From Pimelobacter simplex (GTDB lineage Bacteria > Actinomycetota > Actinomycetes > Propionibacteriales > Nocardioidaceae): a DNA stretch of 64,000 nucleotides. Under the pieces are notes generated by a model that made no database searches, was not told where the DNA came from, and was given only the letters and a program-made list of their open reading frames with translations. The stretch is from assembly GCA_016803235.1 (NCBI GenBank), contig JADCLI010000007.1, forward strand, positions 84,923-148,922. Direction: 5' to 3'. Shown piece after piece: positions 1 to 64,000 of the stretch. A program made the position numbers and the translations under genes. The first letter of the stretch is position 1. Each line of letters starts with the position of its first letter.

Positions 1-1371
1 GACCACCTCCGCGTCCCGGAACATCCGCACCTGGTCGCCGAGGGGGTGGTCCTCGGGGTGGACCACCTCGAACCCGTGGGGGAGGAACTGGGCCTCCACC
101 TCCTCGGCGTTGTGGCAGCGGCGCTTGGCCTCGCGCCGGGTGACGAAGATCCGGCGCGGCCAGGCCCTCGGCTCCGCGCAGGCCGCCAGCCGGTCCCCCA
201 CGGCGTCCCAGGTCCCGGCGATCGCCGGGTGCACGTAGTGGGGGTTGCAGAACATGGGGGTTCCGGAGACGAGCCGCTCGACCCGGGTCGGCCCGTCGAC
301 CAGCACCACCCGATCGGCCGGGATGCCGCAGGCGGCGTACACCTCGAGCTCGTAGCCCAGCAGCGCCGGTCGCTTGTGGGTCCCGCAGACCAGCACGCAC
401 GCGTCCGGGTCGACGGCGAGTGCCTCGGGCCAGGCCCAGACCCGCGACACCGTCTCGGTCAGCAGGTGGCCGAAGTGGCCGCGTGCCTCGTCGTCGAGGT
501 GGAGGTAGGTCCCCTCCAGCCGGGGGATCTCCGCGGGCAGGGGGACCACCGGCACCGAGTGGCGAGGGCCCACGCTCGCCAGCGCCTTGTTGCGCAGCCG
601 GCGGCTCTGGTTGTGCCGGAAGGTGTCCGGCAGCGCGATCCGCCCTGCCAGCACCACCTGGTACGGCGCGACCACCACGTCGCGGCAGTCGCGCAGGCTC
701 AACGGGACCCGGGACAGGCCGAGGCCGGCGTACTTCCGCCGGGGAACCGGCCCCTCGCGGACCTCCGGCAACGGCGGCGCGTCGCCGGCCAGCACCTGTC
801 GCACGCGGTGTCCCCCCGGCAGCCGCGCCAGCAGCTCGCTGCCCTCCTCCTCCCGCAGCTCGACGACCACGTCCGGCAGGTCGTGCGTCAGCACCAGGTC
901 GGGCCCCTCCGCCCGCGCCCGGACGTGGTCGCGCAGCGCCCTGCGGTCGCTCGTGCGCGGCGGGACCTTGAAGGCACGCAGCGGACCCGGCGGCGCCCGT
1001 CCGGCCTGGTTCAGGACGCGGCCGAGGGGGCCCGCTTCGGGACCGAGCTCGCCGGCGCCGTCCACGACGAGATAGCTGCCCCCCGGGCGGAGGTGGAAGA
1101 AGCAGGTCCGAAAGTGCCGCAACCGGCGGTCGGCGGAGGTGTCGACCACCAGGTCGACCGGTCCGGCCTCGGCGAGCGCGAGGTGCTGGCGTTGCGGACC
1201 GCCGGACAGGGCGATGGTCGTGGAGGCCGGCAGGCGGCGTCGCAGCTCACGCTCGAGACGGTGGCGGCGCGGCCCCAGGAGCACCACGCACGGGTCGGGC
1301 GTGGCGACGAGCCCCCGGACCCGGGCGGCGATCCGGCCGGCCGGGTCGAGACGGTCCCGCAGCCCCCGCAT
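1..1371 (-). CDS. GT61-family glycosyltransferase (3' end beyond window)
   Basis: The frame is open from an ATG at 1371 to the left edge (457 codons), so the C-terminus is missing. The second half looks like family GT61 (DUF563, capsule and extracellular polysaccharide transferases): HFGHLLTE near residue 297, RRIFVTRREAKRR near 405, and a GFEVVHPED stretch near 430 leading toward the DQVRMF helix. The first ~110 residues carry a Rossmann-like LRPGGSYLVVDG segment reminiscent of a methyltransferase, so this may be a fusion or a divergent N-domain. It is divergent from the sulfotransferase-like gene at 1425 with 53 nt between them, and probably acts on the same surface polymer. The acceptor and donor sugars cannot be told from sequence. 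Confidence 0.8.
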   Translation of the reverse strand, partial: MRGLRDRLDPAGRIAARVRGLVATPDPCVVLLGPRRHRLERELRRRLPASTTIALSGGPQRQHLALAEAGPVDLVVDTSADRRLRHFRTCFFHLRPGGSYLVVDGAGELGPEAGPLGRVLNQAGRAPPGPLRAFKVPPRTSDRRALRDHVRARAEGPDLVLTHDLPDVVVELREEEGSELLARLPGGHRVRQVLAGDAPPLPEVREGPVPRRKYAGLGLSRVPLSLRDCRDVVVAPYQVVLAGRIALPDTFRHNQSRRLRNKALASVGPRHSVPVVPLPAEIPRLEGTYLHLDDEARGHFGHLLTETVSRVWAWPEALAVDPDACVLVCGTHKRPALLGYELEVYAACGIPADRVVLVDGPTRVERLVSGTPMFCNPHYVHPAIAGTWDAVGDRLAACAEPRAWPRRIFVTRREAKRRCHNAEEVEAQFLPHGFEVVHPEDHPLGDQVRMFRDAEVV

Positions 1372-1411
1372 GGTCCACGGTACCTCCGGACCGCCGGCCC
1401 ATGCGTGCGCC

Positions 1412-1417
1412 TATCCT
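1412..1417 (+). promoter_or_regulatory. -10 box TATCCT, leaderless-type
   Basis: TATCCT ends 7 nt before the ATG at 1425 and there is no Shine-Dalgarno sequence in the gap. This supports 1425 rather than the in-frame ATG at 1401 as the start, with transcription beginning at or next to the start codon. Confidence 0.5.
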
Positions 1418-1424
1418 CGGGGCC

Positions 1425-2555
1425 ATGCCGACGCCGCCCGCCCTGCCCGCCGGCGCGCGCCTGCTGCACCTCGGTCCGCACAAGACCGGCACCACCGCGC
1501 TGCAGAGCGCCTTCGACCTCGCCCGGGCCGACCTCGGCCCCCAGGGCGTGCGCTACGTCTCGCGGAGCCGGCACGACGCCCGGGCCGCCCGCTACGTCAC
1601 CGACCGGATGGTCGCCGGACGCGACCCGGCGCGGGCCGAGCGCGCGTGGCGCGCGGTGGTGCGCGAGCTGACGGCCGCCAGCGACGAGCGCCGGGTGTTC
1701 AGCAGCGAGTTCCTCTCCGACGCCACCGACGAGCAGATCGCCCGGATCGTGCGCGAGGTCGGGACCGAGGACCTGTGGGTCGCCATCACGTTGCGGCCGC
1801 TCGCCCGGATCCTGTCGTCGCAGTACCAGCAGGGGCTGCAGCGGCAGAGCCCGCACACGTACGACGCGTGGCTGCGCATGGTTCTCGCCGAGGACGTGAG
1901 CGCCCCGGAGCCGCGCGAGTTCTGGACCAGGCACCGTCACGACGCCCTGGTCCGGCGGTGGGCCGACCACGTCGGCGCCGATCACGTCGTGGTCGTGGTC
2001 CTCGACCCGCGCGACCATGCCTTCCTTCCGCACACCTTCGAGCAGCTGCTCGGCCTGGCCCCGGAGACGCTGGCCGGCCGGGACGCGAAGGAGAACCGCT
2101 CCCTCACCGCCGACGAGGCGGAGCTGCTGCGGCGCTTCAACATCGACTTCGCCTCGCTGGGCCTGGGCCCCGACCACTACGTGCGGCTGTTCCGACACCT
2201 CAAGGACCACCTCAAGGAGCGGGAGCCCGCCCCGACCGAGGCCCCGCTGGTGACGCCGGACTGGGCGATCGAACGGGCGAACGCCGTCGCGGCCGAGATG
2301 GCCGAGGCGATCCGGGGTCTCGGCGCGGCCGTCCACGGAGACCTCGACTCGATCTCCACGACGAGGCTCGCCGGCGTGACCGCGACGGCCGAGCCCCCGG
2401 CGAACGTCGATGCCGCCGTCGCGGCATGGTTCGGCGCCGGCCTGGCCCTGGCCGCGGACCGGCTGACGTCGCTCGCGCCACCGGCGGCGGAGCCAGCGGC
2501 CGCCGCACCCCCGCCGGCCAGGGGCCTGCGCGGAAGGCTCAGTCGCCGAGGCTGA
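1425..2555 (+). CDS. Sulfotransferase-like P-loop protein (paralogue 1)
   Basis: This is a 376-residue soluble protein. Its N-terminus has the 5'-phosphosulfate-binding loop typical of PAPS-dependent sulfotransferases (LGPHKTGTTALQ). A second conserved block, LRPLARILSSQYQQG, matches the 3'-phosphate loop, which uses Arg and Ser. It also shares the NRSL-x4-E signature with the three leftward paralogues at 3966, 5099 and 7152. Expected chemistry is sulfate transfer from PAPS to a hydroxyl, but no PAPS-synthesis genes lie in the window and the acceptor is unknown. The surface-polymer neighbours suggest a glycan. An in-frame ATG at 1401 is possible. The 3' end overlaps the convergent gene ending at 2539 by 17 nt. 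Confidence 0.8.
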   Translation: MPTPPALPAGARLLHLGPHKTGTTALQSAFDLARADLGPQGVRYVSRSRHDARAARYVTDRMVAGRDPARAERAWRAVVRELTAASDERRVFSSEFLSDATDEQIARIVREVGTEDLWVAITLRPLARILSSQYQQGLQRQSPHTYDAWLRMVLAEDVSAPEPREFWTRHRHDALVRRWADHVGADHVVVVVLDPRDHAFLPHTFEQLLGLAPETLAGRDAKENRSLTADEAELLRRFNIDFASLGLGPDHYVRLFRHLKDHLKEREPAPTEAPLVTPDWAIERANAVAAEMAEAIRGLGAAVHGDLDSISTTRLAGVTATAEPPANVDAAVAAWFGAGLALAADRLTSLAPPAAEPAAAAPPPARGLRGRLSRRG

Positions 2556-3945
2556 AGGGGTCGTCCTTGCGGACGTCGTAGACGTGCCCGGACTGGTCGG
2601 AGATGAGCACGTCGACGGAGGTGCGGGCCACCGTCTGGGAGTCCAGCAGGGTGCCCGGCGCCTCCTGGCCGAAGGCCTTGGTGCGCATGGGGGTGGCGGT
2701 CCGCTCCGGGTTGATGCAGTTGACCCGCACGCCGGCGTCCGCCCACTCGTCGGCGAGCGCCTGGGTCAGGTTGACCGTGGCGGCCTTCGCCGAGGAGTAG
2801 AGGCTGTAGCCGCTGCGGCCGCGGGTGTAGGAGCTCGAGGTGAACAGCAGCAGCGCGCCCTGGCTCGCGGCCAGGTGCGGGTAGAACTCCTGGGCGATGA
2901 AGATCGGGCCGAGGTAGTTGATCTCGGTCGCGGCGTAGACCGTCTCCTCGGTGGTCTCGAGGAGCTCGCCACGCGGCAGCACGCCGGCGGTGTTGACGAC
3001 GAAGTCGATGGACCCGGCCTTCGCGATCGCCTCCCTCGCCGCCGCGGCGACGTCGGCGCGCCGGCCGACGTCGGTGTTGGTGGTCGATCGGCTGAAGGTG
3101 AGCACGGTGGCGCCGTAGGACTGGGCGAGCTCGGCGATGTCGGCACCGATCCCGTAGCTGCCGCCGAAGACGACCATGGTCTTGCCCTCGAGGGCGGCGC
3201 GGTACCCGGCGTCGTCCTTCGCGCGCGGCAGGTCGATGCCGGTGAGCTGGAACAGCTTGTCGGCGATGAAGACGTCGATCGGCTCGGTGACCTTCATGTT
3301 CCGGTCGTCGCCGTGGACCACGATGATCGGCTCGTCGGGCAGGTACTTCAGCACGACGCTGCAGTCGTCGGTGGCGGTGAAGTCGGGGTCTCCGGCGGCG
3401 ATCTCGTAGGCGCGGGCGAGGACGTCGAGCCGGAACGCCTGCGGGGTCTGGCCACGGCGCAGCGAGGCGCGCGGGGGGATGCTGCGGATGGTGTCGTCGG
3501 CATCGACCTCGATGATCGTGTCGGCCGACGGGATCGCGACGTCGACGGCCGGGTAGCGCTCCAGCGCGGTGAAGCACTCGCCGATGATCCGCGGCGTCAC
3601 GAGGGGCCGGACCGCGTCGTGGAGCAGGATCCGGGTGCCGGCCGCGTCGCCGGTCCCGATCAGGTGGTCGATGGCGCGCTGGGTGGTGTCGTTGCGGGTC
3701 TCGCCGCCCTCGAGGATCGCGGTGACCTTGGGGTAGGCGCCGCCGCGGGTGATGTCGCGGACCGCGTCGGTGTGGCCGGGGGTCATCATCACGACGACCT
3801 CGTCGACGTCGGCGTGGTCGTGCAGCGCGAGCAGGGTGTGCTCCAGCAGGGTCTTGCCGGCGACCTTGATGAGCTGCTTCGGGATGTCGAGTCCGACCCG
3901 GCTCCCGACACCACCGGCGAGCAGGACGGCGACATTCCTCGTCAT
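2539..3945 (-). CDS. Bifunctional cytidylyltransferase/SDR, probable CDP-ribitol synthase (Bcs1/TarIJ-type)
   Basis: This 468-residue protein is a two-domain fusion. Residues 1-230 are an IspD/TarI-type nucleotidyltransferase (LLAGGVGSR near residues 7-15, then PKQ). Residues ~250-468 are a short-chain dehydrogenase (GGSYGIGADIAE near 258, YSSAK catalytic pair near 384). The same architecture occurs in Haemophilus influenzae Bcs1, which reduces ribulose 5-phosphate and couples the ribitol 5-phosphate to CTP to give CDP-ribitol. The fusion and the TagF-like neighbour argue against a housekeeping IspD. It is the last gene of the leftward cluster, and GGGAG lies 12 nt before the ATG. The polyol is inferred; another sugar alcohol is possible. 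Confidence 0.85.
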   Translation of the reverse strand: MTRNVAVLLAGGVGSRVGLDIPKQLIKVAGKTLLEHTLLALHDHADVDEVVVMMTPGHTDAVRDITRGGAYPKVTAILEGGETRNDTTQRAIDHLIGTGDAAGTRILLHDAVRPLVTPRIIGECFTALERYPAVDVAIPSADTIIEVDADDTIRSIPPRASLRRGQTPQAFRLDVLARAYEIAAGDPDFTATDDCSVVLKYLPDEPIIVVHGDDRNMKVTEPIDVFIADKLFQLTGIDLPRAKDDAGYRAALEGKTMVVFGGSYGIGADIAELAQSYGATVLTFSRSTTNTDVGRRADVAAAAREAIAKAGSIDFVVNTAGVLPRGELLETTEETVYAATEINYLGPIFIAQEFYPHLAASQGALLLFTSSSYTRGRSGYSLYSSAKAATVNLTQALADEWADAGVRVNCINPERTATPMRTKAFGQEAPGTLLDSQTVARTSVDVLISDQSGHVYDVRKDDPFSLGD

Positions 3946-3965
3946 GGCTGGCAGTCTCCCACGGC

Positions 3966-5099
3966 TCAGGATCGGCGGAGGATTCGGCGCCGGAGCTCGG
4001 CGAGGATGGCGCGGCCGCTCACGGCGTCGAGCGAGGGGACGGGCGCGGCGGCGGACGGCTGTGGCGGAAGCGTGAGGGCGACGCGGAAGTAGGCCTCCAT
4101 CATCCGGCCGGCCGACGCGACGTCGACGGCCTCGGGGACCTCGACCTCGTCGGGGTGGGAGGCGGGGTCGCTGGACAGGTGGCGCACGTCGCCCAGCACG
4201 CGCGCGCCGGAGGACTCCAGCGCGTCGACCCAGTCGGCGACGTACTCGTTGGCGCGCTCCGCGGCCCACCGGGGCACCCGCACGGTCTGGTGCCGGGGCG
4301 CGGCCTCGACGACGGGCCGCAGCCTGATCCGGCGGGTGTCGCCCGCCGTGGCCATCCACGCGTCGAGGTCTCCCCCGTGGTCGCGGTAGGCGGTGGCGAA
4401 GTGCCGGAGCATCTCGGCCTCGGGCATCGGCAGCGACAGGTTGCGCGAGGGCGACGGCTCGAGCAGCTCGGGGACCCCGAGGAGGCTCTCGAACGCGCGC
4501 AGCAGCCACGCGTGGTCGGTCGGGTCGAGCACGACGAAGACCAGGTTCTCCTCGCCGAACACCGCGCCCCAGTCCTGGAGCACGCGGCGGGGGTTGAGCC
4601 GACGCAGCGCCTGGCCCGGGACGAAGCCGGCGCCGACGCCACCGAGCGGCTCCTCGGCGAAGGTGGTGCGCAGCCAGTCGTCGAGCGGCTGGGTGTGGGC
4701 GCGGCGCAGACCCTGCTGCCAGCGCGACGCGAGCTGGGGGGCGAGCGCGCGGATCGTGCACACGACGTACGACGGGCCGAGCTCCTCGCGCAGCCCGCGG
4801 ATCCGCTCGGGCAGGGCGAGCGACAGGGACTCGCTCGACCAGAACGTGCGCCGGGCCGTGGAGGTGCGGTACTCGCCGGCCAGCTGCTGCCAGCGCTCGT
4901 GCTCGGCGGCCCAGTAGGACCGGACGTTCCCGGCCGCGGTGATGGCGACCTTCCGCTCGTGCGGGCGCCGGGAGACGTTGTGGGCGCCGTGCTCCTCGAG
5001 CGCCGCTCGCGCCGCCCACAGGGAGTGCTGGAGCGCGGTGGTGCCGGTCTTCGGCATGCCGATGTGGAGCAGCTTGGCGCCGTCGGGCAGCGAGTCCAT
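3966..5099 (-). CDS. Sulfotransferase-like P-loop protein (paralogue 2)
   Basis: This is a 377-residue soluble protein. It has the PAPS-binding loop LHIGMPKTGTTALQ starting near residue 11, the 3'-phosphate-loop block IRALAPQLASRWQQGLRR, and the family block NLSLPMPEAEMLRHF. It is clearly homologous to the genes at 1425, 5099 and 7152. The ATG at 5099 shares one nucleotide with the upstream stop codon (TGATG), so the two genes are probably translationally coupled. The expected role is sulfation of a surface glycan or polyol phosphate. The substrate is unknown. Confidence 0.8.
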   Translation of the reverse strand: MDSLPDGAKLLHIGMPKTGTTALQHSLWAARAALEEHGAHNVSRRPHERKVAITAAGNVRSYWAAEHERWQQLAGEYRTSTARRTFWSSESLSLALPERIRGLREELGPSYVVCTIRALAPQLASRWQQGLRRAHTQPLDDWLRTTFAEEPLGGVGAGFVPGQALRRLNPRRVLQDWGAVFGEENLVFVVLDPTDHAWLLRAFESLLGVPELLEPSPSRNLSLPMPEAEMLRHFATAYRDHGGDLDAWMATAGDTRRIRLRPVVEAAPRHQTVRVPRWAAERANEYVADWVDALESSGARVLGDVRHLSSDPASHPDEVEVPEAVDVASAGRMMEAYFRVALTLPPQPSAAAPVPSLDAVSGRAILAELRRRILRRS

Positions 5100-6322
5100 C
5101 AGCGCTCCCGGAGGCGGCGGCGCGCGCGCCGGGCCAGCTCGCGGGCGGCGGTGCGGCGGGCGCCGTCCTGGTCGCGCGCGGCGTCCCAGTGCTCGGCGAC
5201 CGCGCGGTGCCGGGACCAGGCCGCCCGCTCGACCGGGCCGGCGAGGTCGCGGTGCGCGGGGCGGGGGTGCACTCCGGTCAGCTTGCTGATGATGCCGGCC
5301 GCGAGCGCGGCGGCCGCGGCCGGGTCGATCGCGGTGACGGGTGCGTTCTCACCCTCGGCGGGCGCGAGGGCGCGGTCGGAGAGCAGGCCGAGGTCGCCGA
5401 CGACCCGGGCGCCGGACACGCCGATCCGCTGGGCCATGCCGGCGCCGACCTCGAGGGCGCGGTCGACGGCCCATCCGGGGGTGAGCAGCCTCTCCGCGGC
5501 CGGGTCCGGGGGCGCGGCCTGCAGCCCGCGGGCGGCACCGAAACGGATGAACCGGCCGTGGTCGGCGCTGGTCCACGGCGCCCGGGAGGTGCGCTCGACG
5601 AGCTCCTGCATCAGGGTCGCCTCGGCGAAGGTCAGCGACCGGTTGGTCTTGTCCGCCGGAGGGCGGAGCAGGCCCTCGGGCAGCCCGAGCAGGCCCTCGA
5701 AGGCGGCCGGGAGGCCGCGGTGGTCACGGTCGTCGACGACGATCACGGTGACCCGGTCGCCGCCGACGAGGCGGACCCAGCGCTCGACCAGCCGGTCGTG
5801 GCGGTGCCGCTGCCAGAAGGACGGAGTGACGGTCCCGCCGTCCGGGTCCTCGGCCTGGGCGAGGATCGCGCGCAGCCAGTCGTCGTACGACGGCACGGGG
5901 ACGTTCTGGCCGTACTGCTGCCACTGCGAGCCGAGCAGGCGCACGATCGGGCGCACCGTGATGACGACGTGGGTCTGCGGGCCGAGCACGTCGAGCAGGG
6001 TGCGGGCGCCGTCGTCGGTGGCCTCGCAGTAGACCTCGCTGCTGAGCACGCCGACTCGCGGCCGGGCCGCCTGCATCGCGGCCACCATCGCGTACCACCG
6101 CTCGCGGAACGCCTCGACGTCCTTGCCCGGGTCCACCCGGCCGAGGGCGACCGCCATGGCTGCGTTCATCTCGTGCGCGAGCTCGCCCGGATAGGCGACG
6201 CCGTGCTCCGCCAGCGCGTCGCGGGCCTCCCACAGCGCCCCCTGCATGGCGGTGGTGCCGGTCTTGTAGGGCCCGATGTGGACCAGGGTCGTGCCGTCGG
6301 GCAGCGGCCGGACGTCGGTCAT
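5099..6322 (-). CDS. Sulfotransferase-like P-loop protein (paralogue 3)
   Basis: This is a 407-residue soluble protein with the PAPS loop LVHIGPYKTGTTAMQ near residue 12. The usual Pro-Lys of this loop is Tyr-Lys here. It also has the 3'-phosphate-loop block VRPIVRLLGSQWQQ and the family block NRSLTFAEATLMQEL. Its C-terminal ~60 residues are rich in Arg and Ala. The ATG at 6322 overlaps the upstream stop (ATGA) and its own stop overlaps the next start (TGATG), so it sits inside a coupled operon. The acceptor is unknown. Confidence 0.78.
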   Translation of the reverse strand: MTDVRPLPDGTTLVHIGPYKTGTTAMQGALWEARDALAEHGVAYPGELAHEMNAAMAVALGRVDPGKDVEAFRERWYAMVAAMQAARPRVGVLSSEVYCEATDDGARTLLDVLGPQTHVVITVRPIVRLLGSQWQQYGQNVPVPSYDDWLRAILAQAEDPDGGTVTPSFWQRHRHDRLVERWVRLVGGDRVTVIVVDDRDHRGLPAAFEGLLGLPEGLLRPPADKTNRSLTFAEATLMQELVERTSRAPWTSADHGRFIRFGAARGLQAAPPDPAAERLLTPGWAVDRALEVGAGMAQRIGVSGARVVGDLGLLSDRALAPAEGENAPVTAIDPAAAAALAAGIISKLTGVHPRPAHRDLAGPVERAAWSRHRAVAEHWDAARDQDGARRTAARELARRARRRLRER

Positions 6323-7155
6323 CGGCTCCCCCTCAGCCGGGTGAGGAGCGCGCGGGCCGGCAGCTCCTCGACGGGTACGACGAGCGCGCGGTCGGGCGCG
6401 AGGTCCACCGGTCGCTCGACCTGGCCGAGCATCACCTCGATCGCCGCGTCGGCGGCGACGTCGATCGGGACCAACCCGCGCTCGGCGGGCACCGGCCAGA
6501 GCAGCGCGTCGCGGGGCCCGCTGAGGGTGACCCCGTCGGCCTCGAGCTGCTCGAGGGCGGTCCGGCAGGCGTCCCGCATCGCGCGTGCCTCGGCCGGACC
6601 GAGGTCGGGGTCGGTGTCGAGGGCCCGGCTGATGCAGGCGGTCGCGTCGGCGGCGCCGTCGACGGCGGTCTGCCAGGCCGGGGGCAGCAGCACCTCGACC
6701 TGGGCGACGATCGCGTCGGCGTAGGCGCGGGCCGTGCCCTGGCCACCCGGCACGCTCTGGGGCGGGACCGGGTCGGCGTCGGTGTGGGCGGCCGCGGAAG
6801 CGACGTCGAAGCGCGGCCAGCGGCGGCCGGCGGCGAGGGTGAGCAGCTGGTCCAGCGAGGTGACCTCGTCGAGGGACACCGCGAGGTGGACCGGAGCGGA
6901 GGCGGTGTGGGCGGCGCGCACCTCGGCGACCCAGGCGGCCAGGCCCGCGGGCGTGGGCTCGGAGAGCAGCTCCGCGACGGCGCCGACGACGAGCAGGGTC
7001 CGGTCGGCGGGGAGGTCGGCGACCTCGACGAGCGTGACGTCGGGCAGCTCGTCGTCGTCGCGGGAGACCCGCTCGTCCTCGAGGGAGGCCCACCAGGTGG
7101 GGACGGCGAAGGTGTTCATCCCGGCGACGGCGTCGGGCACGCGGAGGACGCTCAT
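6319..7155 (-). CDS. Unrecognised 278-aa protein inside sulfotransferase operon
   Basis: I do not recognise a family. The protein is 278 residues, acidic, with no signal peptide or membrane segment, and is rich in Ala, Asp and Val. It alternates short hydrophobic strands (TLLVVGAVAELL, APVHLAVSLDEV) with helices, as in an alpha/beta fold. The start at 7155 and the stop at 6319 each overlap a flanking sulfotransferase-like gene by 4 nt (ATGA). Such tight coupling suggests it works with them, for example as a partner or as a degenerate member of the same family that has lost the P-loop. No catalytic motif is evident. Confidence 0.7.
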   Translation of the reverse strand: MSVLRVPDAVAGMNTFAVPTWWASLEDERVSRDDDELPDVTLVEVADLPADRTLLVVGAVAELLSEPTPAGLAAWVAEVRAAHTASAPVHLAVSLDEVTSLDQLLTLAAGRRWPRFDVASAAAHTDADPVPPQSVPGGQGTARAYADAIVAQVEVLLPPAWQTAVDGAADATACISRALDTDPDLGPAEARAMRDACRTALEQLEADGVTLSGPRDALLWPVPAERGLVPIDVAADAAIEVMLGQVERPVDLAPDRALVVPVEELPARALLTRLRGSR

Positions 7156-8324
7156 CCCCGGGTCACCCGTCGCCGGGCGCGGCGGCCGAGCTCTCGGGCG
7201 AGCTCGCGGACTCCGTACGCCGACAGGTCGCGTGCCTCCGGCGCGGCGCTCGGTGCCTTCGCGGCGTGCTGGAGGGCGGCGGTGAACGCGACGTCCATCA
7301 GCCGCCCGGCGCTCGCGACGTCGACGGTGGTCGGCACCTCGACGTGCTCGGCGTACTCCGCGGGGTCGACGACCAGGTCGGCGAGGTCCCCGACGACCGT
7401 CACGTCCGACGCCTCGACGGCGGCGTTCCAGGCGGCGGCGTACTCGTTGGCCCTCTCCGCGACCCAGCGCGGAGCCCGGATCGGGTGGGGCGTGGTGGTG
7501 TTGGTGTAGTCGCGCAGCGGCACGCGCGCGAGGACGCCGATCACCTCCATCCACGTGGGGTGGTCGCCGCCGTGGTCGGTCCAGGCCCGGTTGAAGTGCC
7601 GGAGCATCTCGGCCTCCGGGTAGGGCAGGGACGCGTTGCCCTCCGGCACGGCTCGCAGGACCTCCCCGACCCCCATCAGGCGCTCGAAGACCCGGAGGTT
7701 GCGATCCCGGTCGACCCGGTCGGGGACGACGAGCACGATCCGGTCCTCACCGAAGACCGGGCCCCACTCCTCGACGATCCGGCGCAGGCTGAACCGGTGC
7801 AGGGAGGGCATGAACCGGAGGTAGTCGATGGTCACCTCGCCGTCGACGGTCACCGCGGCGAACTGGTTCACCGCCCAGTCCTCGAGCGACTGGGTGCCGC
7901 GACGCCTCAGCCACTGCTGCCACTGCGACACCATGAGCGGCGCGAGCGGGCGCAAGGTGACCACGATGTGGGTGTCGTGCCCCAGCTGGTCGGCGAGGTA
8001 GGAGATCCGCTCCCCCCTGGCATGGCTCAGCGACTCGCTCGACCAGAAGGTGCAGCGCGCGTCGGACTCGCGGAACTCGGTCGCCAGCGCCTCCCAGCGC
8101 CGCTCCCAGGTGCCCTCCCAGAAGTCCGCGAGGCCGCCGGCCGCGACCTGGCCGACCCGCATCTCGTGCCGGCCGTGGTTGACGTTGTGGGCGCCGAGCG
8201 CCTCCAGCTCCGGGCGGGCGCGGTCGAGCGCGCCCTGCAGCGCCGTCGTCCCCGTCTTCGGGAGACCGATGTGGATGAACCGCGAGCCGTCCGGGAGGGC
8301 GTCGGGCAGGTCGACGATGCGCAT
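7152..8324 (-). CDS. Sulfotransferase-like P-loop protein (paralogue 4)
   Basis: This is a 390-residue soluble protein with the PAPS loop FIHIGLPKTGTTALQ near residue 16, the 3'-phosphate-loop block LRPLAPLMVSQWQQWLRR, and the family block NASLPYPEAEMLRHF. It is closest in layout to the paralogue at 3966. The start codon has a TAGGAT -10 box 6 nt upstream, formed partly from the stop codon of the gene at 8334, so it may have its own leaderless promoter as well as read-through. Its 3' end overlaps the next gene by 4 nt. The acceptor is unknown. Confidence 0.8.
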   Translation of the reverse strand: MRIVDLPDALPDGSRFIHIGLPKTGTTALQGALDRARPELEALGAHNVNHGRHEMRVGQVAAGGLADFWEGTWERRWEALATEFRESDARCTFWSSESLSHARGERISYLADQLGHDTHIVVTLRPLAPLMVSQWQQWLRRRGTQSLEDWAVNQFAAVTVDGEVTIDYLRFMPSLHRFSLRRIVEEWGPVFGEDRIVLVVPDRVDRDRNLRVFERLMGVGEVLRAVPEGNASLPYPEAEMLRHFNRAWTDHGGDHPTWMEVIGVLARVPLRDYTNTTTPHPIRAPRWVAERANEYAAAWNAAVEASDVTVVGDLADLVVDPAEYAEHVEVPTTVDVASAGRLMDVAFTAALQHAAKAPSAAPEARDLSAYGVRELARELGRRARRRVTRG

Positions 8325-8330
8325 CGCGTG

Positions 8331-8336
8331 ATCCTA
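8331..8336 (-). promoter_or_regulatory. -10 box TAGGAT built on an upstream stop codon
   Basis: TAGGAT lies 6 nt before the ATG at 8324. Its TAG is the stop codon of the TagF-like gene (8334-8336). Confidence 0.5.
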
Positions 8337-11300
8337 GGACGCGGTCCCGAAGAAGGCGGCGGCGACCCGTTGCGCCGCATGCCCGTCCATGAACCGGCTG
8401 AACCGCTCGTGGAAGGCCGCCACCTCGCCGGCGTACCGCCGCTGCAGGCCGTCGAGGTCGCGGAGCAGGTCGACGACCTGCTCGGCGGTGTCGACGTGCG
8501 GGCCCGGAGCGGTGGGGCCGTAGTCGTAGAGGAAGCCGCGCACGCCGCCGACGTAGGTGTCGAGGTCGGGGACCAGGAAGACCATCGGGCGGTCGGTGAG
8601 CGCGAAGTCGAAGCGCAGCGAGGAGTAGTCGAGCACTGCGGCGTCGGCCGCGAGGATCAGGTCGTTGATCTCGGGGTACTCGGTCACGTCGAGGAAGCGG
8701 GCCCCCGCGCCGTCGCCGGCGGGGTTGTGGAACCGGTGGCCGCGCAGCAGCAGGACGTAGTCGGGGCCCAGCTCGCGGGCGGCGGAGGCGACGTCGAGAT
8801 GGTGCACCGCGTCGGCCGCGCGCCAGTTGGTCGCCTGGTCGTCGCGCCAGGTGGGGGCGTAGAGGATCGCCTTCTGGTGCGGCGCGATGCCGAGCCGGCG
8901 GCGCGCGTCCTCCCGGACGGCCGCGGCCCGTTCGTCCACGAGCACGTCGTCGCGGGGGTAGCCCTCGCTGTGGATCGCGCCGTCGTAGGCGTACTCGCGG
9001 CGGTAGTACTGGTCCATCTCCGGGTCCGGGGTCAGGATCAGGTCCCACTGCTGGGAGGTGCGGGCCAGCTCGAGCTCGATGCGACGCGGCGGGTAGTGCT
9101 TGGCGTCCCACATCCGGATGCCCATCGACTTCGACGGGTAGCCGTGGAAGGTCTGCAGCAGCCGCTGCCCGGGACGCTTGCGGAACCAGCGCTCCGGGTC
9201 GATGTTCATGCACAGCTGGCCGGCGGCGGCCATCACGCGGTACCACTCGCGGGTGGTCATCACGACGGGTACGGCGCCCTCGGGCACCCACGACGCGGCC
9301 GACGCGACGCCCCAGTAGAGCGTGAGGTCGGGGCGGGTACGCCGCAGCTCGTGGTGCAGCGCGACCTGGCTGTCGGTCGCGGAGGCGCCGACGTAGGACT
9401 GGAAGTAGACCGCGTCCGGCTCGAGCGGGATGTCGCCGTCGGCGTACCACTCCTGGAGCTGGGTCTGGCCGTAGGGGACGCGATCCTCGACCGGCACCGG
9501 CGGGAGCAGCTCGACGCCGGCGACGCGGCCCTCCTGCACGACGCGGGCGGAGTAGTGGGAGCCGACCATGAAGTGGTGGAGGCGGTCGATGCCGCGCTCG
9601 CCGAGGAGGGCGCGGGTGGTGGTCCCGTCGGCGGTCACGGCCAGCCAGAGCCAGGCGGGCGCGAGCGGGCGCTCGCCGAGGCCCCAGCGGTCGGTCGTGA
9701 GGGTGACGCTGGCGCGGACGGTGCCGTCCTCGTCGGCCGGCGGCAGCTCCGCGGCGAGGACCTCGGTGCCGCCGACCTGGGTGAGGAGCGCGAGGCGGGC
9801 GGCGGGGACCGGGCGGCCGAGCCAGCGGCCGGTGACGTCGAGGCGCAGGCCCTCGACGACCAGGTCGTCGACGACGAGGGTGCCGGCGGTCTCGTAGAGC
9901 TCGGTGTCGCCGGACGGGGTGCGGGAGCCGACCAGCTCGCCCTCGCCGACCGCGAGCCACTGGGGCGCAGCAGCCGCCCAGCCGAGCGCGACCTCGCGGC
10001 CGTCGGCGACGAGCGCCCGCACCTGCCAGCGTCGCTGGCCGGACCAGGCGGCAGGGAGCTGGAGCCGGAAGGCCCGGCTGCCGTGGGGTCCCTCCGTGAG
10101 CTCGGCGCGGACCTGCTGGGTGCCCTGGGTGACGCGCAGGCCGGCGATCGTCGTACCGGCCGGGTCGATGGTGCCGGTGACGGTCCGGCCCTCGACCGCG
10201 AGGCCGAGCAGGCGCGGTCCCCGGTCGGGCCGGACCCGCAGGCCGACGACGTCGGAGCGCGGGTTGAACGCGACCACCGAGCCCGCGACCGGGCGGGGTG
10301 CGAGGTGGTCGCGGCCGATGAAGCCGGCCGAGGCCTGCTCGTCGATGAGCGGGACGGCGCCCGAGCGTCGTACGCCGTCGACGTCGATGTCGACCTCGAG
10401 GACCCAGGTGGCGCTGTCGCCGGTCGCGGCGACCACCTCGGCGACCGGCACGACCGCGTCGAAGGCACCCCAGGAGTAGTCCTGGTGGCGGCGCAGCGCC
10501 TGGTTGGCGCGGGCGTCGCGGAACTGCCGCACCCGCAGCGGGATCCGCTGCCCGCTCGCCCGGTCGACGAGTGCGCAGGCGATCGTCGGGCTCGAGGTCA
10601 TGTGCACGAAGTCGACGGCCGCGAACACCGTCAGCTCGAGGGTGGTGGCGTCGACCCACCGGGCCTCGCGCAGCATCGCCCGGAACCGGGTCTCGTCGGC
10701 GGTCATCTCGAACAGCTCGGGCGGGATGCCGAGCTCGGCGTCGTCGTGGTGCGGCAGCAGCGCCCACACCTTGCCGTCGCGGACCTCCGTGGGCCGGTTG
10801 CCGCGCGTGAACAGGCGGGCACCCAGGAAGTCCTCGAGCGCCTTGCGGTGACCGCCCTGCAGCAGCCAGAGCTTGACCCGGGCCTCGGCCGCCAGGCGCG
10901 CCCAGACGTGCTCGTCGGCAGCGTCGAGCAGCATCGCCACGTGGTCGCGCAGGGTCTGCCACTGGCGCTCGTCGGCCCGCTCGACGTCGGCGATCAGCGG
11001 CTGCACGCCCGTGTCGAGCACGCCCCACAGGAACCACTCACTGACCTCGGGCAGGCCGAGCGCCTCCACCCGGTGCCAGGTGTGGTCGTTGCGGTCGATC
11101 CACCCGGCCAGCCCGCTGAGCACGTCGGGCACGGTGCCGACCTGGACGCCGTCGCGGCGGTCGGTGGGGATGTAGGTGAAGTCGGCCAGCAGGTCGAAGG
11201 CGGACGCCCTCTCGAGCAGCCCGAGCGCGACGTCGGCGCCGTCGGGGAACTCGTCGGTGAAGCGCAGGCCGAGCTGGTCCCAGGAGGCGCGCGTGAAGAG

Positions 11301-11903
11301 CTTGTTGCCCAGGCCCAGGTCGGTGACGGCGACCGGGGTGGCCGCGAGCGTCGTACCGCGGACGGGGGTGTGGTGCGCGGCGTCGTACGCCGAGTCGGGG
11401 ATCCAGCCCGCGATGTCGGGCTCGCGCATCGCGCCGACCACCACCGGCGAGCCGGAGCGGGTGTGGGCCTCGACCAGCCGCTCGATGCCGGTGTGGACGA
11501 AGTCGTCGCCCGCGTTGGTCACGACCACGACCAGCTCGCCGGACGCGGCGGCGACGCCGGCGTTGCGGGCGGCGGCGAGGGACTTCTCGACCTTGATCCG
11601 GGTCTTGATCCGCCAGTCCGCGGCGGCGTGCTCGCGCACCGTCGCGGTGACCCGGTCGTGGCGCCCGAAACGCACCACGAGGACCTCGAGGTTGCGATGG
11701 GTCTGGACCTTCAGCGAGTCCAGGCAGGTGCCGATCCGGGTGGTGTCGTCGTCGCTGACGGGCAGCACGACGGTGACCAGCGGCCCGGAGAACTCACCGC
11801 GGAAGCGGCGGGTGGCACGGCCGACGGGACCCCGCAGTCGCCCGGGTCCTGCCTTGGCGAGCCGGATCAGGCCCTGCTGGGCGCGGGCGCGGTCGAGTGC
11901 CAC
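8334..11903 (-). CDS. Bifunctional GT2 glycosyltransferase / TagF-like polyol-phosphate polymerase
   Basis: This 1189-residue protein has an N-terminal GT-A (GT2) domain (VTVVLPVSDDD near residue 45, then AAARNAGVAAASGE). A long middle section is made of beta-rich repeats. The C-terminal ~400 residues are of the CDP-glycerol:polyglycerophosphate glycerophosphotransferase family: LQTFHGYPSKSMG near 915, LTPDPEMDQYY, ILYAPTWRDD near 1012, and DYSSLRFDFALTDRPMVF. The protein should polymerise glycerol- or ribitol-phosphate from a CDP-activated donor onto a wall-linked or lipid acceptor at the inner membrane face. With a probable CDP-ribitol synthase in the same transcript, ribitol-phosphate is the more likely unit. 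The GTG start at 11903 has GGAAGGA 7 nt upstream. It is the first gene of the leftward cluster. Confidence 0.88.
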   Translation of the reverse strand: MALDRARAQQGLIRLAKAGPGRLRGPVGRATRRFRGEFSGPLVTVVLPVSDDDTTRIGTCLDSLKVQTHRNLEVLVVRFGRHDRVTATVREHAAADWRIKTRIKVEKSLAAARNAGVAAASGELVVVVTNAGDDFVHTGIERLVEAHTRSGSPVVVGAMREPDIAGWIPDSAYDAAHHTPVRGTTLAATPVAVTDLGLGNKLFTRASWDQLGLRFTDEFPDGADVALGLLERASAFDLLADFTYIPTDRRDGVQVGTVPDVLSGLAGWIDRNDHTWHRVEALGLPEVSEWFLWGVLDTGVQPLIADVERADERQWQTLRDHVAMLLDAADEHVWARLAAEARVKLWLLQGGHRKALEDFLGARLFTRGNRPTEVRDGKVWALLPHHDDAELGIPPELFEMTADETRFRAMLREARWVDATTLELTVFAAVDFVHMTSSPTIACALVDRASGQRIPLRVRQFRDARANQALRRHQDYSWGAFDAVVPVAEVVAATGDSATWVLEVDIDVDGVRRSGAVPLIDEQASAGFIGRDHLAPRPVAGSVVAFNPRSDVVGLRVRPDRGPRLLGLAVEGRTVTGTIDPAGTTIAGLRVTQGTQQVRAELTEGPHGSRAFRLQLPAAWSGQRRWQVRALVADGREVALGWAAAAPQWLAVGEGELVGSRTPSGDTELYETAGTLVVDDLVVEGLRLDVTGRWLGRPVPAARLALLTQVGGTEVLAAELPPADEDGTVRASVTLTTDRWGLGERPLAPAWLWLAVTADGTTTRALLGERGIDRLHHFMVGSHYSARVVQEGRVAGVELLPPVPVEDRVPYGQTQLQEWYADGDIPLEPDAVYFQSYVGASATDSQVALHHELRRTRPDLTLYWGVASAASWVPEGAVPVVMTTREWYRVMAAAGQLCMNIDPERWFRKRPGQRLLQTFHGYPSKSMGIRMWDAKHYPPRRIELELARTSQQWDLILTPDPEMDQYYRREYAYDGAIHSEGYPRDDVLVDERAAAVREDARRRLGIAPHQKAILYAPTWRDDQATNWRAADAVHHLDVASAARELGPDYVLLLRGHRFHNPAGDGAGARFLDVTEYPEINDLILAADAAVLDYSSLRFDFALTDRPMVFLVPDLDTYVGGVRGFLYDYGPTAPGPHVDTAEQVVDLLRDLDGLQRRYAGEVAAFHERFSRFMDGHAAQRVAAAFFGTAS

Positions 11904-11973
11904 GGCAGCAGCGTCCTTCCGGGTCGACGGGTGGGTCGCCCGATGCTACCGAGGGGCGGGTCGAACGGACGGA

Positions 11974-12579
11974 TCAGGCGGGGCGGCGGGCCTGGGTGCG
12001 GGCCTGCGCCTCGAGGGCGTGGATCTGCGAGGTGAGGACGTCGAGCTCGGCCTCGAGCTCGGCGACCCGGACGACGGCCTGGTTGGCCCGCTCGTCGGCA
12101 GCGGCGAGCTGCTGGGTGAGCCGGTCGTTGGCGCGCTGGGCCGCCTCGGCACGGTCGCCGGCCTCGGCCAGCTCGCGACGGGCGTCGGCCAGCTCGGCGG
12201 CGGCGTCGCCGAGGCGCTTCTCGAGGCGGGCGATCGTGGCGTCGCGCTTGGCGACCTTGCCAGTCATGTCGGCGGCGAACTCGATGTTCTCCGCGGTACG
12301 GACCTCGGTCAGGTCGGCGTAGGCACGCGCCTGGGCGGCCCGGTCGCGGGCGGCCTCCTGACGGGAGTCCAGGAGCTCGGTGTGGGTGATCTTGGTGGCC
12401 GCGGCGCCCAGGACGAGGGCGGCGACCGCGGCGATCGTGACGAGGACCCAGGAGCCGGTCACGGCCGTGCCGGCGACGGCGAGCGTCGCGAGCACGAGGA
12501 GGAGGACAGCGACCAGGACCCGAGTGGAGCGCTGACGACGGCGGTTGCCGGACATGACAGGGGAAGTCATGGCTTGCAC
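11974..12579 (-). CDS. Membrane-anchored coiled-coil protein
   Basis: This is a 201-residue protein with two adjacent hydrophobic segments near residues 20-40 and 45-62 (LVAVLLLVLATLAVAG, WVLVTIAAVAALVLGAA), followed by ~135 residues of heptad-rich Ala/Glu/Arg coiled coil. The GTG at 12579 is chosen because GGAGG lies exactly 6 nt upstream. The downstream ATGs at 12570 and 12555 have poorer spacing. The family is unrecognised. A structural or scaffold role at the membrane is plausible but not shown. Confidence 0.75.
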   Translation of the reverse strand: MQAMTSPVMSGNRRRQRSTRVLVAVLLLVLATLAVAGTAVTGSWVLVTIAAVAALVLGAAATKITHTELLDSRQEAARDRAAQARAYADLTEVRTAENIEFAADMTGKVAKRDATIARLEKRLGDAAAELADARRELAEAGDRAEAAQRANDRLTQQLAAADERANQAVVRVAELEAELDVLTSQIHALEAQARTQARRPA

Positions 12580-12612
12580 GCTATGCCTCCGGACGGGCGA
12601 GACGCGGCAGAC

Positions 12613-12629
12613 ACGCTTGTCACAAGCGT
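12613..12629. repeat. Short perfect hairpin between DUF3180 gene and coiled-coil gene
   Basis: ACGCTTGT and ACAAGCGT are perfect inverted arms around one base. The hairpin lies in a 124-nt gap downstream of the DUF3180 gene and upstream of the coiled-coil gene, both leftward. It may be a weak terminator or an operator. There is no T-run. Confidence 0.4.
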
Positions 12630-12703
12630 CCCAACCGTCACAGCATGCTCAGCGCACGGCCCGCACGACGGGTGGCCGTCGCGGACCGCGACCTTGCAGG
12701 CAC

Positions 12704-13216
12704 CTACCGGTCGTCGTGGACTCGACACGCCCTCTCGAGCAGCAGTCCGGCGACCACTGCTGCCAGCGCGCACCCGGCCGCGACCAGCGAGCGCACCATC
12801 CGCTCGTCGGCCAGCTCGGCGGCGTCGCCGACCCAGGAGAGTGCGTAGCCGACGTAGCCGCCGGCGACCAGGGCGGCGACGAGGGCGCTGGCGCGGCCGA
12901 GCACCAGCCGGTTGACGGCCTGGTGGGCCTCCAGCCGCTCGCGGCGCACGTGGACCGCGCGGTGGGTCACCCAGGCGACGTACCCGAGGATCGCGGCGAG
13001 GAGCAGCAGGGCGAGCGGCTGCGCCGGCGACACCAGCGGCGGGACGAGGTCGAGCCGGTCGCACACCGGGTGGACCGCCCAACCGACGACGACGCCGACG
13101 GCCGCCCAGCCGAGGACGGTGGGCAGGCCGGTGGGGCGCAGGCCGTCCGGCGACGGGCCGGACGGGCCCGGGGGCTGCTCGGGCTCCTCGGGCCGCTGGA
13201 CCGGGTCTCGCGTCAC
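12704..13216 (-). CDS. DUF3180 family membrane protein
   Basis: This 170-residue protein has four predicted membrane helices: TVLGWAAVGVVVGWAV, LALLLLAAILGYVAWV, ASALVAALVAGGYVGYAL and AAGCALAAVVAGLLLERA. Size, layout and position directly after folK match the actinobacterial DUF3180 family (Rv3605c in M. tuberculosis, from memory). The function is unknown. The N-terminal 25 residues are Pro/Glu-rich. The GTG start at 13216 overlaps the folK stop (GTGA), so it is coupled to the folate operon. Confidence 0.85.
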   Translation of the reverse strand: MTRDPVQRPEEPEQPPGPSGPSPDGLRPTGLPTVLGWAAVGVVVGWAVHPVCDRLDLVPPLVSPAQPLALLLLAAILGYVAWVTHRAVHVRRERLEAHQAVNRLVLGRASALVAALVAGGYVGYALSWVGDAAELADERMVRSLVAAGCALAAVVAGLLLERACRVHDDR

Positions 13217-13782
13217 TCCGTCTCGAGCACCAGGTCGTCGCGCAGCTTGAGACCACTGGCGTCGACCTTCTCGAGCAGCTCGGCGACCGGGCCGTGGTCG
13301 AGCAGCTCGGCGTCGGGCTCGAGGTCGTGCCACGGCCTGAGCACGAACGCACGCTCGTGGGCGCGCGGGTGCGGCAGGCGCAGCGCATCGGTGTCGCTGC
13401 GGCGGTCGCCCACGGCGATCAGGTCGACGTCGAGGGTGCGCGGGGCGTTCTTCACGTCGCTGCGCTCGCGGTCGAAGGCGTCCTCGATGGCGAGGGCCCG
13501 GTCCAGCAGCCGGTGTGCCGAGAGGGTGGTGTCGGCGAGCACGACCGCGTTGAGGAAGTCCTGCGCCTCCGGCGGGCAGTCGACCGGCGTGCTCTCGTAG
13601 ACCGGGGACACGCCGGTGATCCAGACCTCCGGGGTGTCCGCGAGCGCGCCGAGCGCGCCCTGCAGCGTCGCGAACCGCTCGCCGAGGTTGGATCCGAGCG
13701 CGATCACCACCCGACGGATCGGTCGCATCTCGCCGGTCAACGTGTCCGCGTCGACGATGTTCGGATTGGGGGTCTCGGTCAT
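13213..13782 (-). CDS. folK: 2-amino-4-hydroxy-6-hydroxymethyldihydropteridine pyrophosphokinase
   Basis: This 189-residue HPPK transfers pyrophosphate from ATP to hydroxymethyl-dihydropterin in folate synthesis. Visible family motifs are IALGSNLGERFATL, SPVYESTPV, QDFLNAVV and the signature RTLDVDLIAVGD, followed by LPHPRAHERAFVL. The N-terminal ~22 residues are an extension compared with typical HPPK (about 160 residues). The start overlaps the folB stop by 4 nt (ATGA) and the stop overlaps the DUF3180 start by 4 nt. Confidence 0.96.
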   Translation of the reverse strand: MTETPNPNIVDADTLTGEMRPIRRVVIALGSNLGERFATLQGALGALADTPEVWITGVSPVYESTPVDCPPEAQDFLNAVVLADTTLSAHRLLDRALAIEDAFDRERSDVKNAPRTLDVDLIAVGDRRSDTDALRLPHPRAHERAFVLRPWHDLEPDAELLDHGPVAELLEKVDASGLKLRDDLVLETE

Positions 13783-14186
13783 GCTGGGCCCTCTGCCTTC
13801 CCGGTTCGGTCTCCCACCCCCGCCACCTCACGGCGGCGGGTGATGGTGAGCTGTACGTCGGCGAACGTCGCCTTGATCGGCGCATCCGGCTTGTGGACGG
13901 TCACACGCACCCATTCAACACGAGGGTCCAACAGGCAGGTGTCCGCGATCCGCTGCGCAAGGGTCTCGATCAGGTCGACCGGGTCCCTCGTCACGGCAGC
14001 CACGACCTGGTCGACGAGGCCACCGTAGTCCACGGTGTCGCGCAAGTCGTCCGAGGCCGCCGCGGACGCGGTGTCGACCGCGAGGGTCAGGTCGATCCTG
14101 AAGACCTGGCCGTCGCGTCGCTCGTGGTCGAAGACGCCGTGGTGGGCGAAGCACTCGATGCCGAGGATGCTCAGCTCGTCACTCAT
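13779..14186 (-). CDS. folB: Dihydroneopterin aldolase
   Basis: This 135-residue enzyme cleaves 7,8-dihydroneopterin to 6-hydroxymethyl-dihydropterin and glycolaldehyde. Motifs are LGIECFAHHGVFDHERRDGQ with the conserved Glu, DTVDYGGLVDQV, IETLAQRIADTCL and the C-terminal VTVHKPDAPI. It lies 2 nt after folP and overlaps folK by 4 nt, within the folP-folB-folK-DUF3180 operon. The C-terminal tail is ~15 residues longer than usual. Confidence 0.96.
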   Translation of the reverse strand: MSDELSILGIECFAHHGVFDHERRDGQVFRIDLTLAVDTASAAASDDLRDTVDYGGLVDQVVAAVTRDPVDLIETLAQRIADTCLLDPRVEWVRVTVHKPDAPIKATFADVQLTITRRREVAGVGDRTGKAEGPA

Positions 14187-14188
14187 TC

Positions 14189-15061
14189 TCAGTCCCTCTC
14201 CGGCGCCACGGCCCGGTCCGCGGCTGGCCCCCACTGTGCCGCAACGGCCAGGGCGTCGCGGTGGGCGCGCACATCGTGGACCCGCAGGCACCACACCGGC
14301 GCGCCACCGAGCCCGGCCGCGAGCAGCGCGCTCAACGCGACGCCGGCCGCCTCCCGCTCCCCCACCGGGCGCGGCTGGCCCGCGGCGTCCTCGAGCAGGC
14401 GCCCGAGGAAGGTCTTGCGGCTGCCGCCGACCAGCAGCGGGTGGCCGAGCTCCGCGAGCACGTCGAGGTGGCGCACCAGCTCCCAGTTGTGCTCGGGCAG
14501 CTTGGCGAAGCCCAGGCCCGGGTCGAGCACGATCCGGTCGTCGCGGATCCCCGCGGCGCGGATCGCGGCGACCCGTTCGGCCAGCTCGGCGCGCACGGCC
14601 GCGACGACGCCGCCCTGCCCGTCGTACTCGGTGAACTGCTGCATCCGGTCGCTGTGGGCCCGCCAGTGCATCGCGACGTAGGTCGCGTCGCTGCCGGCGA
14701 CCACGTCGAGGATGGCGGGGTCGGCCAGGCCGCCCGACACGTCGTTGACGATCGTCGCGCCCGCCCTCAGCGCCCGGGCCGCGACCTCGGCGCGCATCGT
14801 GTCGACGGAGACGGTCGCGCCCTCGGCGGCGAGCGCCTCGATGACGGGTACGACGCGGTCCAGCTCCTCCGCGAGCAGCGGCCGGGTCGCGCCGGGACGG
14901 GTGGACTCACCGCCGACGTCGAGGATGTCGGCCCCCTGGGCGAGCAGCTCGCGGCCGTGCGCGATCGCGCGCGCGGGGTCGTCGTAGCGCCCGCCGTCGG
15001 AGAAGGAGTCGGGCGTGACGTTGACGACCCCCATCACCAGCGGGGTCGACGGCGCGCTCAT
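14189..15061 (-). CDS. folP: Dihydropteroate synthase
   Basis: This 290-residue TIM-barrel enzyme joins p-aminobenzoate to hydroxymethyl-dihydropterin pyrophosphate and is the target of sulfonamides. It has both pterin-binding signatures (MGVVNVTPDSFSDGG near residues 10-24 and DVGGESTRPGA near 48-58), DPGLGFAK for the phosphate loop, and VGGSRKTFLG. It is the first gene of the folP-folB-folK-DUF3180 operon. In M. tuberculosis folE directly precedes folP. Here they are separated by 5 kb of sugar genes, and folP has its own -10 box (TAGGGT, 7 nt before the ATG). Confidence 0.97.
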   Translation of the reverse strand: MSAPSTPLVMGVVNVTPDSFSDGGRYDDPARAIAHGRELLAQGADILDVGGESTRPGATRPLLAEELDRVVPVIEALAAEGATVSVDTMRAEVAARALRAGATIVNDVSGGLADPAILDVVAGSDATYVAMHWRAHSDRMQQFTEYDGQGGVVAAVRAELAERVAAIRAAGIRDDRIVLDPGLGFAKLPEHNWELVRHLDVLAELGHPLLVGGSRKTFLGRLLEDAAGQPRPVGEREAAGVALSALLAAGLGGAPVWCLRVHDVRAHRDALAVAAQWGPAADRAVAPERD

Positions 15062-15068
15062 GGCGGAA

Positions 15069-15074
15069 ACCCTA
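15069..15074 (-). promoter_or_regulatory. folP -10 box TAGGGT, leaderless-type
   Basis: TAGGGT ends 7 nt before the folP ATG at 15061 and there is no ribosome binding site. The gap to the divergent gene at 15094 is only 32 nt, so the two promoters lie almost back to back. Confidence 0.5.
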
Positions 15075-15081
15075 GACTCCC

Positions 15082-15087
15082 TAGACT
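15082..15087 (+). promoter_or_regulatory. -10 box TAGACT for the GT2 gene
   Basis: TAGACT ends 6 nt before the ATG at 15094. A second TAGACT copy lies at 15073-15078 and overlaps the folP -10 box on the other strand, so only one of the two promoters may be occupied at a time. Confidence 0.5.
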
Positions 15088-15093
15088 TCCGCC

Positions 15094-16677
15094 ATGGCCG
15101 AGGCTCCTCACGACCCTTCCGTGTCCGTCGTGATCCCGACCTTCCGCTCCGGGCCGGGGCTGGACCGCGCGATCGCGTCGCTGGACGCGCAGACCCTGCC
15201 CCAGGACGACCTCGAGGTGCTGCTGCTGGACGACGGCTCCCCCGACGACACCGCGGCGCGGATCGAGCAGGTCGCGGCCGGGCGGGCGAACTACCGGGCG
15301 TTCGCACTGGAGCCGTCCGGGTGGCCGAGCCGGCCCCGCAACATCGGTGTCCGCGAGGCCCGCGGGCGCTACGTGCTCTTCCTCGACCACGACGACGAGC
15401 TGTATCCCGACGCCCTGCGGGCCGCGGTCGCACTCGGGGACGCGGCCGGAGCCGACGTGGTCAACGGCAAGGAGGTGCGGACCCAGATCGCGCGCTGGGG
15501 CCTGACGCACTACACCCACGACACGGCCGACGCGAGCGCCGAGCCGCTGCGCGGGCTGTTGCCGATGACGCCGCACAAGCTCTACCGGCGCGCGTTCCTG
15601 GTCGAGCACGACATCCGCTTCCCCGAGGCGCCGCGGCACCTGTGGGAGGACCTCTTCTTCCACGTCGACGTGATCCGGCACGAGCCGGCCGTCGCCCTGC
15701 TGAGCTCGACGCCCTTCTACCACTGGCGCAAGACCGCCGAGAACAACTCGACGTCCACCGACGGCACCCGCCTCGACTACAGCGGCGACCCCGAGTACTG
15801 GCCCTACCTCGACAAGCTGTTCCGGCTGGTCTCGGGCGTCGAGAAACCGGAGATCCGCGACGAGCTGCTCGCCCAGAACGTGCACGTCCGGCTGGTCTCC
15901 CAGCTCGGCCAGCGCGCGACCGACACGGGCGACGCGGGCGGCGCGAGCGTCGCCGAGGCGCGGGCCGAGATCGCCCGGATGCTCGCGACCTACGTCCCGG
16001 CCGAGCTCGACGCCCTGCTGCCCGAGCGCAGTCGGGTCGCGATCACCCTGTTCCGCGCCGGCCACGCCGACGCGGCGGCCGAGTTCCTGCGCGACGGCAT
16101 CGACCGCAAGCCCGACTTCACCGTCACCGCGGTCGAGGACGCCGGCGACGGCAGCGTCACCGTGAGCGGCACCGTGGCGTGGAGCCGGGTGCCCGGGCAG
16201 CCCTTCGCTCGTCGTACGACGTCCGGCGAGGTGGTCCGCGACCTGCCCGAGCCGCTGGCCGGCCTGCTCGCCGAGCACGGCCTGACCCCGACGGCGGACG
16301 TGGCGGACGCGTTCGTGGAGGTGGCGATCCGGCACGCCCCGACCCGGGTCAACTGGCTGCTGCCGTCGACGTCGCAGGTCGCGCTCGTCGAGCAGGAGGA
16401 CGGCACCCTGGAGCCGGCCGGCACCTTCACGGCACGCTTCGACCCGGCGACCGCCGCGATGGGCGGCGCGCTGCCGGCGGGTGCCCACCTGGTGCTCGGC
16501 ATGTGCGAGCTCGACGGCCGCACCGGCATCAAGCGGGCCTTCAGCGACCTCCCTGCCGGGACCGGGGTGGGACCGGTCGTGCTGGACTACTCCGCCCAGG
16601 ACGGACTGCTGCTGCGGCTCCCCGCCGACGTGCCACCCGCCCGCAAGGGCCTGCTCGGCCGCCTGCGGCGGGGCTGA
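15094..16677 (+). CDS. GT2-family glycosyltransferase (wall-polymer decorating type)
   Basis: This 527-residue protein has an N-terminal GT-A domain: SVSVVIPTFRSGPGL near residue 9, LLLDDGSPDD, PSRPRNIGVREARGRYVLFLDHDDE (DXD-like DHDD near residue 105), and WEDLFFHVDV. A C-terminal half (~320-527) of beta-rich segments follows. The layout resembles glycosyltransferases that decorate poly(ribitol phosphate), such as TarS or TarP, but I cannot assign the sugar. It is divergent from folP and convergent with rmlA, and forms part of the sugar cassette inserted between folE and folP. Confidence 0.82.
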   Translation: MAEAPHDPSVSVVIPTFRSGPGLDRAIASLDAQTLPQDDLEVLLLDDGSPDDTAARIEQVAAGRANYRAFALEPSGWPSRPRNIGVREARGRYVLFLDHDDELYPDALRAAVALGDAAGADVVNGKEVRTQIARWGLTHYTHDTADASAEPLRGLLPMTPHKLYRRAFLVEHDIRFPEAPRHLWEDLFFHVDVIRHEPAVALLSSTPFYHWRKTAENNSTSTDGTRLDYSGDPEYWPYLDKLFRLVSGVEKPEIRDELLAQNVHVRLVSQLGQRATDTGDAGGASVAEARAEIARMLATYVPAELDALLPERSRVAITLFRAGHADAAAEFLRDGIDRKPDFTVTAVEDAGDGSVTVSGTVAWSRVPGQPFARRTTSGEVVRDLPEPLAGLLAEHGLTPTADVADAFVEVAIRHAPTRVNWLLPSTSQVALVEQEDGTLEPAGTFTARFDPATAAMGGALPAGAHLVLGMCELDGRTGIKRAFSDLPAGTGVGPVVLDYSAQDGLLLRLPADVPPARKGLLGRLRRG

Positions 16678-16692
16678 TCCGATTCCCGTTCC

Positions 16693-16720
16693 CCCGAATC
16701 GTTCGATCGAACGATTCGGG
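16693..16720. repeat. 28-nt perfect palindrome, TTCGATCGAA family (copy 1)
   Basis: A perfect 14+14 palindrome centred on TTCGATCGAA lies between the convergent ends of the GT2 gene (16677) and rmlA (16736). Related copies occur at 47573, 47634, 48665 and 48715. As RNA it would fold into a strong hairpin in either direction, so it could act as a bidirectional terminator. It is not followed by a T-run. Confidence 0.8.
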
Positions 16721-16735
16721 TGACGTGGCCGGACA

Positions 16736-18704
<1,969 letters not shown>

Positions 18705-18712
18705 GGCATCCG

Positions 18713-20116
18713 ATGGTCGATCCCGTCGAGACCCTGCGCGTCGAGACGACGCCGATCCCGGGCCTGCTCGTGGTCCACCTGCCGGTGCACGGCGACGACC
18801 GCGGCTGGTTCAAGGAGAACTGGCAGCGCGAGAAGATGGTCGCGCTCGGCCTGCCCGACTTCGGGCCGGTGCAGAACAACATGAGCTTCAACGCCGCCCG
18901 CGGTGCGACCCGCGGCATCCACACCGAGCCGTGGGACAAGTTCGTCTCGGTCGCCACCGGCAAGGTGTTCGCGGCCTGGGTGGACATGCGCGAGGGCGAG
19001 ACCTTCGGGGCGACGTACTGGACCGAGGTCGACGAGAGCGTCGCCGTGTTCGTCCCGCGGGGCGTCGGCAACTCCTACCAGGCGCTGGCCGACGGCACCG
19101 TGTACTCCTACCTGGTCAACGACCACTACGTCGCCGGCCGGGTCTACCCCGCGCTCAACCTGGCCGACACCACGGTCGCCATCCCGTGGCCGATCCCGCT
19201 CGACTCCGGCGAGGTCGAGATCTCCGCGAAGGACCTCGCCAACCCGGCGCTGGCCGACGTCGAGCCGATGGCGCCGAAGAAGACGCTGATCACCGGCTGC
19301 CGGGGCCAGCTCGGCCAGGCACTCGCGCCGCTCTACCCCGGCGCCACCCTCGTCGACCTCGACGAGCTCGACCTCACCGACGAGGCGGCGCTGGCCGCGT
19401 GGCCGTGGGAGGAGTACGGGCTCATCCTCAACGCCGCCGCCTACACCGCGGTCGACAAGGCCGAGACGCCCGAGGGCCGTCCCGTGGCCTGGGCCGCCAA
19501 CGCAGCCGCTCCCGCCGCCCTCGCTCGGATCGCTGCGGCCCGGGGGATCACCCTCGTGCACTACTCCACCGACTACGTCTTCGACGGCTCGGAGGTCTCC
19601 GGTGGTCACACCGAGGAGGAGGGCTTCGCCCCCCTCGGCGTCTACGGCCAGACCAAGGCGGCCGGCGACCTCGCCGTCGCCGGTGCGCCGCGCCACTACG
19701 TGCTGCGGACCTCCTGGGTGATCGGCGAGGGCCACAACTTCGTGCGCACCATGGCCAGGCTCGCCGCCGACGGCGTCGACCCGGCGGTCGTGTCCGACCA
19801 GGTCGGCCGGTTGACGTTCACCTCCGAGCTGGCCCGGGCCACCGCGCACCTGGTGGGCACCGGTGCGCCGTACGGCACCTACAACGTCACCAACGGCGGC
19901 GCCCCCCGCTCGTGGGCCGACTACGCCCGCAAGGTCTTCGAGCTCACCGGTCACGACCCGGCCCGGGTGAGCACCGTGACGACCGAGGAGTACGGCGCCG
20001 GCAAGGACCTCTCGCCGCGGCCGCTGCACAGCACGCTGGCGCTGGACAAGCTCGCCGGCACCGGGTTCGTGAGCACGGACGCCGACGAGGCGCTGGCGAA
20101 GTACCTCTCGGCCTGA
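18713..20116 (+). CDS. RmlC-like epimerase fused to RmlD reductase
   Basis: This 467-residue fusion would catalyse the last two steps to dTDP-L-rhamnose in one chain. Residues 1-180 are an RmlC-like cupin (DDRGWFKENW, RGIHTEPWDKFVSVATGKVFAAWVDMREG). Residues ~185-467 are RmlD (ITGCRGQLGQAL, LILNAAAYTAVDKAE, STDYVFDG, VYGQTKAAGD with Tyr and Lys). The cupin half departs from classic RmlC after the catalytic RGIH: the usual HYQ-P-Q-K pattern reads HTEPWDK. The epimerase may therefore have altered specificity, and the sugar made could be a rhamnose isomer such as 6-deoxytalose. Confidence 0.88.
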   Translation: MVDPVETLRVETTPIPGLLVVHLPVHGDDRGWFKENWQREKMVALGLPDFGPVQNNMSFNAARGATRGIHTEPWDKFVSVATGKVFAAWVDMREGETFGATYWTEVDESVAVFVPRGVGNSYQALADGTVYSYLVNDHYVAGRVYPALNLADTTVAIPWPIPLDSGEVEISAKDLANPALADVEPMAPKKTLITGCRGQLGQALAPLYPGATLVDLDELDLTDEAALAAWPWEEYGLILNAAAYTAVDKAETPEGRPVAWAANAAAPAALARIAAARGITLVHYSTDYVFDGSEVSGGHTEEEGFAPLGVYGQTKAAGDLAVAGAPRHYVLRTSWVIGEGHNFVRTMARLAADGVDPAVVSDQVGRLTFTSELARATAHLVGTGAPYGTYNVTNGGAPRSWADYARKVFELTGHDPARVSTVTTEEYGAGKDLSPRPLHSTLALDKLAGTGFVSTDADEALAKYLSA

Positions 20117-20124
20117 GCCCTGCT

Positions 20125-20162
20125 GCTGCAGGGATCCCCGGACATCCGGGGATCCCTGCAGC
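20125..20162. terminator. Bidirectional hairpin between rmlCD and folE
   Basis: Two perfect 18-nt arms lie around a 2-nt loop (stem CTGCAGGGATCC...), in the 55-nt gap between the convergent ends of the rmlC-rmlD fusion and folE. No T-run follows on either strand. The position and stem strength suggest it stops transcription from both sides. Confidence 0.75.
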
Positions 20163-20171
20163 GCGTCGAGG

Positions 20172-20758
20172 TCAGCCCCGGGAGCTGTGGATGAGCGCCA
20201 TCGCCTCGGCGCGGGTGGCCGCGTCCTTGAGCATGGTGCCGCGCACCGCGGAGGTGATCGTGCGCGCGCCGGCCTTGCGGACCCCGCGCATCGTCATGCA
20301 CAGGTGCTCGGCCTCGATCACCACGACCACCCCGCGGGCGTCGAGGATCTCCATCAGCGAGTCGGCGACCTGGGTGGTCAGCCGCTCCTGGACCTGCGGG
20401 CGCTTGGCGTAGACGTCGACGAGGCGGGCCAGCTTGGACAGGCCGGTGATCTTGCCGCTCTCGGCCGGGATGTACCCGACGTGGGCGACGCCGGTGAACG
20501 GGACCAGGTGGTGCTCGCACATCGACCACAGCTCGATGTCGCGGACCAGCACCATCTCGTCGTGCCCGAGGTCGAAGGTGGTGGTGAGCACCTCCTCCGC
20601 CGTCATCCGCAGCCCGGCGGTGAGCTCGGCGTACGCCCGGGCCACCCGGGCCGGGGTGTCGCGCAGGCCCTCCCGGTCCGGGTCCTCGCCGATGGCCGCG
20701 AGGAGCTCGCGGACGGCCGCCTCGGCGCGCTCGTGGTCGAACGCGCCCGTGCCCTCGG

Positions 20759-20762
<4 letters not shown>
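20172..20762 (-). CDS. folE: GTP cyclohydrolase I
   Basis: This 196-residue enzyme converts GTP to 7,8-dihydroneopterin triphosphate, which starts folate synthesis. Zinc ligands are visible in [11 protein letters not shown] (Cys82 and His85) and [11 protein letters not shown] (Cys near 153). It also has [30 protein letters not shown], with length and order typical of the family. The ATG at 20762 overlaps the ftsH stop by 4 nt, so it is co-transcribed from the hpt-ftsH side. The other folate genes are 5 kb away beyond the inserted sugar cassette. Confidence 0.97.
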
Positions 20763-22819
<2,057 letters not shown>

Positions 22820-22938
22820 AGACTTACTCGCTCCCCAACTCCGTCGACAAGGATCAGACGACGGTACACGCCGCCGACGGGTCCCATTCTGTCTGGTCCC
22901 TGGTTGGGCGGCCCGTTGGAGCGGCGATCAGGACCGGA

Positions 22939-23490
22939 TCAGGAGTAGACGGCGGGGGCCAGGGTGCCGATGTCGCGCATGTTGCGGTAGCGCTCGCGGT
23001 AGTCGAGGCCGTAGCCGACCACGAACTCGTTGGGGATGTCCCAGCCGACGTACCGCGGCTTCACCGGCATCTGCAGCGCCTCCGGCTTGCGCAGCAGGGT
23101 GGCGATCTCGACGCTCGCCGGGCCGCGGGAGCCGAGGTTGGAGGTCAGCCACGACAGGGTCAGGCCGGTGTCGATGATCTCGTCGACGATCAGGACGTGG
23201 CGACCGGCGATGTCGGCGTCGAGGTCCTTGAGGATCCGCACGACGCCGGAGGACTTGGTGCCGGAGCCGTAGGACGACACCGCCATCCAGTCCATCTCGA
23301 CGTGCTTGTTCAGGGCACGGGCGAGGTCGGCCATGATCATGACCGCGCCGCGCAGGACGCCGACGAGGACGAGGTCCTTGTCCTCGTAGTCGCGCTCGAT
23401 CTCGAGGGCCAGCTCGGCCACCCGGGCCTGGATCTGCTCCTCCGTGAAGAGCACCTCGACCAGGTCGTCCGCGACGTCGCTCGCATGCAT
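22939..23490 (-). CDS. hpt: Hypoxanthine phosphoribosyltransferase
   Basis: This 183-residue purine-salvage enzyme forms IMP or GMP from hypoxanthine or guanine and PRPP. Visible are [33 protein letters not shown] and the PRPP-binding signature [17 protein letters not shown], followed by [27 protein letters not shown]. It lies 4 nt after tilS and upstream of ftsH, the same order as in many actinobacteria. Confidence 0.97.
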
Positions 23491-23494
23491 GGCG

Positions 23495-24523
23495 TCAGCC
23501 TGCCACAGCGGTCCCGCGGAAGCAGAGGTGGGAGCGGTCGCGGTACGCCGTCACGTGGCCGGGCAGCTGGACCTCGCCGCTGATCTCGCCCCGGGCGAGC
23601 CGGTCGAGGGCGGTGACGTGGACGTGGAAGAGCTCGGCGTCGACCGCCCCGGCGGCGAGCGCGGCGAGCCGGAGCACCCGGGTGGCGATCGCTCCCGGGA
23701 GGTCGGCGAGCTCGGCGAGGGGCAGTTCCGGACGTGACGTCATTCGTTCCGTGGGCGATCGCCCACGGGACGAATGACGTTGCGCGGACATTCGGTCGAA
23801 CGCGTCCCGGGCGAGTGCGTCGAGGGCCTCGACGTCGGCGCGGACCTGGTCGGCGGTGCGGGCGAGGGCGGCGGCGACGCCGGGGCCGAGCTCGTCCTCC
23901 AGGACGGGGAGCACCCGCTGGCGGACCCGGACCCGGGCGAAGCCGGGGTCGCTGTTGTGGGGGTCGTCCCAGAACTCGATGCCGTCGGCGAGGCAGGCGG
24001 CGACGGTGTCGGCACGGGCGACGTCGAGGAGCGGGCGGCGGTAGTGCTCGAACCCGCGGCGCATCCCCGCGAGGCTGCGTCCCCCCGAGCCGCGGGTCAG
24101 GCCGAGCAGCACGGTCTCGGCCTGGTCGTCGCGGGTGTGGCCGAGCAGCACGGTCTCGGCACCGAAGTGGTCGCGGAGCTGGTCGAGGACGGCGTACCGG
24201 GCGCGGCGGGCGGCCGCCTCGATCCCCAGGCCGGCCGGGTCGACGTGGACCCGCGCGGTCGCGGTCTCGTCGGCGCCGAGGCCGGCCATCTGCGCGACGA
24301 CCCGGGCGGCGTGCTCGCCGCTGCCCTCCTGGAGGCCGTGGTCGACGGTCGCGCCGACGACGCGGAGGCCCGCCTTGTGACCCTCGAACACGGTCGCCGC
24401 GAGCAGGGCGAGCGAGTCGGCGCCGCCGGAGCAGGCGACCACGACGGTGGTGCCGGGGTCGAGGTCGGCCAGCGCGGGTCGTACGCCGTGGCGGACGGCG
24501 GCGATGGCGGGGTGCAGGCCCAT
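23495..24523 (-). CDS. tilS: tRNA(Ile)-lysidine synthetase
   Basis: This 342-residue enzyme puts lysidine on C34 of the CAU-anticodon tRNA-Ile so that it reads AUA. The PP-loop is [13 protein letters not shown] near residues 32-44. It also has [38 protein letters not shown] and [18 protein letters not shown] 44-nt near-perfect palindrome (23737-23780) lies inside the frame and encodes about 15 extra residues (about 248-262, [15 protein letters not shown] region) in the variable linker after the catalytic domain. The reading frame is kept, so the enzyme is probably still active. Confidence 0.95.
23737..23780. repeat. 44-nt palindrome inserted in the tilS reading frame
   Basis: The two 22-nt arms differ at one position (a G-T type pair) and the centre is GGGCGATCGCCC. 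It lies wholly inside tilS, adds ~15 codons, and does not break the frame. It is unrelated in detail to the TTCGATCGAA family but shares the CATTCGT/ACGAATG and GATC style. It may be an in-frame palindromic element. Confidence 0.85.
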
Positions 24524-24534
24524 GTCAGCCGGGC

Positions 24535-25584
24535 TCAGGCCAGGACGCGCTTGACCCAGCCGTCCGGGTCGCTGAGCTCGGCCTTGCTGGGCAGGTTCTC
24601 GGGGCCTGCCCAGACCGCGTTGAACTCCTCCATGCCGACCCGGTCGACGACGGCGCGGACGAAGTGGGCGCCGTCGCGGTACTGGGCCATCTTGGCCTCG
24701 AGGCCCAGCAGGCGGCGCAGCACGCGGTCGAGGGCGCCGACGCCCTGGCGGCGCTTGGTGAACTTCTTGCGGATCCGGGCGACGCTCGGGATCACCGTCG
24801 GGCCCACGTCGTCCATGACGACGTCGGCGTGGCCCTCGAGCAGCGACATCATCCCCGTGACCCGGTCGATGACCTCGAGCTGCTCGGGGGTGCTGAACAT
24901 CTCCACGATGCTGCCGCCGTTGCGGCCGGCCTTGATCGCCTCGGTGATCCGCTCGAGGCCGCCCTCGAGGAAGCTCGCCGGCTCGACGGTGTCGCTGATG
25001 GCCCGGATCTCCGAGAACAGGTGCTCTCGCATCCACGGCACGGCGGTGAACTGCACCCGGTGGGTCTCCTCGTGCAGGCAGACCCAGAGCCGGAAGTCGT
25101 GGGGGTCGACCTCGAGCTCACGCTCGACGTGGACGATGTTGGGGGCGACCAGCAGCAGCCGCCCGTGGGGCTCGTGGAAGGGGTCGAACTGGCCGAGCAC
25201 CTTGCCCGCGAGGAACCCCAGCAGCCCGCCGACCTCGGCGCCGGTGACCTTCGCCCCGACCTTGAGCCCGAACCCGCTCGGCGGCTTGCTCGCGGCGATC
25301 TTCTCCATCATCGGCCGGGTCGCGACCGCGAAGCCCTCGGCGTTGGCCTGCACCCAGCCGGGCCGGTCGACGACCAGGACCGGCGCGGTGCCGTCGGGCG
25401 CGTCGAGGCCCGTGAACTCGCGCACCAGCCCGGTCGAGCGGTGGGCGCCCGCGCGCAGCTCGGCGACCGCGTCGTCCGCCTCCGCACGGCTCACCATCGG
25501 CCCGTCCCCCGCCAGCCGGGACCCGAGCGCGACGGCGAGGCCCCAGTCGATCATCGGGGGCAGCGGTGCGGCGGGTGGGGTCAT
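24535..25584 (-). CDS. Zinc-dependent metalloprotease, DUF2342 (zincin_2) family
   Basis: This is a 349-residue soluble protein. The zinc motif HEETH sits in LWVCLHEETHRVQFTAVPW near residue 168, with a preceding LLLVAPNIVHVERELEVDP segment typical of the actinobacterial DUF2342 family (Rv3626c in M. tuberculosis, from memory). Some family members are annotated as F420-biosynthesis associated. The true substrate is unknown. It is the first gene of the tilS-hpt-ftsH-folE string, and a TAGGCT -10 box lies 7 nt before the ATG. Confidence 0.9.
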   Translation of the reverse strand: MTPPAAPLPPMIDWGLAVALGSRLAGDGPMVSRAEADDAVAELRAGAHRSTGLVREFTGLDAPDGTAPVLVVDRPGWVQANAEGFAVATRPMMEKIAASKPPSGFGLKVGAKVTGAEVGGLLGFLAGKVLGQFDPFHEPHGRLLLVAPNIVHVERELEVDPHDFRLWVCLHEETHRVQFTAVPWMREHLFSEIRAISDTVEPASFLEGGLERITEAIKAGRNGGSIVEMFSTPEQLEVIDRVTGMMSLLEGHADVVMDDVGPTVIPSVARIRKKFTKRRQGVGALDRVLRRLLGLEAKMAQYRDGAHFVRAVVDRVGMEEFNAVWAGPENLPSKAELSDPDGWVKRVLA

Positions 25585-25591
25585 GCCCGGA

Positions 25592-25597
25592 AGCCTA
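25592..25597 (-). promoter_or_regulatory. -10 box TAGGCT, leaderless-type
   Basis: TAGGCT ends 7 nt before the ATG of the DUF2342 protease at 25584. It would drive the DUF2342-tilS-hpt unit. Confidence 0.5.
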
Positions 25598-25624
25598 GGC
25601 GGTGACGTGCAACGCCGGGCCCGG

Positions 25625-25669
25625 CACGGATCAGCAGACCACGGATCTGCAGAGCACGGGTCAGCAGAG
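25625..25669. repeat. Three tandem 15-nt repeats across the dacB stop codon
   Basis: Three adjacent 15-nt units, CACGGATCAGCAGAC, CACGGATCTGCAGAG and CACGGGTCAGCAGAG, differ at 1-3 positions each. The last unit contains the dacB stop codon. Because 15 nt equals five codons, slippage would lengthen or shorten the tail in frame. Confidence 0.8.
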
Positions 25670-27124
25670 GCAGGCGCCGAGGCCGGCGGCGGCCGAGTCC
25701 ATGGTGGTCCGGGCGAGCAGGCCCTTCTCCTTCTTGACCTTGTCGGCCATCAGGGCGAAGGCGAGCAGGTGGCCCTGGGCGTCGATGGCGATGCCGGCCA
25801 GCGAGGTGACGCCGGTCAGCGTGCCGGTCTTGGCGCGGACCCGACCGCGACCGGCCGCGGGGCCGAGGTCCATGCGGTCGGCCAGGGAGCCGGTGTAGCC
25901 GGCGACGGGGAGCCCGGCCAGCAGCGGGCGCAGCTGGGGGTGGCCGGCCGACGCCGCGAGGCGGAGCACGTCGACCAGGACGCCGGGGGCGAGCCGGTTG
26001 GCGCGGGAGAGCCCGCTGCCGTCGTACAGGACCGAGCCGCGCAGGTCGATGCCGTTGGCGGTGAGCACCCGGGCGACGGCCTGCTGGCCGCCCGTGAACG
26101 ACCCGTCACCCGCGTCGGCGACGCCCGCGTGGCGCAGCAGCACCTCGGCGGCGGCGTTGTCGCTGACCTCGACCAGGCGCTGCACGATCTGCGCGACCGT
26201 CGGACTGGTCACGCGGCCGACCTCGGTCGCGCCGGCCGGGGCCGTGGTGCGGGTGGGGCTGCCGGTGACGGTGATGCCGCGGCGGCCCAGCGCCTGGGCG
26301 AACGCCGTGGTCGCCTCGAGCGCCGGATCGGCGACGGGACCCTGCCCCGGAAGCGACCGGCCCTCGTCGACCCACAGTGCGCTGATCGGGTTGACCTCCT
26401 CGGGGATGTAGTCCGGCTTCCAGCTGGGGTGCACCGCGGGACCGGTGAACAGCGTGTCGTCGAAGCCGACCTCGACGCTGGTCACGCCGGAGGCCTTCAG
26501 GTTGCGGGCGGTGCGCCGGGCGAGGGTGCGCACGTCGGCCCGCTCCGGGTCGTACGTCGCCGCATCGCTCGGTGCGCTCGGCTCGCGTGAAAGGAGCGGG
26601 TCGCCGCCGCCCACGAGGACCAGTCGGGGCGTCGTACTGCTGGCGTCGAGGACGGTGGTGGTCGCGAAGGTGCGCTCGGGCCCGAGCAGGAACAGCGCCG
26701 CGGCGGCGGTGACGAGCTTGGTGGTCGAGGCGGGGATCGCGACGGCGGCGCCCTCGGCCGCCTCGTAGGCGTAGCCGGTGCCCGCGAGTGGGCCGACCGC
26801 GGCGATGACGTGACGGCCCAGGTCGGGCGAGTCGAGCGGCGCGAGTGCCTGCCGGACCGCCTTCCGGTCCAGGGCGGCGGTGCCGTCCGCGACGGGCGCC
26901 AGCGCCTCCGGTACGACGACCGGCGGCACGTCGACCTCCGGCGGCGGCGCCACCGCGGCCGGGTCGGCCGGCGTGCCCGCGTCGGCGCGCAGCTCGTCCC
27001 ACCACCGCTCCGCGGCCCCGGTCTGCCAGGCGGCTCCCGCGCCGCCCAGCAGCGCCACCACGAGCACCCCCGAGAGGACGCGCCGGGCACGTCCGGTACC
27101 CGACTCGCGGTCCCTCTTCGCCAC
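25661..27124 (-). CDS. dacB: D-alanyl-D-alanine carboxypeptidase/endopeptidase (PBP4 family)
   Basis: This 487-residue exported penicillin-binding protein trims or cleaves peptidoglycan cross-links. An N-terminal hydrophobic helix ([18 protein letters not shown]) serves as signal or anchor. The active-site motifs are SXXK in [14 protein letters not shown] (Ser near 133), SXN in [12 protein letters not shown], and KTG in [16 protein letters not shown] long insert between SXXK and SXN is typical of PBP4. The GTG at 27124 is chosen because GGGAGGAG lies just upstream. The protein ends in an unusual GACLC. It corresponds in position to Rv3627c. Confidence 0.93.
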
Positions 27125-27168
27125 CGTCTCTCCTCCCGGACTGTGCTCCCCGACTGCGCGTTCCGGGA

Positions 27169-27185
27169 CATTGTGCGGGACAATG
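27169..27185. promoter_or_regulatory. Dyad CATTGT-N5-ACAATG between dacB and ppa
   Basis: A perfect 6-nt inverted repeat with a 5-nt spacer sits in the 161-nt gap between the divergent dacB and ppa. It could be an operator for a dimeric regulator or part of either promoter. The regulator is unknown. Confidence 0.35.
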
Positions 27186-27285
27186 CTGCGAACAACGGCG
27201 CCGGGCAGGTTCACAGCTCCCGCGAGCACGTCCGCGCCAGACCCGATCGTCAGCCCCGACCGGGCCGAGAGTGTGGAGGAAGACT

Positions 27286-27777
27286 GTGCTGGAGTTCGAC
27301 GTCCTCGTGGAGATCCCCAAGGGGAGCCGCAACAAGTACGAGGTCGACCACGAGACCGGGCGCATGCGCCTCGATCGGTTCCTCTTCACCTCGACGATGT
27401 ACCCCGCCGACTACGGCTACATCGAGGACACCCTCGGCCAGGACGGCGACCCGCTCGACGCGCTGGTCCTGCTCCAGGAGCCGACCTTCCCGGGCTGCCT
27501 GATCAAGTGCCGCGCGATCGGCATGTTCCGGATGACCGACGAGGCCGGCGGCGACGACAAGGTCCTCTGCGTCCCCGCGGGCGACCCGCGCATGGAGCAC
27601 CTGCGCGACATCAACCACGTGCCGAACTTCGACCGGCTCGAGATCCAGCACTTCTTCGAGGTCTACAAGGACCTCGAGCCCGGCAAGTCCGTCGAGGGCG
27701 CCGACTGGGTCGGCCGCACCGAGGCCGAGGCCGAGATCGCCGCGTCGTTCGAGCGGTTCAAGAGCTCGGCCCACTGA
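27286..27777 (+). CDS. ppa: Inorganic pyrophosphatase (family I)
   Basis: This 163-residue cytosolic enzyme hydrolyses PPi to two phosphates and so drives nucleotide-transfer reactions. Motifs are [17 protein letters not shown], the [25 protein letters not shown] signature with metal-binding Asp residues, and VPAGDPR. The GTG at 27286 is preceded by GGAGGA at 6 nt. It is divergent from dacB as in M. tuberculosis (Rv3627c/Rv3628) and convergent with the tetR gene. Confidence 0.97.
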
Positions 27778-27790
27778 GCCCGGGCGCCCT

Positions 27791-27807
27791 TGTAACTAAG
27801 TGTTACA
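27791..27807. promoter_or_regulatory. TetR-type operator palindrome (site 1)
   Basis: TGTAAC-TAAGT-GTTACA is a perfect-armed 17-bp palindrome, AT-rich against its surroundings, just after ppa and 58 bp before the end of the tetR gene. An almost identical site lies at 27854. TetR-family repressors bind palindromes of this kind, so autoregulation is inferred from proximity. Confidence 0.5.
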
Positions 27808-27853
27808 GCGCGGTTCTCCACCACAGCAGCCACTTCAGCCCCAAACGGGTGGC

Positions 27854-27868
27854 GTAACACGTAGTTAC
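27854..27868. promoter_or_regulatory. TetR-type operator palindrome (site 2)
   Basis: GTAAC-ACGTA-GTTAC, read on the minus strand, matches site 1 at 17 of 18 positions including flanks. The site contains the TAA stop codon of the tetR gene. Together with site 1 it forms a large inverted repeat of ~80 bp that could also act as a terminator between convergent genes. Confidence 0.5.
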
Positions 27869-28434
27869 AAGCGGGTCGGCGCCAGCAGCATCGACAGCCC
27901 TGCGGCGATCGCCGCGGGGCTGTCGTCGTGCTCGGGCGGCATCGTGACGTAGCTGAGCGCCAACCGGGCGAGGGTCCGCGCGAGCTCGCGCACGAGCGTC
28001 GGGTCGGTGCCCGGCCAGGCAGCGCTCGCCGCCGCCTCCAGCTGCTCGGCGACCCGGACGAGCAGCGGAGCGGCGTCGGTGGTGACGATGCGGACCAGGT
28101 CGTGGTGGGCGTCGCCGGCCCGGACGCGGTCGATCAGCGGGTCCTCGGCGGCGGTCTCGAGGAAGAGCCGCAGTCCCTCCTCCAAGCCGGTGCGCGGGTC
28201 GTCGGCGTGCTCGGCGAGGGTCGCGGCGATCAGCGCGCACAGGGCGTCGGCGAGGTGGACCGTGTACGCCTGAGCGAGGCCGTAGCGCGAGCCGAAGGCG
28301 TTGTAGAGCGTCTGCCGGCTCACCCCGGCGTCGCGGGCGACCGCCTCGAGGGTGACGTCGCCCCAGGGGCGTTCGAGGAGGAGGGCACGCAGGGCCGCGA
28401 AGATCGCGGTACGACGCTCCGCGACCGCGCTCAC
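27865..28434 (-). CDS. TetR-family transcriptional regulator
   Basis: This 189-residue regulator has an N-terminal helix-turn-helix in VTLEAVARDAGVSRQTLYNAFGSRYGL near residues 27-52, then an all-helical ligand domain. The GTG start overlaps the methyltransferase stop (GTGA), so it is the third gene of the acyl-CoA oxidase operon and probably controls it. Two matching palindromes lie at and beyond its 3' end rather than at the operon promoter. The ligand is unknown; an acyl-CoA is plausible from context. Confidence 0.92.
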   Translation of the reverse strand: MSAVAERRTAIFAALRALLLERPWGDVTLEAVARDAGVSRQTLYNAFGSRYGLAQAYTVHLADALCALIAATLAEHADDPRTGLEEGLRLFLETAAEDPLIDRVRAGDAHHDLVRIVTTDAAPLLVRVAEQLEAAASAAWPGTDPTLVRELARTLARLALSYVTMPPEHDDSPAAIAAGLSMLLAPTRL

Positions 28435-29126
28435 GCCCCGCTCCCCCCGCGCTTCACCCCGCGGAAGTAGGCGATCGCGCCGCTGCGCTCGAGGACGAGG
28501 TCGGCGATGCCCTCACGGGCGAACCAGACCTCGAGGTCGGCGCTGCTGCAGCCGGGGCCGAGCAGGCCGGCGACGCGGCCGACCCGGCGCAGCGGCTCGA
28601 ACCGGAGCCCGGTGTCGTTGAGCAGCGCGCTGCCCGTCAGCACGCCGCCGGGGCGCAGCACGCGCGCCATCTCGACCACGGCCCGCTCTGGGTCGGGGAA
28701 GCAGTGCAGCCCGGTGAAGGTGACGACGAGGTCGAAGCCCGCGTCGTCGAACGGGAGGTCACCGACGTCGGCGATCCGCGGCACGACCTGGTCGGCGACC
28801 CCGCGCCGCTCGGCCGCGCGCATCGTGCGGTCCAGCATGGTCTGCGCGATGTCGCCGGCGACGTACTCCACCCCCTGGCCCGGCCGCAGGCCACGCAGCG
28901 CCACGCCACCGCCGCACGGGATGTCCAGGATCCGGCTGCCGGCGGGCTGCCGGCCGATCTCGTCGGCGGCCCGGTAGAGCCGGCGCAGGTCGCTGTTGAC
29001 GCCGACCCGCCAGACCGCGCCGCCGGCGGTCGGGTGCTCGACGGTCCAGTCGTAGAACGACGCCCACAGCGGGTCGTCCGACCATCCGCCCAACCCGGGG
29101 AGGTGGGACAGCGTCGACCGGATCAT
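28431..29126 (-). CDS. Class I SAM-dependent methyltransferase
   Basis: This is a 231-residue protein with the SAM-binding motif ILDIPCGGGVALRGL near residue 68, AGDIAQTMLDRTM, FDLVVTFTGLHCFPDPERAV and RVLRPGGVLTGSALL, typical of methyltransferase_11. It overlaps both neighbours by 4 nt (ATGA and GTGA), so it is strictly co-translated with the acyl-CoA oxidase and the TetR regulator. The substrate is unknown. The lipid context suggests a fatty acid or quinone-like molecule. Confidence 0.9.
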   Translation of the reverse strand: MIRSTLSHLPGLGGWSDDPLWASFYDWTVEHPTAGGAVWRVGVNSDLRRLYRAADEIGRQPAGSRILDIPCGGGVALRGLRPGQGVEYVAGDIAQTMLDRTMRAAERRGVADQVVPRIADVGDLPFDDAGFDLVVTFTGLHCFPDPERAVVEMARVLRPGGVLTGSALLNDTGLRFEPLRRVGRVAGLLGPGCSSADLEVWFAREGIADLVLERSGAIAYFRGVKRGGSGA

Positions 29127-31099
29127 GGCCTTCCTCCGATGAGGGCCGGCGCCCGCAGGAGGGCCTCCGGTACGGCGAACGCGTCGACCAGCTCGCGCGC
29201 GACCGGGCGCACGCGACGGCACAGGTCCGCGACCTCGCGGGTGATCGCCTTCGAGCGCTGGATGGTGAGCCGGCCGTGCTCGATGAACCAGGCCCGGTCG
29301 GCCTCGATCCCGGACAGCGCGTGCAGGTCGCAGAGCAGGTTGAGGACGAGCCGCAGGTCGCCGTACTCCTCGGGCACGGACGCGACCTTCGCGACGAAGG
29401 CCTCCAGCACCAGCCGCTCGACGTGCGCGCGGGCCGCGGCGATGACGTGGTCCTGCACGCGGGAGAAGACCTCGCCGGGGTTCAGCCCCGCGTCGACGCC
29501 ACGCTTGAGCCGCCGGGCGACCCCGCCGATCAGGTGCTCCTCGCGGAAGCGGTACATCGCCAGGTGGTAGTTGGGGTCGCGCAGCCCGCTGTCGGTGTGC
29601 CAGTCGTCGCTGCCCCCGGGCAAGGCGTCGCGGATCTGCTCGAAGAGCCGGTGCACGCGGGTGCGCTCGAGGACGGTCTCGACGGCCAGGCCGGCCACGA
29701 AGCGGACCATGCCGAGCTGGTCGAGGTCGGAGAAGTCGCTGGCGTAGTCGGTCAGCAGGCCCTTGCCGACCAGCTGCAGCAGCACGTGGTTGTCGCCCTC
29801 GAAGGTGGTGAAGACGTCGGTGTCGGCCTTGAGGGCGGCGAACCGGTTGACCGCGAGGTAGCCCGCGCCGCCGCAGGCCTCGCGGCACTCCTGGATGGTG
29901 TCGGTCGCGTGCCAGGTCGCCAGCGCCTTCGTGCCGGCCGCGCGGGACTCCAGCAGCCTGCGGGTCTCCTCGTCGTCGCGGATGCCGGAGAACACGTCGT
30001 GCAGCTCCCCGGCGAGCACCTCCTGCGCGAAGTGCAGTGCATAGGTCCGCGCCAGCCGCGGGAACAGCCGCCGCTGGTGCAGGCCGTAGTCGAGCAGCAG
30101 CTGCTCGGCGCCGGCCTCGTTGCCGGTCTCGAACTGGCGCCGCTGCAGGCCGTAGCGGACCGCGATCGTCAGCGCCGACTTCGACGCGCTGACCCCGGCC
30201 GCACCGACCGAGACCCGGCCCTGGACCAGCGTGCCCAGCATCGTGAAGAACCGCCGGCCCGGGCTCTCGATCTCGCTGACGTAGGTCCCGTCCTCGGTGA
30301 CGTCGGCGAACCGGTTGAGCAGCGCCTCGCGCGGCACCCGCACGCCGTCGAACCAGATCCGTCCGTTGTCGACGCCGTTGAGGCCCATCTTGGCGCCGTC
30401 GTCCTCGATCCGGACGCCGGGCAGGGGCGCGCCGTCCTCGTCGCGCAGCGGTACGACGAGCGCGTGCACGCCGTGCCCCTCGCCGGCCACCTCCAGCTGG
30501 GCGAACACCACCGCCACCCGCGCGTGCCGTGCCGCGTTGCCGATGTAGTCCTTGCCGGCCTCCTCGCTCGTGGTCGTGACCACGAACTCGGACGTCGTGG
30601 GGTCGTAGGCCGCGACCGTGCCCAGCGCCTGCACGTTGCTGCCGTGTCCGGTCTCGGTCATCGCGAAGCAGCCGAGCAGCCGGCCGCTGACGACGTCGGC
30701 GAGGTACGCGTCGTGGTGGCGCTGGGTGCCGAGCTGCAGGATCGCGCCGCCGAAGAGGCCGAACTGCACCCCGACCTTCACGAGCACCGACAGGTCGCCG
30801 TACGCCAGGGACTCGAACGCGGCGATCGAGGCGCCGATGTCGCCGCCCCCGCCGTACTCCTTCGGGAAGCCCATCCCCGCGGCGCCCGTCCCCGCGATCT
30901 CCAGCACCACGTCCTTGACGCGCTCGCGGAACTCCTCGCGGGGCATCGTCTCGGCGTCCTCCAGCACGCAGGCGTACGTCGGCAGCAGCTCGCGCACCGT
31001 GCGGCGCACGTCGGCGTACCTCCCGTCGAGCAGCGCGGTCAGCGCCGGGACGTCGACGGTCAGCTCCGGCGGCGCGGTGGCAGTGGTCTCCTCGGCCAT
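29123..31099 (-). CDS. Acyl-CoA oxidase/dehydrogenase family flavoprotein
   Basis: This 658-residue protein is longer than a standard acyl-CoA dehydrogenase (~380 residues) and matches the acyl-CoA oxidase layout. Residues ~90-330 hold the FAD core (MGFPKEYGGGG, CFAMTETGHGSN, KMGLNGVDNGRIWFDGVRVP). Then come QEVLAGELHD, ECREACGGAGYLAVNR and TTFEGDNHVLLQL, the last holding the conserved Glu of the oxidase active site, and a C-terminal helical domain to 658. It should introduce a trans-2 double bond in an acyl-CoA. It heads the operon with the methyltransferase and tetR. A TAGGTT -10 box lies 6 nt before the ATG. Confidence 0.9.
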   Translation of the reverse strand: MAEETTATAPPELTVDVPALTALLDGRYADVRRTVRELLPTYACVLEDAETMPREEFRERVKDVVLEIAGTGAAGMGFPKEYGGGGDIGASIAAFESLAYGDLSVLVKVGVQFGLFGGAILQLGTQRHHDAYLADVVSGRLLGCFAMTETGHGSNVQALGTVAAYDPTTSEFVVTTTSEEAGKDYIGNAARHARVAVVFAQLEVAGEGHGVHALVVPLRDEDGAPLPGVRIEDDGAKMGLNGVDNGRIWFDGVRVPREALLNRFADVTEDGTYVSEIESPGRRFFTMLGTLVQGRVSVGAAGVSASKSALTIAVRYGLQRRQFETGNEAGAEQLLLDYGLHQRRLFPRLARTYALHFAQEVLAGELHDVFSGIRDDEETRRLLESRAAGTKALATWHATDTIQECREACGGAGYLAVNRFAALKADTDVFTTFEGDNHVLLQLVGKGLLTDYASDFSDLDQLGMVRFVAGLAVETVLERTRVHRLFEQIRDALPGGSDDWHTDSGLRDPNYHLAMYRFREEHLIGGVARRLKRGVDAGLNPGEVFSRVQDHVIAAARAHVERLVLEAFVAKVASVPEEYGDLRLVLNLLCDLHALSGIEADRAWFIEHGRLTIQRSKAITREVADLCRRVRPVARELVDAFAVPEALLRAPALIGGRP

Positions 31100-31105
31100 G
31101 GGGCG

Positions 31106-31111
31106 AACCTA
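31106..31111 (-). promoter_or_regulatory. -10 box TAGGTT, leaderless-type
   Basis: TAGGTT ends 6 nt before the ATG at 31099. It would drive the acyl-CoA oxidase-methyltransferase-tetR operon. No operator-like palindrome overlaps it. Confidence 0.5.
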
Positions 31112-31123
31112 GGGCATGCGCGG

Positions 31124-32353
31124 TCAGGGCCGCGCGAAGAAGTCCGGCGAGCGCCAGTAGTCGATCGACTCCAGGCTGACCGGGCGACCGGTGCGCGGGG
31201 CGTGGAGGACCTGACCGTCGCCGGCGTAGAGCGCGACGTGGAAGATCGCACCCGGGCCGCCGTCGGACCAGAACACGAGGTCGCCGGGCCGGAGCTGGGC
31301 GCGGGCGATCGGGGTGGACTGCTCGTACTGGGCGACCGAGTAGTGCGGCAGGGCCTTCCCGCCGGCCGCCCATGCCCTCGCGACCAGGCCCGAGCAGTCC
31401 CAGGCGTCCGGCCCCGCGGCGCCCCACCGGTAGGGCTCGCCGAGCTGGGCGCGGGCGAAGGCGAGGGCGGCCTGGGCGCCGTCGGCGGGCGCGGCCGGGG
31501 TCGGGTCGGCCGCGGGGGGCGGCGGCGCGGGCTTCCCGGCGTCCTCGGCCTCGTTCGCCGCCTTGGCCTCGGCGCCCGCCTTCGCGGCGGCCTCGGCGTC
31601 GACCGCGGCCTGGTGTTCCCGGGCGACGGCGACACTGACGCCCTGGAGCCGGGCGAGCCGCTTCACCAGCCGGGTACGTCGGCCCTCGACCCGCGCGCTG
31701 AGCGTCTCCGCCTCCGCGACCGCTGCCCGGGCCCGGTCCCGCGCGGTGCGAGCGTCGGCGAGCGTCCGCTCCGCCTCGGCCGACGCGGCACTGGCGGCAT
31801 CGGCCGCCGCGGTGGCGGCATCGGCCGCCGCGAGGTAGTCGTCGCGCCGCTGGTCGAACAGCGCCTGGACGTGCTCGCTCGCGGAGCTCTGCTCGAGGAG
31901 GGCGTCGACGCCGTCGGCGTCGACGACCGCCTCGACGAGGGACAGCTCGAGACCCATGCCCTGGGCGGTGATGACGGCGTCGCGGAAGGCGTCCTCGTGC
32001 GTCGCCAGCACCTGGTCGGCGAGGTCGGACTCGGCGCTCGCCTGCCGGGCGGCGGCCCGGGCGTTGCCCGCGGCCCACCGGGCCCCGTTCCAGGCCTCGG
32101 TCGCCTTCGCGGCTCGGACCGTGGCGGCGTCGAGCGTGGCGGCGGCGCCGGCCAGCCGCTGCTGGATCGCCGCGACCTCACCCTCGGCGACGCCGACCCG
32201 GTCCCGGGCGGCCCGCACGTCCGCGGCGCTCGGTGCCCCCGCACCGCCCGGGACCGCCGGGTCGGCCGGCGGGTCCGCCTGCGCTGCGGGGATGCAGACC
32301 ACCGCCGTCAGGACGAGGGCGGCCAGGCCGGTACCGAGGCTGGGAGAACGCAC
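31124..32353 (-). CDS. NlpC/P60 cell-wall endopeptidase with N-terminal coiled coil
   Basis: This ~409-residue secreted peptidoglycan hydrolase has a signal peptide (LAALVLTAVVCIPAAQA). An Ala-rich coiled coil of ~230 residues and a Pro/Ala linker follow. The NlpC/P60 domain has catalytic Cys in DAWDCSGLVARAW near residue 318 and His in FHVALYAGDGQVLHAP near 371. Members of this type (RipA-like) cut between D-Glu and meso-DAP and are often held off by the coiled coil. I prefer the GTG at 32353 to the GTG at 32362 because the latter overlaps a TACCGT -10 box placed 7 nt before 32353. Confidence 0.9.
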   Translation of the reverse strand: MRSPSLGTGLAALVLTAVVCIPAAQADPPADPAVPGGAGAPSAADVRAARDRVGVAEGEVAAIQQRLAGAAATLDAATVRAAKATEAWNGARWAAGNARAAARQASAESDLADQVLATHEDAFRDAVITAQGMGLELSLVEAVVDADGVDALLEQSSASEHVQALFDQRRDDYLAAADAATAAADAASAASAEAERTLADARTARDRARAAVAEAETLSARVEGRRTRLVKRLARLQGVSVAVAREHQAAVDAEAAAKAGAEAKAANEAEDAGKPAPPPPAADPTPAAPADGAQAALAFARAQLGEPYRWGAAGPDAWDCSGLVARAWAAGGKALPHYSVAQYEQSTPIARAQLRPGDLVFWSDGGPGAIFHVALYAGDGQVLHAPRTGRPVSLESIDYWRSPDFFARP

Positions 32354-32360
32354 TCGCGCC

Positions 32361-32366
32361 ACGGTA
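32361..32366 (-). promoter_or_regulatory. -10 box TACCGT, leaderless-type
   Basis: TACCGT ends 7 nt before the GTG at 32353. The in-frame GTG at 32362 lies inside this box, which argues that it is not the real start. Confidence 0.4.
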
Positions 32367-32414
32367 GTGCGCTTTCGTCACACAGGAAACAAAAACCTCA
32401 AAAATCTCACACCC

Positions 32415-32448
32415 CACCGGCGTGTCGTGTTGACGAACTACACCGGTG
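32415..32448 (-). terminator. Hairpin with downstream T-rich stretch after PAP2 gene
   Basis: Read leftward, CACCGGTGT pairs imperfectly with ACACGCCGGTG. About 9 nt beyond the stem are TTTTT and a second TTTTT within the AT-rich stretch 32389-32406, which stands out in this GC-rich window. It probably ends the thiamine transporter/PAP2 transcript before the NlpC gene. Confidence 0.5.
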
Positions 32449-32478
32449 TCATTCGGTCCGGGCGGTCCGCCGGCGCCC

Positions 32479-33564
32479 TCAGTCGACCTCGATCGGCACC
32501 TTGGAGGTGGTGGTGGTCGGGTGCGAGTGCAGTCGTCTGTCGAACTTCTGCCCGCTGGCGATTCCGCCGACGTAGAAGGACACGATCGCGATCGCGATGC
32601 CGGCGATGTCGTCGGCGACGTAGTGCCAGCCGAAGTACAGCGTGGCGACCACGGTCAGCGCGAAGTTCACCCAGAAGATCCACTTGAGGACCTTCGAGCG
32701 CAGCGTGTACTGGACCATGAGCGCGAAGAGCAGGGTGATCGCGCAGTGCAGGCTGGCGAACCCGGCGATGGAGTTGACCGACTCCGTGGCGCCGCCGTAC
32801 AGCACGTTCCCGCGGGCCCGCACGATCGAGTTCATCAGGTCGGTCGTCCCGGTGTGCGCGAGACCGCCGGCGCCGTAGTACTCGGAGGTGTAGGCGATGC
32901 CCGGGCCCAGCGTCGGCAGCAGGTAGTAGGACAGCGTGCCGAGGGACCACGCCAGGCACTGCGAGGTCACGAACCAGTAGCCGAAGGACATGTTGCGCGA
33001 CCACACCAGCCAGGCCGTGAGCGCGAGCGGCACCAACGGCAGGAAGGTCAGGTAGATCGGCGACAGGACGTACGCCGTCAGCTGGGTGCCGAAGACCGCG
33101 TGCAGCACGTCGCTCGGGTCGTGGCCGAAGAACATGACCCGGTCCAGGATGTGCAGCTCGCGGTCGTAGGACAGCGCCCGGACCTCGCCCGGGGCGGCGT
33201 TCGGGTCGGAGCGCACGAACGGCAGGAACGACTTGAGGTTCCGGTAGCTGACGTAGGTCAGGTAGAAGCTGATGACACCGATCGAGACCAGCGTCGCGCG
33301 CTCTTTGGACCAGTGCGTGCGCAGGCGCTCCTTGACCACCGGCACCACGCGGCTGGGCCGGCCGTGGGCCTTCCACAGCGCCAGCGGCAGCAGGTCGAGG
33401 AGGAGGGCACCGAGCAGCAGGAGCGGGAGCCGGATGTACGACGGGCCGAGGAAGCTGCCCTCCGGGTCGAGGAGGCGGCGATCGAGCTTCCACGCGGTGA
33501 AGGCCGCGAGGCCCAGCATGAGCGCGGCCGTGCCGATGAGGAGGGTGTAGGCGCGGCGGTACAC
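32479..33564 (-). CDS. PAP2-superfamily membrane phosphatase / inositol phosphotransferase-like
   Basis: This 361-residue integral membrane protein has about eight helices. The C-terminal PAP2 catalytic core is visible as SIAGFASLHCAITLLF (phosphate-binding and catalytic His) and FGWHYVADDIAGIAIA (second His and Asp). It resembles the PAP2_3 group that includes inositol phosphorylceramide synthase-like enzymes, so it could be a lipid phosphatase or a phospho-head-group transferase. The GTG at 33564 has a TAGGAT -10 box 7 nt upstream whose TAG is the stop of thiQ. The link with the thiamine genes is probably just proximity. Confidence 0.85.
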   Translation of the reverse strand: MYRRAYTLLIGTAALMLGLAAFTAWKLDRRLLDPEGSFLGPSYIRLPLLLLGALLLDLLPLALWKAHGRPSRVVPVVKERLRTHWSKERATLVSIGVISFYLTYVSYRNLKSFLPFVRSDPNAAPGEVRALSYDRELHILDRVMFFGHDPSDVLHAVFGTQLTAYVLSPIYLTFLPLVPLALTAWLVWSRNMSFGYWFVTSQCLAWSLGTLSYYLLPTLGPGIAYTSEYYGAGGLAHTGTTDLMNSIVRARGNVLYGGATESVNSIAGFASLHCAITLLFALMVQYTLRSKVLKWIFWVNFALTVVATLYFGWHYVADDIAGIAIAIVSFYVGGIASGQKFDRRLHSHPTTTTSKVPIEVD

Positions 33565-33571
33565 CCGAGGG

Positions 33572-33577
33572 ATCCTA
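33572..33577 (-). promoter_or_regulatory. -10 box TAGGAT built on the thiQ stop codon
   Basis: TAGGAT ends 7 nt before the GTG at 33564. Its TAG is the stop codon of thiQ (33575-33577). Confidence 0.5.
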
Positions 33578-34591
33578 CGGTGCACTCCCAGCGGGCTCGG
33601 TCGCAGTGTCGGGCAGGAACGCGACGGCGTGCTCTGCGACACGTACGCCGACGCGCTGGCCCGGCTCCGCGATCCAACCGGGCACGCCGACGGCGTCCAG
33701 GTCGCCGACGCCGTCGACGGCGACCACGAGCCGGCTGGCGTCCGGGGTCGGGCGGAAGGTGCGGACGGTGCCGGGAAGCCCGTCGGTGGGGTCCGGGCCG
33801 ACGAGCAGCGCGGAGGGGCGCAGGGCCACCGGACCCGTGGACCGTCCCAGCAGGACGCTCGCCACCCGGGGGTCGAGCACCCGCGAGCAGCCGAGGAAGA
33901 GTGCGGTGTCGGCGTCGGCAGGATGCGCCCAGACGGCACCGGTGGCGCCCTCCTGGACGATCCGTCCGGCCCGCATCACGGCCAGCCGGTCGGCGATCGC
34001 GAAGGCCTCGTCCTGGTCGTGCGTGACGAGCAGGGCCGTCGTACCCGACTCGGTGAGGATGCGCCTCAGGTCGGCGGCGAGCCGACCGCGCAGGCCGGCG
34101 TCGAGCGCGCTCAGGGGCTCGTCGAGCAGCAGCAGCCGGGGCCGGGCGGCCAGGGACCGGGCCAGGGCGACCCGCTGCCGCTCGCCGCCGGACAGGGTGC
34201 GGGGCAGCCGGTCGGCGTACCCGCGCAGTCCGACGAGCCCGAGCAGGTCGTCGACCTCGGCGCGGACGGTCGCGCGGGAGGCGCCCTGCAGGCGGCGGGC
34301 GTAGCCGACGTTGCGAGCGACGGTGAGGTGGTCGAAGAGCTGGCCGTCCTGGAACATCAGCGCGAACCCGCGCCGGTGCGTGGGCACGCCGGCGAGGTCG
34401 GCGCCGTCCCAGGCGATCCGGCCGGCGGACAGCGGCTCGAGGCCGGCGACCGCGCGCAGCAGCGTGGACTTCCCGCAGCCGGACGGTCCGAGGACCCCGA
34501 GCACGTGACCGTCCTCGACGCTCAGGTCGACGGCGTCGACCGCCACGGCCCCGTCGAAGGCGACGCTCACTCCTTGCAGCTCCAGGCTCAC
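33575..34591 (-). CDS. thiQ: Thiamine ABC transporter ATP-binding protein
   Basis: This is a 338-residue ATPase. Walker A is GPSGCGKSTLL near residue 34, followed by the signature LSGGERQRVALARSL, Walker B LLLLDEPLSALD and the switch His in LLVTHDQDEAF. After ~230 residues there is a TOBE-like C-terminal regulatory domain (GPVALRPSALLVG). The GTG at 34591 overlaps the permease stop (GTGA). Assignment to thiamine rests on the operon with a ThiB-like binding protein and the upstream TPP riboswitch. Confidence 0.9.
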   Translation of the reverse strand: MSLELQGVSVAFDGAVAVDAVDLSVEDGHVLGVLGPSGCGKSTLLRAVAGLEPLSAGRIAWDGADLAGVPTHRRGFALMFQDGQLFDHLTVARNVGYARRLQGASRATVRAEVDDLLGLVGLRGYADRLPRTLSGGERQRVALARSLAARPRLLLLDEPLSALDAGLRGRLAADLRRILTESGTTALLVTHDQDEAFAIADRLAVMRAGRIVQEGATGAVWAHPADADTALFLGCSRVLDPRVASVLLGRSTGPVALRPSALLVGPDPTDGLPGTVRTFRPTPDASRLVVAVDGVGDLDAVGVPGWIAEPGQRVGVRVAEHAVAFLPDTATEPAGSAP

Positions 34592-36219
34592 CACGACCCC
34601 ACTCCCGGCACACGCAGCCGCTCGACGACGAGGATGACACCGGCGGTCACGGCGGCGAGCACCACCGACGCCGCCATGGCGGTGCCGTAGTTGAGGGCGC
34701 CCGGGTGCCCGAGCAGCCGGTAGATCACGACCGGCAGGGTCGGCTCGGCGGGCCGCACGATGAACGACGTCGCACCGAACTCCCCCAGCGACACGGCGAA
34801 CGCGAAGCCCGCGGCGGCCAGCAGCGGGCGCCACACGACCGCCAGGTCGACGCTCAGCAGGGTGCGCAGCGGGCCGGCGCCGAGCGACGCGGCGGCCTGG
34901 CGCTGGCGATCGTCGATCCCGGCGAGGACCGGGACGAGCGTGCGTACGACGAGCGGCAGCGCCACCAGGGCCTGGGCGATCGGGACCAGCAGCGGGCTCG
35001 CGCGCAGGTCGAGCGGCGGCTGGTCGAGCGCGATCAGGAAGCCGAAGCCGAGGGTCACGGCGGACACGCCGAGGGGCAGCATGAAGAAGCCGTCGAGCAC
35101 TGCCCGCGCGCGCCTTCCCGCTCTGCTGCGGACCTTGCGGGTCACCACGAACGCGACGACCAGGCCGAGCGACAGTGACATCCAGGTCGCGTCGACCGCG
35201 ATCCGCAGGCTCGCGCCGAGCGCGTCGGTGACCGACACCTGCAGCAGGCCCTCGGCCGAGCCGCCGAGGGCGCGGTAGTACGCGAGCGTCCACGCGCCGT
35301 CGCGTCGTAGCGAGCCGACGGCGAGGGCGAGGACGGGCAGCGCCACGAGGCCAAGGGTGAGCACGGTGACCGCGAGGGCCGGGAGGTCGCGCGGGCGGGG
35401 CCGGGTCGGAGCGGCGGCGACCCGGCGCACCGTCGGGTCGGGTACGGCGCGCAGCCGGCCGACCACGACCAGCAGCGCCACGACCGCCAGCATCTGCACG
35501 AGCGAGAGCGCGGCGGCGGCCGGCAGGTCGAGCAGGTCGGCGGTGAGCAGGTAGATCTCGGTCTCGACCGACGAGTACCGCACCCCGCCCAGGACCAGGA
35601 CCACGCCGAAGGCCGTCGCGCAGAAGAGGAAGACGACGCTCGCCGCGGAGACGACGGCCGGTCGCAGGGCGGGGAGGGTGACGGTCCGGAACACCTGCGC
35701 CGGCGTGGCGCCGAGCGCGGCCGCGGCCTCCGCGGGCCGGCGGTCCAGGCCCTCCCAGGCCACGCCGACCGTGCGGATCACGACGGCCACGTTGAAGAAG
35801 ACGAGGCCGACCAGGATCGCGGTCGGCGTCCCGTCGAGGTCGAGGAAGCCGAGCGGCCCCGACGACGAGATCAGCTCACGCACCGCGAGGCCGACGACCA
35901 CGGTGGGCAGCACGAACGGGACGAGCAGCGCCGTGCGGATCACGGCACGGCCGGGGAAGCGCAGCCGGTGCAGGACGTAGGCGGCCGGCAGCCCGAGCAG
36001 GACCGCGAGTGTGGTCGCCACGGTGCTCGTCCACACCGTGAACCACAGCACCCGCAGCGTGCGGGGGCGGCGGAGCACGTCGAGCACGGCGCCGGGGTCG
36101 AAGGAGCCCTCCGGCCACACGCCGCGGTGCAGCATCGCGCCGACCGGCAGCACGAAGAAGACGGCGACGACGGCGACCGGGACCGCGGCGAGCGATCCCA
36201 GCGCCAGCCGTCGGGTCAT
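34588..36219 (-). CDS. thiP: Thiamine ABC transporter permease (fused two-domain)
   Basis: This 543-residue membrane protein has two BinDPT-type permease halves of about six helices each. Each half has an EAA loop contacting the ATPase: AEAAAALGATPAQVFRTVTLPALRP in the first, and RQAAASLGAGPLRTLLSVDLAVVWRP in the second. The two-domain layout is characteristic of ThiP and related Fe/thiamine permeases. It overlaps the binding-protein gene (ATGA) and the ATPase gene (GTGA) by 4 nt each. Confidence 0.9.
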   Translation of the reverse strand: MTRRLALGSLAAVPVAVVAVFFVLPVGAMLHRGVWPEGSFDPGAVLDVLRRPRTLRVLWFTVWTSTVATTLAVLLGLPAAYVLHRLRFPGRAVIRTALLVPFVLPTVVVGLAVRELISSSGPLGFLDLDGTPTAILVGLVFFNVAVVIRTVGVAWEGLDRRPAEAAAALGATPAQVFRTVTLPALRPAVVSAASVVFLFCATAFGVVLVLGGVRYSSVETEIYLLTADLLDLPAAAALSLVQMLAVVALLVVVGRLRAVPDPTVRRVAAAPTRPRPRDLPALAVTVLTLGLVALPVLALAVGSLRRDGAWTLAYYRALGGSAEGLLQVSVTDALGASLRIAVDATWMSLSLGLVVAFVVTRKVRSRAGRRARAVLDGFFMLPLGVSAVTLGFGFLIALDQPPLDLRASPLLVPIAQALVALPLVVRTLVPVLAGIDDRQRQAAASLGAGPLRTLLSVDLAVVWRPLLAAAGFAFAVSLGEFGATSFIVRPAEPTLPVVIYRLLGHPGALNYGTAMAASVVLAAVTAGVILVVERLRVPGVGSW

Positions 36220-37280
36220 CGCGACACGATCTCCGTCCACTGCTCCAGCCACGCCTTGCGCTGCTCGGTGATCTCGGCGGGTGCGACCTGCTCGGTCGAC
36301 TCCGGCCGCTCGGCGAAGCTCGCCCAGTCGGCCGGCAGCTCGACGCCGGCGTCGACCGGGAAGACGTACATCGACTCGGGCAGCGCCGCCTGGACCTCGG
36401 GCGAGAGCAGCCAGTCGATCACAGCGCGCGCGCCGGCGGTGTTGGTCGTGTCGCCGTCCAGCACGCCGGCGTACTCGACCTGCTCGAAGCAGCCGTCCAG
36501 CAGCGCGCTGGTCGTGGTCGCCTCGCCCGCCGCGTCCAGCGTGAACGCGGGCGAGGAGTCGTAGGACACCACGATCGGCCGGTCGCCGCCGGAGAAGGTG
36601 AAGTCGGTGAAGTAGGCGTCGGACCACCCCTTGACGACCTTGGCGCCGTTGTCGACGAGCCCGGTCCAGTACGACGCCCAGTCGTCGCCGTACCTCGCGA
36701 TCGTGGCCAGCAGGAAGGCCAGGCCGGGTGAGCTGGTGCTGGCGCCGGGGATGACGAAGAGGTCCTCGTAGGCGGGCTTGGTGAGGTCGTCGAGCGTCGT
36801 GGGCGCGGGGATGCCCTTCGCGGCGAACCAGGCGTCGTCGACGTTGACGCACACATTGCCGGTGTCGACGGGCGTGAGCGCGTCGTCGTCGTCACCGTCG
36901 AGCTCGTAGGCCTCGGCGCCCTCCGGCAGCGCCGGGGCGTAGGACGCGAACACGCCCTCGTCGACCGCCCGCGTCGCGAAGGTGTTGTCGACGCCGAACA
37001 CCACGTCGCCGACCGGGTCGTCCTTGGTGAGCACGAGCTCGTTGGTGAGCGCGCCGGCGTCCTCGAGCTTGCTGATCGTGAGCCGGTAGCCGCTGTCCTC
37101 CTCGAAGGCCTCGACCAGCTCCTCGGGGATCGCGAACGACTCGTGGGTCACCAGGGTGACGCTCTTGTCGTCGCCCTCCTGGGTGTCGCTCTCGCTGCCG
37201 ATCAGCGAGCAGCCGCTCGCGAGGAGGGCGGTCGTGGAGAGGGCCACGAGGGTGCGGCCGGTGAGCGTGCGCGTGCGCAT
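36216..37280 (-). CDS. thiB: Thiamine ABC transporter substrate-binding lipoprotein
   Basis: This 354-residue lipoprotein has a signal peptide ending in the lipobox LASGC with lipid Cys24. The mature part has the ThiB pattern: VTLVTHESFAIPEELVEAFEEDSGY, DVVFGVDNTFATRAV, YEDLFVIPGASTSSPGLAFLL, and WSDAYFTDFTFSGGDRPIVVSYDSSPA. It should bind thiamine or its phosphates outside the membrane. The gene lies 5 nt after a TPP riboswitch aptamer, which gives strong functional support. Confidence 0.95.
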   Translation of the reverse strand: MRTRTLTGRTLVALSTTALLASGCSLIGSESDTQEGDDKSVTLVTHESFAIPEELVEAFEEDSGYRLTISKLEDAGALTNELVLTKDDPVGDVVFGVDNTFATRAVDEGVFASYAPALPEGAEAYELDGDDDDALTPVDTGNVCVNVDDAWFAAKGIPAPTTLDDLTKPAYEDLFVIPGASTSSPGLAFLLATIARYGDDWASYWTGLVDNGAKVVKGWSDAYFTDFTFSGGDRPIVVSYDSSPAFTLDAAGEATTTSALLDGCFEQVEYAGVLDGDTTNTAGARAVIDWLLSPEVQAALPESMYVFPVDAGVELPADWASFAERPESTEQVAPAEITEQRKAWLEQWTEIVSR

Positions 37281-37285
37281 CGGAT

Positions 37286-37373
37286 GACTCCCTTCGCCGG
37301 TGCTAACCGGATCAGGTTCGGAGGGTCTGCGGCCCGCGCCGCACTCTCAGCACCCGGGTGGTGCTCCCCTGTC
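37286..37373 (-). ncRNA. TPP riboswitch (THI box)
   Basis: Read leftward, the conserved aptamer elements appear in order: GACAGGGGAGC (P1/P2 start), GTGCTGAGAGTGCGG (the CUGAGA T-loop), GCAGACCCTCCGAACCTGATCCGG (ACCUGAU core), GTTAGCACCGGCGAAGGGA, and GTC closing P1. The last conserved GAAGGGAG also serves as the ribosome binding site of thiB, 7-8 nt before its ATG, so thiamine pyrophosphate binding would hide the site directly. There is no room for a separate terminator before the gene. Confidence 0.95.
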
Positions 37374-37386
37374 GGACGTGCTCAGT

Positions 37387-38454
37387 CTAGGACGCGCGGT
37401 AGACCACGCCGTCCGGCAGGTCGACGGCGCTCGCCTGGTCGCGCGCCACGAGCAGGTCGAGGTGCGCCTTGGTCTCCATCGCGGCCATGCCCTGGCTGAA
37501 GACGTCGAGCTCGCCGAACGCCCGCTCGTGGCGGGTCCAGCCGAGGTCCTTGGCGACGACGAGAGAGGTGGCGGAGCCGCGCTCCTTGAGCGAGGCCAGG
37601 CACAGGTCGAGACGGTCCTCGTGGTGGGCGAGGAGCTCGTCGACGCGCTGGTACGACGACGGCGCGACCGGGCCGTGGGCCGGGAGGATGCGCAGGTCGG
37701 GGAGCTCGCGGACCCGGGCCAGGGAGGCCATGAACTGGCCGAGGGGCTGGTCGGCGGGCGGCACCGTGAACCCGATCGACGGGGTGATCGTGGGCAGCAC
37801 GTGGTCGCCGGAGAAGAGGACGCCCTCGGCCTGGTCGGCGAACACGTAGTGGCCGGGGGTGTGGCCGGGCGTGTGCACCGCGTCGAGCCGGCGGCGGCCG
37901 ACGTCGAAGGTGCGGTCGCCCTCGAGCCAGGTGTCGGGGAACGCCCAGTCGACGGGATTCGGCAGGTCGCCGGGACCGGCGGCCCACAGCCGCGCGATCT
38001 CCTCCGCCCCGGCGGTGCGCAGCACCGCGAGGAAGGGGCTCTCGTCGAGGCCGTCGCGCCCGGCGCGGTGGAGCAGCTCGAGCGCCGGCTGCTCCTCGCG
38101 GCCGAGGGCGACGTCCGCGCCGTACTCGTGGCCGAGGACGGTCGCGAGCGTGAAGTGGTCGCGGTGCACGTGGGTGACCAGGAAGCGCTTGATGTCGCCG
38201 AAGCCCGAGCCGATCGAGCGCAGGCTCGTGTCGAGCAGCTCGCGGGCGACCGGGATCGACCAGCCTCCGTCGATCAGGGTCAGCCCGTCGTCGCCCTGGA
38301 CGACGTAGACGTTGACCGCCTTGAGCGCGTCCATCGGGAGCGGCAGCGGGATCCGGTGGATGCCCTCCGCGACCTCCCACGCACCCTCGTCGGCCCAGTG
38401 CCGGCCCGAGTCGGGCGAGACGGCGTGTCCGGTGGCGATCCCTCCAGTGCTCAT
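37387..38454 (-). CDS. MBL-fold metallo-hydrolase
   Basis: This is a 355-residue soluble protein with metal-binding THVHRDHF near residue 94, HTPGHTPGHYVF, FSGDHVLP and LPAHGPV, the order of His/Asp ligands in the metallo-beta-lactamase fold. It is not a beta-lactamase by context. Here it is the last of a leftward group with an SDR, a DHDPR-like reductase and an OYE-type reductase next to KstR-like operators, so a thioester or lactone hydrolase in lipid breakdown is plausible. A TAGAGT -10 box 6 nt before the ATG shares the SDR gene's TAG stop. Confidence 0.9.
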   Translation of the reverse strand: MSTGGIATGHAVSPDSGRHWADEGAWEVAEGIHRIPLPLPMDALKAVNVYVVQGDDGLTLIDGGWSIPVARELLDTSLRSIGSGFGDIKRFLVTHVHRDHFTLATVLGHEYGADVALGREEQPALELLHRAGRDGLDESPFLAVLRTAGAEEIARLWAAGPGDLPNPVDWAFPDTWLEGDRTFDVGRRRLDAVHTPGHTPGHYVFADQAEGVLFSGDHVLPTITPSIGFTVPPADQPLGQFMASLARVRELPDLRILPAHGPVAPSSYQRVDELLAHHEDRLDLCLASLKERGSATSLVVAKDLGWTRHERAFGELDVFSQGMAAMETKAHLDLLVARDQASAVDLPDGVVYRAS

Positions 38455-38460
38455 GACCGC

Positions 38461-38466
38461 ACTCTA
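38461..38466 (-). promoter_or_regulatory. -10 box TAGAGT built on the SDR stop codon
   Basis: TAGAGT ends 6 nt before the ATG at 38454. Its TAG is the stop codon of the SDR gene (38464-38466). Confidence 0.5.
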
Positions 38467-39318
38467 GGCGTCGTTCACATCCGATCGCAGATCGGGTAGG
38501 CGCAGGTCGAGGTTCGGCTCCTGGATGCCGCCGTCGACCTCGAGCATCTTGCCGGTGACGTACTTCCCGGCCGGCGAGGCGAGGTAGACGACCGCGGCGG
38601 CGATGTCCTCGGCCTCGCCGATCCGGCCCAGCGGCGTGGCCTCCTCCAGCTGGTGCTTCATCTCCGGCACCCCGGCCACGAACTCGAGCGCGCTGGTCAT
38701 CACCGAGCCGACGAAGACGCCGTTGACCCGGATCTCCGGGTTGAGGTCGGTGGCGGCCAGCCGTGACCAGTGCGCGAGCGCCGCCTTGGCGGTGCCGTAG
38801 GCGAGGTACCCGCGCCCGGCCAGCCGGCCCATCGCCGAGGAGATCGAGGTGATCGACTTCTGCCGGCCCTCGCCCGCCGACCTGAGCATGAGCGGTACGG
38901 CGGCCCGGCTCAGCGCGTGCGCGGTGGCGACGTTGAAGTGGAAGGCCTCCTCCAGGTAGGCCACGTCGGTGTCGAGGAAGGCGTTCGGGATGGTGCCGCC
39001 GACGTTGTTCACGACGACGTCGAGCCGACCGAACTCGTCGAAGGCCGCATCGGCGAGCGCGGCAACCTCGTCGGTGTGCGCGAGGTTGGCCGGTACGACG
39101 AGCGCGCGGCGCCCGGCGTCCTCGATCCGGACCGCGACCTCCTTGAGCTGAGCCTCGGTGCGCGAGGAGATGACGACGTCCGCGCCGGCCTCGGCGAGGG
39201 CGACCGCGGTGGCCGCGCCGATGCCGCGCCCGGCGCCGGTGACCACGGCGACGTGGTCGGTGAGCCGGAACCGGTCGAGGATGGATTTCGAGGCTCGCTG
39301 CGCTCGCACCTCAATCAC
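38464..39318 (-). CDS. Short-chain dehydrogenase/reductase
   Basis: This ~284-residue protein has NAD(P)-binding [28 protein letters not shown], the catalytic Ser in [12 protein letters not shown], and Tyr/Lys in [16 protein letters not shown]-terminal [18 protein letters not shown] completes the classical SDR fold. The start is uncertain. A GTG at 39318 overlaps the upstream gene's stop by 8 nt and gives a normal N-terminus; 39309 and 39351 are also in frame. The substrate is unknown. The operon context suggests a hydroxyacyl or steroid-like alcohol. Confidence 0.88.
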
Positions 39319-40438
39319 CGAGTCCCCGGGGCGTGCCGGCGACGAGGCCACGGCCGGTGACCAGGGGGAGGTCGAGCGCGGTGACCAGCCCCGGCTTCGC
39401 GGCGACGACAGCGGGGATCGCGTTGATCAGCCGCTGCGCGGTGACGATCATCCCGGAGACGTTGTGGTCGCCGTGCTCGCCGTGGTGGGTGAACTCGAGC
39501 TTCATGCAGGGCTCGCCGGTGATCTCGATCCGGTAGCAGCCGTCGCCCTCGGCGGGAGTGGGCCACTCGGGGACCTGGTCGGGCGCCGTACGGGTGACGT
39601 GCTCGAGGGTGATCCTCGGGACGCCGTCGACGGTGCCGATGACGCGGAAGCGGACGGCCCCCATGGTGCCTTCCGCCACGTCCAGCGACACGGTCCTCGT
39701 GTCCCGCCCGGCCGGTCGCCGGTCGACCTCCTCGACCAGCGGCTCATCGAGCGTCACCCCCAGCCCGGCCGCGATCACCCGCACCACCGGGCCCCAGGCC
39801 GTCGTGAGGATGCCGGGCTCCCACAGCAGCGGCCTGACCTCCGGGTCGTCGAGCGGCTGCCCGAAGCCGAACAGGTCCCGCATCACCACGGGCTGGTAGT
39901 ACGTCGAGTAGTCCGCGATCTCGCTGACCACCACGTGGTCGATGCGCTGCGACAGCGACGTCAGCACCAGCGGCAGGACGTCGTTGGCGAAGCCGGGGTC
40001 GATGCCGTTGACGTGCAGGCTGGCGTTGCCTTGGCGCCCGGCCTCGTCGATGGCGTCGATCATCTCGGCCGGGAGCGTGCCGTCGCGGTGCAGCAGGATG
40101 ACCGGACCCGACGACACGACGTTGACGCCGTCGCGGACGAGCTCGGTGAGGTCGGCGATCGACTCGAAGACCCGGTCGTCGGTCATCGCGCCGTGCACCA
40201 CGCAGTCGGGCCGCAGCGCGACCAGCTCGTCGCGGTCCGTGGTCGCCCTGATCCCGAGCTCGCGGTCCAGCCCGGCGAGCAGGCCGGCGTCCTGGCCGTG
40301 CTTCTCCGGCGTCGAGGTCCACACGCCGACCAGCTCGAGATCGGGGTGGGCGTCGACGCCGACGATCACGTGCCGCCCGATCGTCCCCGTGGACCAGACG
40401 ACGACCCGCAACGGCTTCTCGGGGATGACCTGTGACAT
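39311..40438 (-). CDS. Dihydrodipicolinate reductase-like NAD(P)-dependent dehydrogenase
   Basis: This 375-residue protein starts with a Rossmann motif, [18 protein letters not shown], followed by LVGVWTS and [36 protein letters not shown], then a DHDPR-type C-domain ([16 protein letters not shown]). This group is often annotated as dihydrodipicolinate reductase or 2,4-diaminopentanoate dehydrogenase-like. Its role in actinobacterial lipid islands is not established. The ATG at 40438 is preferred over the TTG at 40447 because a TACATT -10 box sits 7 nt upstream. A KstR-like palindrome overlaps that box. Confidence 0.85.
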
Positions 40439-40445
40439 GCGGGCC

Positions 40446-40451
40446 AATGTA
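40446..40451 (-). promoter_or_regulatory. -10 box TACATT, leaderless-type
   Basis: TACATT ends 7 nt before the ATG at 40438. It overlaps the KstR-like palindrome 40450-40463 by 2 nt, so repressor binding would block it. Confidence 0.5.
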
Positions 40452-40463
40452 GAACGAGTTCTA
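40450..40463. promoter_or_regulatory. KstR-like operator palindrome (site 1)
   Basis: TAGAACGAGTTCTA is a 14-bp palindrome around GA that fits the KstR consensus TnnAACnnGTTnnA at all eight fixed positions. KstR is the TetR-family repressor of cholesterol catabolism in mycobacteria and rhodococci. The site lies in the 45-nt gap between the OYE-type and DHDPR-like genes, on top of a -10 box. Confidence 0.7.
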
Positions 40464-40483
40464 GTTTCTGGGAAGGGCTTCCG

Positions 40484-41680
40484 TCAACGCGGCACCGGGA
40501 TGACCTCGTCCCGCGCCCACTCCGGGCACCGCGTGCCCGAGTAGATCGTCGGCATGCAGCGGTTGCAGTGGATGCAGATCCCGCCGGCCGCCGTACCCGC
40601 TCGCAGCCTGTCGACCAGGTCGGGCTCGCGCAGCAGCGCCCGGCCCATCACGACGAAGTCGAAGCCGTCGGCCATCGCCTGCCGCATGGTCTCCAGCCGG
40701 TTGATGCCACCGAGGAGCATGAGCGGCATCGCGACGGCGGAGCGGACCTCCAGCGCCTTGGGACGGAAGTAGGCCTCCTCGAAGGCGTAGCGCTTCATGA
40801 ACCCGCGCCCCATCGGCGTCCTCATGCCCCACTTCACCAGCGGCGGCATGGTCGCGGCGAACTCCGCGACCGGGGCGTCGCCACGGAAGAGGTACATCGG
40901 GTTCATCAGCGACGAGCCCCCTGAGAGCTGCAGCGCGTCGAGGTGGCCGTCGGCCTCGAGCAGCTGGGCGAGCTCGATGCTCGTCCCGGTGGTCACACCA
41001 CCGGCGAAGCCGTCGGAGACGGAGACCTTCGCGGTCACCGCGACGGCGTCCCCGACCTCCTCGCGCACGACGCGCGCCACCTGCCGGGCGAGCCGGGCCC
41101 GTCGTTCGAGCGGGCCTCCCCACCGGTCCCGGCGGCGGTTGAGGCCGGGCGCGAGGAAGGACGAGATCAGGTACGAGTGCGCCATGTGCAGCTCGAGCAC
41201 GTCGAAGCCCGCACGCACCAGCAGCCGCGCGGTGTCGACGTAGGCGCGGGTGACGCGGGTCAGGTCCTTCTCGGACGCCGCGCGGATCATCTGCATCGAC
41301 AGCGGGCTCGGCATCGGGCTGGCCGCGATCGCGGGCACGCCGTTGGATCGGCCGTTGGCGACCGGGCCGGCGTGGCCGACCTGACCGGCGATCGCGGCAC
41401 CGGTCGCGTGGATCTCGTCGGCCAGGCGCGCGAGCCCCGGCAGGGTGCGCTCGCCCACGACGATCTGCTCGTTGTGCGTGCGACCGTCCGGCGCGACGGC
41501 CAGGTAGGCGACCGTCGTCAGGCCGATGCCACCGGCGGCAGGCGCCCGGTGGTAGGCGATCAGCTCGTCGGTGACGACGCCGTCCGGCGTACGCCCCTCG
41601 AAGGTCGCGGCCTTGACCGTGCGGTTGCGCAGCCGGACCGGCCCCAGCTCGGCCGGGGCGAAGACGTCGGGGATGCTCAC
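40484..41680 (-). CDS. NADH:flavin oxidoreductase, Old Yellow Enzyme family
   Basis: This 398-residue FMN TIM-barrel protein has IPDVFAPAELGPVRLRNRTVKAATFEG at the N-terminus, AGQVGHAGPVANG, VLELHMAHSYLISSFLAPGLNRRRDRWGG with the substrate-binding residues, and GFDFVVMGRALLREPDLV near the phosphate site. The tail ICIHCNRCM is Cys-rich, but this protein lacks the second flavin domain of 2,4-dienoyl-CoA reductase. The GTG at 41680 is preferred to 41710 because a TAGAGT -10 box ends 7 nt upstream. A KstR-like site lies just beyond it. It probably reduces an activated C=C bond in lipid or steroid catabolism. Confidence 0.88.
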   Translation of the reverse strand: MSIPDVFAPAELGPVRLRNRTVKAATFEGRTPDGVVTDELIAYHRAPAAGGIGLTTVAYLAVAPDGRTHNEQIVVGERTLPGLARLADEIHATGAAIAGQVGHAGPVANGRSNGVPAIAASPMPSPLSMQMIRAASEKDLTRVTRAYVDTARLLVRAGFDVLELHMAHSYLISSFLAPGLNRRRDRWGGPLERRARLARQVARVVREEVGDAVAVTAKVSVSDGFAGGVTTGTSIELAQLLEADGHLDALQLSGGSSLMNPMYLFRGDAPVAEFAATMPPLVKWGMRTPMGRGFMKRYAFEEAYFRPKALEVRSAVAMPLMLLGGINRLETMRQAMADGFDFVVMGRALLREPDLVDRLRAGTAAGGICIHCNRCMPTIYSGTRCPEWARDEVIPVPR

Positions 41681-41687
41681 CCGGCGC

Positions 41688-41693
41688 ACTCTA
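41688..41693 (-). promoter_or_regulatory. -10 box TAGAGT, leaderless-type
   Basis: TAGAGT ends 7 nt before the GTG at 41680. The KstR-like site at 41703 lies 9 nt upstream of it, within the expected RNA polymerase footprint. Confidence 0.5.
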
Positions 41694-41702
41694 GACCCGA
41701 AC

Positions 41703-41716
41703 TGGAACACGTTCTA
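41703..41716. promoter_or_regulatory. KstR-like operator palindrome (site 2)
   Basis: TGGAACACGTTCTA fits TnnAACnnGTTnnA at all fixed positions, with one imperfect outer pair. It lies in the 118-nt gap between the divergent OYE-type gene (41680) and MpaB-type gene (41799), so one bound repressor could affect both. Confidence 0.7.
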
Positions 41717-41785
41717 GGAAGTGCCCGATCGAAAAGCGAGAGAAAAGTGAGAACTCGTCATCTATTGCCGGTCCCGGCGCCGCCC

Positions 41786-41791
41786 TAGGCT
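41786..41791 (+). promoter_or_regulatory. -10 box TAGGCT, leaderless-type
   Basis: TAGGCT ends 7 nt before the ATG at 41799. The KstR-like site 2 is 70 nt upstream. Confidence 0.5.
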
Positions 41792-41798
41792 CCGGAGC

Positions 41799-42695
41799 AT
41801 GGCCAAGACGCTGTGGCGGGACCGCAACGAGTCGCTCGACCCGGAGACCGACTATGTCGAGATCTACCAGAACCTGGCGCTCTACGAGTTCACCTGGGAC
41901 CTCACCCAGGCGCTGAGCTTCGCGCTCTTCCGGACCTATGCAGTGCCGAGCATCGGCCGGCTCCTCGACGAGACCGGCGCGTTCACCGGCGCCGTGCAGA
42001 AGCGGTACGACGACACCGCGCTGCTCCTCGAGGCGCCGTTCGTGCACGGCTTCGACTCCGAGGCCGGCAGGGCCGCGATGCGGCGGATCAACCAGATGCA
42101 CCGCAGGTACGACATCTCCAACGACGACTTCCGCTACGTCCTGTCGACCTTCGTCGTCGTGCCCAAGCGCTGGCTCGACGACTACGGCTGGCGTGCGCTC
42201 ACCGACACCGAGCTGCGCGCGAGCGTCAACTACTACCGCGCACTCGGCAGGCACATGGGGATCAAGGACATCCCCGAGACCTACGACGCCTTCATGCACC
42301 TGATGGACGACTACGAGCGCGCTCACTTCGACTTCGACGCGGGCGGGCGCCGGGTCGCGGACTCCACGCTGCGACTGCTGACGACCTTCTACCCGCGTCC
42401 GCTGCGCACGCCGGTCGAGCTGTTCAGCCGCGCCCTGATGGACCAGCCGCTGCTCGACGCCTTCGCCTACACCGACCCCGGGCCGCTCGTCCGCCGGCTC
42501 AGCGTCGGCGCGATGAAGATGCGCGCCCGGCTGCTGCGCTTCACCCCGTCGAAGCGGACACCGACCTACACCGCGGACCTGCCGCGGATCAAGAGCTACC
42601 CGGACGGCTTCGCGATCGAGGAGCTCGGCACCTTCCCGGTGCCCGGCGTCGGCGGCTGCCCGGTGCGGCACGACACGGCGGCGGCCGCCGACTGA
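41799..42695 (+). CDS. Oxygenase MpaB family protein (DUF2236)
   Basis: This 298-residue, mostly helical protein carries the DUF2236 pattern: an N-terminal YQNLALYEFTWDLTQALSFALFRTYAVPSIGRLLDETG, then RINQMHRRYDISNDDFRYVLSTFVVVPKRWLDDYGWR, in which His and Arg residues are expected to bind a b-type haem as in the related latex-clearing protein Lcp. Fungal MpaB cleaves an isoprenoid chain. The bacterial homologues are little studied. It is divergently transcribed from the OYE-type gene across a KstR-like operator, so an oxidative step in lipid, steroid or terpenoid breakdown is plausible. Confidence 0.87.
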   Translation: MAKTLWRDRNESLDPETDYVEIYQNLALYEFTWDLTQALSFALFRTYAVPSIGRLLDETGAFTGAVQKRYDDTALLLEAPFVHGFDSEAGRAAMRRINQMHRRYDISNDDFRYVLSTFVVVPKRWLDDYGWRALTDTELRASVNYYRALGRHMGIKDIPETYDAFMHLMDDYERAHFDFDAGGRRVADSTLRLLTTFYPRPLRTPVELFSRALMDQPLLDAFAYTDPGPLVRRLSVGAMKMRARLLRFTPSKRTPTYTADLPRIKSYPDGFAIEELGTFPVPGVGGCPVRHDTAAAAD

Positions 42696-42707
42696 TCCGT
42701 CGTCCGG

Positions 42708-43484
42708 TCAGCCGTTGAACCTGGCGGCTCGCTTCTCAACGAACGCGGTGACACCCTCGCGCCCGTCGGGGCTCTCGGCGAGCGTGCGGATCGACAGCGC
42801 CTCCTTGCGCAGCGCGGTCTCCGGCGTCGGCGCGGCGACCTCGCGCAGCAGCCGCTTCGCCGCGGCGTTCGCGGTGGCGGAGCCGGCGGCGAGGGCGTCG
42901 ACGACCTGGTCCACGGTGGCAGCGAGTTCGTCGGCGGGCACGACGCGCGCGACCAGGCCGGCGTCGTACGCGTCCTGGGCGGTGAGCAGGTCGCCGAGCA
43001 GGGCCAGGCGCAGCGTTCGGTGCAGGCCGAGGCTGTGGACGAGCAACGAGCTTCCGCCGTCGGGCGAGAGGCCGACCTTGGTGTAGGCGAGGCTGAACTT
43101 CGCACTGTCGGCGGCGATCACGACGTCGGCCGCCGCGGCCAGCGGGAAGCCGGCGCCGGCAGCGGTGCCCTGGACGGCGCCGACGACGACCGCGTCGGAG
43201 CGGACCAGCTCGCTCACCACGCGGTGCAGTGCCTCGGCGAGGTCGTCGATGAAGCCCGCGACGTCCTCGGCGCCGGCGAAGGCGCCGAGGTCGCCGCCGA
43301 CGGAGAAGAAGCGCCCCTCGGCAGCGAGGACGACGACGCGGGCGCCGTCGCGATGGGCGGAGCGGACGGCGTCGTGCAGCTGGGCGACCGAGCCGTGGTG
43401 GATCGGGTTGCCGCGCTCACCGTCGGCGAGGGTGATCCGGGCGACGCCGGCGGCGTACTCGTAGCGCACGAAGGTCTCGGTCAT
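42708..43484 (-). CDS. Enoyl-CoA hydratase/isomerase family protein
   Basis: This ~258-residue crotonase-fold protein has VVVLAAEGRFFSVGGDLGAF for the first oxyanion-hole strand, GAVQGTAAGAGFPLAAAADVVIAADSAKF, and VGLSPDGGSSLLVHSLG. The two Glu residues of classic hydratases are not seen at their usual sites (YTKVG and SPDGG instead). This resembles the isomerase subgroup such as PaaG more than true crotonase. The ATG at 43484 gives the standard N-terminus; an ATG at 43493 is also in frame. It is convergent with the MpaB-type gene. Confidence 0.87.
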   Translation of the reverse strand: MTETFVRYEYAAGVARITLADGERGNPIHHGSVAQLHDAVRSAHRDGARVVVLAAEGRFFSVGGDLGAFAGAEDVAGFIDDLAEALHRVVSELVRSDAVVVGAVQGTAAGAGFPLAAAADVVIAADSAKFSLAYTKVGLSPDGGSSLLVHSLGLHRTLRLALLGDLLTAQDAYDAGLVARVVPADELAATVDQVVDALAAGSATANAAAKRLLREVAAPTPETALRKEALSIRTLAESPDGREGVTAFVEKRAARFNG

Positions 43485-43506
43485 GGCGCCCATGATGGCG
43501 CAGCCC

Positions 43507-44691
43507 TCACGACGCGCAGTCGCCGGTGTCGACCTCGCCGTCGTCGGTGCCGGGCGCGGTACCTGCGCGAGCGCTGGCCTGGACCTGCTGGGCGGTGAGG
43601 GCGTACCCGGTCTCCTGGTCGGTGACCGACGCGGCGAAGACGACGCCGGCGACCTTGCCCTGCGGCGTCACGATCGGGCCTCCGGAGTTGCCGGGGCGGA
43701 CCAGGGCGCGCAGCGAGTAGACCTCGCGGACCACGGTGCCGTTGCCGTAGATGTCGGGCGAGCGGAGGTTCTGCATGGCGCGGATCCGGCCGGTCTGCAC
43801 GTCGAACGGACCGTCCTGCGGGTAGCCGACGATCGCCACCGGGTCCTCCGCGCCGACGGTCGTGTCGAGCTTGAGCACCGGCGCGTCGTCGGTCTCCAGG
43901 GCCAGGACGGCGATGTCGAGCTCACGGTCGTAGAGCACGACCCGGGCGAGCTCGGTGCCGCCGCCGATGCTGACCTCGGGGTCATCGACGCCGGCGACGA
44001 CGTGGGCGTTGGTCATCACGCGGTCCGGCGCGAACACGAAGCCGGTGCCCTCGACGCCGCGTCCGCAGTTGTTGGCACCGCGGATCTTCACCACGCTGGA
44101 CCGCGTCGCCTTGACCGGCTCGGTGCCGGGCAGGTCGGCCGGTCCGGGCGCGACCTCGACGATCCGCTCGGGGGCGAAGGGTTCGAGGTAGCGCGGGAAG
44201 AAGCCGGTGCCGACGACGTTGTTGAAGGCCTGGAGCGCGTGGGGAGCCGACTCCGGCAGCACCTGGTTGACCTTCGAGAGGACCACCGAGCTGCGCACCA
44301 TCGAGGTGACCGGGCCGATCCGGGTGCCGGAGATCGCGACCCCGAGCGCCCACGCGACGAGGAGCACGGCGAGCCCGCTCAGCAGCGCCCCGCCGACCGC
44401 GTCGAGCGCCCGCGCGGGCTGCCACGTGATCCGCTCACGCACCCGCGCGCCGGCGTACTGCAGGAGCGCCTGGCCCAGCGAGGCGCACAGGATCACGATG
44501 AACAACGCCCCCAGCGAGACGGCCAGGGAGGGCTCGAAGCTGCTGAGCGCGAGCGGGGCGAGCAGGATGCCGCCGAGACCGCCCGAGAGCAGGCCGACGG
44601 TCGCGAACGCGCCGGTGATGAAGCCCTGCCAGTAGCCGGACAGGGCGTACGCCGTGACCAGGACGACCAGCAGCCAGTCGAGGACGTTCAC
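43507..44691 (-). CDS. marP: MarP-like membrane serine protease
   Basis: This 394-residue protein has four N-terminal membrane helices of the CvpA/colicin-V type (LDWLLVVLVTAYALSGYW through LSGLAVLLVAWALGVAI) and a periplasmic trypsin-like domain. The catalytic triad is His in MTNAHVVAG near residue 230, Asp in ELDIAVL near 257, and Ser in RPGNSGGP near 334. In M. tuberculosis MarP (Rv3671c) is needed for acid and oxidative stress survival. The same downstream order (NUDIX, TlpA, nth, crp) is kept here. The GTG start overlaps the NUDIX gene's stop by 4 nt. Confidence 0.93.
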   Translation of the reverse strand: MNVLDWLLVVLVTAYALSGYWQGFITGAFATVGLLSGGLGGILLAPLALSSFEPSLAVSLGALFIVILCASLGQALLQYAGARVRERITWQPARALDAVGGALLSGLAVLLVAWALGVAISGTRIGPVTSMVRSSVVLSKVNQVLPESAPHALQAFNNVVGTGFFPRYLEPFAPERIVEVAPGPADLPGTEPVKATRSSVVKIRGANNCGRGVEGTGFVFAPDRVMTNAHVVAGVDDPEVSIGGGTELARVVLYDRELDIAVLALETDDAPVLKLDTTVGAEDPVAIVGYPQDGPFDVQTGRIRAMQNLRSPDIYGNGTVVREVYSLRALVRPGNSGGPIVTPQGKVAGVVFAASVTDQETGYALTAQQVQASARAGTAPGTDDGEVDTGDCAS

Positions 44692-45416
44692 TCGTTGGGC
44701 TCCAGGATGTCCATGCCGTCCCCCGCGTCCTCGTCGGCAGCTGCCGCGGCGGCCGTCCGGCGGACGTGCTCGGCGAGCATGTAGTCCGGGAGATCATGCA
44801 CCGGCGGGTCCGTCACTGGTGGGAGCCACCCGAGGAAGTCGAAGAACCGGGTCAGGATCCCGCCCGTGAATCCCCACAGGATCACGTCCTTGTCGGGGCC
44901 GATCAGGAAGCCCGGCCCCGTCCAGCCGCCCGGGTGGCGCACCTGGATCCGGTGCTCCGGCGCGAACAGCTCCGCGAGGGTCACGTGGTGGATCGCGTGC
45001 ACCTCCTGCGGCGAGGCGACCCGGATCGGCGCCGGGTCGCGCCACCAGCCCAGGACCGGGGTGACCGCGAAGTTGGACGGCGGCAGCCACAGCTCGGGCA
45101 GGGTGCCGAACACCTCCACCCCGGCCGGGTCGACCCCGATCTCCTCCTCGGCCTCGCGCAGCGCGGCCTGGACCGGGGTCTCGCCCGGGTCGATGCTGCC
45201 GCCCGGGAAGGACACCTGACCGGGGTGGGAGCGCATGTCGTGGGCCCGCTCGGTGAGCAGGACGTCGTGGTCGCCGAAGAGCATCAGCACCGCGCCGCGG
45301 CGTACCGGCTTGCCCTTCGGGGGCAGGAACGCCGTCAGGTCGCTGCCCTGGATCGCACGCGCACCCGCGTGGACCGCGTGCAGCCAGTCGGGAAGGTCCG
45401 CGGGCAGGTCGCTCAC
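44688..45416 (-). CDS. NUDIX hydrolase, coenzyme A pyrophosphatase-type
   Basis: This 242-residue protein has the Nudix box GSIDPGETPVQAALREAEEEIGV near residues 73-95, preceded by RAHDMRSHPGQVSFPGG, the pattern seen in CoA pyrophosphatases (NUDT7/YeaB-like). It probably hydrolyses CoA or derivatives to 4'-phosphopantetheine and 3',5'-ADP. The C-terminal ~30 residues are Ala/Asp-rich and poorly conserved in appearance. It overlaps both neighbours by 4 nt and corresponds in position to Rv3672c. Confidence 0.9.
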   Translation of the reverse strand: MSDLPADLPDWLHAVHAGARAIQGSDLTAFLPPKGKPVRRGAVLMLFGDHDVLLTERAHDMRSHPGQVSFPGGSIDPGETPVQAALREAEEEIGVDPAGVEVFGTLPELWLPPSNFAVTPVLGWWRDPAPIRVASPQEVHAIHHVTLAELFAPEHRIQVRHPGGWTGPGFLIGPDKDVILWGFTGGILTRFFDFLGWLPPVTDPPVHDLPDYMLAEHVRRTAAAAAADEDAGDGMDILEPNE

Positions 45417-46033
45417 GGCGCCGCCTTCGCGGTCAGGTCGATGCCCAGCTCCTCGCGGACCAGGGCGACGACCTCGTCGGCCGTGGTGACCCCGCCGAGA
45501 TGAGGACGGGAGACCGTGCCGTCGGCGGACACGAACAGGAAGAACGGCAAGCCGGCACCGAGCTCGGCGTCGGTCTTCTGGAGGTCACCGCACGCGTCGG
45601 CCAGTGAGGGGTAGGTGACGCCGCTCATCCGGGCCAGCTCGATCGCGGCACCGGGGTAGGTGTCGAGGTAGTTGACGCCGATCACCGGCACCTGGTCGCC
45701 GTGGGCGGCGTAGAACTCCTGCAGCGCCGGCATCTCCTTGCGGCAGGGCCCGCAGTTCGACGCCCAGAAGTTGAGCACCGCGGGCCCCTCGATCGCGTCG
45801 AGCCGAACGCTGCCCTTCTCACCCAGGCAGTCGAGGTCGACCGCCGGGAGACCGGTGTCGGCGCCGGTCGCGGGGATGCTCCGGCAGCTGGCGATGCCCG
45901 CCGCCTCGCGGTCGTCCACGAGGTCGGCGCTGTCGACCTCGACCTTGCACGCGAAGCTCGGCGCGACGCTGTCGCAGCCGGTGAGGAGGACGCCGGCCGC
46001 CAGGAGGGCGACCGCGGCGGCACGCAGACGCAT
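45413..46033 (-). CDS. TlpA-like thioredoxin-fold lipoprotein
   Basis: This 206-residue lipoprotein has a signal peptide with lipobox LLTGC (lipid Cys20). The thioredoxin-fold part contains LNFWASNCGPCRKEMPAL with redox Cys94/Cys97, the expected PVIGVNYLD strand, and a cis-Pro in GLPFFLFVSADG. Extra cysteines at residues 29, 50 and 69 could form structural disulfides. It should act outside the membrane in disulfide reduction or exchange. The ATG at 46033 overlaps the nth stop (TGATG). It corresponds in position to Rv3673c. Confidence 0.93.
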   Translation of the reverse strand: MRLRAAAVALLAAGVLLTGCDSVAPSFACKVEVDSADLVDDREAAGIASCRSIPATGADTGLPAVDLDCLGEKGSVRLDAIEGPAVLNFWASNCGPCRKEMPALQEFYAAHGDQVPVIGVNYLDTYPGAAIELARMSGVTYPSLADACGDLQKTDAELGAGLPFFLFVSADGTVSRPHLGGVTTADEVVALVREELGIDLTAKAAP

Positions 46034-46749
46034 CAGTTGGGACCCTCGGCGCGGACCAGCTTCTCGGCCTCGACCGGGTCCGTCGGCCCGGTGCCGTACG
46101 ACGGGCACCACCGCGCGACCGGGCAGGCGCCGCACGCGGGCTTCTTGGCGTGGCAGCGCCGGCGGCCGTGCCAGATCAGGTGGTGCGACAGCATCGTCCA
46201 GTCCCGCTTGGGGAAGAGCGCGCCGACGGCGTGCTCGACCTTGACCGGGTCGGTCTCCTCGGTGAAGCCCAGCCGGCGCGCCAGCCGCCCGAAGTGGGTG
46301 TCGACGGTGATCCCGGGGACGTCGAAGGCGTTGCCGAGGACGACGTTGGCCGTCTTGCGGCCCACGCCGGGCAGCGTCACGAGGTCGTCGAGCCTCGCGG
46401 GGACCTGGCCGTCGTACCTCTCGACGAGGGCGGCGCTCAGCTTGAGCAGCGACTCCGTCTTGGCCCGGAAGAAGCCGAGTGGTCCGACGATCTGCTCGAG
46501 GTGGGCACGGTCGGCGGCCGCCATCGAGGCCGGGTCGGGGTACGCCGCGAACAGCGTGGGGCGCACCGCGTTGACCCGCTTGTCGGTCGTCTGCGCCGAC
46601 AGCACCGTCACCACGAGGCACTGGAAGGGGTCGTCGAAGTCGAGCTCGGCCTTCGCGTCCGGGTAGGTCTCCCCGAGCACCCGGTCGATCTTCCGCGCCC
46701 GCCGCACGAGCTGGGTCGACGTCTCCTCGGTGGTGTCGATCGGCCGCAC
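46033..46749 (-). CDS. nth: Endonuclease III
   Basis: This 238-residue DNA glycosylase/AP lyase removes oxidised pyrimidines. The helix-hairpin-helix is LPGVGRKTANVVLGNAF with the catalytic Lys, the catalytic Asp lies in VDTHFGRLARRLG, and the 4Fe-4S cluster motif is C-x6-C-x2-C-x5-C at the C-terminus. I choose the GTG at 46749 because a TAGGGT -10 box ends 7 nt upstream; GTG 46758 and the far-upstream start at 46818 are alternatives. It is divergent from crp. Confidence 0.95.
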   Translation of the reverse strand: MRPIDTTEETSTQLVRRARKIDRVLGETYPDAKAELDFDDPFQCLVVTVLSAQTTDKRVNAVRPTLFAAYPDPASMAAADRAHLEQIVGPLGFFRAKTESLLKLSAALVERYDGQVPARLDDLVTLPGVGRKTANVVLGNAFDVPGITVDTHFGRLARRLGFTEETDPVKVEHAVGALFPKRDWTMLSHHLIWHGRRRCHAKKPACGACPVARWCPSYGTGPTDPVEAEKLVRAEGPN

Positions 46750-46756
46750 GGACGCC

Positions 46757-46762
46757 ACCCTA
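46757..46762 (-). promoter_or_regulatory. nth -10 box TAGGGT, leaderless-type
   Basis: TAGGGT ends 7 nt before the GTG at 46749. An alternative GTG at 46758 lies inside the box. Confidence 0.45.
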
Positions 46763-46782
46763 CGGTGTGGGTACGACAGTCC

Positions 46783-46796
46783 GGACTCGCGAGTCC
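46783..46796. promoter_or_regulatory. 14-bp palindrome between nth and crp
   Basis: GGACTCGCGAGTCC is a perfect palindrome midway between the divergent nth and crp promoters. It does not look like a CRP site (no TGTGA half-sites). The regulator is unknown. Confidence 0.4.
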
Positions 46797-46822
46797 TGTT
46801 AGGTGTGACATGCCGCACTGGC

Positions 46823-46828
46823 TAGGAT
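46823..46828 (+). promoter_or_regulatory. crp -10 box TAGGAT with a leadered transcript
   Basis: TAGGAT lies 35 nt before the crp GTG, so the mRNA should have a short ~29-nt leader carrying GGAGGA at 46855-46860. Unlike most nearby genes, crp uses a normal ribosome binding site. Confidence 0.45.
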
Positions 46829-46863
46829 GCCGCAGACCGGGTTTTACGTTCATTGGAGGAAGC

Positions 46864-47541
46864 GTGGACAACGACGTACTCCGTCAGGCGCCACTGTTCA
46901 GTGCCCTCGACGACGAGGCGATGGCAGGGCTGCGCACGTCGCTGGCCACGACCCGGCTGCGCCGCGGTGAGGTGCTGTTCCACGAGGGCGACAGCGGCGA
47001 CAAGCTGTACGTGGTCCTCGAGGGCAAGGTGAAGCTCGGCCGCACGTCCTCCGACGGGCGCGAGAACCTGCTCGCGATCATGGGCCCCGGCCAGATGTTC
47101 GGCGAGCTGTCGCTCTTCGACCCGGGCCCGCGATCGGCGACCGTCACCTGCGTGACCGACGCCGAGTTCGCGTCGCTGTCGCACGAGGACCTGCTGCGCT
47201 GGCTCGAGGGTCGCCCCACGGTCGCCCGCGGGCTGCTCGCCCAGCTGGCCGCCCGGCTGCGCAAGGCCAACGACGTCGTCGCCGACCTGGTGTTCTCCGA
47301 CGTCCCCGGCCGCGTCGCCAAGGCGCTGCTCGACCTCGCCGACCGCTTCGGCCGCACCGCCGACGACGGTGTCCACGTCCACCACGACCTCACCCAGGAG
47401 GAGCTCGCCCAGCTGGTCGGCGCCTCCCGCGAGACGGTCAACAAGGCGCTCGCCGACTTCGCGTCGCGCGGCTGGCTGCGCCTGGAGCCCCGCTCGGTGG
47501 TCATCTTGGACATGGAGCGGATGTCGCGCCGCGCGCGCTAG
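46864..47541 (+). CDS. crp: CRP/FNR-family transcriptional regulator
   Basis: This 225-residue dimeric regulator has an N-terminal cyclic-nucleotide domain (RRGEVLFHEGDSGDKLYVVLEGKVKLGR, GQMFGELSLFDPGPRSATVTC with the phosphate-binding cassette), a dimer helix, and a C-terminal winged helix (LTQEELAQLVGASRETVNKALADF near residue 178). It matches actinobacterial CRP (Rv3676) in length and position, so cAMP is the likely ligand. The GTG start has GGAGGA 3 nt upstream. It is the only rightward gene within the nth-marP side and is followed by TTCGATCGAA palindromes. Confidence 0.95.
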   Translation: MDNDVLRQAPLFSALDDEAMAGLRTSLATTRLRRGEVLFHEGDSGDKLYVVLEGKVKLGRTSSDGRENLLAIMGPGQMFGELSLFDPGPRSATVTCVTDAEFASLSHEDLLRWLEGRPTVARGLLAQLAARLRKANDVVADLVFSDVPGRVAKALLDLADRFGRTADDGVHVHHDLTQEELAQLVGASRETVNKALADFASRGWLRLEPRSVVILDMERMSRRAR

Positions 47542-47572
47542 GCACGCCCTCTCACAGACTCGGGTCGTCACC

Positions 47573-47610
47573 AGTCCCTCTAACCGTTCGATCGAACGGT
47601 TAGAGGGACT
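47573..47610. repeat. 38-nt perfect palindrome, TTCGATCGAA family (copy 2)
   Basis: Perfect 19+19 arms centred on TTCGATCGAA start 31 nt after the crp stop. A short TTT follows on the + strand. As RNA it is a strong hairpin and may terminate crp. It is the longest perfect member of the family in this window. Confidence 0.85.
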
Positions 47611-47633
47611 TTGCACGTCAGAACTCCCGCGAT

Positions 47634-47649
47634 CCGTTCGATCGAACGG
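47634..47649. repeat. TTCGATCGAA palindrome (copy 3)
   Basis: A 16-nt perfect core, CCGTTCGATCGAACGG, with imperfect CTCC/GGAG flanks, lies 29 nt before the end of the leftward AbiEi/DUF559-type gene. It is placed to act on that gene's transcript. Confidence 0.75.
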
Positions 47650-47678
47650 TTCGGAGGTGGCGCCGCCCGGCGCGACGC

Positions 47679-48587
47679 TCAGGCGGCGAAGTGCGCGCGC
47701 CACTCGTCGTTGATGAGGGGGACGTCGCCCCAGCCGCGAAGCAGGAGCTGGCGCCGAATACGCCGAAGCGTGGTGAGGGGGTCCTCGAAGATGCCCTCCG
47801 CTGTCACCACGATGACTCGATAGCCCTCGTCGTCGAACTCCTCGCGTCGGGCGATGTCCACATTCCACTGTGTCGTGTCACCCGCATGCTGCCGGCCGTC
47901 GTACTCGACGATCAGCTTGATCCGCTCGTAGCAGAGGTCGTAGCGCCTGCGCCAAGAGCCATCACCCCAGCGGCGTACGACGTTGACCTCCGGCTCCGGG
48001 AGGCCCGCCAGGACGATCAGCAGTCGCAGCCGCGTCTCCATCGGAGAGTCGACCCCGTCGCGCACGAAGTCTGCAGCCGCACGGGCGAGGCCCGCATAGT
48101 AGGCGTCGGTCTCGGCGCACGCCCTGCGCAGCTCGGATGCCTTGATCTTGAACTTGCGGCAGAGCGCATCGCCCAGGATCACCATGTCGACGAATCCCAG
48201 ACTTCCTGCGCAATCGATGAACGTCTCGCAAGGATCGCTCACTCGCATCCCTCGCACGACGATGATGCGGCGTCGTCGAGCCGTGATGTGGACCTTGATC
48301 TGCGGCCTGAATCGACGTTCCTTCTCCTGGCGCACCGTGACGTGGACGAACGGATGATCCGGTACTGGCAGCCCGAGGAGTGCCGCCGCACTCAACCGAC
48401 TCACGAAGGCCCACGGGGGATGCAGCAGCAACGCTGCGCGGTACATGCAGTCCAGGTCGACATGCTTCTCGAGCACCCAGACCCCTGTTACCAACTGGCG
48501 GTAGGCCTTGTTCTGCAGCTTCCATCGCGGGCGCCCGGCGCGCTCGAAGTGCCGCGTGAGGAACGGACGGCTGAGGTCGATCTCCAT
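47679..48587 (-). CDS. AbiEi-like/DUF559-type protein (possible nuclease)
   Basis: This is a 302-residue soluble basic protein. The N-terminal ~180 residues resemble the AbiEi-type/winged-helix region often found in such proteins. The C-terminal ~110 look like a DUF559, Vsr-like restriction fold: an SPMETRLRLLIVLAGLP helix, then RRYDLCYERIKLIVEYDGRQHA with Asp, Glu and Asp at likely metal positions, and a VIVVTAEGIFEDP strand. Nuclease activity is inferred from the fold only. The gene uses more AT-rich codons than its neighbours and is bracketed on both sides by paired TTCGATCGAA palindromes, so it may be a transferred cassette between crp and the MBL gene. No partner toxin is adjacent. Confidence 0.75.
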   Translation of the reverse strand: MEIDLSRPFLTRHFERAGRPRWKLQNKAYRQLVTGVWVLEKHVDLDCMYRAALLLHPPWAFVSRLSAAALLGLPVPDHPFVHVTVRQEKERRFRPQIKVHITARRRRIIVVRGMRVSDPCETFIDCAGSLGFVDMVILGDALCRKFKIKASELRRACAETDAYYAGLARAAADFVRDGVDSPMETRLRLLIVLAGLPEPEVNVVRRWGDGSWRRRYDLCYERIKLIVEYDGRQHAGDTTQWNVDIARREEFDDEGYRVIVVTAEGIFEDPLTTLRRIRRQLLLRGWGDVPLINDEWRAHFAA

Positions 48588-48664
48588 GACCGAAGCGTGA
48601 TCGGAGGTCGCGCCGTCCCGCTCACCTCATCCACAGCCCTGGAAGGGGACAGCCGACTCCCCCA

Positions 48665-48696
48665 CCCCCAAACCGTTCGATCGAGCGATTAGGGGG
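48665..48696 (+). repeat. TTCGATCGAA palindrome with T-run (copy 4)
   Basis: A 32-nt imperfect palindrome with CCCCC/GGGGG ends is followed by TTTTT at 48698-48702, an intrinsic-terminator layout on the + strand. Positions 48670-48689 are identical to the reverse complement of 48722-48741. Confidence 0.75.
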
Positions 48697-48714
48697 ATTT
48701 TTACTGCCAAAAGT

Positions 48715-48747
48715 CCCCCAGATCGCTCGATCGAACGGTTTGGTGGG
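48715..48747 (-). terminator. TTCGATCGAA palindrome with T-run (copy 5), end of MBL gene
   Basis: This is an inverted copy of the 48665 element. Read leftward it ends in GGGGGACTTTT, so it should terminate the leftward RidA-NUDIX-MBL transcript ending at 48763. Copies 4 and 5 face each other with their T-runs between them. Confidence 0.7.
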
Positions 48748-48762
48748 CGAGCGAACTGCCGC

Positions 48763-49581
48763 TCAGCGACGAGCCAAGTAGGCCAACTGCGCCCGCACCG
48801 ACCACTCCGCCGCACCCCACAGCGACTCGTCGACATCGGCGTACACGACCTCGACCACCCGTCTCGGCAGGGTGGGGTCCTCGGCGACGTCGGCCGGGAG
48901 CTGGGCCGGGGACAGGCCGAGGCGATGGAGCGCGCCCTCGACCTGGGCCAGCCGCTCGCGGCGGTGCACGACGTAGTGGTCGAGCACGCCGGCGGCGTCG
49001 GTGAGGACCGGGCCGTGGGCGGGCCAGAGCGAGCCCACGCGACCGGAGCTGACGAGCGAGCGCATCCGGGCGATCGAGTCGAAGTAGGAGCCGAGGTCGC
49101 CGTCGGGGTGCACGATCACGGTCGTACCGCGGCCCAGCACCATGTCACCGGTCAGCAGTGCGCCGTCGGCCTCGACGAGCAGCGAGATGGAGTCGGTGGT
49201 GTGGCCCGGGGTCGTGACGACCTCGACGTCGAGCCCCCCGACCGAGAGCACCTCGCCGTCGACCACGGGGTCGGAGCGCCAGCACTGGGCGGGGTCGAGC
49301 CCGCGTACGCCGCAGCCCATCCGCTCGGCGAACGAGCGCGCCGCCTCGGTGTGGTCGTCGTGGTGGTGGGTGACGACGACCGCCTCCACCTCGCCGGCGA
49401 CCGCCGCCACGGCGTCGAGATGGTCGTCGTGCAGCGGGCCCGGGTCGACGACGATCGAGCGAGCCGAGCCGGGCTCGCGCAGCACCCACGTGTTGGTGCC
49501 GTCGAGCGTCATGATGCCCGGGTTGGGGGCGAGGACACAGCGCCCGCGGTCGCCGTACGCGCCTCCGGTCCAGGCCTCCAC
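48763..49581 (-). CDS. MBL-fold hydrolase, LACTB2-like
   Basis: This is a 272-residue soluble protein with metal-binding THHHDDHTEAAR near residue 70, TTPGHTTDSISLL, LLTGDMVLG and LWPAHGPVL. The C-terminal ~70-residue winged-helix-like tail is typical of LACTB2 homologues (Rv3677c position). LACTB2 is an RNase in mitochondria; the bacterial role is unknown. The GTG at 49581 has GGAGG 7 nt upstream and is 1 nt after the NUDIX stop. Confidence 0.9.
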   Translation of the reverse strand: MEAWTGGAYGDRGRCVLAPNPGIMTLDGTNTWVLREPGSARSIVVDPGPLHDDHLDAVAAVAGEVEAVVVTHHHDDHTEAARSFAERMGCGVRGLDPAQCWRSDPVVDGEVLSVGGLDVEVVTTPGHTTDSISLLVEADGALLTGDMVLGRGTTVIVHPDGDLGSYFDSIARMRSLVSSGRVGSLWPAHGPVLTDAAGVLDHYVVHRRERLAQVEGALHRLGLSPAQLPADVAEDPTLPRRVVEVVYADVDESLWGAAEWSVRAQLAYLARR

Positions 49582-49582
49582 G

Positions 49583-50452
49583 TCATCCCCTCCGGGCCGC
49601 GACGAGCGGGCGCAGCTGGTCGGGCATCGACAGCGTGAACCCGTCGCCGAGCGGCTCGACCTCGGGCATGAACATGCTGACCGTGCGGTCCCGGGTCGCG
49701 GCCATGACGGCGTCGACGGTGCCCATCGTGCCGATCTCCAGGCAGGTCAGGTACGTCGGCGGCAGCATGGCCATCTCGGAGCGCTCGGTCTGCGCGACGG
49801 CCTCGTCGGCGGCCAGCCAGACCACCTCGGAGGACTCGGAGGACACGTCGCGGGTCACCTGGCCCTCGGGCAGGTGGGCCACGAAGAACCAGGTCCGGTA
49901 GCGCCTCGGCTCGAAGACCGGCGTCAGCCACCCGCTCCAGATGCCGAGCAGGTCGGTGCGCAGCACCAGCCCGCGGCGGTCGAGGAAGTCGGTCATCGAC
50001 AGCTCCCGCGACTCGAGCGCGACCCGGTCGGCCTCCCAGTCGTCGCCGGTCGTGTCGGCGACGACGTTGTCGGCGGAGGTGCCGGCGAGCAGCACCCCGG
50101 ACTCCTCGAAGGTCTCGCGGACCGCGGCACACACCAGCGCGCGGGCGACGTCCTCGGCCGTGCCGAGCCGGGCCGCCCACTCCGCCGGCTGCGGACCGGC
50201 CCACGCGACGGTGTGGTCGTAGTCGCGCGGGTCGACGGCCCCGCCGGGGAACACGCACATGCCGCCCGCGAAGTCCATCGTCGGCTGGCGGCGCAGCAGG
50301 TAGACCTCCGGGCGCCCCTGCGCGTCGGGGCGTTGCAGGACCACCGTCGCGGCATCGCGCGGCTCGGCGGCCTCGCGCCGCCCGTCGCCGTACTCCGCCG
50401 CGAGGTCCGCGACGTGCGCCGGCAACGGGATCGGCGGCAACGGGATCCTCAC
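49583..50452 (-). CDS. NUDIX hydrolase, NUDT19-like
   Basis: This 289-residue protein has the split Nudix region of NUDT19-type proteins: VYLLRRQPTMDFAGGMCVFPGGAVDPRD, an insert, then AAVRETFEESGVLLAG with the REx2EE core. It probably acts on CoA or acyl-CoA diphosphates. The GTG start overlaps the RidA gene's stop (GTGA). It is the second gene of a leftward DUF4177-RidA-NUDIX-MBL unit. This NUDIX gene is extra compared with the M. tuberculosis order I remember. Confidence 0.88.
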   Translation of the reverse strand: MRIPLPPIPLPAHVADLAAEYGDGRREAAEPRDAATVVLQRPDAQGRPEVYLLRRQPTMDFAGGMCVFPGGAVDPRDYDHTVAWAGPQPAEWAARLGTAEDVARALVCAAVRETFEESGVLLAGTSADNVVADTTGDDWEADRVALESRELSMTDFLDRRGLVLRTDLLGIWSGWLTPVFEPRRYRTWFFVAHLPEGQVTRDVSSESSEVVWLAADEAVAQTERSEMAMLPPTYLTCLEIGTMGTVDAVMAATRDRTVSMFMPEVEPLGDGFTLSMPDQLRPLVAARRG

Positions 50453-50925
50453 AGGGCCGCCATGATCTCGGCGATGACCTCGACCTCGACCGGCGAGTCC
50501 AACGGCAGCACGGGTACGCCGACCGCGGACCGGGCGTGGATGCCCGCGTCACCGAAGACGTCGCCGAACAGCTCGGACGCGCCGTTGGCGACACCGGGCT
50601 GGCCGGTGAAGTCCGGCGTGGACGCGACGAACGCGACGACCTTGACGATCCGCACGTTCGCGAGGTCGCCGGCGACCGAGCGGATCGCGGCGATCGCGTT
50701 GACCGCGCACTGACGGGCGCAGGCGTACGCCTCCTCGGGCGTCACCGTGTCGCCGACCTTGCCGGTCGCCATCAGCGCGCCGTCGCGCATCGGCAGCTGG
50801 CCGGCGGTGTAGACGTGGTTGCCGCTGCGGGTCGCCGGGACGTACGCCGCCACCGGCGGCACGACGTCCGGGATCGTGAGCCCGAGCTCGGCGAGGCGCT
50901 CGTCCGGGGTGCTGTGAGCGGTCAC
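50449..50925 (-). CDS. RidA/YjgF-family protein
   Basis: This 158-residue protein has VYTAGQLPMRDG, GKVGDTVTPEEAYACARQCAVNAIAAI and a C-terminal ARSAVGVPVLPLDSPVEVEVIA, where the Arg is the catalytic residue of RidA enamine/imine deaminases. RidA proteins detoxify reactive enamines from PLP enzymes. Several relatives have other roles. The GTG start lies 3 nt after the DUF4177 gene. It corresponds in position to Rv3678c. Confidence 0.92.
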   Translation of the reverse strand: MTAHSTPDERLAELGLTIPDVVPPVAAYVPATRSGNHVYTAGQLPMRDGALMATGKVGDTVTPEEAYACARQCAVNAIAAIRSVAGDLANVRIVKVVAFVASTPDFTGQPGVANGASELFGDVFGDAGIHARSAVGVPVLPLDSPVEVEVIAEIMAAL

Positions 50926-50928
50926 CGC

Positions 50929-51084
50929 TCAGCCCTCGGCGGGGCGCTTGAAGTAGGCGATGTCGTTGCCGCCCTGGCCCGGGACGAGGGTGACGAGCTC
51001 CCAGCCGTCCTGGCCGAAGTTGTTGAGGATCTGCGCCGCGACGTGGTTGAGGACGGGCGCCACCTGGTACTCCCACTTGATCAT
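50929..51084 (-). CDS. 51-aa DUF4177-like protein
   Basis: This is a 51-residue protein. It starts MIKWEYQVAPVLNHV and contains NNFGQDGWELVTLVPGQ, the GWELV core of DUF4177, followed by NDIAYFKRP. The size and place match the small conserved gene next to the RidA gene in M. tuberculosis (Rv3678A, from memory). The function is unknown. It heads the RidA-NUDIX-MBL unit, with a TAGGGT -10 box 7 nt before the ATG. Confidence 0.85.
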   Translation of the reverse strand: MIKWEYQVAPVLNHVAAQILNNFGQDGWELVTLVPGQGGNDIAYFKRPAEG

Positions 51085-51091
51085 GCCTCGC

Positions 51092-51097
51092 ACCCTA
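51092..51097 (-). promoter_or_regulatory. -10 box TAGGGT, leaderless-type
   Basis: TAGGGT ends 7 nt before the ATG at 51084 and would drive the DUF4177-RidA-NUDIX-MBL unit. Confidence 0.5.
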
Positions 51098-51149
51098 CCG
51101 ACGGGCGAGGCGGTGTGGCGCCGGTCACAGGTTGTGCAACGATGCCGCG

Positions 51150-51563
51150 GTGAGCCTCGACAACGCCGTCTGGATGCTGACCGCGCTCGCCGCGGTCGTC
51201 GTGCTCCTGACCAGGATGCGGCTGTCCTCGGAGCAGGCCCAGTCGGGCCACGCGGTCGTCCCCCTCGCCGTGGTCAACGCGCACACCCTCATCGGGGTGC
51301 TGGCGCTCGCGGTGTGGATCGCCTACCTCACCTCGCCCAGTGGCGGTCTCGGCGCGATCGCACTCGTCGCCTGGTGGCTCGAGGTGCTGCTCGGGATCCT
51401 CATCCTCGCCCGGTGGTTCGCCCGCCCGGGCAAGCACGCCGCCGACACGACCGGCGACAGCTGGGCCGAGGGGCCCTCACTGTCGATCCTCGGGCACGTC
51501 GGGATGCTGCTCGGCATCAGCTTCTTCACCTGGGTGGTGCTCGCCGACAAGATCGCCGGCTGA
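51150..51563 (+). CDS. Small membrane protein, unrecognised
   Basis: This 137-residue protein has four predicted membrane helices: VWMLTALAAVVVLLT, LIGVLALAVWIAYL, LVAWWLEVLLGILILARWF and LGHVGMLLGISFFTWVV. The pattern resembles small actinobacterial integral membrane proteins of unknown role. The GTG at 51150 is chosen by size and hydropathy. No ribosome binding site is visible and the -10 candidate is weak, so the start is uncertain. It is divergent from the DUF4177 gene and convergent with the 50-aa gene at 51575. Confidence 0.7.
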   Translation: MSLDNAVWMLTALAAVVVLLTRMRLSSEQAQSGHAVVPLAVVNAHTLIGVLALAVWIAYLTSPSGGLGAIALVAWWLEVLLGILILARWFARPGKHAADTTGDSWAEGPSLSILGHVGMLLGISFFTWVVLADKIAG

Positions 51564-51574
51564 GCGGGGGACGC

Positions 51575-51727
51575 TCAGCCGTAGCGGTTCACGACCCAGA
51601 GCAGTTCACGGTAGGTGTCGTCCTCCTCGGGCGGCGGCGGGTCGACGTCCTGCGAGGTGCGCAGCGTCTCCGGGTCGACCGGCGGGGGCAGGTGCCTGTA
51701 GCGCTCCAGCCGGGACTGCTCGGCCAT
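51575..51727 (-). CDS. 50-aa hypothetical protein
   Basis: This is a 50-residue, highly polar protein: MAEQSRLERYRHLPPPVDPET, a Pro/Glu/Asp-rich middle, and YRELLWVVNRYG at the C-terminus. It is supported as real by GGAAGGAG with good spacing before the ATG and by a defined hydrophobic tail. The function is unknown. It lies just upstream of, and divergent from, the histidine kinase gene, so its promoter shares the 87-nt gap holding the 51762 repeat. Confidence 0.6.
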   Translation of the reverse strand: MAEQSRLERYRHLPPPVDPETLRTSQDVDPPPPEEDDTYRELLWVVNRYG

Positions 51728-51761
51728 GGCGACTCCTTCCGACGTCTCCAGCGTACGCCGC

Positions 51762-51782
51762 GGATCCACCCGTGGTCTGACG
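51762..51782. promoter_or_regulatory. 21-nt direct repeat upstream of histidine kinase (copy A)
   Basis: This copy matches 53665-53685 at 19 of 21 positions (core ACCCGTGG, then CTGACG). Copy A lies ~40 nt before the histidine kinase start and copy B ~33 nt before the ABC ATPase gene. Its placement ahead of both units suggests the binding site of the adjacent LuxR-type response regulator. Confidence 0.6.
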
Positions 51783-51802
51783 TCTGCGTGCCCGGGTCCG
51801 TC

Positions 51803-51808
51803 TACGGT
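51803..51808 (+). promoter_or_regulatory. -10 box TACGGT, leaderless-type
   Basis: TACGGT ends 6 nt before the GTG of the histidine kinase at 51815. The copy A repeat ends 20 nt upstream of it, at about -35. Confidence 0.45.
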
Positions 51809-51814
51809 GGCCCG

Positions 51815-52966
51815 GTGCATCGGCAACCCTGGCGCCTCGGGCCGCGCGGCGAACGCTGGTTCGACCTGGGCCTGACCGGGTTCCTGCTGCTGCCGGTGCT
51901 GCCCTACCTGCTCTTCGTCGACGCCGTCGACGGCGTGCTGATGATCGTCCAGATCACCCCGCTCGTCGTGCGCCGCCGGTGGCCGGTGCACGTGTTCGCG
52001 GCCGTCGCCGTCGGCACCGCGGTGCAGGCGCTGCTGACCGACCATCCGCTGTGGAGCCAGCTCGCGTTCCCCGTCGCGCTGTACTCCGTGGCCCGGTACG
52101 CCGGTCCACGCTGGGCGGCCGCGGCGCTGGGCACCGGCATCGCCGGGGCGGGGATCGCGGCCGTCGACTGGCTGCGCGGGTTCGGTGCCCGGATGGTGAC
52201 GGCCGAGAACATGACGGCGTACTTCGTCACCATCGCGCTGTTCGTGGTCGTCGCGTGGACCTTGGGGACGCTGGGCCGCACCCGCCAGGCGTACGTCGAC
52301 GCGCTCGTCGAGCGCGGCGAGCGGCTGGAGCGCGAGGCGGCCCAGCAGGCCGCGCTGGCCGCGATGGAGGAGCGGCACCGGATCGCCCGCGAGATGCACG
52401 ACGTGGTGGCGCACGGGCTGACCACGATCGTGGTCCAGGCCGACGGCGCCCGGGCCGCGGCCGTGCACGACCCCTCGGTGACCGGGCCGGCTCTGGGCAC
52501 GATCGCGACGACCGGGCGGGAGGCGATCGCCGAGCTGCGCCGGATGCTCGGGCTGCTGCGCGCCGAGGAGGGACTCATCGCCCCCCAGCCCCGCCTCACC
52601 GACCTGGCGGCGCTGCTCGGCGAGGCGCGCGCGGCCGGGACGCCGGTCGTGGGCGACCTCCCCGCGCTGCTGCCGGTCGTGTCGGACGGCGTGGCGCTGA
52701 CGACGTACCGGATCGTGCAGGAGGCGCTCAGCAACATCCGCAAGCACGCGGGTCCCGGCGCCATCGCGACGGTCCGGCTGCGAGTCGAGGAGGGCGCGGT
52801 CGTGGTCGAGGTCGGCGACGACGGACGCGGTGCGGCGGCCCCCGACGACGGGCGCGGCCTCGGCCTCGCCGGGATGCGGGAGCGGGTCGACGCACACGGT
52901 GGCACGCTGACGACCGGGCCGGCCGCGGGCGGCGGTTTCGCCGTGTGCGCGAGGATCCCCCTGTGA
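51815..52966 (+). CDS. Sensor histidine kinase, HisKA_3 type
   Basis: This 383-residue membrane kinase has four or five N-terminal helices within residues 17-150 and almost no extracytoplasmic loop, so it probably senses a membrane signal such as envelope stress or a drug. The dimerisation/phosphoacceptor segment EERHRIAREMHDVVAHGLT contains His195. The HATPase_c domain has LSNIRKHAG (N box) and VGDDGRG and GLGLAGMRER (G boxes). The stop overlaps the response regulator start (GTGA). It is a NarL-type pair with the next gene. Confidence 0.93.
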   Translation: MHRQPWRLGPRGERWFDLGLTGFLLLPVLPYLLFVDAVDGVLMIVQITPLVVRRRWPVHVFAAVAVGTAVQALLTDHPLWSQLAFPVALYSVARYAGPRWAAAALGTGIAGAGIAAVDWLRGFGARMVTAENMTAYFVTIALFVVVAWTLGTLGRTRQAYVDALVERGERLEREAAQQAALAAMEERHRIAREMHDVVAHGLTTIVVQADGARAAAVHDPSVTGPALGTIATTGREAIAELRRMLGLLRAEEGLIAPQPRLTDLAALLGEARAAGTPVVGDLPALLPVVSDGVALTTYRIVQEALSNIRKHAGPGAIATVRLRVEEGAVVVEVGDDGRGAAAPDDGRGLGLAGMRERVDAHGGTLTTGPAAGGGFAVCARIPL

Positions 52967-53628
52967 GCGAGTCGATCCGGGTGTTCCTCGTCGACGACCA
53001 GGACCTGGTCCGCGCCGGCTTCCGCATGCTGATCGACAGCCAGCCCGACCTGACGGTCGTCGGCGAGGCCGGCGACGGCGGCCAGGCCCTCGAGCGGCTG
53101 GCCGTCACCCGATGCGACGTCGTGCTGATGGACGTGCGGATGCCGCGCCTCGACGGCGTCGAGGCCACCCGCCTGCTGCTGCAGCGCCCGGACCCGCCCC
53201 AGGTGATCGTGCTGACGACCTTCGACCTCGACGAGCACGCCTTCGCCGCGCTCCGTGCCGGCGCCGCCGCCTTCCTGCTCAAGGACGCGACCCCCGAGAC
53301 CCTCCTCGACGCGATCCGCACCGTCCACGCGGGCGACTCCGTCGTCGCCCCCAGCACCACCCGCCGTCTGCTCGACCACTTCGCCCGCGCCCTCCCCGAC
53401 CCCGCGACCGCGGGACCGGACGCCCGCCTCGACGTCCTCACCGAGCGCGAGCGGGAGACCCTCGTCCTCGTCGGCGGTGGCCTCACCAACGCCGAGATCG
53501 CGGCCGAGTTCGTGGTGTCCGAGGCGACCGTGAAGACCCACATCGGCCGGCTGCTCGCCAAGACCGGGTCGCGGGACCGGGTGCAACTGGTCGTGCTCGC
53601 CTACGAGACCGGCCTGGTCGGGTCCTGA
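52963..53628 (+). CDS. LuxR/NarL-type response regulator
   Basis: This 221-residue regulator has a receiver domain with phosphoacceptor Asp57 in VVLMDVRMP, acidic pair Asp-Asp in FLVDDQD and Lys in FLLKDATPE. The C-terminal LuxR helix-turn-helix is LTERERETLVLVGGGLTNAEIAAEF with SEATVKTHIGRLL. It is coupled to the kinase by a 4-nt overlap. The 21-nt repeats ahead of the kinase and ahead of the ABC genes are its likely targets. Confidence 0.94.
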   Translation: MSESIRVFLVDDQDLVRAGFRMLIDSQPDLTVVGEAGDGGQALERLAVTRCDVVLMDVRMPRLDGVEATRLLLQRPDPPQVIVLTTFDLDEHAFAALRAGAAAFLLKDATPETLLDAIRTVHAGDSVVAPSTTRRLLDHFARALPDPATAGPDARLDVLTERERETLVLVGGGLTNAEIAAEFVVSEATVKTHIGRLLAKTGSRDRVQLVVLAYETGLVGS

Positions 53629-53664
53629 CGATCGCTTCCGAGGTCCACCCGTCGTCGTACCCCG

Positions 53665-53685
53665 GGATCAACCCGTGGCCTGACG
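53665..53685. promoter_or_regulatory. 21-nt direct repeat upstream of ABC exporter (copy B)
   Basis: This copy is 19/21 identical to 51762-51782. A partial third copy (GTCCACCCGT) lies at 53643-53652, with its ACCCGT 24 nt from the one in copy B. The arrangement suggests cooperative binding of a response regulator dimer. Confidence 0.6.
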
Positions 53686-53718
53686 ATCCGGACGCCGAGT
53701 CCCGGGAGGCTCGGTGCC

Positions 53719-54420
53719 ATGACCTCCCAGCTCGCCGCCAGCGCTCGCGGCCTCACCAAGTCCTTCGGCCGCGGCGACACCGTCGTCCACGCCCTCCGCG
53801 GGGTCGACCTCGACCTCCCCGCGGGCCGGTTCACCGCGATCATGGGCCCGTCCGGCTCGGGCAAGTCCACGCTCATGCACTGCCTGGCCGGGCTCGACCA
53901 GCCGACCTCCGGCTCGGTGCACGTCGCCGGACAGGCGCTGGAGAGCCTGGGTGACGACGCCCTGACCCGGTTCCGGCGCGACAACGTGGGCTTCGTGTTC
54001 CAGGCGTTCAACCTGCTGCCCATGCTCACCGCCGAGCAGAACATCTGGCTGCCCACCGAGCTCGCCGGCCGCGACCGCGACCCCGCACTGCAGCGCCGGT
54101 TCGTCGCGATCGTCGAGACCCTCGGCCTCGCCCAGCGCCTCGGGCACCGGCCCGCCGAGCTGTCCGGCGGCCAGCAGCAACGGGTGGCGATCGCCCGCGC
54201 CCTGCTGGCCGGACCGGCGATCGTGTTCGCCGACGAGCCGACCGGCAACCTCGACAGCACCAGCTCGGCCGAGGTCCTCTCGCTGCTGCGCCAGTCGGTG
54301 CGCGAGCTCGGCCAGACCGTCGTCATGGTCACCCACGAGATCGAGGCGGCCCGGTACGCCGACGACATCGTCGTCCTCGCCGACGGCCGGATCACCGAGC
54401 GCCGCGAGGTCGCGGCCTGA
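53719..54420 (+). CDS. MacB/LolD-type ABC transporter ATP-binding protein
   Basis: This is a 233-residue ATPase with Walker A GPSGSGKSTLM near residue 43, the Q-loop in FQAFNLLP, the signature LSGGQQQRVAIARALL, Walker B IVFADEPTGNLD and switch His in VMVTHEIEAAR. This subfamily pairs with FtsX-like permeases that extrude peptides, lipids or antibiotics or perform mechanotransmission. The stop overlaps the permease start (TGATG). GGGAGG lies 9 nt before the ATG. Confidence 0.95.
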   Translation: MTSQLAASARGLTKSFGRGDTVVHALRGVDLDLPAGRFTAIMGPSGSGKSTLMHCLAGLDQPTSGSVHVAGQALESLGDDALTRFRRDNVGFVFQAFNLLPMLTAEQNIWLPTELAGRDRDPALQRRFVAIVETLGLAQRLGHRPAELSGGQQQRVAIARALLAGPAIVFADEPTGNLDSTSSAEVLSLLRQSVRELGQTVVMVTHEIEAARYADDIVVLADGRITERREVAA

Positions 54421-56846
54421 TGAGGTCGGTGATCCTGGCGTCCCTGCGCACCCACACCCGCAGGTACGGCGCCGCGCTGCTCGCCGTCGTCATCGGCGCC
54501 GCGTTCATCGTGGTGACCGCCGCCCTGTCCTCCTCGATGCGCGAGGGCCTGACCGCCGGCCTCGGCGAGCCGTACGACGGCGCCGACGCCGTCGTCGACA
54601 GCCCTTCGGCCGCCGACGCCGCGGAGCTCCTCGACGCCGCCCAGGAGAAGGGCGCCGACGCGTGGCTGATCGGCTGGACCATGCAGCAGGTCGCGAACGG
54701 GGGCGAGGTCGTCGACACCGACACCGACATCGGCCAGCTGCCCGACCGGTCGGACCGCCGTTGGCAGGAGCTGGTCGACGGCCGGTTCCCGGGCGGCCCG
54801 GGCGAGGCCGTGGTCGACACCAACACCGCCAAGGTGTCGAGGATCGCGGTGGGCGACGAGCTGCGGATCGGCACGGGCGGCGACGCCCTCGACGTCACGG
54901 TCGTCGGGCTGGTCGACTCGCCGTCGACCTACGCCTACGCCTCGGTCTACCTGCTGTGGTCCGACCTGGCCCGCTGGCAGGACCAGCTCTACGTGACGAG
55001 CCTGGCCTGGGCCGGCGGCGACGGGGCCGACGCGAGGCGCGCGATCCGGGCCGTCGTACCGGACGCGGAGGTGGCGGGCGTGGACGCCTTCGTCCAGGAC
55101 CTGCAGACGGAGGTCAACAACGGCGTCGACATCGTCCAGGTCGTGGTGCTGCTGTTCGGCGCGATCGCCCTCGTGGTGGGCGTCCTGGTCATCAACAACA
55201 CCTTCACGATCCTCTTCGCGCAGCGGCTGCGCGACTTCGCGCTGCTGCGCTGCGTCGGCGCGACCCGGCGCCAGGTGCTGCGCTCGGTCCGGCTGGAGTC
55301 GCTGGCGCTGGGCGTCCTCGCCGCCGTGCTCGGGGTCCTCACCGGTCTCGGCGCCGGGCACGGGCTGGTCGCGGTGGTCCGGTCCCGGTGGCCCGAGACC
55401 CGGCTCGGAGAGGCCCACGTGACCCCGGCGTGGCTCGCCGGCGCCGCGACCGTCGCAGTCGTCGTCACCCTGGTGGCGGCCTGGCTCCCGACCCGCCGCG
55501 CCGTCCAGGTCAGCCCCCTCGCCGCACTGCGCCCCGACGACAGCACCCAGCTGCGCACCCGCACCGGCCGGATCCGGCTCGGCCTCGGCGCCCTCGCTCT
55601 GGTCGCGGGCGCCCTCGGCCTCGCCGCGGCCGTCGCGACCGCCAACGTCGGCGCCCTGGCCGTCGGCGGCACCCTGGTCTTCCTCGGCGTGCTGCTCTTC
55701 GGTCCCGTGCTGGTGCCCGCCCTGATCCGCACGGCCGGGCCGCTCACGCAGCGGCTGCTCGGGCCGGCCGGGCGACTGGCGGCCGGCAACGCCGTGCGCA
55801 ACCCGCGCCGCACCGCGGCCACGACTGCCTCGCTGCTCGTCGGCGTCACCCTGACGACCGCGGTGCTCACCGGCATGGCCAGCTCCCGCACCGCCCTCGC
55901 GGACGAGATGGACGAGCAGCACCCGATCGACCTCGCGGTCACGGGCACGGCGGCGCTGCCCGCCGACACCGAGGCCCGGCTGCGGGCGATCGACGGGATC
56001 GTGGCCGCCGTACCCGTGCCGGGGGCGGCCGCGCGGATCGGGGACCTCGACCCGCTGCCCCTCCTGCCCGCCACGACGCCGGGCGCCACGGACGTGCTGC
56101 ACGGCGACCTCCCGGCTCCCGGGCCGCGCCAGGTACTGCTCCCGTGGGACCTGATCGGCGACGACATCCGGGTCGGCGACGTCGTCCCCGTGCGGGTCGG
56201 CGACACCGTCCGGGAGCTGCGGGTCGTCGGCGGCGAGGGCTGGGGCGAGGCCGCCCTGGTCAGCCGTCCGACGCTCGACCGGCTCGCGCCCACCCCCGAG
56301 ACCCGGGCGGTCTGGCTGCGTGCCGCGAACGACGCCGACCCCGAGGACCTCGCCGGCTCGGTCGAGGCGGTCGCCGCTCCGCTCGACGCCGGGGTCGAGA
56401 ACGGCCTCGCCCGGCGGGCGTACGTCGACACCCAGCTCGACGTGCTCACCGGCGGCGTCGTCGGCCTGCTCGCGATCGCGGTCCTGATCGCCCTGGTCGG
56501 CATCGGCAACACCCTCGGCCTGTCCGTGCTGGAGCGCGGCCGCGAGCACGCGCTGCTGCGGGCGCTGGGCCTGACCCGCCGCCAGGTACGCCGGATGCTG
56601 GCCGCCGAGGCGGTGCTGCTGTCCGTCGTCGCGACCGTCCTCGGCACGGCCCTGGGCGTGCTCTTCGCCTGGACCGGCGTGCGGGCACTGGTCCAGCCCG
56701 CCATCGACGGCGCCGGCCTGGTGCTGCCGTGGGGCCAGCTCGCGGCGATCGTGACCGTCTCCGCCCTGGCGGGCCTGGTCGCCGCGATCCTCCCGTCGCG
56801 CAAGGCGTCGCGGATCACCCCGGCAGCGGGCCTCTCGCTGGACTGA
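54420..56846 (+). CDS. FtsX-like ABC transporter permease
   Basis: This 808-residue membrane protein has an N-terminal helix, a ~200-residue extracytoplasmic domain, three helices (first FtsX core near 240-380), a linker with another helix pair, a second extracytoplasmic domain, and three C-terminal helices (second FtsX core near 670-800, ending SRKASRITPAAGLSLD). The duplicated layout is typical of actinobacterial exporters next to two-component systems. The substrate is unknown; antimicrobial peptide or lipid export is usual for this set. Confidence 0.92.
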   Translation: MRSVILASLRTHTRRYGAALLAVVIGAAFIVVTAALSSSMREGLTAGLGEPYDGADAVVDSPSAADAAELLDAAQEKGADAWLIGWTMQQVANGGEVVDTDTDIGQLPDRSDRRWQELVDGRFPGGPGEAVVDTNTAKVSRIAVGDELRIGTGGDALDVTVVGLVDSPSTYAYASVYLLWSDLARWQDQLYVTSLAWAGGDGADARRAIRAVVPDAEVAGVDAFVQDLQTEVNNGVDIVQVVVLLFGAIALVVGVLVINNTFTILFAQRLRDFALLRCVGATRRQVLRSVRLESLALGVLAAVLGVLTGLGAGHGLVAVVRSRWPETRLGEAHVTPAWLAGAATVAVVVTLVAAWLPTRRAVQVSPLAALRPDDSTQLRTRTGRIRLGLGALALVAGALGLAAAVATANVGALAVGGTLVFLGVLLFGPVLVPALIRTAGPLTQRLLGPAGRLAAGNAVRNPRRTAATTASLLVGVTLTTAVLTGMASSRTALADEMDEQHPIDLAVTGTAALPADTEARLRAIDGIVAAVPVPGAAARIGDLDPLPLLPATTPGATDVLHGDLPAPGPRQVLLPWDLIGDDIRVGDVVPVRVGDTVRELRVVGGEGWGEAALVSRPTLDRLAPTPETRAVWLRAANDADPEDLAGSVEAVAAPLDAGVENGLARRAYVDTQLDVLTGGVVGLLAIAVLIALVGIGNTLGLSVLERGREHALLRALGLTRRQVRRMLAAEAVLLSVVATVLGTALGVLFAWTGVRALVQPAIDGAGLVLPWGQLAAIVTVSALAGLVAAILPSRKASRITPAAGLSLD

Positions 56847-56870
56847 CCCCCTCACGTGGGGACGCACCAC

Positions 56871-56876
56871 TAGGCT
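56871..56876 (+). promoter_or_regulatory. -10 box TAGGCT, leaderless-type
   Basis: TAGGCT ends 7 nt before the GTG at 56884. It would give the ArsA-like pair its own transcript, separate from the ABC exporter. Confidence 0.5.
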
Positions 56877-56883
56877 CCGTCGG

Positions 56884-57882
56884 GTGAGCGATTGGCCGAA
56901 GGTGCGTCTCCACGTCGTCACCGGCAAGGGCGGCACGGGGAAGTCGACGGTCGCGTCGGCCCTCGCGCTCGCCCTCGCCACCCGAGGCAGGAACGTGCTG
57001 CTGTGCGAGGTCGAGGGCCGCCAGGGCATCGCCCGGATGTTCGACGTCGACCCGCTGCCCTACCAGGAGCGGCGCCTCACGACCGGTCTCCCCGACGACG
57101 ACGGCGGCCGCGGCGTGGTCCATGCGCTGCACATCGATGCCGAGTCCGCGCTGCTGGAGTACCTCTCGATGTACTACCGGCTGGGCCGGGCCGGCAAGGC
57201 CCTCGACCGCTTCGGCGTCATCGAGTTCGCCACCACGATCGCCCCCGGCGTCCGCGACGTGCTGCTGACCGGCAAGGTCTACGAGGCGGTGCAGCGCAAC
57301 AGCCGCAACAAGAACGCCATCGAGTACGACGCCGTGGTGCTCGACGCGCCCCCGACCGGCCGGATCACCCAGTTCCTCAACGTCAGCAACGAGCTCGCCG
57401 GGTTGGCGAAGGTCGGGCCGATCAAGGCCCAGTCCGACACGATGATGACCCTGTTCCGCTCCCAGCGGACCGCGGTGCACCTGGTCACCGTGCTCGAGGA
57501 GATGCCGGTCCAGGAGACCGCCGACGGCATCGCCGAGCTGCGCGCCGCCCGGCTGCCCGTGGGAGGCGTGGTCGTCAACCAGGTCCGCCCGCGCGACCTC
57601 GACGCCGACGACCTCGCCGCCGCCCGCGCCGGCACCCTGGACCGCGGCCGGATCGACGCCGACCTCGCCGAGGGCGGCATCGCGGTCAGCCCCGAGCTGG
57701 TCGACGGCCTGCTCGCCGAGGCCGCCGACCACGCCGAGCGCCGGGCGCTCGAGGACTCCCAGCGCGAGCTGGTCGCCCGGCTCGACGTGCCGTCGTACGA
57801 GCTGCCCCGGCTGGCCGGCGGCATCGACCTCGGTGGGCTCTACGAGCTCGCCGGCCTCCTCCGAGCCCAAGGGATGGCCTGA
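56884..57882 (+). CDS. ArsA/GET3-like ATPase (first of pair)
   Basis: This 332-residue soluble ATPase has the deviant Walker A VTGKGGTGKSTVAS at residues 12-25, LLCEVEGRQG, and AVVLDAPPTGRITQFL for the switch/Walker B region. It is the homologue of Rv3679 by position. In M. tuberculosis the Rv3679-Rv3680 pair acts as an anion-transporting-type ATPase complex linked to stress tolerance (from memory). It is followed 2 nt later by its partner. There are no arsenic-binding Cys clusters, so an arsenite role is unlikely. Confidence 0.92.
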   Translation: MSDWPKVRLHVVTGKGGTGKSTVASALALALATRGRNVLLCEVEGRQGIARMFDVDPLPYQERRLTTGLPDDDGGRGVVHALHIDAESALLEYLSMYYRLGRAGKALDRFGVIEFATTIAPGVRDVLLTGKVYEAVQRNSRNKNAIEYDAVVLDAPPTGRITQFLNVSNELAGLAKVGPIKAQSDTMMTLFRSQRTAVHLVTVLEEMPVQETADGIAELRAARLPVGGVVVNQVRPRDLDADDLAAARAGTLDRGRIDADLAEGGIAVSPELVDGLLAEAADHAERRALEDSQRELVARLDVPSYELPRLAGGIDLGGLYELAGLLRAQGMA

Positions 57883-57884
57883 CC

Positions 57885-59069
57885 ATGAGCCGCGACAGCG
57901 CCCACCGTCCGTCCCGGGTCGGCCCCGCCACGACGCCCGGTCACCGGGCCGGCCCTCTCGACATCGACGCCCTCCTCGACGACCCGGCCACTGGGATCAT
58001 CGTGTGCTGCGGCTCGGGCGGTGTCGGGAAGACCACGACCAGTGCGGCGCTCGCGCTGCGTGCCGCGGAGCGGGGCCGGAAGGTCGTCGTGCTGACGATC
58101 GACCCGGCCCGCCGGCTCGCCCAGTCGATGGGCATCGAGGCGCTGGACAACACCCCGCGACCGGTCACCGGTGTCGAGGGCGGCGGCCACCTCGACGCGA
58201 TGATGCTCGACATGAAGCGCACCTTCGACGAGGTGGTGCTCTCCCAGGCCAGCCCGGAGAAGGCGAAGCAGATCCTGGCCAACCCCTTCTACATCGCGCT
58301 GTCGAGCTCGTTCGCGGGCACGCAGGAGTACATGGCGATGGAGAAGCTCGGCCAGATCCATCGTGATGCCCAGGCCGCCGGGACCTACGACCTGATCGTC
58401 GTCGACACCCCGCCCTCGCGCTCGGCGCTCGACTTCCTCGACGCCCCCGAGCGGCTCTCCAGCTTCCTCGACGGCCGGTTCGTGCGGATGCTGCTGATGC
58501 CCGCGAAGGGACCGGCGAAGCTGATGACGGCCGGGATCGGGCTGATCACCAACGCGCTGACCAAGATCCTGGGGGCGCAGTTCCTCAAGGACCTGCAGAC
58601 CTTCGTCACCGCGCTCGACACCGTCTTCGGCGGGTTCCGTCAGCGCGCGCAGCAGACCTACGCGCTGCTCAAGGCCGACGGTACGGCGTTCCTCGTGGTC
58701 GCCGCGCCCGAGGCGGACGCGCTGCGCGAGGCGGAGTACTTCGTCGAGCGGCTCAGCGAGGACGACATGCCCCTGGCCGGCCTGGTGGTCAACCGCGCCA
58801 GCCCGGAGCCGGGCGGCGACCTGTCGGCCGAGGAGGCGATGACCGCGGCCGAGCGGCTGCGTCGCACCGGGGACGGCGCGCTGACGGCCGGGCTGCTGCG
58901 CCTGCACGCCGACCGGGTGCGCATGGTCGAGCGCGAGCGCACGCTGCGGGACCGGTTCGCGACCGCGCACCCGCAGGTGGCGACGGCCGTCGTACCGGCG
59001 CTCGCCAGCGACGTCCACGACCTCGACGGCCTGCGCCGCGTCGGCGACCTCCTGGCCCGGCGCCACTGA
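57885..59069 (+). CDS. ArsA/GET3-like ATPase (second of pair)
   Basis: This 394-residue soluble ATPase has Walker A CCGSGGVGKTTTSAA at residues 41-55, VVLTIDPARRLAQSMG (switch I-like Asp-Pro-Ala) and LIVVDTPPSRSALDFL. A helical region after residue 100 (RTFDEVVLSQASPEKAKQIL) may form the client groove as in GET3. It is the homologue of Rv3680 by position and should form a heteromer with the preceding gene product. The N-terminal ~28 residues are a low-complexity extension. Confidence 0.92.
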   Translation: MSRDSAHRPSRVGPATTPGHRAGPLDIDALLDDPATGIIVCCGSGGVGKTTTSAALALRAAERGRKVVVLTIDPARRLAQSMGIEALDNTPRPVTGVEGGGHLDAMMLDMKRTFDEVVLSQASPEKAKQILANPFYIALSSSFAGTQEYMAMEKLGQIHRDAQAAGTYDLIVVDTPPSRSALDFLDAPERLSSFLDGRFVRMLLMPAKGPAKLMTAGIGLITNALTKILGAQFLKDLQTFVTALDTVFGGFRQRAQQTYALLKADGTAFLVVAAPEADALREAEYFVERLSEDDMPLAGLVVNRASPEPGGDLSAEEAMTAAERLRRTGDGALTAGLLRLHADRVRMVERERTLRDRFATAHPQVATAVVPALASDVHDLDGLRRVGDLLARRH

Positions 59070-59108
59070 CCCCAACGGGCCAGGGCGCCGGAACGGCGGT
59101 CGGTCTCC

Positions 59109-59390
59109 TCAGACGGTCGCGGTGGTCTGCTCGTCGCGCGCGTCCTCGAGGACCTTGCGCCACGAGGCAGCGGGGCGACGACGGAGGAGAGCACGACGCT
59201 CCCGCTCGGTCATACCGCCCCAGACACCCCACTCGATCTGGTTGTCGAGCGCCTCGGCGAGGCACTCGGTGCGTACGGCACAGCTGGTGCAGACCTGCTT
59301 GGCCTTGTTCTGCTCAGCACCCCGGACGAAGAGCTGGTCCGGCTGCTGGTCCCTGCAGGCGGCGCGCGGCGCCCAATCCTCAACCCACAT
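59109..59390 (-). CDS. whiB4: WhiB-family iron-sulfur regulator (WhiB4-like)
   Basis: This is a 93-residue protein. Cluster ligands are Cys12, Cys34, Cys37 and Cys43 (C-x21-C-x2-C-x5-C), followed by the WhiB turn GVWGG at residues 55-59 and a basic C-terminal DNA-binding part (RERRALLRRR). The ATG at 59390 fits the known WhiB N-terminus and has GGGGA upstream; the longer frame to 59519 has no family match. The place between the ArsA pair and ponA2 matches whiB4 (Rv3681c), an O2/NO-sensitive regulator. The symbol is assigned from synteny. Confidence 0.92.
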   Translation of the reverse strand: MWVEDWAPRAACRDQQPDQLFVRGAEQNKAKQVCTSCAVRTECLAEALDNQIEWGVWGGMTERERRALLRRRPAASWRKVLEDARDEQTTATV

Positions 59391-59593
59391 AGTTGTCCCC
59401 TGTACTTCCCACATCCGAAGAGCCGTCGCCCCCACAGCGCTCGGTCTCCTCGACCGGACCAAAGTAAAGGAGGATCGCCAATACTGATATCGCTCATTGG
59501 GCCCAACCTGTCTAGTCACATAGGACTACACGGACTCCGGGCGGGCCCCGCGACGACTCGGGCCGGTGAGGCGGGGTCCCGTACCCTGACGGC
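59391..59593. promoter_or_regulatory. 203-nt divergent intergenic region whiB4/ponA2
   Basis: This is one of the longest gaps in the window. It includes the AT-richer stretch 59460-59500, a TTGGGCCCAA palindrome at 59497-59506, and on the minus strand TTGGGC-N17-TATTGG as a possible whiB4 promoter. WhiB4-type genes are often autoregulated. None of these elements is strong on its own. Confidence 0.35.
59582..59587 (+). promoter_or_regulatory. ponA2 -10 box TACCCT, leaderless-type
   Basis: TACCCT ends 6 nt before the ATG at 59594. No ribosome binding site precedes the gene. Confidence 0.45.
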
Positions 59594-61903
59594 ATGTCTC
59601 GCACGCGGTTCGACGGCCTTCCCCCCGGCAAGGTGGCTTCCCACCTCGGCGTGATGCTGCTCGTCGCCGTCGTCCTCGGCGTCGTGGTCTCCGGCCTGGC
59701 GATCCCGTTCGCCGGCGTCCTGGGCTTCTCGGCCCGCAACGTGTCCGAGTCCGTCGACGACCTGCCGCAGGAGCTCGAGACCGAGCAGCTGCCCCAGCGC
59801 ACCGAGGTGCAGGACGCGGAGGGCAAGACGATCGCGACGCTCTACGACCAGAACCGGGTCAACGTCCCGCTGCGCCAGATCTCGCGCACCATGGTCGAGG
59901 CGATCGTCGCGATCGAGGACTACCGCTTCTACCAGCACGGCGCACTGGACCTGAAGGGCACCATGCGCGCCCTGTTCACCAACCAGGCGGCCGGCGGCGT
60001 GACCCAGGGCGGTTCCTCGATCACCCAGCAGCTGGTCAAGCTGACGCTGCTCAACCAGGCCGACACCGACGAGGAGCGCAAGGCCGCGACCGACGACACC
60101 TACGGCCGCAAGCTGCGCGAGCTGCGCTACGCGATCGCCCTCGAGAAGCGGCACACCAAGGACTGGATCCTCGAGCGCTACCTCAACACGGCGTACTTCG
60201 GTGACGGCGCGTACGGCGTCCAGGCGGCCGCCCAGCACTTCTTCAGCGTCAACGCGAAGGACCTCAACCTGCGCCAGGCCGCGCTCCTGGCCGGGCTCGT
60301 GCAGAGCCCCGAGGCCTACAACCCCACCAAGAACGCCGCCCAGGCCAAGGTGAGGCGCAACGTGGTCCTCGAGCGGATGGCCCAGCTCAGCGTGATCACC
60401 GACGAGGAGGCCGACAAGGCGAAGGACCGCAAGCTCGGCCTGCGCGTGCAGGAGCAGCCCAACGGCTGCGTGAACTCCGAGGCCCAGTTCTTCTGCGACT
60501 ACGTCGTGCGCTGGCTGATGACCGACCAGGCCCTCGGCGCCACGGAGCAGGAGCGCAAGCGGCTGATCTTCAACGGCGGCCTCACCATCAAGACGACCGT
60601 CGACCTGCGCTACCAGAAGGCCGCCAACGACTCGGTCTCCTCCCACGTCTACAAGGACGACTCCGCGATCGGCGGCCTCGCCCTGATCGAGCCCGGCACC
60701 GGCAACGTCAAGGGCCTGGCCCAGTCGCGACCGATGGGCAAGAAGAAGGGCGAGACCTTCCTCAACTACACCGTGCCGACCCGGTACGGCGACGCGGCCG
60801 GCTTCCAGCCCGGCTCGACCTTCAAGGCGTTCGTGCTCGCCTCGGCGATCAACCAGGACATCCCGCTGACCCAGCGGTTCCCCGCGCCCAACCCGGGGCG
60901 GTTCCCGCTCAACCAGTTCCAGACCTGCGACGGGCCCTACCAGAGCAGCGAGATCTGGGAGCCCAAGAACTCCACGAGCTCCTCGTCCGCGCCCAACCTC
61001 TACGAGGGCACCCAGAAGTCGGTCAACACCTTCTTCGTGAACCTCGAGCTGCAGACCGGGATCTGCGAGCCGTGGAAGCTGGCCCGCGAGATGGGCATCA
61101 CCGAGCTCACCAAGGCCAACATCGTCCCGTCGTTCACCCTCGGTGTCGCCGGCGTCAGCCCGCTGGAGATGGCCGAGGCGTACGCCACCTTCGCCGCCCA
61201 GGGCCTGCACTGCGACGCCCGCCCGGTCACCGAGATCGCCGACGCCCAGGGCAACGTGCTCAAGAAGTACCAGAAGCAGTGCACCCAGGTGCTCGCCAGC
61301 CCGGTCGCCAACGCCGTCAACGACGTGCTCCGCGGAGTGGTGTCGTCGGGTGGGTTCGCGGCGGCCCAGTACCCCGGCCAGCCGGCGGCCGGCAAGACCG
61401 GTACGACGAACGGCAACAACTCGGTGTGGTTCGTCGGCTACACCCCCAACCTCGCCGGTGCGGCGACGGTCGCCGGCGTCAACCGCGCCGGCCAGCCGCA
61501 GTCCCTCGACGGCGTCTCGATCGGCGGCGCGGTCCGCTCGACCTCCGGCTCCACGACCGCCGGCCCGATCTGGGGCGACGCCTTCAAGGCCGTGGCGCCG
61601 CTGCTCGACGACGCCGACTTCACCCGCCCGTCCTCCTCGGACATCCGCGGCCTGCTGATCACGGTGCCCGCGGTGTCCGGGAAGTCCTACGACGACGCGA
61701 AGGCCACCCTGGAGGGTCTCGGCTTCGCCGTCGTCAACGGCGGCGTCGTCGACTCCGCGGTCGGCCAGGGCCTCGTCGCGTGGTCCGCCCCCGGCACCGG
61801 CGCCCGCCTCGCGTCGGGCGACACGGTCACGCTCTACATCTCCGACGGCACGCCCAAGAAGAAGGGCAAGGGCAAGAAGAACAAGGGCCGCGGCAACGGC
61901 TGA
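59594..61903 (+). CDS. ponA2: Bifunctional penicillin-binding protein (class A) with PASTA domain
   Basis: This 769-residue protein polymerises and cross-links peptidoglycan. It has an N-terminal membrane helix near residues 15-40 and a GT51 transglycosylase domain (AIEDYRFYQHGALD with catalytic Glu, GGSSITQQLVK, LERYLNTAYFG). The transpeptidase domain has GSTFKAF with Ser near 411, and KTGT in AGKTGTTNGN near 600. One PASTA domain lies near 690-755, with a Lys-rich tail. It corresponds to PonA2 (Rv3682) by layout and place. It is divergent from whiB4. Confidence 0.95.
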   Translation: MSRTRFDGLPPGKVASHLGVMLLVAVVLGVVVSGLAIPFAGVLGFSARNVSESVDDLPQELETEQLPQRTEVQDAEGKTIATLYDQNRVNVPLRQISRTMVEAIVAIEDYRFYQHGALDLKGTMRALFTNQAAGGVTQGGSSITQQLVKLTLLNQADTDEERKAATDDTYGRKLRELRYAIALEKRHTKDWILERYLNTAYFGDGAYGVQAAAQHFFSVNAKDLNLRQAALLAGLVQSPEAYNPTKNAAQAKVRRNVVLERMAQLSVITDEEADKAKDRKLGLRVQEQPNGCVNSEAQFFCDYVVRWLMTDQALGATEQERKRLIFNGGLTIKTTVDLRYQKAANDSVSSHVYKDDSAIGGLALIEPGTGNVKGLAQSRPMGKKKGETFLNYTVPTRYGDAAGFQPGSTFKAFVLASAINQDIPLTQRFPAPNPGRFPLNQFQTCDGPYQSSEIWEPKNSTSSSSAPNLYEGTQKSVNTFFVNLELQTGICEPWKLAREMGITELTKANIVPSFTLGVAGVSPLEMAEAYATFAAQGLHCDARPVTEIADAQGNVLKKYQKQCTQVLASPVANAVNDVLRGVVSSGGFAAAQYPGQPAAGKTGTTNGNNSVWFVGYTPNLAGAATVAGVNRAGQPQSLDGVSIGGAVRSTSGSTTAGPIWGDAFKAVAPLLDDADFTRPSSSDIRGLLITVPAVSGKSYDDAKATLEGLGFAVVNGGVVDSAVGQGLVAWSAPGTGARLASGDTVTLYISDGTPKKKGKGKKNKGRGNG

Positions 61904-61914
61904 CCGCGGGCGCC

Positions 61915-62373
61915 TCAGCCGAGCTGGCGGCGTACCTCCGCGGCGACGGCGGCGCCGTCGGCGCGGCCCCTGACCTGCGGCTGCACGAGGCCCATCACCT
62001 GGCCCATCGCCTTGGGCCCGGCACCGGCCGCACCGGCCTGCTCGACGGCAGCGGTGACGATCGCGGCGATCTCCTCCGGCCCGAGCTGCTCGGGCAGGTA
62101 GTCCTGGATGACCGCGGCCTCGGCCCGCTCCTTGGCCGCGCTCTCCGGGCGGTCGCCCTCCTCGAAGGCGACGGCAGCCTCGCGCCGCTTCTTGGCCTCG
62201 GCGGCGAGCACGGTGAGGACCTCGTCGTCGGTGAGCTCCTTGGCGACCTTGCCGGCGACCTCGGCGTTGGTGACCGCGGTCAGGATCATCCGCAGCGTCG
62301 ACGACCGGACGTCGTCCCGCGCCTTCATGGCGGTCGTGAGGTCGGTGCGCAGCTGGTCCTTGAGGGTGCTCAT
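61915..62373 (-). CDS. GatB/YqeY domain-containing protein
   Basis: This 152-residue, mostly helical protein starts STLKDQLRTDLTTAMKARDDVRSSTLRMIL and contains YLPEQLGPEEIAAIVTAAVEQ and KAMGQVMGLVQPQVRGRADGAAV, the full YqeY pattern. The fold is shared with the tRNA-binding tail of the GatB amidotransferase subunit, but the free protein's function is unknown. It is convergent with ponA2 with an 11-nt gap and divergent from the metallophosphoesterase gene. Confidence 0.95.
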   Translation of the reverse strand: MSTLKDQLRTDLTTAMKARDDVRSSTLRMILTAVTNAEVAGKVAKELTDDEVLTVLAAEAKKRREAAVAFEEGDRPESAAKERAEAAVIQDYLPEQLGPEEIAAIVTAAVEQAGAAGAGPKAMGQVMGLVQPQVRGRADGAAVAAEVRRQLG

Positions 62374-62409
62374 GCCTTGATTCTGCCCGCCGTGGGCGAG
62401 ACTGTCCCC

Positions 62410-63339
62410 ATGGGCTTGGGGAGGGCGGCGTTGCGCACGGCCGGCGTCGGGGGGACCCTCGGGGCCGCGGTGACGTCGTACGCGCTCTGGGAGGCCCGCC
62501 AGTACACCCTGCGCCGCCTCGACCTGCGGGTGCTCCCCACCGGGATGCGACCGCTGCGCGTGCTGCACCTCAGCGACCTCCACCTGACGCCCGGCCAGGC
62601 CCGCAAGCGGGCCTGGCTGCGCGAGCTGGCCGCGCTGGAGCCGGACCTGGTGATCGACACCGGCGACAACCTCGCCCACCGCGACGCCGTCCCCGCCGTG
62701 CTCGACAGCCTCGGCGGACTGCTCGACCGCCCGGGCGTGTTCGTGCACGGATCCAACGACTACTTCGAGCCCGGCTTCCGCAACCCGATCGGGTACCTCC
62801 TCCCCGACGACGGCACCCGCCACACCCACGTCCCGCAGCTGCCGTGGCGCGACCTGAGCGCGGGCCTCACCGGCGCCGGCTGGGTCGACCTCACCAACCG
62901 CCGTGCGCGGGTCGAGGTCGGTGAGGCGGTGCTGGCCTTCGCGGGAGTCGACGACCCCCACCTCGAGTACGACGACCTCGCCGCCGTCGCCGGCCCCGCC
63001 GACGCCACGGCCGACCTGCGGCTCGGGGTCGCGCACGCGCCGTACCTGCGGGTGCTGGACCAGTTCGCCGCCGACGGGTACGACGCCATCGTCGCCGGCC
63101 ACACCCACGGCGGCCAGGTCCGGCTCCCGTGGCCCGGCGGCTCCCGCGCGTACGCCACCAACTGCGACCTCGAGCCCGCCCGCGCCCGCGGCCTGCACCG
63201 CCATCCCGCCGACTCCCGGCCGGGCGACCCGGGCTCGGCGTGGCTGCACGTCTCCGCCGGGCTCGGCACCAACCCCTACACCCGGGTCCGGATCGCCTGC
63301 CGGCCCGAGGCCACCCTGCTCACGCTCCAGCCGCGCTGA
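62410..63339 (+). CDS. Metallophosphoesterase, YkuE-like
   Basis: This is a 309-residue protein. An N-terminal hydrophobic stretch (TAGVGGTLGAAVTSYAL) may be a weak anchor. Then come the calcineurin-like motifs LHLSDLHLTPGQ, VIDTGDNLAHRD, HGSNDYF, LGVAHAPY and IVAGHTHGGQVRLP, giving all expected His/Asp/Asn metal ligands. It corresponds in position to Rv3683. The substrate is unknown; a UDP-diacylglucosamine-like or wall precursor phosphoester is possible. The ATG at 62410 is chosen; a GTG at 62392 is also in frame. Confidence 0.93.
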   Translation: MGLGRAALRTAGVGGTLGAAVTSYALWEARQYTLRRLDLRVLPTGMRPLRVLHLSDLHLTPGQARKRAWLRELAALEPDLVIDTGDNLAHRDAVPAVLDSLGGLLDRPGVFVHGSNDYFEPGFRNPIGYLLPDDGTRHTHVPQLPWRDLSAGLTGAGWVDLTNRRARVEVGEAVLAFAGVDDPHLEYDDLAAVAGPADATADLRLGVAHAPYLRVLDQFAADGYDAIVAGHTHGGQVRLPWPGGSRAYATNCDLEPARARGLHRHPADSRPGDPGSAWLHVSAGLGTNPYTRVRIACRPEATLLTLQPR

Positions 63340-63431
63340 TCGCCCGGCGAGGCATCCCGATTGCGGGTCCGGGCCCTCGCTCCGCTATGCTCCCGTGCTT
63401 GTGAGTGGGCTTCTTCGGAGCTCATGATCGG

Positions 63432-63505
63432 CGGGCTGTGGCGCAGTTTGGTAGCGCGCCTCGTTCGGGACGAGGAGGCCGCAGGTTCAAATCCTGTCAG
63501 CCCGA
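63432..63505 (+). tRNA. tRNA-Pro (anticodon CGG)
   Basis: This 74-nt cloverleaf has acceptor arms CGGGCTG/CAGCCCG, D-arm GCGC...GCGC, anticodon stem CCTCG/CGAGG with loop TTCGGGA (anticodon CGG, codon CCG), and T-arm GCAGG-TTCAAAT-CCTGT, followed by discriminator A. The 3' CCA is not encoded. CCG is a common proline codon at this GC content. Confidence 0.97.
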
Positions 63506-63510
63506 CAGCA

Positions 63511-63547
63511 CGAGGGGCGGATCCGGTGAGACCGGGTCCGCCCCTCG
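63511..63547 (+). terminator. Hairpin downstream of tRNA-Pro
   Basis: The 17-nt arms starting CGAGGGGCGG match at 16 positions plus one wobble pair around a GAG loop, 5 nt after the tRNA. There is no T-run after the stem, but the location fits a tRNA transcript terminator or processing barrier. Confidence 0.7.
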
Positions 63548-63628
63548 AGGTTCTCCCCCGGGAGTTCCGGCCGTGTCGCCCTGCGGCCAGACGTCGATCG
63601 CCTGTGCGTTCGTGACACACTGCATGCC

Positions 63629-64000
63629 ATGTCAGACGAGCAGGACAAGCTGAAGCTCAGCTTGGAGCCGCCCAAGCTGTTCGGGCGGAAGAAGAAGCCC
63701 GCCCAGCCGGCCGCGCCCGCGCCGGCCGCCGAGGAGCGCGCTGCTCGTCCTGTCGCGGAGCCCGAGTCCGAGCCGACCGCGGTCCTGCCCGAGGTCGTCG
63801 AGCCGGAGCCGGAGCCGGAGCCGGTCGTGGTCGCCGAGCCGGAGCCCGAGCCGGTCGTGGTCGCCGAGCCGGAGCCCGCGCCCGATCCGGAGCCCGTCGT
63901 GGTCGCCGAGCCGGAGCCCGAGCCGGAGCCCGAGCCGGTCGTCGCTGCCCCTGCCCCCAAGCCGACGCCCAAGGCGACTCCGAGGCCAACTCCCCAGCCC
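63629..64000 (+). CDS. Pro-Glu-repeat protein, N-terminal part only
   Basis: The frame is open from the ATG at 63629 to the right edge (124 codons seen). It starts [26 protein letters not shown], then moves into a low-complexity region with repeats of EPEP and [10 protein letters not shown], and then Pro/Thr-rich sequence. There is no recognised domain in the visible part; a membrane or functional domain may follow beyond the window. A CACACT hexamer 7 nt before the ATG is a weak -10 candidate. The basic FGRKKK followed by a PE spacer suggests an extended linker at a cell surface or scaffold, but this is speculation. Confidence 0.6.

Follow-up and report, generated by a model that had tools for sequence, protein, structure and literature searches.

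A teichoic-acid-type surface-polymer locus with a candidate sulfation module in Pimelobacter simplex

Organization of the locus

The window analyzed here is a stretch of 64,000 nucleotides from Pimelobacter simplex, the left part of which contains an operon-like leftward run of genes (2539-11903, minus strand). These code for a TagF-type polyol-phosphate polymerase with an N-terminal GT2-like domain (8334..11903; 1189 aa, start codon uncertain), three sulfotransferase-like proteins (abbreviated ST, as are their relatives), a 278-aa protein designated U278, and a Bcs1/TarIJ-type fusion of a ribitol-5-phosphate cytidylyltransferase with an SDR reductase (2539..3945; 468 aa). The genes are arranged in the order TagF-ST1-U278-ST2-ST3-Bcs1, with ST1 at 7152..8324 (390 aa), U278 at 6319..7155, ST2 at 5099..6322 (407 aa) and ST3 at 3966..5099 (377 aa), and are tightly coupled, with successive spacings of +9, -4, -4, -1 and +20 nt. 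The run is adjoined by a gene for a fourth ST, ST4 (1425..2555, plus strand; 376 aa), and by a gene for a 535-aa GT61 glycosyltransferase (minus strand; PF04577, E 9.4e-20) that occupies window positions -236 to 1371, its last part lying to the left of the window (L003:17687-19294). GT61 genes are seen again in the loci of relatives. A preliminary description of this DNA had named a leftward series of a TagF-like polymerase, three STs and Bcs1, with a fourth ST paralogue and a GT61 enzyme next to it; all of these genes are present where it placed them, but it missed the gene for U278 between ST1 and ST2.

Immediately beyond the polymerase gene is one for a 201-aa coiled-coil protein with a hydrophobic N-terminal stretch (11974..12579, minus strand), whose position beside TagF is conserved in relatives. 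A TarS-like GT2 glycosyltransferase (15094..16677, plus strand; PF00535, E 7.5e-23; PF22181 TarS_linker, E 3.4e-8) is a possible decorator of the polymer, and the translations of the genes at 16736..20116 are those of what we take to be rmlA-, rmlB- and rmlC/D-like genes, presumably supplying dTDP-rhamnose. The locus is flanked by fol genes on one side and DUF2520-pan-nad genes on the other, and in relatives this site is occupied by variable surface-polymer genes.

The polymerase and the putative CDP-ribitol synthase

The TagF-type protein contains a PF04464 catalytic domain (E 8.9e-79) related to the solved TagF and TarL enzymes, and matches the structures of TagF (3l7i, E 1.7e-48), TarL (8va1, E 3.5e-19) and, more weakly, the capsule polymerase Cps3D (8qoy, E 3.9e-13). 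The N-terminal half matches PF00535 (E 8.1e-12), but the DSDD-type (DxD-type) motif of the usual GT2 enzymes is not intact and TNAGDD is found instead, so that sugar transfer by this half is doubtful.

The Bcs1-type protein joins a TarI/IspD-type cytidylyltransferase (PF01128, E 2e-46) to an SDR reductase (PF00106, E 2.2e-32), and its best solved match is the ribitol-5-phosphate cytidylyltransferase 6xhp (E 1.8e-32). These matches agree with its earlier description as a CDP-ribitol synthase with a cytidylyltransferase motif, and CDP-ribitol is its predicted product. An isoprenoid IspD role was discounted on the ground that the same genome has another IspD-family gene elsewhere. Ribitol is the presumed polyol, a reading to which a published Streptomyces case (see below) lends support.

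The sulfotransferase-like proteins

ST1, ST2 and ST3 each share 34-40% identity with ST4, and all four contain an invariant K-T-G-T-T; the PAPS loops noted previously as PKTGTT or variants are PKTGTT in ST1 and ST3, YKTGTT in ST2 and HKTGTT in ST4. Within a 40-row alignment of the family, K23, T24 and G25 of the 5'-phosphosulfate-binding loop (K-[ST]-G-[ST]-[ST]), which we take to be PAPS contacts, are present in 37/37 ungapped rows, and R125 and, eight positions on, S133 (the Arg and Ser of the 3'-phosphate site) as well as E97 are present in all 40. No window ST reaches a Pfam or NCBIfam cut-off, the best match being a sub-threshold one to Sulfotransfer_4 (E 0.0084), and 16 of the 40 family members match the same model at E<=0.1 (best E 1.4e-7). 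A wider profile of the family (A5) gives a remote match to the solved sulfotransferase 3rnl (E 2.5e-5, 26.8 bits), in which the R-x7-S motif is aligned and the loop is aligned more weakly; in the same search, three unrelated chains score better than the two constructs of heparan sulfate 3-O-sulfotransferase 5 (E 1.1 and 1.9). A narrower 18-row profile (A2) found no sulfotransferase among PDB sequences, and profile comparison with other ST groups gave nothing usable, the best link being weak (E 0.0028).

From the invariant PAPS-type motifs and the remote match to 3rnl, ST1-ST4 appear to be PAPS-dependent sulfotransferases. Were they instead PAPS-fold relatives that do not transfer sulfate, or some other nucleotide-dependent enzyme, the lack of a curated family match above cut-off and the weak profile links to accepted sulfotransferase groups would be accounted for; we regard this as quite improbable given the invariance of the loop and R-x7-S motifs, their alignment with 3rnl, the Sulfotransfer_4 matches across the family, and the sulfatases and curated sulfotransferases found at such loci (see below). 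Recent tandem duplication was also considered as an origin of the four genes and rejected, since ST2 (which groups with Streptomyces STs), ST4 (a clade of its own) and ST1 together with ST3 fall in different supported groups of the tree.

U278 resembles the C-terminal part of the ST proteins (E 7.1e-5 and 2.3e-5 by hhalign) and lacks the PAPS loop; it has no Pfam or NCBIfam match. It occurs in the window and in six other genomes, always in a locus with TagF and an ST, and is possibly a non-catalytic partner of the STs.

Recurrence of STs beside TagF and Bcs1

Among the matches listed for the genus Nocardioides, an ST of the same family lies within 25 kb in 17 of the 23 genomes with TagF and Bcs1 and is absent from the other six loci; the 1.5 expected is nominal, being calculated as if genes were placed at random and the genomes were unrelated. 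A sample of 80 named loci drawn by Bcs1 has an ST of the groups searched in 15/20 Nocardioides, 4/6 other Nocardioidaceae and 13/23 Streptomyces loci, and in none of the 31 loci outside these taxa. The two locus samples overlap (L074=G034, L078=G035, L084=G054, L091=G015, L116=G067, L086=G267). Given the six loci of the genus and the 31 outside loci without an ST, sulfation would be at most optional.

The neighbourhood extends to one other genus of the Nocardioidaceae (L174) and to Streptomyces, where the gene order differs (PhoD - ST - Bcs1 - PF04464 protein - TarS-linker glycosyltransferase) and Bcs1 has a single ST as its immediate neighbour in 13 of 23 loci. The order TagF - sulfatase - ST is seen in two genomes (L170, L182) from a different family. 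A Pfam run on representatives shows three further sulfotransferase groups occupying the same Nocardioides site, and curated Sulfotransfer_2/_3 proteins and, in some lineages, sulfatases are found at TagF-type loci. Coupling of ST genes with genes for teichoic-type synthesis is therefore not confined to a single lineage, and the association, recurring in relatives and in Streptomyces, exceeds chance.

It is looser across the class, where only 11 of 65 Bcs1 genomes have an ST within 25 kb and 63 of 74 genomes with the ST family have no Bcs1 within that distance. The fairer chance figure for this sample is 22/74 against 12.2 expected (p 0.001, nominal), a figure of 22/28 against 4.6 expected being biased upward by an E<=1e-100 cut picked post hoc and by a model (A4) built from Bcs1-linked loci. 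PF04464 was confirmed in five of 25 loci without a nearby Bcs1, several others having housekeeping neighbours, and members of the family away from both TagF and Bcs1 sit beside genes for 6PGD, metG, PEPCK and a chorismate-binding enzyme. Such members, the many ST genomes with no Bcs1 close by, and the rml-like and GT61 genes near the window run would fit STs that are genuine but sulfate a parallel surface glycan or glycolipid (e.g. a rhamnose-containing polysaccharide), leaving the teichoic-type polymer unsulfated. We consider this unlikely, as the window STs lie within the TagF-Bcs1 run with overlapping genes, the lone Streptomyces STs directly adjoin Bcs1, and several ST groups converge on one Nocardioides site; the teichoic-type polymer is the more plausible acceptor.

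PAPS supply, linkage and export

An APS kinase gene, a component of PAPS synthesis, is present in the genome. Matches are found in 100 of 116 genomes, including 69 of the 71 Nocardioides genomes, and the near-universal occurrence in the genus means that the gene does not discriminate; it was dropped as a marker. The linkage-unit enzyme WecG/TagA (PF03808) has no match in the genome at E<=0.001, the control being positive in 7/14 genomes, and of ten ABC2_membrane matches, none of the seven whose neighbourhoods were inspected by eye is clearly TagGH. Both results, and the match to Cps3D, would suit a sulfated capsule-like or lipid-anchored polyol-phosphate polymer, comparable to Gram-negative capsules made by Bcs1 and TagF-like enzymes, in place of a wall teichoic acid. 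The stronger matches to TagF and TarL, the nearby TarS-linker glycosyltransferase and the wall polymer produced from a comparable Streptomyces griseus locus, as described in PMC13274773, argue for the wall, and we think a capsule or lipid anchor rather unlikely; this reading overlaps our preferred one and differs in the anchor only.

A model for polymer sulfation

The best explanation of the locus is a teichoic-acid-type surface-polymer system with a built-in sulfation module. The computation shows which genes are present and how closely they are coupled, the families they match, conserved PAPS-type motifs and the recurrence of the association. Bcs1/TarIJ would supply CDP-ribitol, from which the TagF-type enzyme, working on the membrane's inner face, would build a ribitol-phosphate chain, with sugars added by the TarS-like and GT61 enzymes. 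The four STs would act in the cytosol, kept near the membrane by their basic C-terminal tails, and would use PAPS to sulfate distinct hydroxyl groups on the chain or its sugars prior to export and presumed attachment to the wall, possibly with U278 as a non-catalytic partner. Overall, we judge it moderately probable that a ribitol-phosphate surface polymer, or its sugars, is sulfated in the cytosol in a PAPS-dependent manner. The sulfated polyol-phosphate polymer put forward in the preliminary description gains from the recurrent ST neighbourhood, the other ST groups and sulfatase with TagF-type genes, and APS kinase, but is weakened by the ST-free loci of the genus, the lone STs beside housekeeping genes, and an ST identity that hinges on sequence motifs and one distant profile hit.

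A broader and more doubtful proposal is that the ribitol-phosphate surface polymer of Nocardioides and some Streptomyces is diversified by exchangeable STs recruited from several groups, working from the cytosol on the membrane-bound chain via basic tails, with U278 a pseudo-sulfotransferase that tunes one of them. The result would be a species-specific surface sulfation code, its diversity perhaps maintained by phages or by lectin-bearing toxins.

Comparison with known systems

Teichoic acids already carry phosphate, and their known tailoring is mostly by glycosylation and alanylation. If the model is correct, enzymatic sulfation would be new chemistry for this class of polymers, giving the wall a phosphate-independent negative charge and placing bacterial sulfated glycans in soil actinobacteria. 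In line with the preliminary description, which knew of none, no published example of sulfation joined to a ribitol-phosphate (teichoic-acid-type) polymer was found among the literature matches listed; teichoic acid synthesis and sulfotransferase chemistry are each known already. The comparison also yields strains and single genes in which ordinary wall chemistry could decide the question of sulfation.

Haemophilus-type Bcs1 and the Gram-negative TagF-like capsule polymerases presumably have in common with the window a fused cytidylyltransferase-reductase for CDP-ribitol and TagF-type polymerization, although the host here is Gram-positive, and we know of no STs in those capsule loci. Bacterial sulfated polysaccharides are described in a 2026 paper as exclusive to cyanobacteria (PMC13390465), yet the capsule of Cobetia marina KMM 1449 is a sulfated polysaccharide from another bacterium (PMC11766843). 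It resembles the system proposed here in being a bacterial polymer with sulfated rhamnose, a glycerol-phosphate substituent, and PAPS and ST genes, but its host is Gram-negative, it has a polysaccharide backbone with glycerol phosphate as a side group, and the accessible part of the report mentions no TagF/Bcs1-type system (PMC11766843). In the actinomycete Actinoplanes missouriensis, the wps-1 cluster for a surface polymer includes two predicted sulfotransferases, but it uses a Wzx/Wzy polysaccharide pathway and not polyol phosphate, and its sulfation is also a prediction (PMC13390465).

A close counterpart is the wall teichoic acid/teichuronic-like locus of S. griseus, with TarIJ (SGR_4956), TagF (SGR_4957) and utr genes beside ribosomal genes, whose host has a ribitol-phosphate wall polymer demonstrated by NMR (PMC13274773). 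It shares with the window a TarIJ-type fusion, a TagF-type enzyme and a TarS-like glycosyltransferase, and its gene content also varies between species (PMC13274773). Its polymer is decorated by a teichuronic-like glycan that bears O-acetyl groups, and the main text of the paper has no word starting with 'sulf' (PMC13274773). The Nocardioides locus differs in its chromosomal site and in having several STs. The Streptomyces Bcs1 loci in our sample adjoin an obgE-like gene, in agreement with the L21/L27 anchors of the S. griseus paper, and the Streptomyces ST/Bcs1 site is thus consistent with the published wall-teichoic-acid locus (PMC13274773). The variation of ST loci between species recalls the diversification of Streptomyces surface polymers, which has been linked to lectin-bearing toxins (PMC13274773).

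Organization of the locus

In the window, which spans G000:C77:84923-148922, the genes are arranged as a tight leftwards-transcribed series (11903 down to 2539, - strand) in the order TagF-type polyol-phosphate polymerase (1189 aa; 8334-11903), the sulfotransferase-like protein ST1 (390 aa), U278 (278 aa; 6319-7155, within the operon), ST2 (407 aa), ST3 (377 aa) and a Bcs1/TarIJ-type CDP-ribitol synthase fusion (468 aa, ending at 2539), with successive spacings of +9, -4, -4, -1 and +20 nt. ST4 (1425-2555, + strand) is convergent with Bcs1; on its far side is a GT61 gene (-236 to 1371, - strand). All of the genes named in the preliminary description of this region are correct, and only U278 had been overlooked. 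One flank carries genes that we take from their sequences to be DUF2520, panC, panD, nadB and nadC, and the other presumably DUF3180, folK, folB, folP, folE and ftsH, with FtsH identified by Pfam. In Nocardioides relatives the interval between these flanks is occupied by variable surface-polymer gene sets that include TagF, Bcs1, GT61 and STs, as well as acyltransferases, methyltransferases and glycosyltransferases (Pfam on representatives). Between folP and folE the window additionally has rml-like genes and a gene for a TarS-like glycosyltransferase. Among the best 80 of 475 named loci, the closest Bcs1 locus is that of Nocardioides daeguensis (Bcs1 99% identical), on which the window is assigned to this genus.

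The TagF-type protein contains PF04464 (E 8.9e-79) and GT2 (E 8.1e-12) domains and matches solved structures of TagF (1.7e-48), TarL (3.5e-19) and Cps3D (3.9e-13). Its N-terminal GT2 half has TNAGDD at the DxD position; when 59 TagF-type proteins of the window and of loci in relatives were scanned with a pattern, this altered form was seen in 10 and the usual DSDD/DADD in 16, and 33 were uncaught by the pattern. The Bcs1-type protein is a fusion of IspD/TarI-type and SDR domains whose best solved match is a ribitol-5-phosphate cytidylyltransferase (E 1.8e-32), and the genome has another IspD-family gene. Elsewhere in the same genome (G000:C11:195568-195936, locus L002) PF04464 is matched once more, though weakly (E 8.1e-10).

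Probable sulfotransferase identity of the ST family

None of ST1-ST4 scores above a Pfam or NCBIfam cut-off. PAPS is contacted by a loop of the K-T-G kind and by an arginine and a serine eight residues apart; in a 40-row alignment of the family K23, T24 and G25 are invariant in all 37 ungapped rows, and R125, S133 and E97 are present in 40/40. Sulfotransfer_4 is matched at E<=0.1 by 16 of the 40 members (best 1.4e-7), and in a wider set of 24 it is touched by five and Sulfotransfer_3 by four. The profile of this wider set picks out 3rnl (E 2.5e-5), a solved protein titled 'Sulfotransferase'; the R-x7-S motifs of the two line up, the loop agrees less well, and no other solved protein reached E 0.001. 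An 18-row profile found no solved sulfotransferase. Profile comparison with the other ST groups gives weak similarity. On these sequence features the window proteins are very probably sulfotransferases. U278 has no PAPS loop and matches the STs in their C-terminal region only (hhalign E 7.1e-5 and 2.3e-5, whereas none of 11 further profiles did better than 0.0028 against the STs). Within the set of loci searched, the window and six other genomes have U278. Three distant ST paralogues (E 6.1e-31 to 1.7e-23) are present at two other places in the same genome (contigs C54 and C21; loci L037-L039, L072 and L073).

Recurrence of the gene association

The association of ST, TagF and Bcs1 genes is real and recurrent. 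Searching 116 genomes identified Bcs1 at E<=1e-60 in 25 of Nocardioides, with PF04464 within 25 kb in 23 of these; the ST family lies within 25 kb in 17 of the 23, versus 1.5 expected. The six others (G011, G015, G035, G039, G052 and G059) also lack the other ST groups in their fetched loci, as judged by clustering. Other sulfotransferase types occupy the same Nocardioides site in further genomes. A Sulfotransfer_3-type group accounts for 8 genes spread over 5 loci, and of its two representatives scanned one reached the cut-off; there are also two Sulfotransfer_2-type sets that are related to each other, with 5 and 2 genes, and a single Sulfotransfer_3/1-type gene. One fragmentary Nocardioides genome has a sulfatase gene adjoining Bcs1 (L048:3214-4395, -). 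The site also encodes a ~580-aa protein in two loci (L047:14039-15787, - and L053:2525-4258, -), the L047 copy having a methyltransferase domain and a LicD match below cut-off.

A second sample, the best 80 of 475 named loci, was drawn with Bcs1 independently of ST and screened for five ST groups by six-frame profile search; it includes short contigs and some genomes of the genus survey. At least one ST is present in 15/20 Nocardioides loci (18 of the 20 have TagF, among them every one of the 15), 4/6 loci named only as Nocardioidaceae and 13/23 Streptomyces loci, and no ST of the five groups in the remaining 31.

Among 394 genomes sampled across the class, the ST family (E<=1e-50) occurs in 74 and Bcs1 (E<=1e-120) in 65, and both in 22, versus 12.2 expected (Fisher p 0.001, kinship between genomes ignored). 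Among the matches listed, the two are within 25 kb in 11 of the 22: five of Nocardioides, one of a sister genus, whose locus (L174) follows fol genes as in Nocardioides, and five of genus g32 (family f22), where the locus looked at (L178) is similar to that of Streptomyces.

The ST family is also used elsewhere than in Bcs1 loci. The TagF model matched nine of 25 fetched loci with an ST away from Bcs1 (L165-L173 and L179-L194); Pfam, run on eight of the nine, confirmed PF04464 in five (L170, L180, L182, L189 and L190) and found a GT2 domain only in three. Other such loci have housekeeping neighbours (e.g. 6PGD, metG, PEPCK and a chorismate-binding enzyme), the STs of L165, L166, L168, L169 and L173 being present singly or in small arrays. 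These lone STs weaken the case for a family dedicated to teichoic acids, and it is strengthened by two genomes of another family in which a sulfatase (PF00884) lies between the TagF-type gene and the ST (L170:4946-10238 and L182:4856-10048).

A predicted sulfated surface polymer

With moderate confidence, we predict from this association a sulfated ribitol-phosphate surface polymer, and rival explanations overlap in part with this reading. Bcs1 would supply CDP-ribitol for polymerization by TagF at the membrane, the TarS-like and GT61 enzymes would add sugars, and the STs would sulfate the polymer. Because PAPS is a cytosolic donor and inspection by eye shows neither a signal peptide nor a membrane segment in the STs, sulfation would precede export. 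Basic C-terminal tails (net charge >=+5 over the last 20 residues) suggest that the STs may bind the membrane; among the 54 STs of the loci 61% have such a tail, versus 5% of 1020 other proteins. The figure is 92% for the Streptomyces STs (13 proteins), 72% for the Sulfotransfer_3-type proteins (18), 78% for STs outside these loci (nine) and 50% for TarS-like proteins (eight), and none of 16 Sulfotransfer_2- and Sulfotransfer_1-type proteins has one. The genome has an APS kinase domain in a 673-aa protein (L154:6174-8195, +), probably a fusion of ATP-sulfurylase-like, CysC and low-molecular-weight-phosphatase-like parts, near presumed TauE-like and CysD-like genes. WecG/TagA has no match in the genome and no TagGH was recognized in seven of its ten ABC2_membrane neighbourhoods, leaving a Bacillus-type linkage unsupported.

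Comparison with known teichoic acid loci

The preliminary description knew of no sulfated polyol-phosphate polymer, and we likewise found, among the open-access papers listed, which do not extend to many carbohydrate journals, no description of a sulfated teichoic acid or of a teichoic acid locus that contains an ST. Reports joining 'CDP-ribitol' and 'sulfotransferase' concern, by title and abstract, mammalian or human glycosylation. The Streptomyces loci (L138:7072-15047 and L150:6998-15160 in full; Pfam on L138) have the order obgE-like, PhoD-like phosphatase, one ST, Bcs1, PF04464 protein, TarS-linker glycosyltransferase and proB-like, the names of the obgE-like and proB-like flanking genes being our assumption. 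This order agrees with the published S. griseus locus. There, TarIJ and TagF adjoin the L21 and L27 ribosomal protein genes, and NMR shows a wall polymer of ribitol phosphate; the main text on this locus contains no word beginning 'sulf' (PMC13274773).
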